DNA from: Sipunculus nudus
Taxonomy: Eukaryota; Annelida; Sipuncula; Golfingiida; Sipunculidae
Length of the DNA: 64,000 bases
Assembly: GCA_026874595.1 (NCBI GenBank)
Contig: CM049319.1
Coordinates: 40,713,973 to 40,777,972, forward strand
Reading direction: 5' to 3'
Part shown: one piece after another, positions 1 to 64,000 of the stretch
Layout: the number at the start of each line of letters is the position of its first letter
How positions within the stretch are numbered: the first letter of the stretch is position 1
Position numbers and translations under genes: made by a program
The notes under the pieces: model-generated
Seen by the model: the letters and a program-made list of their open reading frames with translations, nothing else
Database searches by the model: none
What the model was told of the DNA's origin: nothing

Positions 1-1318
1 ATCTACATGGAAAACTTCAGTAGATACAATTAAAAAAACTTGTATTTTTATATCAGGAGGAAGGAACGCGGAATGAGACCTATGGGCAACCACCATAATA
101 TAAGGCAAACATCGGGGGGAGGGGGGGGGGGGGGGATGCGGCAGACACTGAGACACTTTAAATACACTTCAATACCAGAGTTACGCTTCATTTTCTCACT
201 GTTCAGTGACATTTCACATGTATATCAAACACCATTACTTTGTCTAGTGTCTAAATGAAAAAAAATGGAGGCCTCCATGGAGGCCTTCCCCATAACAGTG
301 GCGGACCCGGGGGGAACACCCATTGTGGCATAGGGCCCAGAATCAAGCTAATGAGAGCTTGTGTCCCTGAATAATCAGACAAACGAGAGCGGTGTTGCAT
401 GCAAAATTTGGGCATGATCCACAAAGCAATAGGCTATCACTGGTTTGATATCAATTCTTTGCTCTGTGCGCACCCTGGTGTTTCTGCCGAGAGGACCTTT
501 CCATAGAAAGCCGCGGTTACACGAAACGATGTCCCGGACGACTGCAATGTATAACCGGTGCGTTAGGAGCGTACCTCCGTTTGAGCCGCAAAACCTTTAT
601 TTAGCTCTAAGCCCATTTAGGCTGATGGCCTATTGTCATACCTTGTGAGCGGGTTATCTAAAATGAATTACACAAAGGTGCTTTGTTTCTTCAGAGCAGA
701 TGCATATCAACAAATTCTTTAATCAGGTTTGAAGATGGGTGACCATGCTTTACTTTTCAAGGTCACAGAACTATTTGTAGGGGAAAAAATCGTATGACCT
801 TATTTCTTATGAACCACTGGGTAGATTATTATGATATACGGTGTCAGTTTTGGTCTGATGATCTGCAGCTGCTGCATCAGGTTGGTTGTGACAATTATCG
901 TTTTTTCTTATTTTTTGCCAAGCGAGTAGGACACCCTAAAAGGAGTTAATCATGCATAGGTACTTCATTTCTGTAGGAGAGATTGTTACAGGTGCTCTTT
1001 TTATTGTGTGACACGAGCGTAAATCGTGTTGTGACACCCTCGCCAGGCCGTTTGTTGCATTCTATGTTTAATCCGTACTGGTTGAACTCTCGTTGTCGTG
1101 CTGGCTAGGGGCTTTCTCGCCTGGTCATGAGTCACGTGTACAGCATGGTGTGTGGAGACACGCAGCGATGTCCTTCTAGATGATTCCTGTGGCGCGTGTT
1201 TACTGTTTTGTGTAAGATCTTATGGACTGTTCGAGAAGTGGAAAATTCTCGGCTTTGGAGGGCTTTCGAGCCGAGGGCACAGAGCAGAGAAGATTTCCAG
1301 CGGACGCAGAAGCGTGTG
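1..1318. other. Non-coding sequence; G tract and a hAT-like end only
   Basis: I see no exon here. There is a G-rich run at about 116-136, a perfect 16-bp palindrome GGCCTCCATGGAGGCC near 271, and a CAGTGGCGGACCCGGGG stretch from 296 that resembles a hAT-type MITE end. The short frames on either strand have no recognisable domain. Confidence 0.5.
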
Positions 1319-1321
1319 TAA

Positions 1322-2494
1322 TGGGGCTGTCCCACTTAGGCCACTCTACCGGCGACTACAGGCGACCAGGCTGTCGCCTCATGGTCGCCTGTATGGTCGC
1401 CTGTAGTCGCCTGAAGTCGCCCCAAGACACGTGACCTCAAAGCTGTCGCCTCTGAATTTTCAACATGTTCAAAATTCTCAGGCGACAGCTTTTTAGTCGC
1501 CAGTGAGCGTAGCCTGTCTTCTACAGGCGTAGGTGCTATCGTAGGCTGCCGCCAGCTGACGCGGGTTGTCGTAGGCTGTCGCCAGGTGACGTGGGTTGTC
1601 GTGTGTTGTCGCGGGCTGTTGTTACTTGAAACAAGGCCCATCCTTGTGCCCTGCTCCTCACACTGCACATGGTAGAGAATCGTCGAAGCTTGTCGCGGGT
1701 GGACGTAGCAAGAAAATTCTGGTGTCGTAGGTTGTCGCCAGTGTGGTCGTAGGTTGTCGTAGATGTGGTCGTAGGTTGTCGTAGTTGACTGTCCTTTGTC
1801 GCGGCGACTGTGTCGCCGGTTGTCGGCGGCTTGTCGTCAGACAGTCGCCAACCATTTGTGGCCTGTCGTAGACTACTGTGGTAATGACGCCTGGTTTTCG
1901 GCGACCATGAGGCGAAAGCCTGGTCGCCTGTAGTCGCCTGAAGTCGCCCCAAGACACGTGACCTCAAAGCTGTCGCCTCTGAATTTTCAACATGTTCAAA
2001 ATTCTCAGGCGACAGCTTTTTAGTCGCCAGTGAGCGTAGCCTGTCTTCTACAGGCGTAGGTGCTATCGTAGGCTGCCGCCAGCTGACGCGGGTTGTCGTA
2101 GGCTGTCGCCAGGTGACGTGGGTTGTCGTGTGTTGTCGCGGGCTGTTGTTACTTGAAACAAGGCCCATCCTTGTGCCCTGCTCCTCACACTGCACATGGT
2201 AGAGAATCGTCGAAGCTTGTCGCGGGTGGACGTAGCAAGAAAATTCTGGTGTCGTAGGTTGTCGCCAGTGTGGTCGTAGGTTGTCGTAGATGTGGTCGTA
2301 GGTTGTCGTAGTTGACTGTCCTTTGTCGCGGCGACTGTGTCGCCGGTTGTGGGCGGCTTGTCGTCAGACAGTCGCCAACCATTTGTGGCCTGTCGTAGAC
2401 TACTGTGGTAATGACGCCTGGTTTTCGGCGACCATGAGGCGAAAGCCTGGTCGCCTGTAGTTTCCTGTAAAGTTTCCTAAGTGGGACAGCCCCA
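1322..2494. mobile_element. Harbinger-like non-autonomous element with 68-bp inverted ends and TAA target duplication
   Basis: The left end TGGGGCTGTCCCACTTAGG at 1322 is matched perfectly, inverted, by the right end finishing at 2494. Inverted similarity continues, with one short mismatched patch, over about 68 bp to a shared ATGGTCGCC. The element is flanked by TAA on both sides (1319-1321 and 2495-2497), as expected for PIF/Harbinger elements, which duplicate a TWA triplet. The interior is packed with GTCGCC, TTGTCG and GGCGAC words and has no transposase. The long minus-strand frames across it are not genes. Confidence 0.75.
1394..2447. repeat. 527-bp tandem duplication inside the Harbinger-like element
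   Basis: TGGTCGCCTGTAG starts at 1394, 1921 and 2448. The two 527-bp copies (1394-1920 and 1921-2447) looked identical except for one base that I noticed: GGTTGTCGGCGG against GGTTGTGGGCGG. Such similarity means a recent duplication, or an assembly duplication. Confidence 0.9.
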
Positions 2495-2497
2495 TAA

Positions 2498-3090
2498 GTT
2501 TCTGGGACCTTATCCGACGTGTGCGGCAGTTATAGATTTTCTTCAGAGTTTCTCCTGGATTTTGTGCATTTGGACTTCAGTTTACTTTCTGGATTGTTAC
2601 AAGAGCTTTGCACTGGACTGACTGTCATTCTCTGAGAGTATACATTTAAAGAACTTATCGTTGTGACGGTATTGGTATCCAGGTACTGTGCTCATTGTTT
2701 ATTTTTCTGTGTGATTGTATTGATTTGTTGTTTTCCGTTGTTTTACTGTAAAATTGTATTGATTTAGTGTATTGTAATGTTAGGGTTGTTTTCAGAATAA
2801 ATTATAGTTATTTGTTAACAAAAAAACCACTGACTTCTTTATTCCTTCCCCTAGGCATTTCACGCTGCCAAGTGTTACAGAATCTGATTTTTTTATCTCC
2901 GTTACAGAATTTGTGTTCATCACGCTTACGTGATCTGTTTATATTAGTTCCGTAACAAGATGTATAACAATACATTTTTGGTTAGGTAATCCCCTGCAGT
3001 GTTTATAATCATACAGACTGATATCACTTTTTAACCAGACGTGCAAAGGTATAACAGACATATCTGGTTAAAATGTTCGAATTAAAACTA
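2498..3090. other. AT-rich non-coding sequence, no feature recognised
   Basis: Two GTTACAGAAT words (about 2875 and 2903) and a CCGTAACAAGATGT at about 2949 resemble the end of the 81-bp micro-element at 3312. No complete second copy is visible. Confidence 0.4.
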
Positions 3091-3311
3091 GAGACACATG
3101 TACAATTATACATCCATGTAACTTTGGTATGGACAGATGTTTCATACAGAGACACATGTACAATTAAACATCCATGAAACTTTTGTAAGGACAGATGTTT
3201 CATACAGAGACACATGTACAATTATACATCCATGTAACTTTTGTAAGGACAGGTGTTTCATACAGAGACACATGTACAATTATACATCCATGTAACTTTT
3301 GTAAGGACAGA
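3091..3311. repeat. 58-bp tandem repeat, about four units
   Basis: GAGACACATG recurs at 3091, 3149, 3207 and 3265, exactly 58 bp apart. The units contain ACATGTACAATTA, CATCCATG and GGACAGATGTTTCATAC. The last unit is interrupted by the small insertion at 3312. Confidence 0.9.
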
Positions 3312-3392
3312 TTGTTACGAAGACAAATAATTGAGGGGAAAATCCTGGGCCGATCCCGGAGTCGAACCCACTTCGCTAGCACCCCGTAACAA
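3312..3392. mobile_element. 81-bp micro-element with TTGTTACG inverted ends and a tRNA-type B box
   Basis: It sits inside the last 58-bp unit. AAGGACAGA, then the element, then GATGTTTCATAC: removing it and one GA restores the intact repeat sequence AAGGACAGATGTTTCATAC. The ends TTGTTACG (3312-3319) and CGTAACAA (3385-3392) are perfect inverted copies. On the minus strand it contains GGTTCGACTCC (3358-3368), a match to the tRNA B-box consensus. No convincing A box or cloverleaf is present, so it is not a functional tRNA gene. Confidence 0.6.
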
Positions 3393-4737
3393 GATGTTTC
3401 ATACTGGTTACTGTTACCATCAACACATACTGTTCTTTCGACTCAGGGCTTCTGTCATCTTCTGTTGATATTCCAGTTTAGGGTTTAAAGCCAAAGGTGT
3501 ATTCATAGGCGGGCGCAAAGAAGCGTGCGCCCCTATTATTCTGTCAACTTTGCAAGTGCTAAGTATGCAAACTAACATTTATTTCATGTTCGATTATATA
3601 AGTATACGCACACATTTATTAATTTTATTTATTTATTTATACCATATTTTTGAAGGGCAATAAACCAATTAGCTAAAATTGCTAATTCTGTACATTGGTG
3701 TCCTGTACCATTTCAAATAAGATCATTTATTAAATAAAATATCGATACTATACCTTCATAACACCATGGCAGGGAGTATAAAAATATAAAACTTTGTAAA
3801 TATGGGATCTCTAAAAGTATATATATGTAATACAATAAATACAATATTTCGTTATATTGATAGACTTGGCCATATCAATATCCTGATCAAACAACATGGA
3901 ATGGAGTATATTTTATTCAAATATGATCAATGAATGCTACACACACCAACTCAAAGATATGGAACTGTATACCATGTCATGTAGCCGATAAATTTTCTAA
4001 CATTTCTAAATTGAATTGTTTCTAGAAAGAAGCACATAATGTGGCTGATTTATAAGTTCACTGAATAACCTATAACCATATATATATATATATATTGAAA
4101 ATTTGCCAAGAGCAGTTAATTAATTACTATTGATCTTCCCGGCACGTATATAAAATATGGCGTTTTTAGGTATCTAAATATATCCAGGCCTCCCTATCGA
4201 TGTGGTAATGTTATTCCCATGGTAACATGCAACGATCAGTTGTATTCAGATAATCGTATTTATGAATAATAGCATTGGCACTATTTCTGTGAATTTCAAA
4301 ATGATTAAAAGTACTCTGATAAGGAAAAATCATTTTTCGAGAACTTAGTAGCAGAATGGAGGTAAAGGCCCTCGGCCCCGTATTTGATGCTGCGCCCCCC
4401 CCCCCCCCCCCCCACCCCATCTCCAAATACTGGATACACCATTGAAAGCCAGTTTTCCGGCATCGTCGCATTTCGTCATGGCTAATCAGGAGGAAATAGA
4501 TGTTCACACTCATTGATCACGGTAAATTTTGAAATATATGTAGTTATTGTAATAGGCTGCTTTACTCCCAGAGACAAATCCAGCCACTAGTGCAGCTCCG
4601 TTCCTGAAATGGCCAGAAACTTTTACTTACTATAAATCAACAGGAGTCACGTCATACTTCCTTTTCAAGACCTGGACCATGGTTTTGATCTCACTTACAT
4701 CATTCGTCTACGCCGAAAAGGGGGTTCCGCCAATGTT
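3393..4737. other. AT-rich non-coding sequence with a small hairpin and a poly-C tract
   Basis: A GGGCGCA ... TGCGCCC hairpin lies at 3511-3532 with an 8-base loop. A long C run around 4394-4413 is followed by CTGGATACACCATTG, the inverse of a hAT-type CAATGGTGTATCCAG end. No exon is supported. Confidence 0.45.
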
Positions 4738-5190
4738 ATATGAGCACCGTGAATGTCAGACTGGCAAAAAGCGTATCTGTTAGGCCTAGAATCTTCTAAA
4801 GCATCATCCAGGGAGGTTCTTAGGCAAATCTCCTCGGATACGTGAAATTAGGTTACGTTGGTCTATATTTTGCGACCTACAGGCCGAAATCATGGTTTTG
4901 AGCACCCAGGCAGTCAGATGGGACACAAACTGTATCCAACAGGTCTGGAATCGTCTAACATAACATTCTTTGAGGTCTTGGGTAAATGTCCTTGGAAATT
5001 AGGTCACTGTGATCTAAGATCGGCGAGTCATAAGGAATAGATGTCATATGAGCACCCTGAATGTCAGATGAGCACACATCATGTCTGTTAGGCCTAGAAT
5101 CTTCTCACGCAACATCCATGCAGGTTCTGGAAAAATATTCTTGGAAACTTGAAACTGCGTCATGGTGAACTATTAGCCTTTATTCTGTGA
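4738..5190. repeat. Diverged tandem repeat, about three units of 152-157 bp
   Basis: TATGAGCACCGTGAATGTCAG at 4738 has relatives at about 4895 and 5047. Each is followed by matching degenerate words: GTTAGGCCTAGAATCTTCT or CAACAGGTCTGGAATCGTCT, then a CATCCAGGGAGGTTCT-like stretch. Divergence is far higher than in the minisatellites downstream, so this is an old array. Confidence 0.6.
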
Positions 5191-5251
5191 GCTGTTTATC
5201 TATTTTCTTTAGAACTTTCTATTGTAAAATCCAGGGAGGTCCTTGGCAAGA

Positions 5252-5254
<3 letters not shown>

Positions 5255-5312
<58 letters not shown>
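5255..5312. repeat. (AAT)n microsatellite
   Basis: About 19 trinucleotide units of TAA/AAT with one irregularity at the start. It produces the poly-Ile run in the minus-strand frame, which is not a gene. Confidence 0.95.
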
Positions 5313-5936
5313 TAGAAAAGCACTCAGAGAGCGCAGACCTCCGCAAGTCAGCTCATTAGCCTCGTATGGAACTGTCAGAAAAGCAGCATTGTTCATTTAA
5401 AATAATTCTGGATCAGGAATGTTTCCGTAAAAAAAAAAATTATTAATTAAGGCCAAAATAAAAAAAGGTATGGTTCTCAGGCACTTTTTTCAGAAATCAA
5501 TTCGGGCGGGCGCTTTTTTTGTTTAAAATTTTTTGGTATGTTTCAATAAAAATGTCAAATGATAAAGGAAAAGCATGAAAATGACAGTTTTATTCTGCTA
5601 AATAAGTAAAAGCACTACAAAACAAAGGAAATTGTATGATTTTATCTTCTTGAAAGAAATGTCGGAGCGGCAGCAGCTAAAAATTTGGAAAGTTTTTATT
5701 GAAAATTAAAATAAAAATTTTTGATGCGGGGGTTTAAAATTGATGCGGGCGGTGCCTGAGAACCATACGTTTAATTTTTTTTGGCCTAATTATCAATCAA
5801 TTTTTCCTTCGATTATTGCCGAGCTATCCTGAAGATTTCATTAACATCTTTCAAAACTTTTGACTAATTTTGCTAACAGACAAACAAACAAACACCCGCA
5901 AAAACATAACTCCTGCCGCTTTGTGGAGGTAATAAA
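5313..5936. repeat. SINE-like or retroposon-like repeat remnant, split by a later insertion
   Basis: The left part holds AAAGCACTCAGAGAGCGC followed by AGACCTCCGC. The right part holds TTGCTAACAGACAAACAAAC, an AAAACATAACTCC box and a terminal GGAGGTAATAA. I associate this tail with abundant repeats in lancelet genomes, from memory only. A 338-bp element (5450-5787) separates the two parts. A second GGAGGTAATGATAATAAT tail follows at about 5980. Treating both parts as one repeat is inference. Confidence 0.4.
5450..5787. mobile_element. 338-bp non-autonomous DNA element with AGGCCAAAA ends and AATTA target duplication
   Basis: The left end AGGCCAAAATAAAAAAAGG plus TATGGTTCTCAGGCAC is matched, inverted, by GTGCCTGAGAACCATACG and TTTTTTTTGGCCT at the right. 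AATTA occurs directly on both sides (5445-5449 and 5788-5792). There is no coding capacity. The superfamily is uncertain. A shorter TTA duplication is an alternative reading. Confidence 0.7.
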
Positions 5937-6581
5937 CAGGTAAAGCCGAATATATATGTAGACTAAAGCTAGGCTTTGCGGAGGTAATGATAATAATAAT
6001 GATAGTGATTATGAGGAATACCCGATATATTTTAACAAATTTATTTTCTTATTCCATATATAATTAATTTTAATTGACATTTTTATTCTAACCATATCTC
6101 TTTAATTTTAACCACCATTGAAATACTGTACAAATCTTAATAAAATTGTACTTTAGCTTACTCTGTAAAACGAACACACGCGGAGTACTCCATGGTACTC
6201 GTGAGTAATTATTCACCTGATTTCAATGATACGCTAAGTTTGTGTTATAATACTGATGGTTGGCGCCAGGTTTTAGCCATAATGACTATCCGCATCTTTA
6301 GTCGCTCGCTCGCTCAAGGAATGGGACATATAGTATGTTACGACTTTATTATAACAATATCACCAGAGGGATAGATATTTCATAACATATTTAGATATAG
6401 GGTTGGTATCAACCAGACAGACAATTCAGTACGGAATTTATTTTTCTCAAGTTTCTCATTATGCAATAATTTCAGTCACTTTCAGCTTGTAATTGCCTTC
6501 AGACAAAAGACCTTAATTTTGTAAGGTGCCAGACATGAACACATTCATTGTTGACTCTCAATACCATTTTGTTGATTGGAT
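5937..6581. other. Non-coding sequence, nothing recognised beyond AT-rich DNA
   Basis: It contains a GGAGGTAATGATAATAAT tail near 5980. The ORF at 6192-6374 has no recognisable features. Confidence 0.4.
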
Positions 6582-6916
6582 GCAGGAACTCTGACAGGAA
6601 ATGACAGAGAGACAAGAGAAGAGACAGAAGGCAGGAACTAGGACAGGAGATGACAGAGAGTCAAGATAAGAGACAGGGGGAAAGAACTCTGACAGGAAAT
6701 GACAGAGAGACAAGAGAAGAGACAGAGGGCAGGAACTAGGACAGGAAATGACAGAGAGACAATTAAGATTAGAGACAGAGGGCAGGAACTAGGACAGGAG
6801 ATGACAGAGAGTCAAGAGAAGAGACAGGGGGCAAGAACTCTGACAGGAAATGACAGAGAGACAAGAGAAGAGACAGGAGGCAGGGACTCTGACGGGAGAT
6901 GACAGAGAGACAAGAG
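6582..6916. repeat. 49-bp purine-rich tandem repeat, about seven units
   Basis: GCAGGAACT-type starts fall at 6582, 6631, 6680, 6729, 6782, 6831 and 6880. All steps are 49 bp except one of 53, caused by a four-base insertion. Units are GACAGAGAGACAAGAGAAG-like. The ORF across them is a by-product. Confidence 0.9.
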
Positions 6917-7656
6917 TAGCTGGAGGGAACAGAAATAATTAAGTGCATGGATAGACGTTATTATTATCAAATACCTTGAACATAAACATTTCAAATTTCT
7001 TTCAGTAAACTTGGGAGTAAATAACATGTTAACTATAGATTTCCTTCTGCGTTAGAAAGTCATATAGCATCGCGTGGACAGAAACACAAACCATTGGACT
7101 GTGATGACAATTATTGCAAATATTGACAGACCTTTTGGCGGTGATTTAACACTTAATTATTAACACTTAGTTGTTGTATTTTATTTGTAGGAGATATCCT
7201 GTATAAAGATATCTGGCGATAATGTGTTACCGTTAAATTATATATATATTTTTTTTCAGATGAAACAACATGTACTGTTTCTCAAATCTGCCGTATCTGC
7301 ATAGTATGTAAATGAAACTGAAGACTGCCAGATATAAGAATGATAGTGCTTGTAGTACATGTATCAGGAGCTGAGTGATTTTTTTAATAAGTGTTTTGGC
7401 TGAAGGTCTAGTATCTAAAGGCATATATACCATTGTATTTCTATGTATGATAGGTTTAATATACTTTGACCAGATATCGAAGGCCGTGTCAAGGGACACG
7501 GGAAACAGTAGAGACTGTTCAGATGTAACAGTGACCAACTTAGCCTTGCTGTCTTGAAAACTATCTCTGTTTACCTCATCAACTACGATACGGAGTTTGT
7601 CCTGGAAGTCATTCTGATATCAGCCTTTCCCAGATCATCAGTCTCTTTTTTGTCAG
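6917..7656. other. Non-coding sequence, nothing recognised
   Basis: Overlapping frames on the two strands between 7233 and 7557 are short, hydrophobic and AT-driven, with no start context or splice partners that I can support. Confidence 0.4.
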
Positions 7657-7679
7657 TTAAGGCCGGCATACACGTTGCG

Positions 7680-8685
7680 CAGGGGCGTAGCCAGGATTGA
7701 GGGAGGGGAGGGGGCCATGATCAGTGGCGGATCAAGATTTTCGAAAACTGGGGGGGGGGGGGGGGGGGGGAGCACCAATATGCATGTTTAGGTACTATGA
7801 AAATTGTTATATATACGTGTATATGTATATATATATATTTATTATTATTATTACTATTATTGTTATTATTATTATTATTATTTTTACTATCCGTTATATA
7901 TTTTAGTGTATGAAAATATATATTTTCTTTTTTTTCAAGTATGAACCATAGTTTTTTTTAAGGTTTGTTATAGGTACATGGGTATTGGAGGGTATGGGAG
8001 GGGGTATCCCCCCATATTTGGAAATATTTTGAATATGCAATTTATAAAGAGGACATTTTGAGGCAATTTTTACGAAAAAATGAGGATATACTAATCCCGT
8101 AAAAACTATTCCTTCATGTCTTTGCGTGAGTAGTCAAACTGTAGAGAGGTTCAATATTTAATATTTACATTTCTTCAAAATTAGGATATATAATTTCAAT
8201 CGTTTTCAACATGTTAAAGTTAATGGCGCAATGGCGCATTTACGTTTATAACTGGCAAAATATTATCTTTTAAATGTAATCTGGGAGTGAAATAACTGTT
8301 GATGTCTTATGTTAAACTTTGTTAAACTAAATTTTACCGGGATCCGTGGTCTCGACAGCACACAGGACTCCTAAGAGCACAGATCGCGAGGATCGAGCCA
8401 TGAGATTGTCCACGGTGAAACCCCAACAAGGGCCTGGTGCTCTGCAGGTGTTCTGCAGCTGTTCATAAATATCCTCATATCAACCTTTGAATTTGTAGAG
8501 TAATAAACTGCAAATAAATTAAATAAAATCAAATTGCCAATTAATAAAAAGAAATATGAAAAACGAAAATTAACCACGAAAATTGGGAAATGGATAAAAT
8601 GAGAGACATTGCAGCTCAACAGGGGGCCACGCGCCGAAGGCGCCCTCTTTGGATCCCCTTCTGATAGCAAAGGCAAATTAATGCA

Positions 8686-8738
<53 letters not shown>

Positions 8739-8815
8739 TTATAAGATTAAGTGAAATTCCGAAAGGACGGCGAGTACTGGATGCAACCTGGGGCCCCCCT
8801 CTGGCTACGCCCCTG
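7680..8815. mobile_element. Nested hAT-like element with CAGGGGCGTAGCCAG ends and TTGCG target duplication
   Basis: The 15-bp ends CAGGGGCGTAGCCAG (7680-7694) and its perfect inverted copy (8801-8815) are directly flanked by TTGCG (7675-7679 and 8816-8820). Removing the element and one TTGCG restores the CACGTTGCGACCCGACTC sequence also seen intact at 9591. CAGGGGCG ends are hAT-like. A 5-bp duplication, not the usual 8 bp, would suit the hAT5 group. The interior holds a long G run (7751-7770), A/T-rich microsatellites and an (AT)n tract, with no transposase. Confidence 0.7.
8689..8736. repeat. (AT)n microsatellite
   Basis: About 24 AT dinucleotides without interruption, inside the nested hAT-like element. 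Confidence 0.95.
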
Positions 8816-9579
8816 TTGCGACCCGACTCAACTCAGCGGGTCAAAAACCGTTTAGTTGAGTCGCGTCGCAACGTGTATGCGTAAAAACGGACGCGACTCA
8901 ACCAGGGTCGGAACCAGTCGGCGTCAGTTTTTGGTTTCTGACAGTATCAGAAAAAAAATCATGTCCAGTTGAGTCGCGTCGTTCAGAAGTACAGTCAGCA
9001 ACCAATCACATCCACGTCTCTGACCACATGAGTACCTCGGTCATGTGATTCTCTGGGTCAAAATCATATGGTGCAGAGAAAAGACAAGATTATATTACGT
9101 TAGCACTGTTTGCGCATTATAGATCTGTATACTCATTGTTCCTTGTGCAATGGCAGCATAATATCAGTATGCTTCATGTTCTCAGATGTAGAATATATAA
9201 TGTATATCACAGGACATTGAATAATATTGTTTAGACTTAAATTAAAGTATATCAAACAAAAATTATTTAGCTATGGGACTGGGAAAACTAAAATGGCGTT
9301 ATATAGATATGTATATGTGTACACTAACTAATAAGATATGCATCAAGGACTTTGCTTTCATATGGCAAAAGCTTATCTCAGTTTTGTTCATTTGAATGTA
9401 CCGCCTCAGCCGTCAATCCTGTTGAGTTGAGTCGGGTCGTTACGTGTATGCACCCCAGCTGTCGTCAGTCTGCAGGGTCAGAAAAACTCGGAGAAACTGT
9501 AGAAAACTCAAGGAAACCTGTTCAGTCAGGCCCAGTTGGGTTGAGTCGGGTCGCGTCGCAACCCGTATGCCGGGCTTAA

Positions 9580-9670
9580 AGGCCGGCATACACGTTGCGA
9601 CCCGACTCAGCTCAAAAGGTTAAAAACTGTTTGGTTGAGTTTATTCGGGTCGCAACGTGTATGGCGGCCT
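9580..9670. mobile_element. Short palindromic relative (about 91 bp) of the TTAA-flanked element
   Basis: AGGCCGGCATACACGTTGCG at the left is matched inverted by CGCAACGTGTATGGCGGCCT at the right. It starts directly after the TTAA that ends the larger element and is followed by TTAG, so the duplication is TTAA with one change. It is almost wholly a hairpin. It supplies the uninterrupted reference for the insertion site at 7680. Confidence 0.65.
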
Positions 9671-10271
9671 TTAGAGTATCTTTGAATATGTGTGCTTTGT
9701 GTAACCCTATAACTTTATCCTCACTGTAGTAGGCCTAGAAGTATTTGAAAACAAATGCACCATAAGTCATGCTTATTACCATGCTTTTTAACAGTTGAAC
9801 TGTTATTCATGAATTACAGGTTATCCCTACCACAGAGTAGCACTAGTAAAAAATTATATTTGGTGTAATCATCATATGGTGATCATTCATCTGGGGGGCG
9901 GGGGGGGGGGGTTATATGGTATTAGATATTGCCAGTTTGAGACATTTCATCAGTGGTGACCAAAATTTGCATATTAAAATAGAAATATATATACTTAACA
10001 CGCGTCAATATTACATTATATTTTCTTTCATCAAACAAGCATAGATCTAGACCAAATTTGTGTACATTCATGGTTTACAAGTTAAAGAATATAATTGGTC
10101 ATCGTAAGAACCATAAATACCATCTTGAATCCGCCGGGATACCTTAAGGGGTTAATGCGTTCATTATGTTACTGTTGGTGGTTAAAGGACTTGGTTGCAA
10201 ATCATCAAAATAAAGGTGTAAGACATGATTTGTTCGGCCCTTATCATCTGTTTTCTTTATGTGTGCCATAG
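9671..10271. other. Intron (or upstream) sequence before the first visible exon
   Basis: AT-rich sequence with a G run at about 9894-9912. It ends in a pyrimidine-rich stretch (TCTGTTTTCTTTATGTG) and the CATAG acceptor of the exon at 10272. Confidence 0.5.
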
Positions 10272-10515
10272 CTGATACCGATGCCCACCAATGTAACGGC
10301 CAAACAGTTGTTCAACCAAGAAGCGGCCGCCGCGCTAACGACAACCGGTCTTGACAGCAAGCTAGGTATAACAGCGACCACGTCTGACGACTACGCCCCT
10401 TTCCTACACGACTCGTTATTGTTGTACGCTACCTTGGTGTCGGAGGTCGGCGCCTCCTACCGATCAGGGGAACTGATGAGGCGCAACGCTGCCAACCGTG
10501 TCTTCTTATCAAAGA
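10272..10515 (+). CDS. Receptor guanylate cyclase exon: membrane-proximal part of the ligand-binding (ANF-receptor-type) ectodomain, partial
   Basis: This exon encodes about 81 residues, read from the CTG just after a CATAG acceptor. Its hallmark is a Tyr-Ala-Pro-Phe-Leu-His-Asp-Ser-Leu-Leu-Leu-Tyr-Ala segment, followed by a Gly-Glu-Leu-Met-Arg-Arg-Asn stretch and Asn-Arg-Val-Phe-Leu. Natriuretic-peptide receptors and other receptor guanylate cyclases have the same order: a helix with F-H-D-x-L-L-L-Y, then D-G-x-x-I-x-x-x-x-x-N-R-S-F. The Asn-Val-Thr near the start is a possible N-glycosylation site. The donor is read as A|GTTAGT at 10516 (phase 1). The next exon supplies AT to complete an Asn codon, and the alignment to the family then continues without a gap. 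The codon ATG at 10281 is internal, not a start. The acceptor phase is inferred, because no upstream exon is visible. The family call is strong; the exact paralogue and its ligand cannot be told. Confidence 0.8.
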
Positions 10516-10631
10516 GTTAGTCAAATCTCTTATATACTCTTTAATCATTAGAACTCTTTGTTGCCAAGAAACATGTGATAGAATAAAAAATAAAATTTTC
10601 AAAAAAGAGGAAACCGGGATGTTAAGGGAAC

Positions 10632-13158
10632 TAGAAACAGTAAAGGACTCACCGGGTATACCATTTAGAGTTCCTGGGTGACTCCTGACAGGAGAGGACT
10701 GGCCGGGTATACTGGTTGGAGTTCCTGGGTGACTCCTGACAGGACAAGACTGGTCAAGTTTACTGGTTGGAGTTCCCGGGTGACTCGTGACAGGAGAGTA
10801 CTGGCCTGTTATACTGGTTGGAGTTCCTGGGTGACTCCTGACAGGACAGGACTGGTCAAGTTTACTGGTTGGAGTTCCTGGGTGACTCATGACAGGAGAG
10901 TACTGGCCGGTTATACTGGTTGGAGTTCCTGGATGACTCCTGACAGGACAGGGCTGGGCAAGTTTACTGGATGGAGTTCCAGGGTGACACGTGACAGGAG
11001 AGTACTGCACGGTTATACTGGTTGGAGTTCCTGGGTGACTCCTGACAGGACAGAACTGGCCGGGTATACTGGTTAGAGTTCCAGGGTGACTCCTTACAGG
11101 ACAAACCTGGCTGGGTATTCTGTTTGGAGTTCTTGGTTGACTCATGACAGAAGAGAAGTGGCCGGTTGTACTGGTTGGAGTTCCTTGGGGACTGGTGACA
11201 GGAGAGGACTGACGGGTATACTGGTTGGAGTTCCTGGGTGACTCCTGACAGGACAGGACTGGTCAAGTTTACTGATTGGAGTTCCTTGGTGACTCCTGAC
11301 AAGACAGGACTGGCCGGGTATACTGGTTGGAGTTCCTTGGTGACTCCTGGCAGGACAGGACTGGCCGGGTATACTGGTTAGAGTTCCTTGGTGACTCGTG
11401 ACAGGACATACTGGCCGGGTATACTGGTTAGAGTTCCAGGGTGACTCCTGACAGGACAGGACTGGTCAAGTTTACTGGATGGAGTTCCTGGTTGACTCCT
11501 GGCAGAAGAGAACTGGCCGGTTGTACTGGTTGGAGTCCCTTGGGGACTGGTGACAGGAGAGTACTGGCCGGTTATACTGGTTTGAGTTCCTGGGTGACTC
11601 CTGACAGGACAAGACTGGTCAAGTTTACTGGTTGGAGTTCCTGGGTGACTCGTGACAGGAGAGTACTGGCCGGTTATACTGGTTGGAGTTCCTGGATGAC
11701 TCCTGACAGGACAGGACTGGTCAAGTTTACTGGTTGGAGTTCCAAGGTGACTCGTGACAGGAGAGTACCGGCCGGTTATACTGGTTGGATGTCCTGGATG
11801 ACTCCGGACAGGACAGGACTGATCAAGTTTACTGGATGGAGTTCCAGGTTGACACGTAACAGGAGAGTACTGGACGGTTATACTGGTTGGAGTTCCTGGG
11901 TGACTCCTGACAGGACAGGACTGGTCAAGTTTACTGGTTGGAGTTCCTGGGTGACTCCTGACAGGACAGGACTGGTCTAGTTTACTGGTTGAGTTCTTGG
12001 GTAACTCCTGACAGGACAGGACTGGTCAGGTTTACTGGTTGGAGTTCCAAGGTGACTCGTGACAGGAGAGAACTGGTCAAGTTTACTGGTTGGAGTTCCT
12101 GGGTGACTCGTGACAGGAGAGTACTGGCCGATTATACTGGTTGGAGTTCCTGAGTGATTCGTGACAGGACATTACTGGTCAAGTTTACTGGTTGGAGTTC
12201 CAAGGTGACTCGTGACAGGAGAGGACTGATCAAGTTTACTGGTTCGAGTTCCTGGATGACTCCTGACAAGACAGGACTGGTCAAGTTTACTGGTTGTAGT
12301 TCAAAGGTGACTCCTGACAGGAGAGTAAAGGTCCGTTATACTGGTTGAAGTTCCTGGGTAACTCCTGACAGGACAGGACTGGTCAAGTTTACTGGTAGGA
12401 GTTCCTGGGTGACTCGTGACAGGACAGGACTGGTCAAGTTTACTGGTAGGAGTTCCTGGGTGACTCCTGACAGGACAGGACTGGCCGGGTATCCTTGTTG
12501 GAGTTCCTGGGTGGCTCCTGACAGGACAGGACTGGTCAAGTTTACTGGTTGGAGTTCCTGGGTGACTCATGACAGGACAGGACTGGCCAATTTTACTGGT
12601 TGGAGTTACTGAGTGACTCGTGACAGGACAGGACTGGGCAAGTTTACTTGTTGGAGTTCCTGGGTTACTCCTGACAGGAGAGAACTGGCCGGGTATTCTG
12701 GTTGGAGTTTCTGCGTGACTCGTGACAGGACTGGGCAAGTTTACTTTTTGGAGTTCCTAGGTGACTCCTGACAGGAGGGAACTGGCCGGGTATACTGGTT
12801 GGAGTTCCTGAGTGACTCATGACAGGACTTGGCAAGTTTACTTGTTGGAGTTCCTGGGTTACTCCTTACAGGAGAGAACTGGCCGGGTACACTGGTTGGA
12901 GTTCCTCAGTGACTCATGACAGGACTGGGCAAGTTTACTTGTTGGAGTTCCTGGGTGACTCCTGACAGGAGAGAACTGGCCGGGTATACTGGTTGGAGTA
13001 CCTGAGTGACTCGTGACAGGACTCGGCAAGTTTACTTGTTGGAGTTCCTGGGTGACTCCTGACAGGAGAGAACTGGCCGGGTATACTCGTTGGAGTTCCT
13101 GGTTGACATGTATCAGGAAAGGACCTTCGGGGTGTAATGATTTGACTTCCTGGGTGCA
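10632..13158. repeat. 51-bp minisatellite, about 49 units, in the intron after the first visible exon
   Basis: The period is exactly 51 bp (GTGACTCCTGACAGG at 10678 and 10729). Units share GGAGTTCCTGGGTGACTC and a CTGACAGGA box. They fall into two main classes at the middle: GGCCGGGTATACTGG and GGTCAAGTTTACTGG. The classes often alternate, giving a 102-bp dimer in places. Because 51 is a multiple of 3, both strands show long open frames with a 17-residue repeat. I read these as by-products: they have no plausible gene context and the units vary freely at all codon positions. The array starts about 115 bp after the donor and ends about 260 bp before the next exon. Confidence 0.95.
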
Positions 13159-13421
13159 AATTGTTGTTGTAACGCATGAGCTAAACTACTTATCCGCCAT
13201 TCTACCACCCTATGGTAACGTACCCGGCCCCATATATATCTTATATAAGATAACTCTTATCTCGATATCATGTTTTATTATTAATCTACTTTTATTCAGA
13301 TAAATGAACAAATTCTCTTACATTTCCCCTCCTGTAAAGGTCGTCAGGGTGTCTCCTGATGGAAGATAAGTCCACTGCCGTAAGAACATGTTTGTGCATG
13401 TTCCCATAATAATTATTACAG

Positions 13422-13561
13422 ATTCAGCGACGTCTGAAGTGGTCATGAATGAGAACTCGGATCGAGAACCCATCTTCTACCTTTACAACATGCAGGAGAG
13501 CGGCCACTTCAAACCGGCTTACTCTTTTGGCTACATTGTCAATGGGACAAAGGTGGACAAG
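13422..13561 (+). CDS. Receptor guanylate cyclase exon: last beta-rich part of the ectodomain
   Basis: The exon follows an ATTATTACAG acceptor and ends in a strong AAG|GTAAGA donor (phase 0). Joined to the previous exon it reads Asn-Ser-Ala-Thr-Ser-Glu-Val-Val-Met-Asn-Glu-Asn-Ser-Asp-Arg-Glu-Pro, then an Ile-Phe-Tyr-Leu-Tyr-Asn-Met stretch and a Gly-His-Phe-Lys-Pro segment. This matches the end of the ANF-receptor domain, where family members show a G-x-(V/L)-x-(I/M)-(D/N)-x-x-G-D-R-E pattern followed by a D-F-x-L-type strand. A possible N-glycosylation site (Asn-Gly-Thr) lies near the exon end. It joins in phase to the exon at 24427, across an intron of about 10.9 kb that is mostly a 35-bp minisatellite. 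An apparent ORF starting upstream at 13388 is intronic sequence read through the acceptor. Confidence 0.85.
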
Positions 13562-13799
13562 GTAAGACACTTTACGGCCTGGCTTATTAGGAACCGCTAG
13601 TTATAAGACTTATGTTGGTATCCTGTGTTCAAGGTTACTTACCAATATTTCTTAACCACTGATTACTCAACTCAATCAGCTCACAACAGCAGCATTTTAT
13701 AATTGGAAATCTACAGGTATTCTTTTACAGTTTTTTATCAGCATGATTAGCAACATGTTTTCTTTATAAATTGGTCAAGTAGTTAATCATGAAAGTATC

Positions 13800-16700
13800 C
13801 ATTATCCTGTAGTAGTTTACATCGTTAGTTTAGGCATCCTCCGGTAATAGTTAACAGGGTTAGTGTAGGCATCCTCTAGTAGTAGTTAACATGGTTAGTG
13901 TAGGCATCCTCTAGTAGTAGTTAACATGGTTAGTGTAGGCATCCTCTAGTAGTAGTTAACATGGTTAGTGTAGACATCCTCTAGTAGTAGTGAACATGGT
14001 TAGTGTAGGCATCCTCTAGTAGTAGTTAACATGGTTAGTGTAGGCATCCTCTAGTAGTAGTTAACATGGTTAGTGTAGGCATCCTCCGGTAATAGTTTAC
14101 ATGGTAAGTGTAGGCATTCTCCTGTAGTAATTTACATGATCAGTGTAGGCATCCTCTTGTAGTAGTTAACATGGTCAGTGTAGGCATCCTCCGGTAATAG
14201 TTAACATGGTAAGTGTAGGCATCCTCTAGTAGTAGTTAACATGGTTAGTGTAGGCATCCTCCGGTAATAGTTAACAGGGTTAGTGTAGGCATCCTCTAGT
14301 AGTAGTTAACATGGTTAGTTTAGGCATCCTCCGGTAATAGTTAACAGGGTTAGTGTAGGCATCCTCCTGTAGTAGGTTTTCATGGTTAGTTTAGGCATCC
14401 TCTTGTAGTAGTAAACATGGTTAGTGTAGGCATCCTCCGGTAATAGTTAACATGGTTAGTGTAGGCATCCTCTAGTAGTAGTTAACATGGTTAGTGTAGG
14501 CATCCTCCGGTAATAGTTAACAGGGTTAGTGTAGGCATCCTCTAGTAGTAGTTAACATGGTTAGTTTAGGCATCCTCCGGTAATAGTTAACAGGGTTAGT
14601 GTAGGCATCCTCCTGTAGTAGGTTTTCATGGTAAGTTTAGGCATCCTCTTGTAGTAGTTAACATGGTTAGTGTAGGCATCCTCCGGTAATAGTTAACATG
14701 GTTAGTGTAGGCATCCTCTAGTAGTAGTTAACATGGTTAGTGTAGGCATCCTCCGGTAATAGTTAACAGGGTTAGTGTAGGCATCCTCTAGTAGTAGTTA
14801 ACATGGTTAGTTTAGGCATCCTCCGGTAATAGTTAACAGGGTTAGTGTAGGCATCCTCCTGTAGTAGGTTTTCATGGTTAGTTTAGGCATCCTCTTGTAG
14901 TAGTTAACATGGTTAGTGTAGGCATCCTCCGGTAATAATTAACATGGTTTGTGTAGGCATCCTCTAGTAGTAGTTAACATGGTTAGTGTAGGCATCCTCC
15001 GGTAATAGTCAACAGGGATAGTGTAGGCATCCTCTAGTAATAGTTAACATGGTTAGTGTAGGCATCCTCCGGTAATAGTTAACAGGGTTAGTGTAGGCAT
15101 CCTCTAGTAGTAGTTAACATGGTTAGTGTAGGCATCCTCCGGTAATAGTTAACAGGGTTAGTGTAGGCATCCTCTAGTAGTAGTTAACGTGGTTAGTGTA
15201 GGCATCCTCCGGTAATAGTTAACAGGGTTAGTGTAGGCATCCTCTAGTAGTAGTTAACGTGGTTAGTGTAGGCATCCTCCGGTAATAGTTAACAGGGTTA
15301 GTGTAGGCATCCTCTAGTAGTAGTTAACATGGTTAGTGTAGGCATCCTCCGGTAATAGTTAACAGGGTGAGTGTAGGCATCCTCTAGTAGTAGTTAACAT
15401 GGTTAGTGTAGGCATCCTCTAGTAGTAGTTAACATGGTAAGTGTAGGCATCCTCCGGTAATAGTTGACAGGGTTAGTGTAGGCATCCTCTAGTAGTAGTT
15501 AACATGGTTAGTGTAGGCATCCTCCGGTAATAGTTAACAGGGTTAGTGTAGGCATCCTCTAGTAGTAGTTAACATGGTTAGTGTAGGCATCCTCTAGTAG
15601 TAGTTAACATGGTTAGTGTAGGCATCCTCCGGTAATAGTTAACAGGGTTAGTGTAGGCATCTTCTAGTAGTAGTTAACATGGTTAGTGTAGGCATCCTCC
15701 GGTAATAGTTAACAGGGTTAGTGTGGATATCCTCTAGTAGTAGTTAAGATGGTTAGTGTAGGCATCCTCCGGTAATAGTTAACAGGATTAGTGTAGGCAT
15801 CCTCTAGTAGTAGTTAACATGGTTAGTGTAGGCATCCTCTAGTAGTAGTTAACATGGTTAGTGTAGGCATCCTCCGGTAATAGTTAACAGGGTTAGTGTA
15901 GGCATCCTCTAGTAGTAATTAACATGGTTAGTGTAGGCATCCTCCGGTAATAGTTAACAGGGATAGTGTAGGCATCCTCTAGTAGTAGTTAACATGGTTA
16001 GTTTAGGCATCCTCCGGTAATAGTTAACAGGGTTAGTGTAGGCATCCTCCTGTAGTAGGTTTTCATGGTTAGTTTAGGCATCCTCTTGTAGTAGTAAACA
16101 TGGTTAGTGTAGGCATCCTCCGGTAATAGTTAACAGGGTTAGTGTAGGCATCCTCCGGTAATAGTTAACAGGGTTAGTGTAGGCATCCTCTAGTAGTAGT
16201 TAACAGGGTTAGTGTAGGCATCCTCCGGTAATAGTTAACATGGTTAGTGTAGGCATCCTCTAGTAGTAGTTAACATGGTTAGTTCTAGGCATCCTCCGGT
16301 AATAGTTAACAGGGTTAGTGTAGGCATCCTCTAGTAGTAGTTAACATGCTTAGTGTAGGCATCCTCCGGTAATAGTTAACAGGGTTAGTGTAGGCATCCT
16401 CTAGTAGTAGTTAACATGGTTAGTGTAGGCATCCTCTAGTAGTAGTTAACATGGTTAGTGAAGGCATCCTCTAGTAGTAGTTAACATGGTTAGTGTAGGC
16501 ATCCTGTGGTAATAGTTAACAGGGTTAGTGTAGGCATCCTCTAGTAGTAGTTAACATGGTTAGTTCTAGGCATCCTCCGGTAATAGTTAACATGGTTAGT
16601 GTAGGCATCCTCTAGTAGTAGTTAACATGGTTAGTGTAGGCATCCTCCGGTAATAGTTAACAGGGTTAGTGTAGGCATCATCTAGTAGTAGTTAACATGG

Positions 16701-19700
16701 TTAGTGTAGGCATCCTCCGGTAATAGTTAAAATGGTTTGTGTAGGGATCCTCCTGTAGTAGGTTTTCATGGTTAGTTTAGGCATCCTCTTGTAGTAGTAA
16801 ACATGGTTAGTGTAGGCATCCTCCGGTAATAGTTAACATGGTTAGTGTAGGCATCCTCTAGTAGTAGTAAACATGGTTAGTGTAGGCATCCTCAGGTAAT
16901 AGTTAACATGGTTAGTGTAGGCATCCTCTAGTAGTAGTAAACATGGTTACTGTAGGCATCCTCCGGTAATAGTTAACATGGTTAGTGTAGGCATCCTCTA
17001 GTAGTAGTTAACATGGTTAGTGTAGACATCCTCCGGTAATAGTTAACAGGGTTAGTGTAGGCATCCTCTAGTAGTAGTTAACATGCTTAGTGTAGGCATC
17101 CTCCGGTAATAGTTAACATGGTTAGTGTAGGCATCCTCTAGTAGTAGTTAACATGGTTAGTGTAGGCATCCTCCGGTAATAGTTAACAGGGTAAGTGTAG
17201 CCATCCTCTAGTAGTAGTTAACATGGTTAGTGTAGGCAACCTCCGGTAATAGTTAACAGGGTTAGTGTAGGCATCCTCTAGTAGTAGTAAACATGGTTAG
17301 TGTAGGCATCCTCCGGTAATAGTTAACATGGTTAGTGTAGGCATCCTCTAGTAGTAGTTACCATGGTTAGTGTAGGCATCCTCCGGTAATAGTTAACATG
17401 GTTAGTGTAGGCATCATCTAGTAGTAGTTAACATGGTTAGTGTAGGCATCCTCCGGTAATAGTTAACATGGTTAGTGTAGGCATCCTCCGGTAATAGTTA
17501 ACATGGTTAGTGTAGGCATCCTCTAGTAGTAGTAAACATGGTTAATGTAGGCATCCTCCGGTAATTGTTAACATGGTTAGTGTAGGCATCCTCTAGTAGT
17601 AGTTAACATGGTTAGTGTAGGCATCCTCCGGTAATAGTTAACAGGGTTAGTGTAGGCATCCTCTAGTAGTAGTTAACATGCTTAGTGTAGGCATCCTCCG
17701 GTAATAGTTAACAGGGTTAGTGTAGGCATCCTCTAGTAGTAGTTAACATGGTTAGTGTAGGCATCCTCTAGTAGTAGTTAACATGGTTAGTGTAGGCATC
17801 CTCCGGTAATAGTTAACAGGGTTAGTGTAGGCATCCTCTAGTAGTAGTTAACAGGGTTAGTGTAGGCATCCTCCGGTAATAGTTAACAGGGTTAGTGTGG
17901 ATATCCTCTAGTAGTAGTTAAGATGGTTAGTGTAGGCATCCTCCGGTAATAGTTAACAGGGTTAGTGTAGGCATCCTCTAGTAGTAGTTAACATGGTTAG
18001 TGTAGGCATCCTCCGGTAATAGTTAACAGGGTTAGTGTAGGCATCCTCTAGTAGTAGTTAACATTGTTAGTTTAGGCATCCTCCGGTAATAGTTAACAGG
18101 GTTAGTGTAGGCATCCTCTAGTTGTAGTTAACATGGTTAGTGTAGGCATCCTCTAGTAGTAGTTAACATGGTTAGTTTAGGCATCCTCCGGTAATAGTTT
18201 ACAGGGTTAGTGTAGGCATCCTCTAGTAGTGGTTAACATGGTTTGTGTAGGCATCCTCCTGTAGTAGGTTTTCATGGTTAGTTTAGGCATACTCTTGTAG
18301 TAATAAACATGGTTAGTGTAGGCATCCTCCGGTAATAGTTAACATGGTTAGTGTAGGCATCCTCTAGTAGTAGTTATCATGGTTAGTGTAGGCATCCTCC
18401 GGTAATAGTTAACAGGGTTAGTGTAGGCATCCTCTAGTAGTAGTTAACATGGTTAGTGTAGGCATCCTCCGGTAATAGTTAACAGGGTTAGTGTAGGCAT
18501 CCTCTAGTAGTAGTTAACATGGTTAGTTTAGGCATCCTCCGGTAATAGTTAACATGGTTAGTGTAGGCATCCTCTAGTAGTAGTTAACATGGTTAGTGTA
18601 GGCATCCTCCGGTAATAGTTAACAGGGTTAGTGTAGGCATCCTCTAGTAGTAGTTAACATGGTTAGTGTAGGCATCCTCCGGTAATAGTTAACAGGGTTA
18701 GTGTAGGCATCCTCTAGTAGTAGTTAACATGGTTAGTTTAGGCATCCTCCGGTAATAGTTAACAGGGTTAGTGTAGGCATCCTCTAGTTGTAGTTAACAT
18801 GGTTAGTGTAGGCATCCTCTAGTAGTAGTTAACATGGTTAGTTTAGGCATCCTCTTGTAGTAGTAAACATGGTTAGTTTAGGCATCCTCCGGTAATAGTT
18901 AACAGGGTTAGTGTAGGCATCCTGTAGTAGTAGTTAACATGGTTAGTTTAGGCATCCTCCGGTAATAGTTAACATGGTTAGTGTAGGCATCCTCTAGTAG
19001 TAGTTAACATGGTTAGTGTAGGCATCCTCCGGTAATAGTTAACAGGGTTAGTGTAGGCATCTTCTAGTAGTAGTTAACATGGTTAGTGTAGGCATCCTCC
19101 TGTAATAGTTAACAGGGTTAGTGTAGGCATCCTCTTGTAGTAGTTAACATGGTTAGTTTAGGCATCCTCTTGTAGTAGTAAACATGGTTAGTTTAGGCAT
19201 CCTCCGGTAATAGTTAACAGGGTTAGTGTAGGCATCCTGTAGTAGTAGTCAACATGGTTAGTGTAGGCATCCTCTAGTAGTAGTTAACATGGTTAGTGTA
19301 GGCATCCTCTGGTAATAGTTTACATGGTAAGTGTAGGCATTCGCCTGTAGTAATTTACATGATTAGTGTAGGCATCCTCTTGTGGTAGAAAACATGGTAA
19401 GTGTAGGCATCCTCTAGTAGTAGTTAACATGGTTAGTGTAGGCATCCTCAAGTAGTAGTTAACATGGTTAGTGTAGGCATCCTCCGGTAATAGTTAACAG
19501 GGTTAGTGTAGGCATCCTCTAGTAGTAGTTAACATGGTTAGTGTAGGCATCCTCTAGTAGTAGTTAACATGGTTAGTGTAGGCATCCTCCGGTAATAGTT
19601 AACATGGTTAGTGTAGGCATCCTCTAGTAGTAGTTAACATGGTTAGTGTAGGCATCCTCCGGTAATAGTTAACAGGGTTAGTGTAGGCATCCTCTAGTAG

Positions 19701-22447
19701 TAGTTAACATGGTTAATTTAGGCATCCTCCGGTAATAGTTAACAGGGTTAGTGTAGGCATCCTCTAGTAGTAGTTAACATGGTTAGTGTAGGCATCCTCT
19801 AGTAGTAGTTAACATGGTTAGTGTAGGCATCCTCCGGTAATAGTTTACATGGTAAGTGTAGGCATTCTCCTGAAGTAATTTTCATGATCAGTGTAGGCAT
19901 CCTCTTGTAGTAGAAAACATGGTGAGTTTAGGCATCCTCCGGTAATAGTTAACAGGGTTAGTGTAGGCATCCTCTAGTAGTAGTTAACATGGTTAGTGTA
20001 GGCAGGCTCCGGTTATAGTTAACAGGGTTAGTGTAGGCATCCTCTAGTAGTAGTTTTACATGGTTAGTTTAGGCATCCTCTAGTAGTAGTTAACATGGTT
20101 AGTGTAGGCATCCTCCGGTAAACGTTAACAGGGTTAGTGTAGGCATTCTCTAGTAGTAGTTAACATGGTTAGTGTAGGCATCCTCTAGTAGTAGTTAACA
20201 TGGTTAGTGTAGGCATCCTCCGGTAATAGTTTACATGGTTAGTGTAGGCATCCTCCGGTAATAGTTTACATGATCAGTGTAGGCATCCTCTTGTAGTAGA
20301 AAATATGGTTAGTTTAGGCATCCTCCGGTAATAGTTAACAGGGTTAGTGTAGGCATCCTCTAGTAGTAGTTAACATGGTTAGTGTAGGCATCCTCCGGTA
20401 ATATTTAACAAGGTTAGTGTAGGCATCCTCTAGTAGTAGTTTTACATGGTTAGTTTAGGCATCCTCTAGTAGTAGTTAACATGGTTAGTGTAGGCATCCT
20501 CTAGTAGAAGTTAACAGGGTTAGTGTAGGCATCCTCTAGTAGTAGATTACATGGTTAATGTAGGCATCCTCTAGTAGTAGTTAACATGGTTAGTGTAGGC
20601 ATCCTCCGGTAATAGTTAACAGGGTTAGTGTAGGCATCCTCTAGTAGTAGTTAACATGGTTAGTGTAGGCATCCTCTAGTAGTAGTTAACATGGTTAGTG
20701 TAGGCATCCTCCGGTAATAGTTTACATGGTAAGTGTAGGCATTCTCCTGTAGTAATTTACATGATCAGTGTAGGCATCCTCTTGTAGTATAAAACATGGT
20801 GAGTTTAGGCATCCTCCGGTAATAGTTAACAGGGTTAGTGTAGGCATCCTCTAGTAGTAGTTAACATGGTAAGTGTAGGCAGGCTCCGGTAATAGTTAAC
20901 AGGGTTAGTGTAGGCATCCTCTAGTAGTAGTTTCACATGATTAGTTTAGGCATCCTCTAGTAGTAGTTAACATGGTTAGTGTAGGCATCCTCCGGTAAAC
21001 GTTAACAGGGTTAGTGTAGGCATCCTCTAGTAGTAGTTAACATGGTTAGTGTAGGCAGCCTCTAATAGTAGTTAACATGGTTAGTGTAGGCATCCTCCGG
21101 TAATAGTTTACATGGTTAGTGTAGGCATCCTCCGGTAATAGTTTACATGATCAGTGTAGGCATCCTCTTGTAGTAGAAAACATGGTTAGTTTAGGCATCC
21201 TCCGGTAATAGTTAACAGGGTTAGTGTAGGCATCCTTTAGTAGTAGTTAACATGGTTAGTGTAGGCATCCTCCGGTAATATTTAACAAGGTTAGTGTAGG
21301 CATCCTCTAGTAGTAGTTTTACATGGTTAGTTTAGGCATCCTCTAGTAGTAGTTAACATGGTTAGTGTAGGCATCCTCTAGTAGAAGTTAACATGGTTAG
21401 TGTAGGCATCCTCTAGTAGTAGATTACATGGTTAATGTAGGCATCCTCTAGTAGTAGTTAACATGGTTAGTGTAGGCATCCTCCGGTAATAGTTTACATG
21501 ATAAGTGTAGGCATTCTCCTGTAGTAATTTACATGATCAGTGTATGCATCCTCTTGTAGTAGAAAACATGGTTAGTTTAGGCATCCTTCGGTAATAGTTA
21601 ACAGGGTTAGTGTAGGCATCCTCTAGTAGTAGTTAACATGGTTAGTGTAGGCATCCTCCGGTAATAGTTAACAGGGTTAGTGTAGGCATCCTCTTGTAGT
21701 AGTTAACGTGGTTAGTTTATGCATCCTCCGGTAATAGTTAACAGGGTTAGTGTAGGCGTCCTCTAGTAGTAGTTAACGTGGTTAGTGTAGGCATCCTCTA
21801 GTAGTAGTTAACATGGTTAGTGTAGGCATCCTCCGGTAATAGTTTACATGGTAAGTGTAGGCATTCTCCTGTAGTAATTTACATGATCAGTGTAGACATC
21901 CTCTTGTAGTAGAAAACATGGTTAGTTTAGGCATCCTCCGGTAATAGTTAACATGGTTAGTGTAGGCATCCTCTAGAAGTAGTTAACATGGTTAGTGTAG
22001 GCATCCTCTAGTAGTAGTTAACATGGTTAGTGTAGGCATCCTCCTGTAGTAGTTTTACATGGTTAGTGTAGGCATCCTCTAGTAGAAGTTAACATGGTTA
22101 GTTTAGGCATCCTCTAGTAGTAGTTAACATGGTTAGTCTATGCATCCTCTAGTAGTAGTTAACATGGTTAGTGTAGGCATCCTCCTGTAGTAATTTACAT
22201 GATCGGTGTAGGCATCCTCTTGTAGTAGTTAAAATGGTTAGTGTAGACATTCTCCTGTAGTAATTTACATGATCAGTGTAGGCATCCACTTGTAGTAGTT
22301 AACATGGTTAGTGTAGGCATCCTCCTGTAGTAGTAAAAATGGTTAGTGTAGGCATCCTCCTGCAGTAGTAAACACGGTAACTGTCGTTAACAGGGGTAGT
22401 GTAGGCATGCTCTTGTTGTAGAAAACATGGTTTGTGTAGGCATCCTC
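13800..22447. repeat. 35-bp minisatellite, about 247 units, in the intron after the second visible exon
   Basis: Units have the form TAGGCATCCTC, a variable box, GTTAAC, then ATGGTTAGTG or AGGGTTAGTG. Two main types alternate over long stretches: CTAGTAGTAGTTAACATGG and CCGGTAATAGTTAACAGGG. This gives a 70-bp dimer. Rarer types (CTGTAGTAGGTTTTCATGG, CTTGTAGTAGTAAACATGG, CTCCTGTAGTAATTTACATG) recur as sets and mark higher-order blocks, for example a set near 14368, 14614 and 14859. A few one-base insertions (TAGTTCTAGG near 16283) are present. There are no unique spacers, so this is not a CRISPR array. Confidence 0.95.
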
Positions 22448-22970
22448 AGAGTTGTATTGGTTAAGTACAGCCATTTCTTTAAAACTGTCATTGACATGTA
22501 TATATTGACTCAGCATAGCTTTCAAAGCAGTTTGTCAAAACCGCTCACCGTTGTAAATTACAGGAGATTCGTGTAGGCTAGCACCCATACAGAAAAATCA
22601 GCCTTGTGAGAAAATGTTGCAGGAAAGTTCCCGGAAATTACCATGTAAATTAGTGTAGCGGGAACATTCCGACAGTAATAATGAGGCCTGAATTAGCTTT
22701 TTGATTGGACGATGGAATACCTGGCAGGGGCTACTGATTCATTGCGGAACGTTCCCGGAACATTCCCACAACGTTCCATAACGTTGTACGATACCCCAAC
22801 GTACCCCACAGAAATGCATCGGGAACGTTCCCGGTATGTTTCTGCAATGTGCACACAGGAATGCTGGCATGCATTCTTGTTAAGTTCCCGCAACGTTGTA
22901 TACCAGCTTGTGCAAACGTTATAGTTGGTTGGTACGTTGTATACAGGCTAGTAGGAACGTTTAAGCTAAA
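22448..22970. other. Intron segment with a cluster of GGAACGTTCC-type palindromes
   Basis: GGAACATTCC at about 22661, GGAACGTTCC at about 22746, a second GGAACATTCC directly after it, and GGGAACGTTCCC at 22821-22832, with further AACGTT words to about 22960. There is no coding signal. The short frames here are by-products. Confidence 0.45.
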
Positions 22971-23174
22971 GGTGGGGGGGGGGGGGGGGGTCCAGGGGGT
23001 CCGGACCCCCCTTTTTCATCCAAAACAACGTTTTTTAAGGGCTTCAGGCAAAATTTTGCAGCCTGGACCCCCCCCCCCCCTTTTCTAGACCTTGGGACCT
23101 TTTTTAGTGTTTTCATTAGTCCTCCTGGGTTGGACCCCCCCCCCCCCCCTTCCTAATTATTGGATCCGCCCCTG
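22971..23174. mobile_element. hAT-like MITE remnant with G and C tracts
   Basis: The right end TGGATCCGCCCCTG at 23161-23174 is the inverse of CAGGGGCGGATCCA, a common hAT-type end. The body holds long G and C homopolymer runs (about 22974-22991, 23068-23080 and 23136-23149) and a GTCCGGACCCCCC palindromic segment. No matching left end is visible, so it is truncated or decayed. Confidence 0.5.
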
Positions 23175-23437
23175 TATGCTGTGGCAACGGTACATTTATT
23201 TTTCTGTATTGGCAGGTATGTCAAAATCCCTGCCCAGTATATTCAGGATATTGAAGCATCTATTCCCTATATCCTGTAAGAAATTTATGCAGGTTTTAAG
23301 GAAATGACTGTCCTATATGAAATAGAAAAATCAATGCTTTAACATTCCTTGCATATGCTTACAGGTGGGCTTTGAATATTCAACTCTTGTTTTAATCTAC
23401 GTTTTGAAAGGCATTTAGGTTGCTGCAGTTGTAAATA

Positions 23438-24382
23438 CAGTGAAACCTCGTTGTGTCGAACTCGGTTAAGTCAAATTCCCGCATGTGTCGAATTCGAACG
23501 TGGGGTCCCTGCAAAAAATAGTTAAAACCTTACTTATTTAACTCCGCTTGTGTCGAAGTCGGATGTGTCGTAAAGCCGGATGTGTCGAGGTGTTTTGTTG
23601 GTCCCCATCTAATATTTCTATCGCTTAACTCGAAGTCATGATTGGATAACAGTTGTTCAGGGTCCGTCAATCATGATTGGGCCGTGATGACCAGTCATAA
23701 TTAATTAATACCGACCAGGCTCTCACTCATCAAGCGCGATGGCTTTGTCGACTCGAGGTCATGCCGCTTAAATGTTTGGACAACAGCTGTGCACGGTCCA
23801 ACAATCATACCTACGGCCGCGATGACCAGTTACACAATTAATATTGGCAAGGATCTTACTCATCATCTTACTCGATGGCTGACATACCTAGTCTGTTGTT
23901 TACTTGTTTGGCCATTGAGTCACTCATGAACATGCCTTTCTTCTCTCGCCGAAAAGCATCCAGAAGTTATTGATAATGAAACCAAACATTATCCAATCCT
24001 TACCTTTGATGTGTCTAGGATAAAGTTGACCTTTAAATAATCTGAGCCAATCATTTATTGATTTGGGTTCATTTATACACGTAAATGTATGTGCTTTTAT
24101 TTCACTTTCTTGATTAACCTAATCCTAACGTTGGTGGTACTTATGTGTTTTTTATTATTAATATAATAATAAAAAACACATAAGTAGATAACATTTGTGT
24201 TGTTCTTTCATGAAAACATTTGTGAGAACTCTATGATATAGGCCCCATACATGTGCAGTATTTATCGATTATAATCGAGGCTGAAGAAGGTTGAATATAT
24301 TGAACATCGGTTGTCTCGAACTTCGGATGTATCGAAGTAAATTCACCAGTCCCTTCGACTTCGACACAACGAGGTTTCACTG
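23438..24382. mobile_element. pogo/Tigger-like MITE, 945 bp, with TA target duplication
   Basis: The left end CAGTGAAACCTCGTTGTGTC at 23438 is matched perfectly, inverted, by the right end finishing at 24382. The match extends to TTCGA. TA flanks both ends (23436-23437 and 24383-24384). CAGTGRAACCTCG ends with a TA duplication are typical of the pogo/Tigger branch of Tc1/mariner. Inside are two diverged copies of a segment of about 140 bp (TGTTCAGGGTCCG... and TGTGCACGGTCCA...), and no transposase. It lies in the intron 44 bp before the exon at 24427. Confidence 0.8.
24139..24185. repeat. 47-bp perfect hairpin (22-bp arms, 3-base loop)
   Basis: ACTTATGTGTTTTTTATTA and its extension are followed by a 3-base ATA loop and the exact inverse. 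It is internal to the pogo-like MITE. Confidence 0.9.
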
Positions 24383-24426
24383 TATATGAAAATATTCCAA
24401 AGAATTTGATTTGCTTTTTTAAATAG

Positions 24427-24532
24427 GAAATAAAGAAGATCCGTGATATACGCTGGGGTGACGGAAGTGTTGGCCCTGAGAACGCCCCCGCAGATGAACC
24501 TGAATGTGGCTACAACAACGAGAGGTGCCCAA
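24427..24532 (+). CDS. Receptor guanylate cyclase exon: juxtamembrane extracellular stalk with the conserved Cys pair
   Basis: The exon begins after a TTTTTTAAATAG acceptor in phase 0 and encodes 35 codons plus one base. It shows an Ile-Arg-Trp-Gly-Asp-Gly motif, then Pro-x-x-Ala-Pro-Ala-Asp-Glu-Pro-Glu-Cys-Gly-Tyr-Asn-Asn-Glu-Arg-Cys-Pro. Receptor guanylate cyclases carry the equivalent W-x-x-G-x-x-P-P-D-x-P-x-C-G-F-x-N-x-x-C just outside the membrane, where the two cysteines form a small disulphide loop needed for signalling. The donor is taken as CCAA|GTCAGT at 24533, because this keeps the second Cys and gives phase 1. The leftover A then completes a Thr codon with the CA that opens the next exon. 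An alternative donor a few bases upstream (AG|GTGCCC) would lose the second cysteine and is less likely. Confidence 0.85.
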
Positions 24533-24739
24533 GTCAGTACCTTACTACTACCAGCTACTTCTGAGTACTATTGATATCGCTAGTTTTTTTGCCATTTGAT
24601 AAAATAACATTTCTATGTTCTGACCAATTGTGTGATGCCCTCGGTCTTATGGCGACATAATTGTGGTTGACACAAACATGAGTTCTGATCACTTGACCAG
24701 TACCGTTGAGTATTCCTGGTCCTACATTTATCGTTTCAG

Positions 24740-24821
24740 CACCCCTGGCTGTTTACATCGGCCCAGCTGTCTCCGTGTTCGTGTTGATCGTGGCACTGAT
24801 TATTGGAATTCTGGTGTACAG
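24740..24821 (+). CDS. Receptor guanylate cyclase exon: transmembrane helix
   Basis: This 82-bp exon follows a TTTATCGTTTCAG acceptor and ends TACAG|GTATGA (phase 2). It encodes Pro-Leu-Ala-Val-Tyr-Ile-Gly-Pro, then an unbroken hydrophobic run of about 18 residues rich in Val, Ile, Leu and Ala, ending in Leu-Val-Tyr-Arg. This is a single-pass transmembrane helix with a basic stop-transfer residue on the cytoplasmic side. The Cys loop, one helix and a charged cytoplasmic start in three consecutive small exons are the arrangement expected of a receptor guanylate cyclase. The 207-bp intron upstream and the 1,023-bp intron downstream are free of large arrays. Confidence 0.87.
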
Positions 24822-25844
24822 GTATGATAAAAAAACAGGGTATTTTTTAATGTGTATTGGTCCATATCTGTGCAGTTGTATTGCAAGTTTTGTTCTTGTA
24901 ATAGACTGAAATACCACTGTCATGGACATGAGTAAATAATTGATTTTTTTATCACTTATAACAAGGCTATATACACAACTTAAATTGCTGTGGTATGAGT
25001 TCAGTTATATTTACACCCATGGATCCAGGGTGCTGCCATAGAAGGGACAGAAGGGTTATTTTAGCAGAATTTTGATAAAAGTGGGGCACAAGGTTAATTT
25101 TTTGTGTGCTTAAATGGAATCAGCATATCTATAAAGACGAACATCAAATATCGCATGCAAAAATATCAAACCCCCATGTTTAGTTGCAGTTATCTCCTTT
25201 GTGCCTTTATATAATGAAATATCTAATATAAGTATCTGAGATAAATTTGATTTGGTGAAATCTTTAATTTGTGAATTCAAGTGTTTATTACGGTCACCAT
25301 ATCAGCAATATAATTTACAGTTTAAATATACATAACATATAATGATCTTGAGATCCCTTAAAGAGAAATGCACAAAATATCCATTGAATTTAACGCACAA
25401 ATTGTTGTCCACATGTCTGGAAACTAACGGCATTAGATAAAATGAATTTCTTAAACATATGAATGATGAAATCTGCAACATTGAATAACTCTTAAACATT
25501 TTAACACCTGGATTAGCCCGAGGTTCCCTCTCTCTCATGATTATCTGACAACCATTATTTTCAAGAAACATGAAGACTAAACATAGTTTAAGGGAAAGTC
25601 ACGGTTACTTGGTCTTTTACATAAAATTCATTTAACATCGACGAAAGTAATATACTTTTAAAAGGTCAATAGTAAAAAATACAATACATTTGAGGCTCTA
25701 TAGTTAAACAATAATAAGTTATTTTTTAACATTTCATTCAAAATCATTAGAAAGAAAAATAATTGTATTAATTAAATGTATCAATATAGATCAAGCCTTA
25801 TCTAATTTTATAAATGGTAGAAATGTCTTGTAAACTGTTTTCAG
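24822..25844. other. Intron between the transmembrane and kinase-homology exons
   Basis: This is an AT-rich 1,023-bp intron without tandem repeats. It begins GTATGA and ends CTGTTTTCAG. An 89-residue minus-strand frame (25302-25571) has no recognisable domain. Confidence 0.7.
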
Positions 25845-25938
25845 AAATTACAAGTACGAGCAAGAAGTGAAGAGCATGGGCTGGAAGTTTGCATACAATG
25901 AACTGTGCCTGGGAAGGGGGAAGAAAACAGGTAGCGAG
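25845..25938 (+). CDS. Receptor guanylate cyclase exon: start of the cytoplasmic kinase-homology region; its 3' end is the seed of the 52-bp array
   Basis: After a CTGTTTTCAG acceptor, the first A completes an Arg codon begun in the helix exon. The exon then reads Asn-Tyr-Lys-Tyr-Glu-Gln-Glu-Val-Lys-Ser-Met-Gly-Trp-Lys-Phe-Ala-Tyr-Asn-Glu-Leu. This fits the charged linker and the W-x-(I/V)-x-(Y/W)-x-(E/D)-L start of the kinase-homology region in natriuretic-peptide-type cyclases. Two 5' splice sites are possible: ACAG|GTAGCG after 25930 (phase 1) and GCGAG|GTCAGT after 25938 (phase 0). I prefer the second, because GTCAGT is also the hexamer at the 24533 donor and it scores better at +5 and +6. 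The downstream exon is outside the window, so the phase cannot be tested. Without splicing, five more codons (Glu-Val-Ser-Asp-Gln, counting the final Glu of the exon) lead to TGA at 25951-25953. Confidence 0.75.
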
Positions 25939-28699
25939 GTCAGTGATCAATGAACTCATCCTGGGAAGGGGGAAAAAACAGGTAGCGAGGTCAGTGATCA
26001 ATGAACTCATCCTGGGAAGGGGGAAGAAAACAGGTAGCGAGGTCAGTGATCAATGAACTCATCCTGGGAAGGGGGAAGAAAACAGGTAGCGAGGTCAGTG
26101 ATCAATGAACTCATCCTGGGAAGGGGGAAGAAAACAGGTAGCGAGGTCAGTGATCAATTAACTGAGCCTGGGAAGGGGGAAGAAAACAGGTAGCGAGGTC
26201 AGTGATCAATGAACTCATCCTGGGAAGGGGGAAGAAAACAGGTAGCGAGGTCAGTGATCAATGAACTCATCCTGGGAAGGGGGAAGAAAACAGGTACCGA
26301 GGTCAGTGATCAATGAACTCATCCTGGGAAGGGGGAAGAAAACAGGTAGCGAGGTCAGTGATCAATGAACTCATCCTGGGAAGGGGGAAGAAAACAGGTA
26401 GCGAGGTCAGTGATCAATGAACTGAGCCTGGGAAGGGGGAAGAAAACAGGTAGCGAGGTCAGTGATCCATGAACTGAGCCTGGGAAGGGGGAAGAAAACA
26501 GGTAGCGAGGTCCGTGATCAATGAACTCAGCCTGGGAAGGGGGAAGAAAACAGGTAGCGAGGTCAGTGATCAATGAACTCATCCTGGGAAGGGGGAAGAA
26601 AACAGGTAGCGAGGTCAGTGATCAATGAACTCATCCTGGAAGGGGAAGAAAACAGGTAGCGAGATCAGTGATCAATGAATTCAGCCTGGGAAGGGGGAAG
26701 AAAACAGGTAGCGAGGTCAGTGATCAATGAACTCATCCTGGGAAGGGGGAAGAAAACAGGTAGCGAGGTCAGTGATCAATGAACTGAGCCTGGGAAGGGG
26801 GAAGAAAACAGGTAGCGAGGTCAGTGATCAATGAACTGAGCTTGGGAAGGGGGAAAAAAACAGGAAGCGGGGTCAGTGATCAATGAACTGAGCCTGGGAA
26901 GGGGGAAGAAAACAGGTAGCGAGGTCAGTGATGAATAAACTGATCCTGGGAAGGGGGAAGAAAACAGGTAGCGAGGTCCGTGATAAATGAACTCATCCTG
27001 GGAAGGGGGAAGAAAACAGGTAGCGAGGTCAGTGATCAATGAACTAATTCTGGGAAGGGGGAAGAAAACAGGTAGCGAGGTCAGTGATCAAAGAACTGAG
27101 CTTGGGAAGGGGGAAGAAAACAGGTAGCGAGGTCAGTGATCAATGAACTCAGCTTGGGAAGGGGGAAGAAAACAGGTAGCGAGGTCAGTGATCAATGAAC
27201 TCAGCTTGGGAAGGGGGAAGAAAACAGGTAGCGAGGTCAGTGATCAATGAAGTCATCCTGGGAAGGGGGAAGAAAACAGGTAGCTAGGTCAGTGATCAAT
27301 GAACTCAGCCTGGGAAGGGGGAAGAAAACAGGTAGCGAGGTCAGTGATCAATGAACTGAGCCTGGGAAGGGGGAAGAAAACAGGCAGCGAGGTCAGTGTT
27401 CAATGAACTCATCCTGGGAAGGGGAAGAAAACAGGTAGCGAGGTCAGTGATCAATGAACTCATCCTGGGAAGGGGGAAGAAAACAGGTAGCGAGGTCAGT
27501 GATCAATGAACTCATCCTGGGAAGGGGGAAGAAAACAGGTAGCGAGGTCAGTGATCAATTAACTGAGCCTAGGAAGGGGGAAGAAAACAGGTAGCGAGGT
27601 CAGTGATCAATGAACTCATCCTGGGAAGGGGGAAGAAAACAGGTAGCGAGGTCAGTGATCAATGAACTCATCCTGGGAAGGGGGAAGAAAACAGGTAGCG
27701 AGGTCAGTGATCAATGAACTCATTCTGGGAAGGGGGAAGAAAACAGGTAGCGAGGTCAGTGATCAATGAACTCATCCTGGGAAGGGGGAAGAAAACAGGT
27801 AGCGAGGTCAGTGATCAATGAACTGAGCCTGGGAAGGGGAAGAAAACAGGTAGCGAGGTCAGTGATCCATGAACTGAGCCTGGGAAGGGGGAAGAAAACA
27901 GGTAGCGAGGTCCGTGATCAATGAACTCATCCTGGGAAGGGGGAAGAAAACAGGTAGCGAGGTCAGTGATCAATGAACTCATCCTGGGAAGGGGGAAGAA
28001 AACAGGTAGCGAGGTCAGTGATCAATGAACTCATCCTGGAAGGGGAAGAAAACAGGTAGCGAGGTCAGTGATCAATGAACTCATCCTGGGAAGGGGGAAG
28101 AAAACAGGTAGCGAGGTCAGTGATCAATGAACTGAGCCTGGGAAGGGGAAGAAACAGGTAGCGAGGTCAGTGATCCATGAACTGAGCCTGGGAAGGGGGA
28201 AGAAAACAGGTAGCGAGGTCCGTGATCAATGAACTCATCCTGGGAAGGGGGAAGAAAACAGGTAGCGAGGTCAGTGATCAATGAACTGAGCTTGGGAAGG
28301 GGGAAAAAACAGGTAGCGGGGTCAGTGATCAATGAACTGAGCCTGGGAAGGGGGAAGAAAACAGGTAGCGAGGTCCGTGATGAATAAACTGATCCTGGGA
28401 AGGGGGAAGAAAACAGGTAGCGAGGTCCGTGATAAATGAACTCATCCTGAGAAGGGGGAAGAAAACAGGTAGCGAGGTCAGTGATCAATGAACTAATTCT
28501 GGGAAGGGGGAAGAAAACAGGTAGCGAGGTCAGTGATCAAAGAACTGAGCTTGGGAAGGGGGAAGAAAACAGGTAGCGAGGTCAGTGATCAATGAACTCA
28601 GCTTGGGAAGGGGGAAGAAAACAGGTAGCGAGGTCAGTGATCAATGAACTTAGCTTGGGAAGGGGGAAGAAAACAGGTAGCGAGGTCAGTGATCAATGA

Positions 28700-31600
28700 A
28701 GTCATCCTGGGAAGGGGGAAGAAAACAGGTAGCGAGGTCAGTGTTCAATGAACTCACCTGGGAAGGGGGAAGGAAACAGGTAGCGAGGTCAGTGATGAAT
28801 GAACTGAGCCTGGGAAGGGGGAAGAAAACAGGTAGCGAGGTCAGTGATCAATGAACTCATCCTGGGAAGGGGGAAGAAAACAGGCAGCGAGGTCAGTGAT
28901 CAATGAACTCAGCCTGGGAAGGGGGAAGACAGGTAGCGAGGTCAGTGATCAATGAATTCATCCTGGGAAGGGGGAAGAAAACAGGTAGCGAGGTCAGTGA
29001 TCAATAAACTGAGCCTGGGAAGGGGAAGAAAACAGGTAGCGAGGTCAGTGATCAATGAACTCATCCTGGGAAGGGGGAAGAAAACAGGTAGCGAGGTCAG
29101 TGATCAATGAACTTATCCTGGGAAGGGGGAAGAAAACAGGTAGCGAGGTCAGTGATCAATGAACTCAGCCTGGGAAGGGGGAAGAAAACAGGTAGCTAGG
29201 TCAGTGATCAATGAACTCAGCCTGGGAAGAGGGAAGAAAACAGGTAGCGAGGTCAGTGATCAAGAACTGAGCCTGGGAAGGGGGAAGAAAACAGGCAGCG
29301 AGGTCAGTGATCAATGAACTCATCCTGGGAAGGGGAAGAAAACAGGTAGCGAGGTCAGTGATCAATGAACTCATCCTGGGAAGGGGGAAGAAAACAGGTA
29401 GCGAGGTCAGTGATCAATGAACTCATCCTGGGAAGGGGGAAGAAACAGGTAGCGAGGTCAGTGATCAATTAACTGAGCCAAGAAGGGGGAAGAAAACAGG
29501 TAGCGAGGTCAGTGATCAATGAACTCATCCTGGGAAGGGGGAAGAAAACAGGTAGCGAGGTCAGTGATCAATGAACTCATCCTGGGAAGGGGGAAGAAAA
29601 CAGGTAGCGAGGTCAGTGATCAATGAACTCATTCTGGGAAGGGGGAAGAAAACAGGTAGCGAGGTCAGTGATCAATGAACTCATCCTGGGAAGGGGGAAG
29701 AAAACAGGTAGCGAGGTCAGTGATCAATGAACTGAGCCTGGGAAGGGGAAGAAAACAGGTAGCGAGGTCAGTGATCCATGAACTGAGCCTGGGAAGGGGG
29801 AAGAAAACAGGTAGCGAGGTCCGTGATCAATGAACTCATCCTGGGAAGGGGGAAGAAAACAGGTAGCGAGGTCAGTGATCAATGAACTCATCCTGGGAAG
29901 GGGGAAGAAAACAGGTAGCGAGGTCAGTGATCAATGAACTCATCCTGGAAGGGGAAGAAAACAGGTAGCGAGGTCAGTGATCAATGAACTCATCCTGGGA
30001 AGGGGGAAGAAAACAGGTAACGAGGTCAGTGATCAATGAACTGAGCCTGGGAAGGGGAAGAAAACAGGTAGCGAGGTCAGTGATCCATGAACTGAGCCTG
30101 GGAAGGGGGAAGAAAACAGGTAGCGAGGTCCGTGATTAATGAACCCATCCTGGGAAGGGGGAAGAAAACAGGTAGCGAGGTCAGTGATCAATGAACTGAG
30201 CTTGGGAAGGGGGAAAAAAACACTTAGCGGGGTCAGTGATCAATGAACTGAGCCTGGGAAGGGGGAAGAAAACAGGTAGCGAGGTCAGTGATGAATAAAC
30301 TGATCCTGGGAAGGGGGAAGAAAACAGGTAGCGAGGTCCGTGATAAATGAACTCATCCTGGGAAGGGGGAAGAAAACAGGTAGCGAGGTCAGTGATCAAT
30401 GAACTAATTCTGGGAAGGGGGAAGAAAACAGGTAGCGAGGTCAGTGATCAAAGAACTGAGCTTGGGAAGGGGGAAGGAAACAGGTAGCGAGGTCAGTGAT
30501 CAATGAACTCAGCTTGGGAAGGGGGAAGAAAACAGGTAGCGAGGTCAGTGATCAATGAACTCAGCTTGGGAAGGGGGAAGAAAACAGGTAGCGAGGTCAG
30601 TGATCAATGAAGTCATCCTGGGAAGGGGGAAGAAAACAGGTAGCGAGGTCAGTGTTCAATGAACTCACCTGGGAAGGGGGAAGGAAACAGGTAGCGAGGT
30701 CAGTGATGAATGAACTGAGCCTGGGAAGGGGGAAGAAAACAGGTAGCGAGGTCAGTGATCAATGAACTCATCCTGGGAAGGGGGAAGAAAACAGGCAGCG
30801 AGGTCAGTGATCAATGAACTCAGCCTGGGAAGGGGGAAGACAGGTAGCGAGGTCAGTGATCAATGAATTCATCCTGGGAAGGGGGAAGAAAACAGGTAGC
30901 GAGGTCAGTGATCAATAAACTGAGCCTGGGAAGGGGAAGAAAACAGGTAGCGAGGTCAGTGATCAATGAACTCATCCTGGGAAGGGGGAAGAAAACAGGT
31001 AGCGAGGTCAGTGATCAATGAACTCATCCTGGGAAGGGGGAAGAAAACAGGTAGCGAGGTCAGTGATCAATGAACTCAGCCTGGGAAGGGGGAAGAAAAC
31101 AGGTAGCTAGGTCAGTGATCAATGAACTCAGCCTGGGAAGGGGGAAGAAAACAGGTAGCGAGGTCAGTGATCAATGAACTGAGCCTGGGAAGGGGGAAGA
31201 AAACAGGTAGCGAGGTCAGTGATCAATGAACTCATCCTGGGAAGGGGGAAGAAAACAGGTAGCGAGGTCAGTGATCAATGAACTCATCCTGGGAAGGGGG
31301 AAGAAAACAGGTAGCGAGGTCAGTGATCAATGAACTCATCCTGGAAGGGGAAGAAAACAGGTAGCGAGGTCAGTGATCAATGAACTCATCCTGGGAAGGG
31401 GGAAGAAAACAGGTAGCGAGGTCAGTGATCAATGAACTGAGCCTGGGAAGGGGAAGAAAACAGGTAGCGAGGTCAGTGATTCATGAACTGAGCCTGGGAA
31501 GGGGGAAGAAAACAGGTAGCGAGGTCCGTGATCAATGAACTCATCCTGGGAAGGGGGAAGAAAACAGGTAGCGAGGTCAGTGATCAATGAACTCATCCTG

Positions 31601-34600
31601 GAAGGGGAAGAAAACAGGTAGCGAGGTCAGTGATCAATGAACTCATCCTGGGAAGGGGGAAGAAAACAGGTAGCGAGGTCAGTGATCAATGAACTGAGCC
31701 TAGGAAGGGGGAAGAAAACAGGTAGCGAGGTCAGTGATCAATGAACTCATCCTGGGAAGGGGGAAGAAAACAGGTAGCGAGGTCAGTGATCAATGAACTC
31801 ATCCTGGAAGGGGAAGAAAACAGGTAGCGAGATCAGTGATCACTGAACTCAGCCTGGGAAGGGGGAAGAAAACAGGTAGCGAGGTCAGTGATCAATGAAC
31901 TGAGCCTGGGAAGGGGGAAGAAAACAGGTAGCGAGGTCAGTGATGAATAAACTGATCCTGGGAAGGGGGAAGAAAACAGGTAGCGAGGTCCGTGATAAAT
32001 GAACTCATCCTGGGAAGGGGGAAGAAAACAGGTAGCGAGGTCAGTGATCAATGAACTAATTCTGGGAAGGGGGAAGAAAACAGGTAGCGAGGTCAGTGAT
32101 CAAAGAACTCAGCTTGGGAAGGGGGAAGAAAACAGGTAGCGAGGTCAGTGATCAATGAACTCAGCTTGGGAAGGGGGAAGAAAACAGGTAGCGAGTTCAG
32201 TGATCAATGAACTCATCCTGGGAAGGGGGAAGAAAACAGGTAGCGAGGTCAGTGTTCAATGAACTCACCTGGGAAGGGGGAAGGAAACAGGTAGCGAGGT
32301 CAGTGATGTATGAACTCATCCTGGGAAGGGGGAAGAAAACAGGTAGCGAGGTCAGTGTTCAATGAACTCACCTGGGAAGGGGGAATGAAACAGGTAGCGA
32401 GGTCAGTGATGAATGAACTGAGCCTGGGAAGGGGGAAGAAAACAGGTAGCGAGGTCAGTGATCAATGAACTCATCCTGGGAAGGGGGAAGAAAACAGGCA
32501 GCGAGGTCAGTGATCAATGAACTCAGCTTTGGAAGAGGAAAGAAAACAGGTAGCGAGGTCAGTGATCAATGAACTCAGCTTGGGAAGGGGGAAGAAAACA
32601 GGTAGCGAGGTCAGTGATCAATGAACTCAGCCTGGGAAGGGGGAAGACAGGTAGCGAGGTCAGTGATCAATGAATTCATCCTGGGAAGGGGGAAGAAAAC
32701 AGGTAGCGAGGTCAGTGATCAATAAACTGAGCCTGGGAAGGGGGAAGAAATCAGGTAGCGAGTTCAGTGATCAATGAACTCATCCTGGGAAGGGGAAGAA
32801 AACAGGTAGCGAGGTCAGTGATCAATGAACTCATCCTGGGAAGGGGGAAGAAAACAGGTAGCGAGGTCAGTGATCAATGAACTCATCCTGGGAAGGGGGA
32901 AGAAAACAGGTAGCGAGGTCAGTGATCAATGAACTCATCCTGGAAGGGGAAGAAAACAGGTAGCGAGGTCAGTGATCAATGAACTCATCCTGGGAAGGGG
33001 GAAGAAAACAGGTAGCGAGGTCAGTGATCAATGAACTGAGCCTGGGAAGGGGAAGAAAAAAGGTAGCGAGGTCAGTGATCCATGAACTGAGCCTGGGAAG
33101 GGGGAAGAAAACAGGTAGCGAGGTCCGTGATCAATGAACTCATCCTGGGAAGGGGGAAGAAAACAGGTAGCGAGGTCAGTGATCAATGAACTCATCCTGG
33201 AAGGGGAAGAAAACAGGTAGCGAGGTCAGTGATCAATGAAGTCATCCTGGGAAGGGGGAAGAAAACAGGTAGCGAGGTCAGTGATCAATGAACTCATCCT
33301 GGGAAGGGGGAAGAAAACAGGTAGCGAGGTCAGTGATCAATGAACTGAGCCTGGGAAGGGGGAAGAAAACAGGTAGCGAGGTCAGTGATCAATGAACTGA
33401 GCCTGGGAAGGGGGAAGAAAACAGGTAGCGGGGTCAGTGATCAATGAACTGAGCCTGGGAAGGGGGAAGAAAACAGGTAGCGAGGTCAGTGATGAATAAA
33501 CTGATCCTGGGAAGGGGGAAGAAAACAGGTAGCGAGGTCCGTGATAAATGAACTCATCCTGGGAAGGGGGAAGAAAACAGTTAGCGAGGTCAGTGATCAA
33601 TGAACTAATTCTGGGAAGGGGGTATAAAACAGGTAGCGAGGTCAGTGATCAAAGAACTCAGCTTGGGAAGGGGGAAGAAAACAGGTAGCGAGGTCAGTGA
33701 TCAATGAACTCAGCTTGGGAAGGGGGAAGAAAACAGGTAGCGAGTTCAGTGATCAATGAACTCATCCTGGGAAGGGGGAAGAAAACAGGTAGCGAGGTCA
33801 GTGTTCAATGAACTCACCTGGGAAGGGGGAAGGAAACAGGTAGCGAGGTCAGTGATGTATGAACTCATCCTGGGAAGGGGGAAGAAAACAGGTAGCGAGG
33901 TCAGTGTTCAATGAACTCACCTGGCAAGGGGGAAGGAAACAGGTAGCGAGGTCATTGATGAATGAACTGAGCCTGGGAAGGGGGAAGAAAACAGGTAGCG
34001 AGGTCAGTGATCAATGAACTCATCCTGGGAAGGGGGAAGAAAACAGGCAGCGAGGTCAGTGATCAATGAACTCAGCTTTGGAAGAGGAAAGAAAACAGGT
34101 AGCGAGGTCAGTGATCAATGAACTCAGCTTGGGAAGGGGGAAGAAAACAGGTAGCGAGGTCAGTGATCAATGAACTCAGCTTGGGAAGGGGGAAGAAAAC
34201 AGGTAGCGAGTTCAGTGATCAATGAACTCATCCTGGGAAGGGGGAAGAAAACAGGTAGCGAGGTCAGTGTTCAATGAACTCACCTGGGAAGGGGGAAGGA
34301 AACAGGTAGCGAGGTCAGTGATGAATGAACTGAGCCTGGGAAGGGGGAAGAAAACAGGTAGCGAGGTCAGTGATCAATGAACTCATCCTGGGAAGGGGGA
34401 AGAAAACAGGCAGCGAGGTCAGTGATCAATGAACTCAGCCTGGGAAGGGGGAAGAAAACAGGTAGCAAGGTCAGTGATCAATGAATTCATCCTGGGAAGG
34501 GGGAAGAAAACAGGTAGCGAGGTCAGTGATCAATAAACTGAGCCTGGGAAGGGGGAAGAAATCAGGTAGCGAGGTCAGTGATCAATGAACTCATCCTGGG

Positions 34601-37440
34601 AAGGGGAAGAAAACAGGCAGCGAGGTCAGTGATCAATGAACTCATCCTGGGAAGGGGGAAGAAAACAGGTAGCGAGGTCAGTGATCAATGAACTCATCCT
34701 GGGAAGGGGGAAGAAAACAGGTAGCGAGGTCAGTGATCAATGAACTCAGCCTGGGAAGGGGGAAGAAAACAGGTAGCGAGGTCAGTGATCAATGAACTCA
34801 GCTTGGGAAGGGGGAAGAAAACAGGTAGCGAGGTCAGTGATCAATGAACTCATCCTGGGAAGGGGGAAGAAAACAGGTAGCGAGGTCAGTGTTCAATGAA
34901 CTCACCTGGGAAGGGGGAAGGAAACAGGTAGCGAGGTCAGTGATGAATGAACTGAGCCTGGGAAGGGGGAAGAAAACAGGTAGCGAGGTCAGTGATCAAT
35001 GAACTCATCCTGGGAAGGGGGAAGAAAACAGGCAGCGAGGTCAGTGATCAATGAACTCAGCCTGGGAAGGGGGAAGAAAACAGGTAGCGAGGTCAGTGAT
35101 CAATGAATTCATCCTGGGAAGGGTGAAGAAAACAGGTAGCGAGGTCAGTGATCAATAAACTGAGCCTGGGAAGGGGGAAGAAATCAGGTAGCGAGGTCAG
35201 TGATCAATGAACTCATCCTGGGAAGGGGAAGAAAACAGGTAGCGAGGTCAGTGATCAATGAACTCATCCTGGGAAGGGGGAAGAAAACAGGTAGCGAGGT
35301 CAGTGATCAATGAACTCATCCTGGGAAGGGGGAAGAAAACAGGTAGCGAGGTCAGTGATCAATGAACTCATCCTGGGAAGGGGGAAGAAAACAGGTAGCT
35401 AGGTCAGTGATCAATGAACTCAGCCTGGGAAGGGGGAAGAAAACAGGTAGCGAGGTCAGTGATCAATGAACTGAGCCTGGGAAGGGGGAAGAAAACAGGT
35501 AGCGAGGTCAGTGATCAATGAACTCATCCTGGGAAGGGGAAGAAAACAGGTAGCGAGGTCAGTGATCAATGAACTCAGCTTGGGAAGGGAGAAGAAAATA
35601 GGTAGCGAGGTCAGTGATCAATGAACTCAGCCTGGGAAGGGGGAAGAAAACAGGTAGCGATATCAGTGATCAATGAACTCAGCCTGGGAAGGGGGAAGAA
35701 AACAGGTAGCGAGGTCAGTGATCAATGAACTCATCCTGGGAAGATGGAAGAAAACAGGTAGCGAGGTCAGTGATCAATGAACTCATCCTGGGAAGGGGGA
35801 AGAAAACAGGTAGCGAGGTCAGTGATCAATGAACTCATCCTGGGAATGGGGAAGAAAACAGGTAGCGAGGTCAGTGATCAATGAACTGAGCCTGGGAAGG
35901 GGGATGAAAACAGGTAGCGAGGTCAGTGATGAATAGACTCATCCTGGGAAGGGGGAAGAAAACAGGTAGCGAGGTCAGTGATCAATGAACTCATCCTGGG
36001 AAGGGGGAAGAAAACAGGTAGCGAGGTCAGTGATCAATGAACTCATCCTGGGAAGGGGAAAGAAAACAGGAAGCGAGATCAGTTATCAAAGAACTGAGCT
36101 TGGGAAGGGGGAAGAAAACAGGTAGCGAGATCAGTGATCAATGAACTGAGCTTGGGAAGGGGGAAGAAAACAGGTAGCGAGGTCAGTGATCAATGAACTA
36201 AGCCTGGGATGGGGGAAGAAAACAGGTAGCGAGGTCAGTGATCAATGAACTCATCCTGGGAAGGGGGAAGAAAACAGGTAGCGAGGTCAGTGATCAATGA
36301 ACTCATCCTGGGAAGGGGGAAGAAAAAAAGGCAGCGAGGTCAGTGATCAATGAACTCAGCCTGGGAAGGGGGAAGACAGGTAGCGAGGTCAGTGATCAAT
36401 GAATTCATCCTGGGAAGGGGGAAGAAAACAGGTAGCGAGGTCAGTGATCAATAAACTGAGCCTGGGAAGGGGGAAGAAATCAGGTAGCGAGTTCAGTGAT
36501 CAATGAACTCATCCTGGGAAGGGGAAGAAAACAGGTAGCGAGGTGAGTGATCAATGAACTCAGCCTGGGAAGGGGGAAGAAAACAGGTAGCTAGGTCAGT
36601 GATCAATGAACTCAGCCTGGGAAGGGGGAAGAAAACAGGTAGCGAGGTCAGTGATCAATGAACTGAGCCTGGGAAGGGGGAAGAAAACAGGTAGCGAGGT
36701 CAGTGATCAATGAACTCATCCTGGAAAGGGGAAGAAAACAGGTAGCGAGGTCAGTGATCAATGAACTCAGCTTGGGAAGGGAGAAGAAAACAGGTAGCGA
36801 GGTCAGTGATCAATGAACTCAGCCTGGGAAGGGGGAAGAAAACAGGTAGCGATGTCAGTGATCAATGAACTCAGCCTGGGAAGGGGGAAGAAAACAGGTA
36901 GCGAGGTCAGTGATCAATGAACTCATCCTGGGAAGATGGAAGAAAACAGGTAGCGAGGTCAGTGATCAATGAACTCATCCTGGGAAGGGGGAAGAAAACA
37001 GGTAGCGAGGTCAGTGATCAATGAACTCATCCTGGGAATGGGGAAGAAAACAGGTATCGAGGTCAGTGATCAATGAACTGAGCCTGGGAAGGGGGATGAA
37101 AACAGGTAGCGAGGTCAGTGATGAATAAACTCATCCTGGGAAGGGGGAAGAAAACAGGTAGCGAGGTCAGTGATCAATGAACTCATCCTGGGAAGGGGGA
37201 AGAAAACAGGTAGCGAGGTCAGTGATCAATGAACTCATCCTGGGAAGGGGAAAGAAAACAGGAAGCGAGATCAGTTATCAAAGAACTGAGCTTGGGAAGG
37301 GGGAAGAAAACAGGTAGCGAGATCAGTGATCAATGAACTGAGCTTGGGAAGGGGGAAGAAAACAGGTAGCGAGGTCAGTGATCAATGAACTAAGCCTGGG
37401 ATGGGGGAAGAAAACAGGTAGCGAGGTCAGTGATCAATGA
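28700..37440. repeat. Long block of the array repeated about 26.5 kb downstream (roughly 55.2-64.0 kb)
   Basis: Paired landmarks: GAAGACAGG at 28925 and 55381 (offset 26,456), GATCAAGAACTG near 29261 and 55717 (26,456), GGGTGAAGAA at 35121 and 61680 (26,559), and TAAGCCTGGGATG at 37391 and 63949 (26,558). In between, the offset falls to 25,990 (variant set at 31833 and 57823), so the two copies differ by block insertions or deletions. The downstream copy is cut by the window end. Confidence 0.7.
33290..34790. repeat. Block of about 1.5 kb present four times in the array (here; about 41840-43340; 50130-51630; 59849-61350)
   Basis: The block is recognised by a run of rare variants in the same order: TAGCGGGGTCAG, GATGAATAAACTGATCC, GTCCGTGATAAATG, ACAGTTAGCG, GGGGGTATAAAAC, then CTTTGGAAGAGGAAAG. 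It occurs at offsets of 8,550, 16,840 and 26,559 bp from the first copy. The second-to-third step is the 8,290-bp duplication. The others show that this block also moved by separate exchange events. Confidence 0.75.
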
Positions 37441-40240
37441 ACTCAGCCTGGGAAGGGGGAAGAAAACAGGTAGCGAGGTCAGTGATCAATGAACTCATCC
37501 TGGGAAGGGGGAAGAAAACAGGCAGCGAGGTCAGTGATCAATGAACTCAGCCTGGGAAGGGGGAAGACAGGTAGCGAGGTCAGTGATCAATGAATTGATC
37601 CTGGGAAGGGGGAAGAAAACAGGTAGCGAGGTCAGTGATCAAATAACTGAGCCTGGGAAGGGGGAAGAAATCAGGTAGCGAGTTCAGTGATCAATGAACT
37701 CATCCTGGGAAGGGGAAGAAAACAGGTAGCGAGGTCAGTGATCAATGAACTCATCCTGGGAAGGGGGAAGAAAACAGGTAGCGAGGTCAGTGATCAATGA
37801 ACTCATCCTGGGAAGGGGGAAGAAAACAGGTAGCGAGGTCAGTGATCAATGAACTCATCCTGGGAAGGGGGAAGAAAACAGGTAGCGAGGTCAGTGATCA
37901 ATGAACTCATCCTGGGAAGGGGGAAGAAAACAGGTAGCTAGGTCAGTGATCAATGAACTCAGCCTGGGAAGGGGGAAGAAAACAGGTAGCGAGGTCAGTG
38001 ATCAATGAACTGAGCCTGGGAAGGGGGAAGAAAACAGGTAGCGAGGTCAGTGATCAATGAACTCATCCTGGGAAGGGGAAGAAAACAGGTAGCGAGGTCA
38101 GTGATCAATGAACTCAGCTTGGGAAGGGAGAAGAAAATAGGTAGCGAGGTCAGTGATCAATGAACTCAGCCTGGGAAGGGGGAAGAAAACAGGTAGCGAT
38201 ATCAGTGATCAATGAACTCAGCCTGGGAAGGGGGAAGAAAACAGGTAGCGAGGTCAGTGATCAATGAACTCATCCTGGGAAGATGGAAGAAAACAGGTAG
38301 CGAGGTCAGTGATCAATGAACTCATCCTGGGAAGGGGGAAGAAAACAGGTAGCGAGGTCAGTGATCAATGAACTCATCCTGGGAATGGGGAAGAAAACAG
38401 GTAGCGAGGTCAGTGATCAATGAACTGAGCCTGGGAAGGGGGATGAAAACAGGTAGCGAGGTCAGTGATGAATAGACTCATCCTGGGAAGGGGGAAGAAA
38501 ACAGGTAGCGAGGTCAGTGATCAATGAACTCATCCTGGGAAGGGGGAAGAAAACAGGTAGCGAGGTCAGTGATCAATGAACTCATCCTGGGAAGGGGAAA
38601 GAAAACAGGAAGCGAGATCAGTTATCAAAGAACTGAGCTTGGGAAGGGGGAAGAAAACAGGTAGCGAGATCAGTGATCAATGAACTGAGCTTGGGAAGGG
38701 GGAAGAAAACAGGTAGCGAGGTCAGTGATCAATGAACTAAGCCTGGGATGGGGGAAGAAAACAGGTAGCGAGGTCAGTGATCAATGAACTCATCCTGGGA
38801 AGGGGGAAGAAAACAGGTAGCGAGGTCAGTGATCAATGAACTCATCCTGGGAAGGGGGAAGAAAAAAAGGCAGCGAGGTCAGTGATCAATGAACTCAGCC
38901 TGGGAAGGGGGAAGACAGGTAGCGAGGTCAGTGATCAATGAATTCATCCTGGGAAGGGGGAAGAAAACAGGTAGCGAGGTCAGTGATCAATAAACTGAGC
39001 CTGGGAAGGGGGAAGAAATCAGGTAGCGAGTTCAGTGATCAATGAACTCATCCTGGGAAGGGGAAGAAAACAGGTAGCGAGGTGAGTGATCAATGAACTC
39101 AGCCTGGGAAGGGGGAAGAAAACAGGTAGCTAGGTCAGTGATCAATGAACTCAGCCTGGGAAGGGGGAAGAAAACAGGTAGCGAGGTCAGTGATCAATGA
39201 ACTGAGCCTGGGAAGGGGGAAGAAAACAGGTAGCGAGGTCAGTGATCAATGAACTCATCCTGGAAAGGGGAAGAAAACAGGTAGCGAGGTCAGTGATCAA
39301 TGAACTCAGCTTGGGAAGGGAGAAGAAAACAGGTAGCGAGGTCAGTGATCAATGAACTCAGCCTGGGAAGGGGGAAGAAAACAGGTAGCGATGTCAGTGA
39401 TCAATGAACTCAGCCTGGGAAGGGGGAAGAAAACAGGTAGCGAGGTCAGTGATCAATGAACTCATCCTGGGAAGATGGAAGAAAACAGGTAGCGAGGTCA
39501 GTGATCAATGAACTCATCCTGGGAAGGGGGAAGAAAACAGGTAGCGAGGTCAGTGATCAATGAACTCATCCTGGGAATGGGGAAGAAAACAGGTATCGAG
39601 GTCAGTGATCAATGAACTGAGCCTGGGAAGGGGGATGAAAACAGGTAGCGAGGTCAGTGATGAATAAACTCATCCTGGGAAGGGGGAAGAAAACAGGTAG
39701 CGAGGTCAGTGATCAATGAACTCATCCTGGGAAGGGGGAAGAAAACAGGTAGCGAGGTCAGTGATCAATGAACTCATCCTGGGAAGGGGAAAGAAAACAG
39801 GAAGCGAGATCAGTTATCAAAGAACTGAGCTTGGGAAGGGGGAAGAAAACAGGTAGCGAGATCAGTGATCAATGAACTGAGCTTGGGAAGGGGGAAGAAA
39901 ACAGGTAGCGAGGTCAGTGATCAATGAACTAAGCCTGGGATGGGGAAAGAAAACAGGTAGCGAGGTCAGTGATCAATGAACTCAGCCTGGGAAGGGGGAA
40001 GAAAACAGGTAGCGAGGTCAGTGATCAATGAACTCATCCTGGGAAGGGGGAAGAAAACAGGCAGCGAGGTCAGTGATCAATGAACTCAGCCTGGGAAGGG
40101 GGAAGACAGGTAGCGAGGTCAGTGATCAATGAATTGATCCTGGGAAGGGGGAAGAAAACAGGTAGCGAGGTCAGTGATCAAATAACTGAGCCTGGGAAGG
40201 GGGAAGAAATCAGGTAGCGAGTTCAGTGATCAATGAACTC
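35214..40240. repeat. 2,539-bp tandem higher-order duplication inside the 52-bp array
   Basis: Matching variants lie 2,539 bp apart: GTAGCTAGG near 35395 and 37934, GAAGAAAATA at 35591 and 38130, GAAGACAGG at 36372 and 38911, and GAAGACAGG at 37563 and 40102. Near the start of the block the offset changes by one unit, so one copy has gained or lost a single 52-bp monomer there. The block ends close to the start of the 8,290-bp duplication. Confidence 0.8.
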
Positions 40241-43200
40241 ATCCTGGGAAGGGGAAGAAAACAGGTAGCGAGGTCAGTGATCAATGAACTCATCCTGGGA
40301 AGGGGGAAGAAAACAGGTAGCGAGGTCAGTGATCAATGAACTCATCCTGGGAAGGGGGAAGAAAACAGGTAGCGAGGTCAGTGATCAATGAACTCATCCT
40401 GGGAAGGGGGAAGAAAACAGGTAGCGAGGTCAGTGATCAATTAACTGAGCCTGGGAAGGGGGAAGAAAACAGGTAGCGAGGTCAGTGATCAATGAACTCA
40501 TCCTCTGAAGGGGGAAGAAAACAGGTAGCGAGGTCAGTGATCAATGAACTCATCCTGGGAAGGGGGAAGAAAACAGGTAGCGAGGTCAGTGATCAATGAA
40601 CTCATCCTGGGAAGGGGGAAGAAAACAGGTAGCGAGGTCAGTGATCAATGAACTGAGCCTGGGAAGGGGAAGAAAACAGGTAGCGAGGTCAGTGATCCAT
40701 TAACTGAGCCTGGGAAGGGGGAAGAAAACAGGTAGCGAGGTCCGTGATCAATGAACTCAGCCTGGGAAGGGGGAAGAAAACAGGTAGCGAGGTCAGTGAT
40801 CAATGAACTCATCCTGGGAAGGGGGAAGAAAACAGGTAGCGAGGTCAGTGATCAATGAATTCATCCTGGGAAGGGGGAAGAAAACAGGTAGCGAGGTCAG
40901 TGATCAATAAACTGAGCCTGGGAAGGGGGAAGAAATCAGGTAGCGAGTTCAGTGATCAATGAACTCATCCTGGGAAGGGGAAGAAAACAGGTAGCGAGGT
41001 CAGTGATCAATGAACTCAGCTTGGGAAGGGGGAAGAAAACAGGTAGCGAGGTCAGTGATCAATGAAGTCATCCTGGGAAGGGGGAAGAAAACAGGTAGCG
41101 AGGTCAGTGTTCAATGAACTCACCTGGGAAGGGGGAAGGAAACAGGTAGCGAGGTCAGTGATGAATGAACTGAGCCTGGGAAGGGGGAAGAAAACAGGTA
41201 GCGAGGTCAGTGATCAATGAACTCATCCTGGGAAGGGGGAAGAAAACAGGTAGCGAGGTCAGTGATCTATGAACTGAGCCTAGGAAGGGGGAAGAAAACA
41301 GGTAGCGAGGTCAGTGATCAATGAACTCATCCTGGGAAGGGGGAAGAAAACAGGTAGCGAGGTCAGTGATCAATGAACTCATCCTGGGAAGGGGGAAGAA
41401 AACAGGTAGCGAGGTCAGTGATCAATGAATTCATCCTGGGAAGGGGGAAGAAAACAGGTAGCGAGGTCAGTGATCAATGAACTCATCCTGGGAAAGGGGA
41501 AGAAAACAGGTAGCGAGGTCAGTGATCAATGAACTGAGCCTGGGAAGGGGAAGAAAACAGGTAGCGAGGTCAGTGATCCATGAACTGAGCCTGGGAAGGG
41601 GGAAGAAAACAGGTAGCGAGGTCCGTGATCAATGAACTCATCCTGGGAAGGGGGAAGAAAACAGGTAGCGAGGTCAGTGATCAATGAACTCATCCTGGGA
41701 AGGGGGAAGAAAACAGGTAGCGAGGTCAGTGATCAATGAACTCATCCTGGAAGGGGAAGAAAACAGGTAGCGAGATCAGTGATCACTGAACTCAGCCTGG
41801 GAAGGGGGAAGAAAACAGGTAGCGAGGTCAGTGATCAATGAACTCATCCTGGGAAGGGGGAAGAAAACAGGTAGCGAGGTCAGTGATCAATGAACTGAGC
41901 CTTGGAAGGGGGAAGAAAACAGGTAGCGAGGTCAGTGATCAATGAACTGAGCCTGGGAAGGGGGAAGAAAACAGGTAGCGGGGTCAGTGATCAATGAACT
42001 GAGCCTGGGAAGGGGGAAGAAAACAGGTAGCGAGGTCAGTGATGAATAAACTGATCCTGGGAAGGGGGAAGAAAACAGGTAGCGAGGTCCGTGATAAATG
42101 AACTCATCCTGGGAAGGGGGAAGAAAACAGTTAGCGAGGTCAGTGATCAATGAACTAATTCTGGGAAGGGGGTATAAAACAGGTAGCGAGGTCAGTGATC
42201 AAAGAACTCAGCTTGGGAAGGGGGAAGAAAACAGGTAGCGAGGTCAGTGATCAATGAACTCAGCTTGGGAAGGGGGAAGAAAACAGGTAGCGAGTTCAGT
42301 GATCAATGAACTCATCCTGGGAAGGGGGAAGAAAACAGGTAGCGAGGTCAGTGTTCAATGAACTCACCTGGGAAGGGGGAAGGAAACAGGTAGCGAGGTC
42401 AGTGATGTATGAACTCATCCTGGGAAGGGGGAAGAAAACAGGTAGCGAGGTCAGTGTTCAATGAACTCACCTGGCAAGGGGGAAGGAAACAGGTAGCGAG
42501 GTCATTGATGAATGAACTGAGCCTGGGAAGGGGGAAGAAAACAGGTAGCGAGGTCAGTGATCAATGAACTCATCCTGGGAAGGGGGAAGAAAACAGGCAG
42601 CGAGGTCAGTGATCAATGAACTCAGCTTTGGAAGAGGAAAGAAAACAGGTAGCGAGGTCAGTGATCAATGAACTCAGCTTGGGAAGGGGGAAGAAAACAG
42701 GTAGCGAGGTCAGTGATCAATGAACTCAGCTTGGGAAGGGGGAAGAAAACAGGTAGCGAGTTCAGTGATCAATGAACTCATCCTGGGAAGGGGGAAGAAA
42801 ACAGGTAGCGAGGTCAGTGTTCAATGAACTCACCTGGGAAGGGGGAAGGAAACAGGTAGCGAGGTCAGTGATGAATGAACTGAGCCTGGGAAGGGGGAAG
42901 AAAACAGGTAGCGAGGTCAGTGATCAATGAACTCATCCTGGGAAGGGGGAAGAAAACAGGCAGCGAGGTCAGTGATCAATGAACTCAGCCTGGGAAGGGG
43001 GAAGAAAACAGGTAGCAAGGTCAGTGATCAATGAATTCATCCTGGGAAGGGGGAAGAAAACAGGTAGCGAGGTCAGTGATCAATAAACTGAGCCTGGGAA
43101 GGGGGAAGAAATCAGGTAGCGAGGTCAGTGATCAATGAACTCATCCTGGGAAGGGGAAGAAAACAGGCAGCGAGGTCAGTGATCAATGAACTCATCCTGG

Positions 43201-46200
43201 GAAGGGGGAAGAAAACAGGTAGCGAGGTCAGTGATCAATGAACTCATCCTGGGAAGGGGGAAGAAAACAGGTAGCGAGGTCAGTGATCAATGAACTCAGC
43301 CTGGGAAGGGGGAAGAAAACAGGTAGCGAGGTCAGTGATCAATGAACTGAGCCTGGGAAGGGGGAAGAAAACAGGTAGCGAGGTCAGTGATGAATAAACT
43401 GATCCTGGGAAGGGGGAAGAAAACAGGTAGCGAGGTCAGTGATCAATGAACTCATCCTGGGAAAGGGGAAGAAAACAGGTAGCGAGGTCAGTGATCAATG
43501 AACTAATTCTGGGAAGGGGGAAGAAAACAGGTAGCGAGGTCAGTGATCAATGAACTAATTCTGGGAAGGGGGAAGAAAACAGGTAGCGAGGTCAGTGATC
43601 AATGAACTCAGCTTTGGAAGGGGGAAGAAAACAGGTAGCGAGGTCAGTGATCAATGAAGTCATCCTGGGAAGGGGGAAGAAAACAGGTAGCGAGGTCAGT
43701 GTTCAATGAACTCACCTGGGAAGGGGGAAGGAAACAGGTAGCGAGGTCAGTGATGAATGAACTGAGCCTGGGAAGGGGGAAGAAAACAGGTAGCGAGGTC
43801 AGTGATCAATGAACTCATCCTGGGAAGGGGGAAGAAAACAGGCAGCGAGGTCAGTGATCAATGAACTCAGCCTGGGAAGGGGGAAGAAAACAGGTAGCGA
43901 GGTCAGTGATCAATGAATTCATCCTGGGAAGGGGGAAGAAAACAGGTAGCGAGGTCAGTGATCAATAAACTGAGCCTGGGAAAGGGGAAGAAATCAGGTA
44001 GCGAGTTCAGTGATCAATGAACTCATCCTGGGAAGGGGAAGAAAACAGGTAGCGAGGTCAGTGATCAATGAACTCATCCTGGGAAGGGGGAAGAAAACAG
44101 GTAGCGAGGTCAGTGATCAATGAACTGAGCCTGGGAAGGGGGAAGAAAACAGGTAGCGAAGTCAGTGATCAATGAACTGAGCCTGGGAAGGGGGAAGAAA
44201 ACAGGTAGCGGGGTCAGTGATCAATGAACTGAGCCTGGGAAGGGGGAAGAAAACAGGTAGCGAGGTCAGTGATGAATAAACTGATCCTGGGAAGGGGGAA
44301 GAAAACAAGTAGCGAGGTCCGTGATAAATGAACTCATCCTGGGAAGGGGGAAGAAAACAGGTAGCGAGGTCAGTGATCAATGAACTAATTCTGGGAAGGG
44401 GGAAGAAAACAGGTAGCGAGGTCAGTGATCAAAGAACTGAGCTTGGGAAGGGGAAAGAAAACAGGTAGCGAGGTCAGTGATCAATGAACTCAGCTTGGGA
44501 AGGGGGAAGAAAACAGGTAGCGAGGTCAGTGATCAATGAAGTCATCCTGGGAAGGGGGAAGAAAACATGTAGCGAGGTCAGTGTTCAATGAACTCACCTG
44601 GGAAGGGGGAAGGAAACAGGTAGCGAGGTCAGTGATGAATGAACTGAGCCTGGGAAGGGGGAAGAAAACAGGTAGCGAGGTCAGTGATCAATGAACTCAT
44701 CCTGGGAAGGGGGAAGAAAACAGGTAGCGAGGTCAGTGATCAATGAACTAATTCTGGGAAGGGGGAAGAAAACAGGTAGCGAGGTCAGTGATCAATGAAC
44801 TAATTCTGGGAAGGGGGAAGAAAACAGGTAGCGAGGTCAGTGATCAATGAACTCAGCTTGGGAAGGGGGAAGAAAACAGGTAGCGAGGTCAGTGATCAAT
44901 GAAGTCATCCTGGGAAGGGGGAAGAAAACAGGTAGCGAGGTCAGTGTTCAATGAACTCACCTGGGAAGGGGGAAGGAAACAGGTAGCGAGGTCAGTGATG
45001 AATGAACTGAGCCTAGGAAGGGGGAAGAAAACAGGTAGCGAGGTCAGTGATCAATGAACTCATCCTGGGAAGGGGGAAGAAAACAGGCAGCGAGGTCAGT
45101 GATCAATGAACTCAGCCTGGGAAGGGGGAAGAAAACAGGTAGCGAGGTCAGTGATCAATGAATTCATCCTGGGAAGGGGGAAGAAAACAGGTAGCGAGGT
45201 CAGTGATCAATAAACTGAGCCTGGGAAAGGGAAAGAAAACAGGAAGCGAGATCAGTTATCAAAGAACTGAGCTTGGGAAGGGGGAAGAAAACAGGTAGCG
45301 AGATCAGTGATCAATGAACTGAGCTTGGGAAGGGGGAAGAAAACAGGTAGCGAGGTCAGTGATCAATGAACTAAGCCTGGGATGGGGGAAGAAAACAGGT
45401 AGCGAGGTCAGTGATCAATGAACTCAGCCTGGGAAGGGGGAAGAAAACAGGTAGCGAGGTCAGTGATCAATGAACTCATCCTGGGAAGGGGGAAGAAAAC
45501 AGGCAGCGAGGTCAGTGATCAATGAACTCAGCCTGGGAAGGGGGAAGACAGGTAGCGAGGTCAGTGATCAATGAATTGATCCTGGGAAGGGGGAAGAAAA
45601 CAGGTAGCTAGGTCAGTGATCAATGAACTCAGCCTGGGAAGGGGGAAGAAAACAGGTAGCGAGGTCAGTGATCAATGAACTGAGCCTGGGAAGGGGGAAG
45701 AAAACAGGCAGCGAGGTCAGTGTTCAATGAACTCATCCTGGGAAGGGGAAGAAAACAGGTAGCGAGGTCAGTGATCAATGAACTCATCCTGGGAAGGGGG
45801 AAGAAAACAGGTAGCGAGGTCAGTGATCAATGAACTCATCCTGGGAAGGGGGAAGAAAACAGGTAGCGAGGTCAGTGATCAATTAACTGAGCCTAGGAAG
45901 GGGGAAGAAAACAGGTAGCGAGGTCAGTGATCAATGAACTCATCCTGGGAAGGGGGAAGAAAACAGGTAGCGAGGTCAGTGATCAATGAACTCATCCTGG
46001 GAAGGGGGAAGAAAACAGGTAGCGAGGTCAGTGATCAATGAACTCATTCTGGGAAGGGGGAAGAAAACAGGTAGCGAGGTCAGTGATCAATGAACTCATC
46101 CTGGGAAGGGGGAAGAAAACAGGTAGCGAGGTCAGTGATCAATGAACTGAGCCTGGGAAGGGGAAGAAAACAGGTAGCGAGGTCAGTGATCCATGAACTG

Positions 46201-49200
46201 AGCCTGGGAAGGGGGAAGAAAACAGGTAGCGAGGTCCGTGATCAATGAACTCATCCTGGGAAGGGGGAAGAAAACAGGTAGCGAGGTCAGTGATCAATGA
46301 ACTCATCCTGGGAAGGGGGAAGAAAACAGGTAGCGAGGTCAGTGATCAATGAACTCATCCTGGAAGGGGAAGAAAACAGGTAGCGAGGTCAGTGATCAAT
46401 GAACTCATCCTGGGAAGGGGGAAGAAAACAGGTAGCGAGGTCAGTGATCAATGAACTGAGCCTGGGAAGGGGAAGAAACAGGTAGCGAGGTCAGTGATCC
46501 ATGAACTGAGCCTGGGAAGGGGGAAGAAAACAGGTAGCGAGGTCCGTGATCAATGAACTCATCCTGGGAAGGGGGAAGAAAACAGGTAGCGAGGTCAGTG
46601 ATCAATGAACTGAGCTTGGGAAGGGGGAAAAAACAGGTAGCGGGGTCAGTGATCAATGAACTGAGCCTGGGAAGGGGGAAGAAAACAGGTAGCGAGGTCC
46701 GTGATGAATAAACTGATCCTGGGAAGGGGGAAGAAAACAGGTAGCGAGGTCCGTGATAAATGAACTCATCCTGAGAAGGGGGAAGAAAACAGGTAGCGAG
46801 GTCAGTGATCAATGAACTAATTCTGGGAAGGGGGAAGAAAACAGGTAGCGAGGTCAGTGATCAAAGAACTGAGCTTGGGAAGGGGGAAGAAAACAGGTAG
46901 CGAGGTCAGTGATCAATGAACTCAGCTTGGGAAGGGGGAAGAAAACAGGTAGCGAGGTCAGTGATCAATGAACTTAGCTTGGGAAGGGGGAAGAAAACAG
47001 GTAGCGAGGTCAGTGATCAATGAAGTCATCCTGGGAAGGGGGAAGAAAACAGGTAGCGAGGTCAGTGTTCAATGAACTCACCTGGGAAGGGGGAAGGAAA
47101 CAGGTAGCGAGGTCAGTGATGAATGAACTGAGCCTGGGAAGGGGGAAGAAAACAGGTAGCGAGGTCAGTGATCAATGAACTCATCCTGGGAAGGGGGAAG
47201 AAAACAGGCAGCGAGGTCAGTGATCAATGAACTCAGCCTGGGAAGGGGGAAGAAAACAGGTAGCGAGGTCAGTGATCAATGAACTCATCCTGGGAAGGGG
47301 GAAGAAAACAGGTAGCGAGGTCAGTGATCAATGAACTCATCCTGGGAAGGGGAAAGAAAACAGGAAGCGAGATCAGTTATCAAAGAACTGAGCTTGGGAA
47401 GGGGGAAGAAAACAGGTAGCGAGATCAGTGATCAATGAACTGAGCTTGGGAAGGGGGAAGAAAACAGGTAGCGAGGTCAGTGATCAATGAACTAAGCCTG
47501 GGATGGGGGAAGTAAACAGGTAGCGAGGTCAGTGATCAATGAACTCATCCTGGGAAGGGGGAAGAAAACAGGTAGCGAGGTCAGTGATCAATGAACTCAT
47601 CCTGGGAAGGGGGAAGAAAAAAAGGCAGCGAGGTCAGTGATCAATGAACTCAGCCTGGGAAGGGGGAAGACAGGTAGCGAGGTCAGTGATCAATGAATTC
47701 ATCCTGGGAAGGGGGAAGAAAACAGGTAGCGAGGTCAGTGATCAATAAACTGAGCCTGGGAAGGGGGAAGAAATCAGGTAGCGAGTTCAGTGATCAATGA
47801 ACTCATCCTGGGAAGGGGAAGAAAACAGGTAGCGAGGTGAGTGATCAATGAACTCAGCCTGGGAAGGGGGAAGAAAACAGGTAGCTAGGTCAGTGATCAA
47901 TGAACTCAGCCTGGGAAGGGGGAAGAAAACAGGTAGCGAGGTCAGTGATCAATGAACTGAGCCTGGGAAGGGGGAAGAAAACAGGCAGCGAGGTCAGTGA
48001 TCAATGAACTCATCCTGGAAAGGGGAAGAAAACAGGTAGCGAGGTCAGTGATCAATGAACTCAGCTTGGGAAGGGAGAAGAAAACAGGTAGCGAGGTCAG
48101 TGATCAATGAACTCAGCCTGGGAAGGGGGAAGAAAACAGGTAGCGATGTCAGTGATCAATGAACTCAGCCTGGGAAGGGGGAAGAAAACAGGTAGCGAGG
48201 TCAGTGATCAATGAACTCATCCTGGGAAGATGGAAGAAAACAGGTAGCGAGGTCAGTGATCAATGAACTCATCCTGGGAAGGGGGAAGAAAACAGGTAGC
48301 GAGGTCAGTGATCAATGAACTCATCCTGGGAATGGGGAAGAAAACAGGTATCGAGGTCAGTGATCAATGAACTGAGCCTGGGAAGGGGGATGAAAACAGG
48401 TAGCGAGGTCAGTGATCAATGAATTGATCCTGGGAAGGGGGAAGAAAACAGGTAGCGAGGTCAGTGATCAAATAACTGAGCCTGGGAAGGGGGAAGAAAT
48501 CAGGTAGCGAGTTCAGTGATCAATGAACTCATCCTGGGAAGGGGAAGAAAACAGGTAGCGAGGTCAGTGATCAATGAACTCATCCTGGGAAGGGGGAAGA
48601 AAACAGGTAGCGAGGTCAGTGATCAATGAACTCATCCTGGGAAGGGGGAAGAAAACAGGTAGCGAGGTCAGTGATCAATGAACTCATCCTGGGAAGGGGG
48701 AAGAAAACAGGTAGCGAGGTCAGTGATCAATTAACTGAGCCTGGGAAGGGGGAAGAAAACAGGTAGCGAGGTCAGTGATCAATGAACTCATCCTCTGAAG
48801 GGGGAAGAAAACAGGTAGCGAGGTCAGTGATCAATGAACTCATCCTGGGAAGGGGGAAGAAAACAGGTAGCGAGGTCAGTGATCAATGAACTCATCCTGG
48901 GAAGGGGGAAGAAAACAGGTAGCGAGGTCAGTGATCAATGAACTGAGCCTGGGAAGGGGAAGAAAACAGGTAGCGAGGTCAGTGATCCATTAACTGAGCC
49001 TGGGAAGGGGGAAGAAAACAGGTAGCGAGGTCCGTGATCAATGAACTCAGCCTGGGAAGGGGGAAGAAAACAGGTAGCGAGGTCAGTGATCAATGAACTC
49101 ATCCTGGGAAGGGGGAAGAAAACAGGTAGCGAGGTCAGTGATCAATGAATTCATCCTGGGAAGGGGGAAGAAAACAGGTAGCGAGGTCAGTGATCAATAA

Positions 49201-52200
49201 ACTGAGCCTGGGAAGGGGGAAGAAATCAGGTAGCGAGTTCAGTGATCAATGAACTCATCCTGGGAAGGGGAAGAAAACAGGTAGCGAGGTCAGTGATCAA
49301 TGAACTCAGCTTGGGAAGGGGGAAGAAAACAGGTAGCGAGGTCAGTGATCAATGAAGTCATCCTGGGAAGGGGGAAGAAAACAGGTAGCGAGGTCAGTGT
49401 TCAATGAACTCACCTGGGAAGGGGGAAGGAAACAGGTAGCGAGGTCAGTGATGAATGAACTGAGCCTGGGAAGGGGGAAGAAAACAGGTAGCGAGGTCAG
49501 TGATCAATGAACTCATCCTGGGAAGGGGGAAGAAAACAGGTAGCGAGGTCAGTGATCTATGAACTGAGCCTAGGAAGGGGGAAGAAAACAGGTAGCGAGG
49601 TCAGTGATCAATGAACTCATCCTGGGAAGGGGGAAGAAAACAGGTAGCGAGGTCAGTGATCAATGAACTCATCCTGGGAAGGGGGAAGAAAACAGGTAGC
49701 GAGGTCAGTGATCAATGAATTCATCCTGGGAAGGGGGAAGAAAACAGGTAGCGAGGTCAGTGATCAATGAACTCATCCTGGGAAAGGGGAAGAAAACAGG
49801 TAGCGAGGTCAGTGATCAATGAACTGAGCCTGGGAAGGGGAAGAAAACAGGTAGCGAGGTCAGTGATCCATGAACTGAGCCTGGGAAGGGGGAAGAAAAC
49901 AGGTAGCGAGGTCCGTGATCAATGAACTCATCCTGGGAAGGGGGAAGAAAACAGGTAGCGAGGTCAGTGATCAATGAACTCATCCTGGGAAGGGGGAAGA
50001 AAACAGGTAGCGAGGTCAGTGATCAATGAACTCATCCTGGAAGGGGAAGAAAACAGGTAGCGAGATCAGTGATCACTGAACTCAGCCTGGGAAGGGGGAA
50101 GAAAACAGGTAGCGAGGTCAGTGATCAATGAACTCATCCTGGGAAGGGGGAAGAAAACAGGTAGCGAGGTCAGTGATCAATGAACTGAGCCTGGGAAGGG
50201 GGAAGAAAACAGGTAGCGAGGTCAGTGATCAATGAACTGAGCCTGGGAAGGGGGAAGAAAACAGGTAGCGGGGTCAGTGATCAATGAACTGAGCCTGGGA
50301 AGGGGGAAGAAAACAGGTAGCGAGGTCAGTGATGAATAAACTGATCCTGGGAAGGGGGAAGAAAACAGGTAGCGAGGTCCGTGATAAATGAACTCATCCT
50401 GGGAAGGGGGAAGAAAACAGTTAGCGAGGTCAGTGATCAATGAACTAATTCTGGGAAGGGGGTATAAAACAGGTAGCGAGGTCAGTGATCAAAGAACTCA
50501 GCTTGGGAAGGGGGAAGAAAACAGGTAGCGAGGTCAGTGATCAATGAACTCAGCTTGGGAAGGGGGAAGAAAACAGGTAGCGAGTTCAGTGATCAATGAA
50601 CTCATCCTGGGAAGGGGGAAGAAAACAGGTAGCGAGGTCAGTGTTCAATGAACTCACCTGGGAAGGGGGAAGGAAACAGGTAGCGAGGTCAGTGATGTAT
50701 GAACTCATCCTGGGAAGGGGGAAGAAAACAGGTAGCGAGGTCAGTGTTCAATGAACTCACCTGGCAAGGGGGAAGGAAACAGGTAGCGAGGTCATTGATG
50801 AATGAACTGAGCCTGGGAAGGGGGAAGAAAACAGGTAGCGAGGTCAGTGATCAATGAACTCATCCTGGGAAGGGGGAAGAAAACAGGCAGCGAGGTCAGT
50901 GATCAATGAACTCAGCTTTGGAAGAGGAAAGAAAACAGGTAGCGAGGTCAGTGATCAATGAACTCAGCTTGGGAAGGGGGAAGAAAACAGGTAGCGAGGT
51001 CAGTGATCAATGAACTCAGCTTGGGAAGGGGGAAGAAAACAGGTAGCGAGTTCAGTGATCAATGAACTCATCCTGGGAAGGGGGAAGAAAACAGGTAGCG
51101 AGGTCAGTGTTCAATGAACTCACCTGGGAAGGGGGAAGGAAACAGGTAGCGAGGTCAGTGATGAATGAACTGAGCCTGGGAAGGGGGAAGAAAACAGGTA
51201 GCGAGGTCAGTGATCAATGAACTCATCCTGGGAAGGGGGAAGAAAACAGGCAGCGAGGTCAGTGATCAATGAACTCAGCCTGGGAAGGGGGAAGAAAACA
51301 GGTAGCAAGGTCAGTGATCAATGAATTCATCCTGGGAAGGGGGAAGAAAACAGGTAGCGAGGTCAGTGATCAATAAACTGAGCCTGGGAAGGGGGAAGAA
51401 ATCAGGTAGCGAGGTCAGTGATCAATGAACTCATCCTGGGAAGGGGAAGAAAACAGGCAGCGAGGTCAGTGATCAATGAACTCATCCTGGGAAGGGGGAA
51501 GAAAACAGGTAGCGAGGTCAGTGATCAATGAACTCATCCTGGGAAGGGGGAAGAAAACAGGTAGCGAGGTCAGTGATCAATGAACTCAGCCTGGGAAGGG
51601 GGAAGAAAACAGGTAGCGAGGTCAGTGATCAATGAACTGAGCCTGGGAAGGGGGAAGAAAACAGGTAGCGAGGTCAGTGATGAATAAACTGATCCTGGGA
51701 AGGGGGAAGAAAACAGGTAGCGAGGTCCGTGATAAATGAACTCATCCTGGGAAAGGGGAAGAAAACAGGTAGCGAGGTCAGTGATCAATGAACTAATTCT
51801 GGGAAGGGGGAAGAAAACAGGTAGCGAGGTCAGTGATCAATGAACTAATTCTGGGAAGGGGGAAGAAAACAGGTAGCGAGGTCAGTGATCAATGAACTCA
51901 GCTTTGGAAGGGGGAAGAAAACAGGTAGCGAGGTCAGTGATCAATGAAGTCATCCTGGGAAGGGGGAAGAAAACAGGTAGCGAGGTCAGTGTTCAATGAA
52001 CTCACCTGGGAAGGGGGAAGGAAACAGGTAGCGAGGTCAGTGATGAATGAACTGAGCCTGGGAAGGGGGAAGAAAACAGGTAGCGAGGTCAGTGATCAAT
52101 GAACTCATCCTGGGAAGGGGGAAGAAAACAGGCAGCGAGGTCAGTGATCAATGAACTCAGCCTGGGAAGGGGGAAGAAAACAGGTAGCGAGGTCAGTGAT

Positions 52201-55030
52201 CAATGAATTCATCCTGGGAAGGGGGAAGAAAACAGGTAGCGAGGTCAGTGATCAATAAACTGAGCCTGGGAAAGGGGAAGAAATCAGGTAGCGAGTTCAG
52301 TGATCAATGAACTCATCCTGGGAAGGGGAAGAAAACAGGTAGCGAGGTCAGTGATCAATGAACTCATCCTGGGAAGGGGGAAGAAAACAGGTAGCGAGGT
52401 CAGTGATCAATGAACTGAGCCTGGGAAGGGGGAAGAAAACAGGTAGCGAAGTCAGTGATCAATGAACTGAGCCTGGGAAGGGGGAAGAAAACAGGTAGCG
52501 GGGTCAGTGATCAATGAACTGAGCCTGGGAAGGGGGAAGAAAACAGGTAGCGAGGTCAGTGATGAATAAACTGATCCTGGGAAGGGGGAAGAAAACAAGT
52601 AGCGAGGTCCGTGATAAATGAACTCATCCTGGGAAGGGGGAAGAAAACAGGTAGCGAGGTCAGTGATCAATGAACTAATTCTGGGAAGGGGGAAGAAAAC
52701 AGGTAGCGAGGTCAGTGATCAAAGAACTGAGCTTGGGAAGGGGAAAGAAAACAGGTAGCGAGGTCAGTGATCAATGAACTCAGCTTGGGAAGGGGGAAGA
52801 AAACAGGTAGCGAGGTCAGTGATCAATGAAGTCATCCTGGGAAGGGGGAAGAAAACATGTAGCGAGGTCAGTGTTCAATGAACTCACCTGGGAAGGGGGA
52901 AGGAAACAGGTAGCGAGGTCAGTGATGAATGAACTGAGCCTGGGAAGGGGGAAGAAAACAGGTAGCGAGGTCAGTGATCAATGAACTCATCCTGGGAAGG
53001 GGGAAGAAAACAGGTAGCGAGGTCAGTGATCAATGAACTAATTCTGGGAAGGGGGAAGAAAACAGGTAGCGAGGTCAGTGATCAATGAACTAATTCTGGG
53101 AAGGGGGAAGAAAACAGGTAGCGAGGTCAGTGATCAATGAACTCAGCTTGGGAAGGGGGAAGAAAACAGGTAGCGAGGTCAGTGATCAATGAAGTCATCC
53201 TGGGAAGGGGGAAGAAAACAGGTAGCGAGGTCAGTGTTCAATGAACTCACCTGGGAAGGGGGAAGGAAACAGGTAGCGAGGTCAGTGATGAATGAACTGA
53301 GCCTAGGAAGGGGGAAGAAAACAGGTAGCGAGGTCAGTGATCAATGAACTCATCCTGGGAAGGGGGAAGAAAACAGGCAGCGAGGTCAGTGATCAATGAA
53401 CTCAGCCTGGGAAGGGGGAAGAAAACAGGTAGCGAGGTCAGTGATCAATGAATTCATCCTGGGAAGGGGGAAGAAAACAGGTAGCGAGGTCAGTGATCAA
53501 TAAACTGAGCCTGGGAAAGGGAAAGAAAACAGGAAGCGAGATCAGTTATCAAAGAACTGAGCTTGGGAAGGGGGAAGAAAACAGGTAGCGAGATCAGTGA
53601 TCAATGAACTGAGCTTGGGAAGGGGGAAGAAAACAGGTAGCGAGGTCAGTGATCAATGAACTAAGCCTGGGATGGGGGAAGAAAACAGGTAGCGAGGTCA
53701 GTGATCAATGAACTCAGCCTGGGAAGGGGGAAGAAAACAGGTAGCGAGGTCAGTGATCAATGAACTCATCCTGGGAAGGGGGAAGAAAACAGGCAGCGAG
53801 GTCAGTGATCAATGAACTCAGCCTGGGAAGGGGGAAGACAGGTAGCGAGGTCAGTGATCAATGAATTGATCCTGGGAAGGGGGAAGAAAACAGGTAGCTA
53901 GGTCAGTGATCAATGAACTCAGCCTGGGAAGGGGGAAGAAAACAGGTAGCGAGGTCAGTGATCAATGAACTGAGCATGGGAAGGGGGAAGAAAACAGGCA
54001 GCGAGGTCAGTGTTCAATGAACTCATCCTGGGAAGGGGAAGAAAACAGGTAGCGAGGTCAGTGATCAATGAACTCATCCTGGGAAGGGGGAAGAAAACAG
54101 GTAGCGAGGTCAGTGATCAATGAACTCATCCTGGGAAGGGGGAAGAAAACAGGTAGCGAGGTCAGTGATCAATTAACTGAGCCTAGGAAGGGGGAAGAAA
54201 ACAGGTAGCGAGGTCAGTGATCAATGAACTCATCCTGGGAAGGGGGAAGAAAACAGGTAGCGAGGTCAGTGATCAATGAACTCATCCTGGGAAGGGGGAA
54301 GAAAACAGGTAGCGAGGTCAGTGATCAATGAACTCATTCTGGGAAGGGGGAAGAAAACAGGTAGCGAGGTCAGTGATCAATGAACTCATCCTGGGAAGGG
54401 GGAAGAAAACAGGTAGCGAGGTCAGTGATCAATGAACTGAGCCTGGGAAGGGGAAGAAAACAGGTAGCGAGGTCAGTGATCCATGAACTGAGCCTGGGAA
54501 GGGGGAAGAAAACAGGTAGCGAGGTCCGTGATCAATGAACTCATCCTGGGAAGGGGGAAGAAAACAGGTAGCGAGGTCAGTGATCAATGAACTCATCCTG
54601 GGAAGGGGGAAGAAAACAGGTAGCGAGGTCAGTGATCAATGAACTCATCCTGGAAGGGGAAGAAAACAGGTAGCGAGGTCAGTGATCAATGAACTCATCC
54701 TGGGAAGGGGGAAGAAAACAGGTAGCGAGGTCAGTGATCAATGAACTGAGCCTGGGAAGGGGAAGAAACAGGTAGCGAGGTCAGTGATCCATGAACTGAG
54801 CCTGGGAAGGGGGAAGAAAACAGGTAGCGAGGTCCGTGATCAATGAACTCATCCTGGGAAGGGGGAAGAAAACAGGTAGCGAGGTCAGTGATCAATGAAC
54901 TGAGCTTGGGAAGGGGGAAAAAACAGGTAGCGGGGTCAGTGATCAATGAACTGAGCCTGGGAAGGGGGAAGAAAACAGGTAGCGAGGTCCGTGATGAATA
55001 AACTGATCCTGGGAAGGGGGAAGAAAACAG
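40131..55030. repeat. 8,290-bp tandem higher-order duplication inside the 52-bp array
   Basis: Diagnostic variants repeat at a constant offset of 8,290 bp: GAATTGATCC at 40131 and 48421, GAAGACAGG at 45547 and 53837, and the same variant sets at 41932/50222, 44162/52452 and 46441/54731. Copy 1 spans 40131-48420. Copy 2 spans 48421 to about 55030, where the two diverge (GTCCGTGATAAATG in copy 1 against GTCAGTGATCAATG in copy 2). Over the parts I compared the copies are nearly identical. One visible difference is GAGCCTGGG against GAGCATGGG near 53970. I compared by eye, so no identity value is given. Confidence 0.85.
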
Positions 55031-58000
55031 GTAGCGAGGTCAGTGATCAATGAACTCATCCTGGGAAGGGGGAAGAAAACAGGTAGCGAGGTCAGTGATC
55101 AATGAACTCATCCTGGAAGGGGAAGAAAACAGGTAGCGAGGTCAGTGATCAATGAAGTCATCCTGGGAAGGGGGAAGAAAACAGGTAGCGAGGTCAGTGT
55201 TCAATGAACTCACCTGGGAAGGGGGAAGGAAACAGGTAGCGAGGTCAGTGATGAATGAACTGAGCCTGGGAAGGGGGAAGAAAACAGGTAGCGAGGTCAG
55301 TGATCAATGAACTCATCCTGGGAAGGGGGAAGAAAACAGGCAGCGAGGTCAGTGATCAATGAACTCAGCCTGGGAAGGGGGAAGACAGGTAGCGAGGTCA
55401 GTGATCAATGAATTCATCCTGGGAAGGGGGAAGAAAACAGGTAGCGAGGTCAGTGATCAATAAACTGAGCCTGGGAAGGGGAAGAAAACAGGTAGCGAGG
55501 TCAGTGATCAATGAACTCATCCTGGGAAGGGGGAAGAAAACAGGTAGCGAGGTCAGTGATCAATGAACTTATCCTGGGAAGGGGGAAGAAAACAGGTAGC
55601 GAGGTCAGTGATCAATGAACTCAGCCTGGGAAGGGGGAAGAAAACAGGTAGCTAGGTCAGTGATCAATGAACTCAGCCTGGGAAGAGGGAAGAAAACAGG
55701 TAGCGAGGTCAGTGATCAAGAACTGAGCCTGGGAAGGGGGAAGAAAACAGGCAGCGAGGTCAGTGATCAATGAACTCATCCTGGGAAGGGGAAGAAAACA
55801 GGTAGCGAGGTCAGTGATCAATGAACTCATCCTGGGAAGGGGGAAGAAAACAGGTAGCGAGGTCAGTGATCAATGAACTCATCCTGGGAAGGGGGAAGAA
55901 ACAGGTAGCGAGGTCAGTGATCAATTAACTGAGCCAAGAAGGGGGAAGAAAACAGGTAGCGAGGTCAGTGATCAATGAACTCATCCTGGGAAGGGGGAAG
56001 AAAACAGGTAGCGAGGTCAGTGATCAATGAACTCATCCTGGGAAGGGGGAAGAAAACAGGTAGCGAGGTCAGTGATCAATGAACTCATTCTGGGAAGGGG
56101 GAAGAAAACAGGTAGCGAGGTCAGTGATCAATGAACTCATCCTGGGAAGGGGGAAGAAAACAGGTAGCGAGGTCAGTGATCAATGAACTGAGGATGGGAA
56201 GGGGAAGAAAACAGGTAGCGAGGTCAGTGATCAATGAACTGAGCTTGGGAAGGGGAAAAAAACACTTAGCGGGGTCAGTGATCAATGAACTGAGCCTGGG
56301 AAGGGGGAAGAAAACAGGTAGCGAGGTCAGTGATGAATAAACTGATCCTGGGAAGGGGGAAGAAAACAGGTAGCGAGGTCCGTGATAAATGAACTCATCC
56401 TGGGAAGGGGGAAGAAAACAGGTAGCGAGGTCAGTGATCAATGAACTAATTCTGGGAAGGGGGAAGAAAACAGGTAGCGAGGTCAGTGATCAAAGAACTG
56501 AGCTTGGGAAGGGGGAAGGAAACAGGTAGCGAGGTCAGTGATCAATGAACTCAGCTTGGGAAGGGGGAAGAAAACAGGTAGCGAGGTCAGTGATCAATGA
56601 ACTCAGCTTGGGAAGGGGGAAGAAAACAGGTAGCGAGGTCAGTGATCAATGAAGTCATCCTGGGAAGGGGGAAGAAAACAGGTAGCGAGGTCAGTGTTCA
56701 ATGAACTCACCTGGGAAGGGGGAAGGAAACAGGTAGCGAGGTCAGTGATGAATGAACTGAGCCTGGGAAGGGGGAAGAAAACAGGTAGCGAGGTCAGTGA
56801 TCAATGAACTCATCCTGGGAAGGGGGAAGAAAACAGGCAGCGAGGTCAGTGATCAATGAACTCAGCCTGGGAAGGGGGAAGACAGGTAGCGAGGTCAGTG
56901 ATCAATGAATTCATCCTGGGAAGGGGGAAGAAAACAGGTAGCGAGGTCAGTGATCAATAAACTGAGCCTGGGAAGGGGAAGAAAACAGGTAGCGAGGTCA
57001 GTGATCAATGAACTCATCCTGGGAAGGGGGAAGAAAACAGGTAGCGAGGTCAGTGATCAATGAACTCAGCCTGGGAAGGGGGAAGAAAACAGGTAGCTAG
57101 GTCAGTGATCAATGAACTCAGCCTGGGAAGGGGGAAGAAAACAGGTAGCGAGGTCAGTGATCAATGAACTGAGCCTGGGAAGGGGGAAGAAAACAGGTAG
57201 CGAGGTCAGTGATCAATGAACTCATCCTGGGAAGGGGGAAGAAAACAGGTAGCGAGGTCAGTGATCAATGAACTCATCCTGGGAAGGGGGAAGAAAACAG
57301 GTAGCGAGGTCAGTGATCAATGAACTCATCCTGGAAGGGGAAGAAAACAGGTAGCGAGGTCAGTGATCAATGAACTCATCCTGGGAAGGGGGAAGAAAAC
57401 AGGTAGCGAGGTCAGTGATCAATGAACTGAGCCTGGGAAGGGGAAGAAAACAGGTAGCGAGGTCAGTGATTCATGAACTGAGCCTGGGAAGGGGGAAGAA
57501 AACAGGTAGCGAGGTCCGTGATCAATGAACTCATCCTGGGAAGGGGGAAGAAAACAGGTAGCGAGGTCAGTGATCAATGAACTCATCCTGGAAGGGGAAG
57601 AAAACAGGTAGCGAGGTCAGTGATCAATGAACTCATCCTGGGAAGGGGGAAGAAAACAGGTAGCGAGGTCAGTGATCAATGAACTGAGCCTAGGAAGGGG
57701 GAAGAAAACAGGTAGCGAGGTCAGTGATCAATGAACTCATCCTGGGAAGGGGGAAGAAAACAGGTAGCGAGGTCAGTGATCAATGAACTCATCCTGGAAG
57801 GGGAAGAAAACAGGTAGCGAGATCAGTGATCACTGAACTCAGCCTGGGAAGGGGGAAGAAAACAGGTAGCGAGGTCAGTGATCAATGAACTGAGCCTGGG
57901 AAGGGGGAAGAAAACAGGTAGCGAGGTCAGTGATGAATAAACTGATCCTGGGAAGGGGGAAGAAAACAGGTAGCGAGGTCCGTGATAAATGAACTCATCC

Positions 58001-61000
58001 TGGGAAGGGGGAAGAAAACAGGTAGCGAGGTCAGTGATCAATGAACTAATTCTGGGAAGGGGGAAGAAAACAGGTAGCGAGGTCAGTGATCAAAGAACTC
58101 AGCTTGGGAAGGGGGAAGAAAACAGGTAGCGAGGTCAGTGATCAATGAACTCAGCTTGGGAAGGGGGAAGAAAACAGGTAGCGAGTTCAGTGATCAATGA
58201 ACTCATCCTGGGAAGGGGGAAGAAAACAGGTAGCGAGGTCAGTGTTCAATGAACTCACCTGGGAAGGGGGAAGGAAACAGGTAGCGAGGTCAGTGATGTA
58301 TGAACTCATCCTGGGAAGGGGGAAGAAAACAGGTAGCGAGGTCAGTGTTCAATGAACTCACCTGGGAAGGGGGAATGAAACAGGTAGCGAGGTCAGTGAT
58401 GAATGAACTGAGCCTGGGAAGGGGGAAGAAAACAGGTAGCGAGGTCAGTGATCAATGAACTCATCCTGGGAAGGGGGAAGAAAACAGGCAGCGAGGTCAG
58501 TGATCAATGAACTCAGCTTTGGAAGAGGAAAGAAAACAGGTAGCGAGGTCAGTGATCAATGAACTCAGCTTGGGAAGGGGGAAGAAAACAGGTAGCGAGG
58601 TCAGTGATCAATGAACTCAGCCTGGGAAGGGGGAAGACAGGTAGCGAGGTCAGTGATCAATGAATTCATCCTGGGAAGGGGGAAGAAAACAGGTAGCGAG
58701 GTCAGTGATCAATAAACTGAGCCTGGGAAGGGGGAAGAAATCAGGTAGCGAGTTCAGTGATCAATGAACTCATCCTGGGAAGGGGAAGAAAACAGGTAGC
58801 GAGGTCAGTGATCAATGAACTCATCCTGGGAAGGGGGAAGAAAACAGGTAGCGAGGTCAGTGATCAATGAACTCATCCTGGGAAGGGGGAAGAAAACAGG
58901 TAGCGAGGTCAGTGATCAATGAACTCATCCTGGAAGGGGAAGAAAACAGGTAGCGAGGTCAGTGATCAATGAACTCATCCTGGGAAGGGGGAAGAAAACA
59001 GGTAGCGAGGTCAGTGATCAATGAACTGAGCCTGGGAAGGGGAAGAAAACAGGTAGCGAGGTCAGTGATCCATGAACTGAGCCTGGGAAGGGGGAAGAAA
59101 ACAGGTAGCGAGGTCCGTGATCAATGAACTCATCCTGGGAAGGGGGAAGAAAACAGGTAGCGAGGTCAGTGATCAATGAACTCATCCTGGAAGGGGAAGA
59201 AAACAGGTAGCGAGGTCAGTGATCAATGAACTCATCCTGGGAAGGGGGAAGAAAACAGGTAGCGAGGTCAGTGATCTATGAACTGAGCCTAGGAAGGGGG
59301 AAGAAAACAGGTAGCGAGGTCAGTGATCAATGAACTCATCCTGGGAAGGGGGAAGAAAACAGGTAGCGAGGTCAGTGATCAATGAACTCATCCTGGGAAG
59401 GGGGAAGAAAACAGGTAGCGAGGTCAGTGATCAATGAATTCATCCTGGGAAGGGGGAAGAAAACAGGTAGCGAGGTCAGTGATCAATGAACTCATCCTGG
59501 GAAAGGGGAAGAAAACAGGTAGCGAGGTCAGTGATCAATGAACTGAGCCTGGGAAGGGGAAGAAAACAGGTAGCGAGGTCAGTGATCCATGAACTGAGCC
59601 TGGGAAGGGGGAAGAAAACAGGTAGCGAGGTCCGTGATCAATGAACTCATCCTGGGAAGGGGGAAGAAAACAGGTAGCGAGGTCAGTGATCAATGAACTC
59701 ATCCTGGGAAGGGGGAAGAAAACAGGTAGCGAGGTCAGTGATCAATGAACTCATCCTGGAAGGGGAAGAAAACAGGTAGCGAGATCAGTGATCACTGAAC
59801 TCAGCCTGGGAAGGGGGAAGAAAACAGGTAGCGAGGTCAGTGATCAATGAACTCATCCTGGGAAGGGGGAAGAAAACAGGTAGCGAGGTCAGTGATCAAT
59901 GAACTGAGCCTGGGAAGGGGGAAGAAAACAGGTAGCGAGGTCAGTGATCAATGAACTGAGCCTGGGAAGGGGGAAGAAAACAGGTAGCGGGGTCAGTGAT
60001 CAATGAACTGAGCCTGGGAAGGGGGAAGAAAACAGGTAGCGAGGTCAGTGATGAATAAACTGATCCTGGGAAGGGGGAAGAAAACAGGTAGCGAGGTCCG
60101 TGATAAATGAACTCATCCTGGGAAGGGGGAAGAAAACAGTTAGCGAGGTCAGTGATCAATGAACTAATTCTGGGAAGGGGGTATAAAACAGGTAGCGAGG
60201 TCAGTGATCAAAGAACTCAGCTTGGGAAGGGGGAAGAAAACAGGTAGCGAGGTCAGTGATCAATGAACTCAGCTTGGGAAGGGGGAAGAAAACAGGTAGC
60301 GAGTTCAGTGATCAATGAACTCATCCTGGGAAGGGGGAAGAAAACAGGTAGCGAGGTCAGTGTTCAATGAACTCACCTGGGAAGGGGGAAGGAAACAGGT
60401 AGCGAGGTCAGTGATGTATGAACTCATCCTGGGAAGGGGGAAGAAAACAGGTAGCGAGGTCAGTGTTCAATGAACTCACCTGGCAAGGGGGAAGGAAACA
60501 GGTAGCGAGGTCATTGATGAATGAACTGAGCCTGGGAAGGGGGAAGAAAACAGGTAGCGAGGTCAGTGATCAATGAACTCATCCTGGGAAGGGGGAAGAA
60601 AACAGGCAGCGAGGTCAGTGATCAATGAACTCAGCTTTGGAAGAGGAAAGAAAACAGGTAGCGAGGTCAGTGATCAATGAACTCAGCTTGGGAAGGGGGA
60701 AGAAAACAGGTAGCGAGGTCAGTGATCAATGAACTCAGCTTGGGAAGGGGGAAGAAAACAGGTAGCGAGTTCAGTGATCAATGAACTCATCCTGGGAAGG
60801 GGGAAGAAAACAGGTAGCGAGGTCAGTGTTCAATGAACTCACCTGGGAAGGGGGAAGGAAACAGGTAGCGAGGTCAGTGATGAATGAACTGAGCCTGGGA
60901 AGGGGGAAGAAAACAGGTAGCGAGGTCAGTGATCAATGAACTCATCCTGGGAAGGGGGAAGAAAACAGGCAGCGAGGTCAGTGATCAATGAACTCAGCCT

Positions 61001-64000
61001 GGGAAGGGGGAAGAAAACAGGTAGCAAGGTCAGTGATCAATGAATTCATCCTGGGAAGGGGGAAGAAAACAGGTAGCGAGGTCAGTGATCAATAAACTGA
61101 GCCTGGGAAGGGGGAAGAAATCAGGTAGCGAGGTCAGTGATCAATGAACTCATCCTGGCAAGGGGAAGAAAACAGGCAGCGAGGTCAGTGATCAATGAAC
61201 TCATCCTGGGAAGGGGGAAGAAAACAGGTAGCGAGGTCAGTGATCAATGAACTCATCCTGGGAAGGGGGAAGAAAACAGGTAGCGAGGTCAGTGATCAAT
61301 GAACTCAGCCTGGGAAGGGGGAAGAAAACAGGTAGCGAGGTCAGTGATCAATGAACTCAGCTTGGGAAGGGGGAAGAAAACAGGTAGCGAGGTCAGTGAT
61401 CAATGAACTCATCCTGGGAAGGGGGAAGAAAACAGGTAGCGAGGTCAGTGTTCAATGAACTCACCTGGGAAGGGGGAAGGAAACAGGTAGCGAGGTCAGT
61501 GATGAATGAACTGAGCCTGGGAAGGGGGAAGAAAACAGGTAGCGAGGTCAGTGATCAATGAACTCATCCTGGGAAGGGGGAAGAAAACAGGCAGCGAGGT
61601 CAGTGATCAATGAACTCAGCCTGGGAAGGGGGAAGAAAACAGGTAGCGAGGTCAGTGATCAATGAATTCATCCTGGGAAGGGTGAAGAAAACAGGTAGCG
61701 AGGTCAGTGATCAATAAACTGAGCCTGGGAAGGGGGAAGAAATCAGGTAGCGAGGTCAGTGATCAATGAACTCATCCTGGGAAGGGGAAGAAAACAGGTA
61801 GCGAGGTCAGTGATCAATGAACTCATCCTGGGAAGGGGGAAGAAAACAGGTAGCGAGGTCAGTGATCAATGAACTCATCCTGGGAAGGGGGAAGAAAACA
61901 GGTAGCGAGGTCAGTGATCAATGAACTCAGCCTGGGAAGGGGGAAGAAAACAGGTAGCTAGGTCAGTGATCAATGAACTCAGCCTGGGAAGGGGGAAGAA
62001 AACAGGTAGCGAGGTCAGTGATCAATGAACTGAGCCTGGGAAGGGGGAAGAAAACAGGTAGCGAGGTCAGTGATCAATGAACTCATCCTGGGAAGGGGAA
62101 GAAAACAGGTAGCGAGGTCAGTGATCAATGAACTCAGCTTGGGAAGGGAGAAGAAAATAGGTAGCGAGGTCAGTGATCAATGAACTCAGCCTGGGAAGGG
62201 GGAAGAAAACAGGTAGCGATATCAGTGATCAATGAACTCAGCCTGGGAAGGGGGAAGAAAACAGGTAGCGAGGTCAGTGATCAATGAACTCATCCTGGGA
62301 AGATGGAAGAAAACAGGTAGCGAGGTCAGTGATCAATGAACTCATCCTGGGAAGGGGGAAGAAAACAGGTAGCGAGGTCAGTGATCAATGAACTCATCCT
62401 GGGAAGGGGAAGAAAACAGGTAGCGAGGTCAGTGATCAATGAACTGAGCCTGGGAAGGGGGATGAAAACAGGTAGCGAGGTCAGTGATGAATAGACTCAT
62501 CCTGGGAAGGGGGAAGAAAACAGGTAGCGAGGTCAGTGATCAATGAACTCATCCTGGGAAGGGGGAAGAAAACAGGTAGCGAGGTCAGTGATCAATGAAC
62601 TCATCCTGGGAAGGGGAAAGAAAACAGGAAGCGAGATCAGTTATCAAAGAACTGAGCTTGGGAAGGGGGAAGAAAACAGGTAGCGAGATCAGTGATCAAT
62701 GAACTGAGCTTGGGAAGGGGGAAGAAAACAGGTAGCGAGGTCAGTGATCAATGAACTAAGCCTGGGATGGGGGAAGAAAACAGGTAGCGAGGTCAGTGAT
62801 CAATGAACTCATCCTGGGAAGGGGGAAGAAAACAGGTAGCGAGGTCAGTGATCAATGAACTCATCCTGGGAAGGGGGAAGAAAAAAAGGCAGCGAGGTCA
62901 GTGATCAATGAACTCAGCCTGGGAAGGGGGAAGACAGGTAGCGAGGTCAGTGATCAATGAATTCATCCTGGGAAGGGGGAAGAAAACAGGTAGCGAGGTC
63001 AGTGATCAATAAACTGAGCCTGGGAAGGGGGAAGAAATCAGGTAGCGAGTTCAGTGATCAATGAACTCATCCTGGGAAGGGGAAGAAAACAGGTAGCGAG
63101 GTGAGTGATCAATGAACTCAGCCTGGGAAGGGGGAAGAAAACAGGTAGCTAGGTCAGTGATCAATGAACTCAGCCTGGGAAGGGGGAAGAAAACAGGTAG
63201 CGAGGTCAGTGATCAATGAACTGAGCCTGGGAAGGGGGAAGAAAACAGGTAGCGAGGTCAGTGATCAATGAACTCATCCTGGAAAGGGGAAGAAAACAGG
63301 TAGCGAGGTCAGTGATCAATGAACTCAGCTTGGGAAGGGAGAAGAAAACAGGTAGCGAGGTCAGTGATCAATGAACTCAGCCTGGGAAGGGGGAAGAAAA
63401 CAGGTAGCGATGTCAGTGATCAATGAACTCAGCCTGGGAAGGGGGAAGAAAACAGGTAGCGAGGTCAGTGATCAATGAACTCATCCTGGGAAGATGGAAG
63501 AAAACAGGTAGCGAGGTCAGTGATCAATGAACTCATCCTGGGAAGGGGGAAGAAAACAGGTAGCGAGGTCAGTGATCAATGAACTCATCCTGGGAATGGG
63601 GAAGAAAACAGGTATCGAGGTCAGTGATCAATGAACTGAGCCTGGGAAGGGGGATGAAAACAGGTAGCGAGGTCAGTGATGAATAAACTCATCCTGGGAA
63701 GGGGGAAGAAAACAGGTAGCGAGGTCAGTGATCAATGAACTCATCCTGGGAAGGGGGAAGAAAACAGGTAGCGAGGTCAGTGATCAATGAACTCATCCTG
63801 GGAAGGGGAAAGAAAACAGGAAGCGAGATCAGTTATCAAAGAACTGAGCTTGGGAAGGGGGAAGAAAACAGGTAGCGAGATCAGTGATCAATGAACTGAG
63901 CTTGGGAAGGGGGAAGAAAACAGGTAGCGAGGTCAGTGATCAATGAACTAAGCCTGGGATGGGGGAAGAAAACAGGTAGCGAGGTCAGTGATCAATGAAC

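Follow-up and report, generated by a model that had tools for sequence, protein, structure and literature searches.

The gene and its exons

The window analysed here, a 64,000-nucleotide stretch of the Sipunculus nudus genome (C14:40713973-40777972, in an assembly of 1.43 Gb), carries part of a gene that was read without a gap over 212 kb of C14; extended coordinates below carry the window numbering past 64000. Fourteen exons were placed, from the extracellular juxtamembrane part of the predicted receptor to its cyclase domain, with GT/AG ends at 13 of 13 modelled introns and a product of 635 amino acids in one frame, free of stops. Residues 7-634 of this model align to human-type NPR1 entries in phmmer (4.4e-151), beginning at NPR1 residue 365, and the model covers the last ectodomain exons only. 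Pfam recognizes PK_Tyr_Ser-Thr (PF07714; 1.4e-36) and Guanylate_cyc (PF00211; 1.2e-46), so that transmembrane helix, kinase-homology domain, coiled linker and cyclase domain are present in order, the linker match to HNOBA (PF07701) reaching 20.9 bits, under the cut-off of 23.4. Judged by its predicted protein, the gene is an NPR1-type receptor guanylate cyclase; the first-pass annotation had read it as a receptor guanylate cyclase, and the NPR1 match over nearly the whole model, together with the kinase and cyclase domains, bears this out.

Exons 1 to 4 lie on the forward strand. Exon 1 of the model (13422-13561) is extracellular and was placed by its AG/GT borders, the open frame into the next exons and the NPR1 alignment. 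Exon 2 (24427-24532; juxtamembrane extracellular, donor CAA/GTCAGT) and exon 3 (24740-24821; transmembrane helix) follow from the gene model and the same alignment, which runs on through exon 4 (25845-25938), an intracellular juxtamembrane exon ending in LGRGKKTGSE with a phase 0 donor. Exon 5 (AFKTLSQ...), open in phase 0, starts only at extended coordinate 86764, giving an intron 4 of 60,825 bp.

Tandem arrays make up 53% of the gene over the 212 kb. Two large ones flank exon 1, a 35-bp unit repeated 244 times (13809-22378) and a 51-bp unit repeated 48 times (10668-13107), standing 247 and 314 bp from its borders. Near the start of the window, at 1373-2312, a stretch of about 527 bp occurs twice in tandem, with the same translations at 1415-1930 and 1942-2457.

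Anatomy of the 52-bp array

Intron 4 is occupied by an array whose first unit begins at 25896, inside exon 4. Tandem Repeats Finder (TRF) reports a single array of period 52 there, from 25896 to 64000, with 736.2 copies and 93% matches, and the first unit, at 25896-25947, comprises the last 43 nucleotides of exon 4 and the first 9 of intron 4, as had been noticed from the sequence at the outset. The earlier figures of 38 kb and about 730 copies are right for the window but fall short of the whole: in the adjoining sequence the array, from 25948 onward on the same strand, continues 22.6 kb past the window to C14:40800559 (extended 86587). Wraparound alignment gives it a full length of 60,692 bp (60.7 kb) and 1,172 parsed units, a count that takes in the exon-border unit and an eroded last unit of 65% identity, after which come 176 bp of unique intron and then exon 5. 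The units average 95.8% identity to their consensus, fall into 181 distinct sequences and contain no N.

The match of the array to the exon border is far too long, and too often repeated, to be due to chance; with a 24-nt probe centred on it, 29 copies of the border turn up within 1.5 kb. A dispersed repeat was considered and rejected, with all matches to a 207-bp query, among the 150 listed of 160, lying on C14 in this gene, as do 40 of 40 matches to the exon 4/5 peptide.

The authentic exon 4 border

Within the first unit, the reading phase into exon 5 designates GTCAGT at 25939-25944 (GAG/GTCAGT) as the authentic 5' splice site, the donor implied by the first-pass annotation; the same hexamer serves as predicted donor of exons 2 and 13. 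A second candidate, CAG/GTAGCG at 25931, has the slightly better predicted U1 pairing (-8.2 versus -7.4 kcal/mol at 25939) but was rejected because it leaves phase 1, which does not fit exon 5.

The position of this border recurs in related genes. In the neighbouring paralog L004 the equivalent exon ends in PFGSQ, and its intron (9142-9326; 185 bp) begins at the same place, in phase 0, and holds no array; judged against this paralog at least, the exon end would therefore be the older of the two. A phase-0 donor 18-26 residues after a conserved Trp was found in all five paralogs with a placeable juxtamembrane exon (L004, L005, L006, L007 and L009), four of which have a donor chosen by visual inspection and an acceptor that is not fixed; this count leaves out the C4 paralog L008 and the C11 paralog L010, which has no introns. 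That exon 4 has a real, conserved border, and that the array was seeded on it, is thus supported at the level of predicted gene structure, and the original proposal of seeding at an exon-intron border gains from both the conserved exon end and the array-free neighbouring intron.

Some further observations were made among cyclase genes of the assembly. L010 (C11:5892900-5896400, minus strand) is an intronless open frame of 891 amino acids that appears to encode a receptor guanylate cyclase, with an ectodomain that on visual inspection resembles a phosphate-binding protein of the PstS type. A search for mitochondrial COX1 led to bacterial contigs instead. Contigs C60-C90 and C123 are bacterial, and class III cyclases as well as cytochrome oxidase are present there in several nearly equal copies; for one bacterial COX1 the nearest named relatives are only 52-58% identical. 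C123 represents a second bacterium, in which cbb3 oxidase genes form a cluster.

Splice signals in the copies

Most copies carry the donor along. Of the 1,172 units, 1,081 retain its GT, 945 match GAGGTCAGT exactly and 1,084 have the upstream GT of the 25931 type. On the acceptor side, a search of the array for a polypyrimidine-AG pattern gave no match, the longest pyrimidine run being 6, and the idea that the copies act as cassette exons was dropped on this ground; a coding repeat was likewise discarded, all three forward frames closing within 77 codons.

Were the authentic donor skipped, translation would meet an in-frame TGA at 25951-25953 (forward strand), 13 nt past the border and after the residues VSDQ, and use of any later donor copy would add this same stop. 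Comparable results came from three further exons of this gene that abut arrays (see below): in the exon 10 array a stop lies 2 nt beyond the donor, and no frame stayed open when read from any of 15 TGTCCTAG copies lying upstream of exon 8, or from any of the 8 ACACAG copies that precede exon 11. In the cases tried (exons 4, 8, 10 and 11), mis-splicing into the arrays would therefore yield no longer protein. We infer that the cell uses the first donor of exon 4, since the only 3' splice site available for pairing is that of exon 4, and the first donor lies nearest to it and is transcribed before the others, in line with the lancelet reports discussed below.

Other arrays at splice borders

Three more borders of the gene lie at the edges of arrays. 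A 45-bp array reaches over the acceptor of exon 8 (120122) and ends at extended 120124 (L012:7679-10000 and L013:1-6124); a 43-bp array of 369 copies starts from the donor of exon 10 (176515; extended 176513-192318); and a 30/90-bp array ends over the acceptor of exon 11 (193311; extended 192423-193314). The intron between exons 10 and 11 (16,796 bp) consists of the latter two arrays, separated by 104 bp. All three arrays hold at most about 5 exon bases within their units and the strict 24-nt probe recovers none of them, so we regard them as splice-site-abutting rather than as strict ‘mirages’, a term taken up below. As a separate observation, the exon 8 array unit and the interior of exon 8 have AGTGGCAGG in common, with a score reached in 3 of 500 shuffles.

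With the exon 4 array included, four of the gene's 28 borders fall within arrays, which range from 0.9 to 60.7 kb, and 4 of the 22 arrays of at least 300 bp span a border. Random placement in array-free sequence would lead one to expect 0.13 border-spanning arrays (P 8e-6), and random placement within their own introns 0.63 (P 0.0012), both excesses being inflated because the first of the four is the 52-bp array itself. By the first standard the excess is strong; the second, which allows for the shortness of the introns, leaves a modest one. The 24-nt probe finds copies within 1.5 kb at 1 of the 28 borders, which does not exceed the background, 18 hits among 400 randomly chosen positions free of arrays.

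Among ten paralog borders the same probe finds copies at one, on C4. There, units of 90/91 bp (12.8 and 3.5 copies by TRF) end over the start of a predicted transmembrane exon, and ACAG precedes the exon-like part in 15 of the 15 copies found within 6 substitutions. This paralog, on another chromosome, holds a second true border array, at a putative acceptor; the exon was called from its open frame, its hydrophobic sequence rich in Cys and the signals on either side, with a weak tblastn match to the present gene (E 2.0). Arrays within 60 bp were found at none of 24 exon matches in paralog loci, a set outside which the C4 border-array exon falls. Over 19 kb of the muscle myosin gene, four arrays are listed, the longest of 94 bp (exon borders unmapped). 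In the muscle myosin gene (L035; C2:44847501-44856500), four matches fall on one segment of the head, at about 109-153 in PF00063, and look like mutually exclusive exons. Joined, seven exons of a muscle myosin gene score 645 bits against 3i5f and 605-622 bits against 1dfk, 1dfl, 1b7t, 1kk7, 1qvi, 2ec6 and 2os8, all of them squid, scallop or clam myosins, ahead of the mammalian Myosin-7 at 597; one exon by itself gave this order too, with a gap of 3 bits. Taken alone, the myosin would thus point to a mollusc as the probable source and away from a lancelet; the molluscan haemocyanin domain PF14830 had no match here or in any control genome, which carries no weight either way. That giant minisatellites in this lineage arise repeatedly at splice junctions, donors and acceptors alike, and that this drives intron gigantism, is a doubtful generalization.

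Origin and growth of the array

The interior of the 52-bp array records its recent expansion. One run of 127 units is repeated at an offset of 8,290 bp with 99.94% identity, another of 80 units at 26.6 kb with 99.93%, and exact duplicated blocks of at least 15 units take in 682 of the 1,172 units. Adjacent identical units are only slightly in excess (62 of 1,171, against a mean of 44.5 and a maximum of 65 in 1,000 shuffles). Growth in the recent past thus points to kilobase block duplication as the main mode rather than single-unit slippage, and the duplicated blocks, combined with so few adjacent identical units, suggest unequal exchange or break-induced block copying. The first-pass annotation had proposed slippage or unequal exchange starting at the border; the start at the border and the exchange of blocks are supported, single-unit slippage as the main recent mode is not.

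These features would be accounted for by a founding tandem duplication of 52 bp that took in the last bases of exon 4 and the first of intron 4. From it the minisatellite would have grown on the intron side only. Selection would have maintained the first copy as the end of the exon and its 5' splice site while some 1,171 further copies built up as intron, and late growth would have proceeded in blocks of several kilobases, through unequal exchange or break-induced copying. The copies would be passengers, presumably neutral, and splicing would take the first donor, use of a later copy leading to a stop codon and probably to nonsense-mediated decay. This combination, a border-seeded passenger array with block growth and first-donor splicing, is the best explanation, and one we hold with considerable confidence.

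The opposite order of events, in which an intronic minisatellite came first and exon 4 later took over its first copy as an exon end, draws on the 43 exon nucleotides common to unit 1 and the array, a likeness that by itself gives no direction, and on the poor conservation of the exon 4 tail against NPR1. We consider it quite improbable, as the exon ends at the same place and in the same phase in the array-free neighbouring paralog, and the tail RGKKTGS resembles RGKRFGS at the equivalent place in the C7 paralog. The copy number itself might be an assembly artefact, blocks 99.9% identical over kilobases being liable to collapse or multiplication by an assembler; with 181 distinct units, no N, unique flanks on both sides and a contig of 68 Mb, this is extremely unlikely, and the doubt touches the exact length only, not the existence of the array.

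The array could also be functional, either by yielding a cyclase-less receptor through late donors, intron retention or intronic polyadenylation, or by protecting the long intron with about a thousand U1 sites. The predicted product would comprise a ligand domain, a membrane helix and a short cytoplasmic tail, with a stop 4 codons past the border, and would be like a clearance receptor such as NPR-C. A truncated product of intronic polyadenylation is conceivable because the array contains 69 AATAAA hexamers, and the retention of GT in most units would fit a role for the donors. Against this, there is no sign of constraint in the units, variation being spread over exonic and intronic positions, and recent block copying accounts for their similarity; we therefore rate a functional array as very unlikely and keep to the reading of a border-seeded passenger.

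Relation to known border repeats

The array has close counterparts in lancelets, where, in two reports (PMC3087553, PMC3902484), ‘mirage’ minisatellites are described from Adh3, globin (Gb6 and Gb9), PGBD5 and troponin C genes and are reported not to disturb regular splicing; the link to amphioxus drawn in the earlier reading is thereby substantiated. As in mirages, the unit spans an exon-intron border (43 + 9 nt) and the copies carry a splice signal, and a further trait in common is an array homogenised inside and diverged at the edge. The differences are of size and place, with 3 to 6 units of 150-160 bp in the lancelet globin genes, the only cases compared for size (PMC3087553), against 1,172 units and 60.7 kb here, in a receptor guanylate cyclase gene. 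On the evidence of the gene model and the unit, the 52-bp array is a mirage minisatellite, of a known kind, in a new place and far larger than the lancelet globin cases.

Two other systems bear comparison. Human variable internal tandem repeats at exon-intron boundaries in segmental duplications, described in PMC2812944 as averaging about 30 bp per unit, repeated 4 times for a total of 160 bp, are alike in being minisatellites at a border able to shift splice sites, but are mostly kept in exons or make new introns, whereas here a 60-kb intron resulted. In the Rogers model (as cited in PMC3087553), introns are gained when AG/GT proto-splice sites are duplicated in tandem, and a duplicated splice junction likewise provides spare splice signals; the model yields a new intron, whereas in the present gene an old phase-0 intron appears to have been inflated and no new intron is shown. 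In the openly licensed literature we found no mirage reports beyond those from lancelets and the human repeats.

Implications

The mirage phenomenon, reported from lancelets, is thus met in another animal, and the array may illustrate a route from a short to a very long intron, given 185 bp in the neighbouring paralog versus 60,825 bp here. At exon 4 the splicing machinery has to prefer the real 5' splice site to roughly a thousand nearly identical copies that follow it, and the array thereby offers a natural experiment on how exons are defined, how the nearest donor is chosen and how U1 binds. If splicing is correct past some 1,000 near-identical 5' splice sites, this receptor gene would provide a natural test of first-donor choice.
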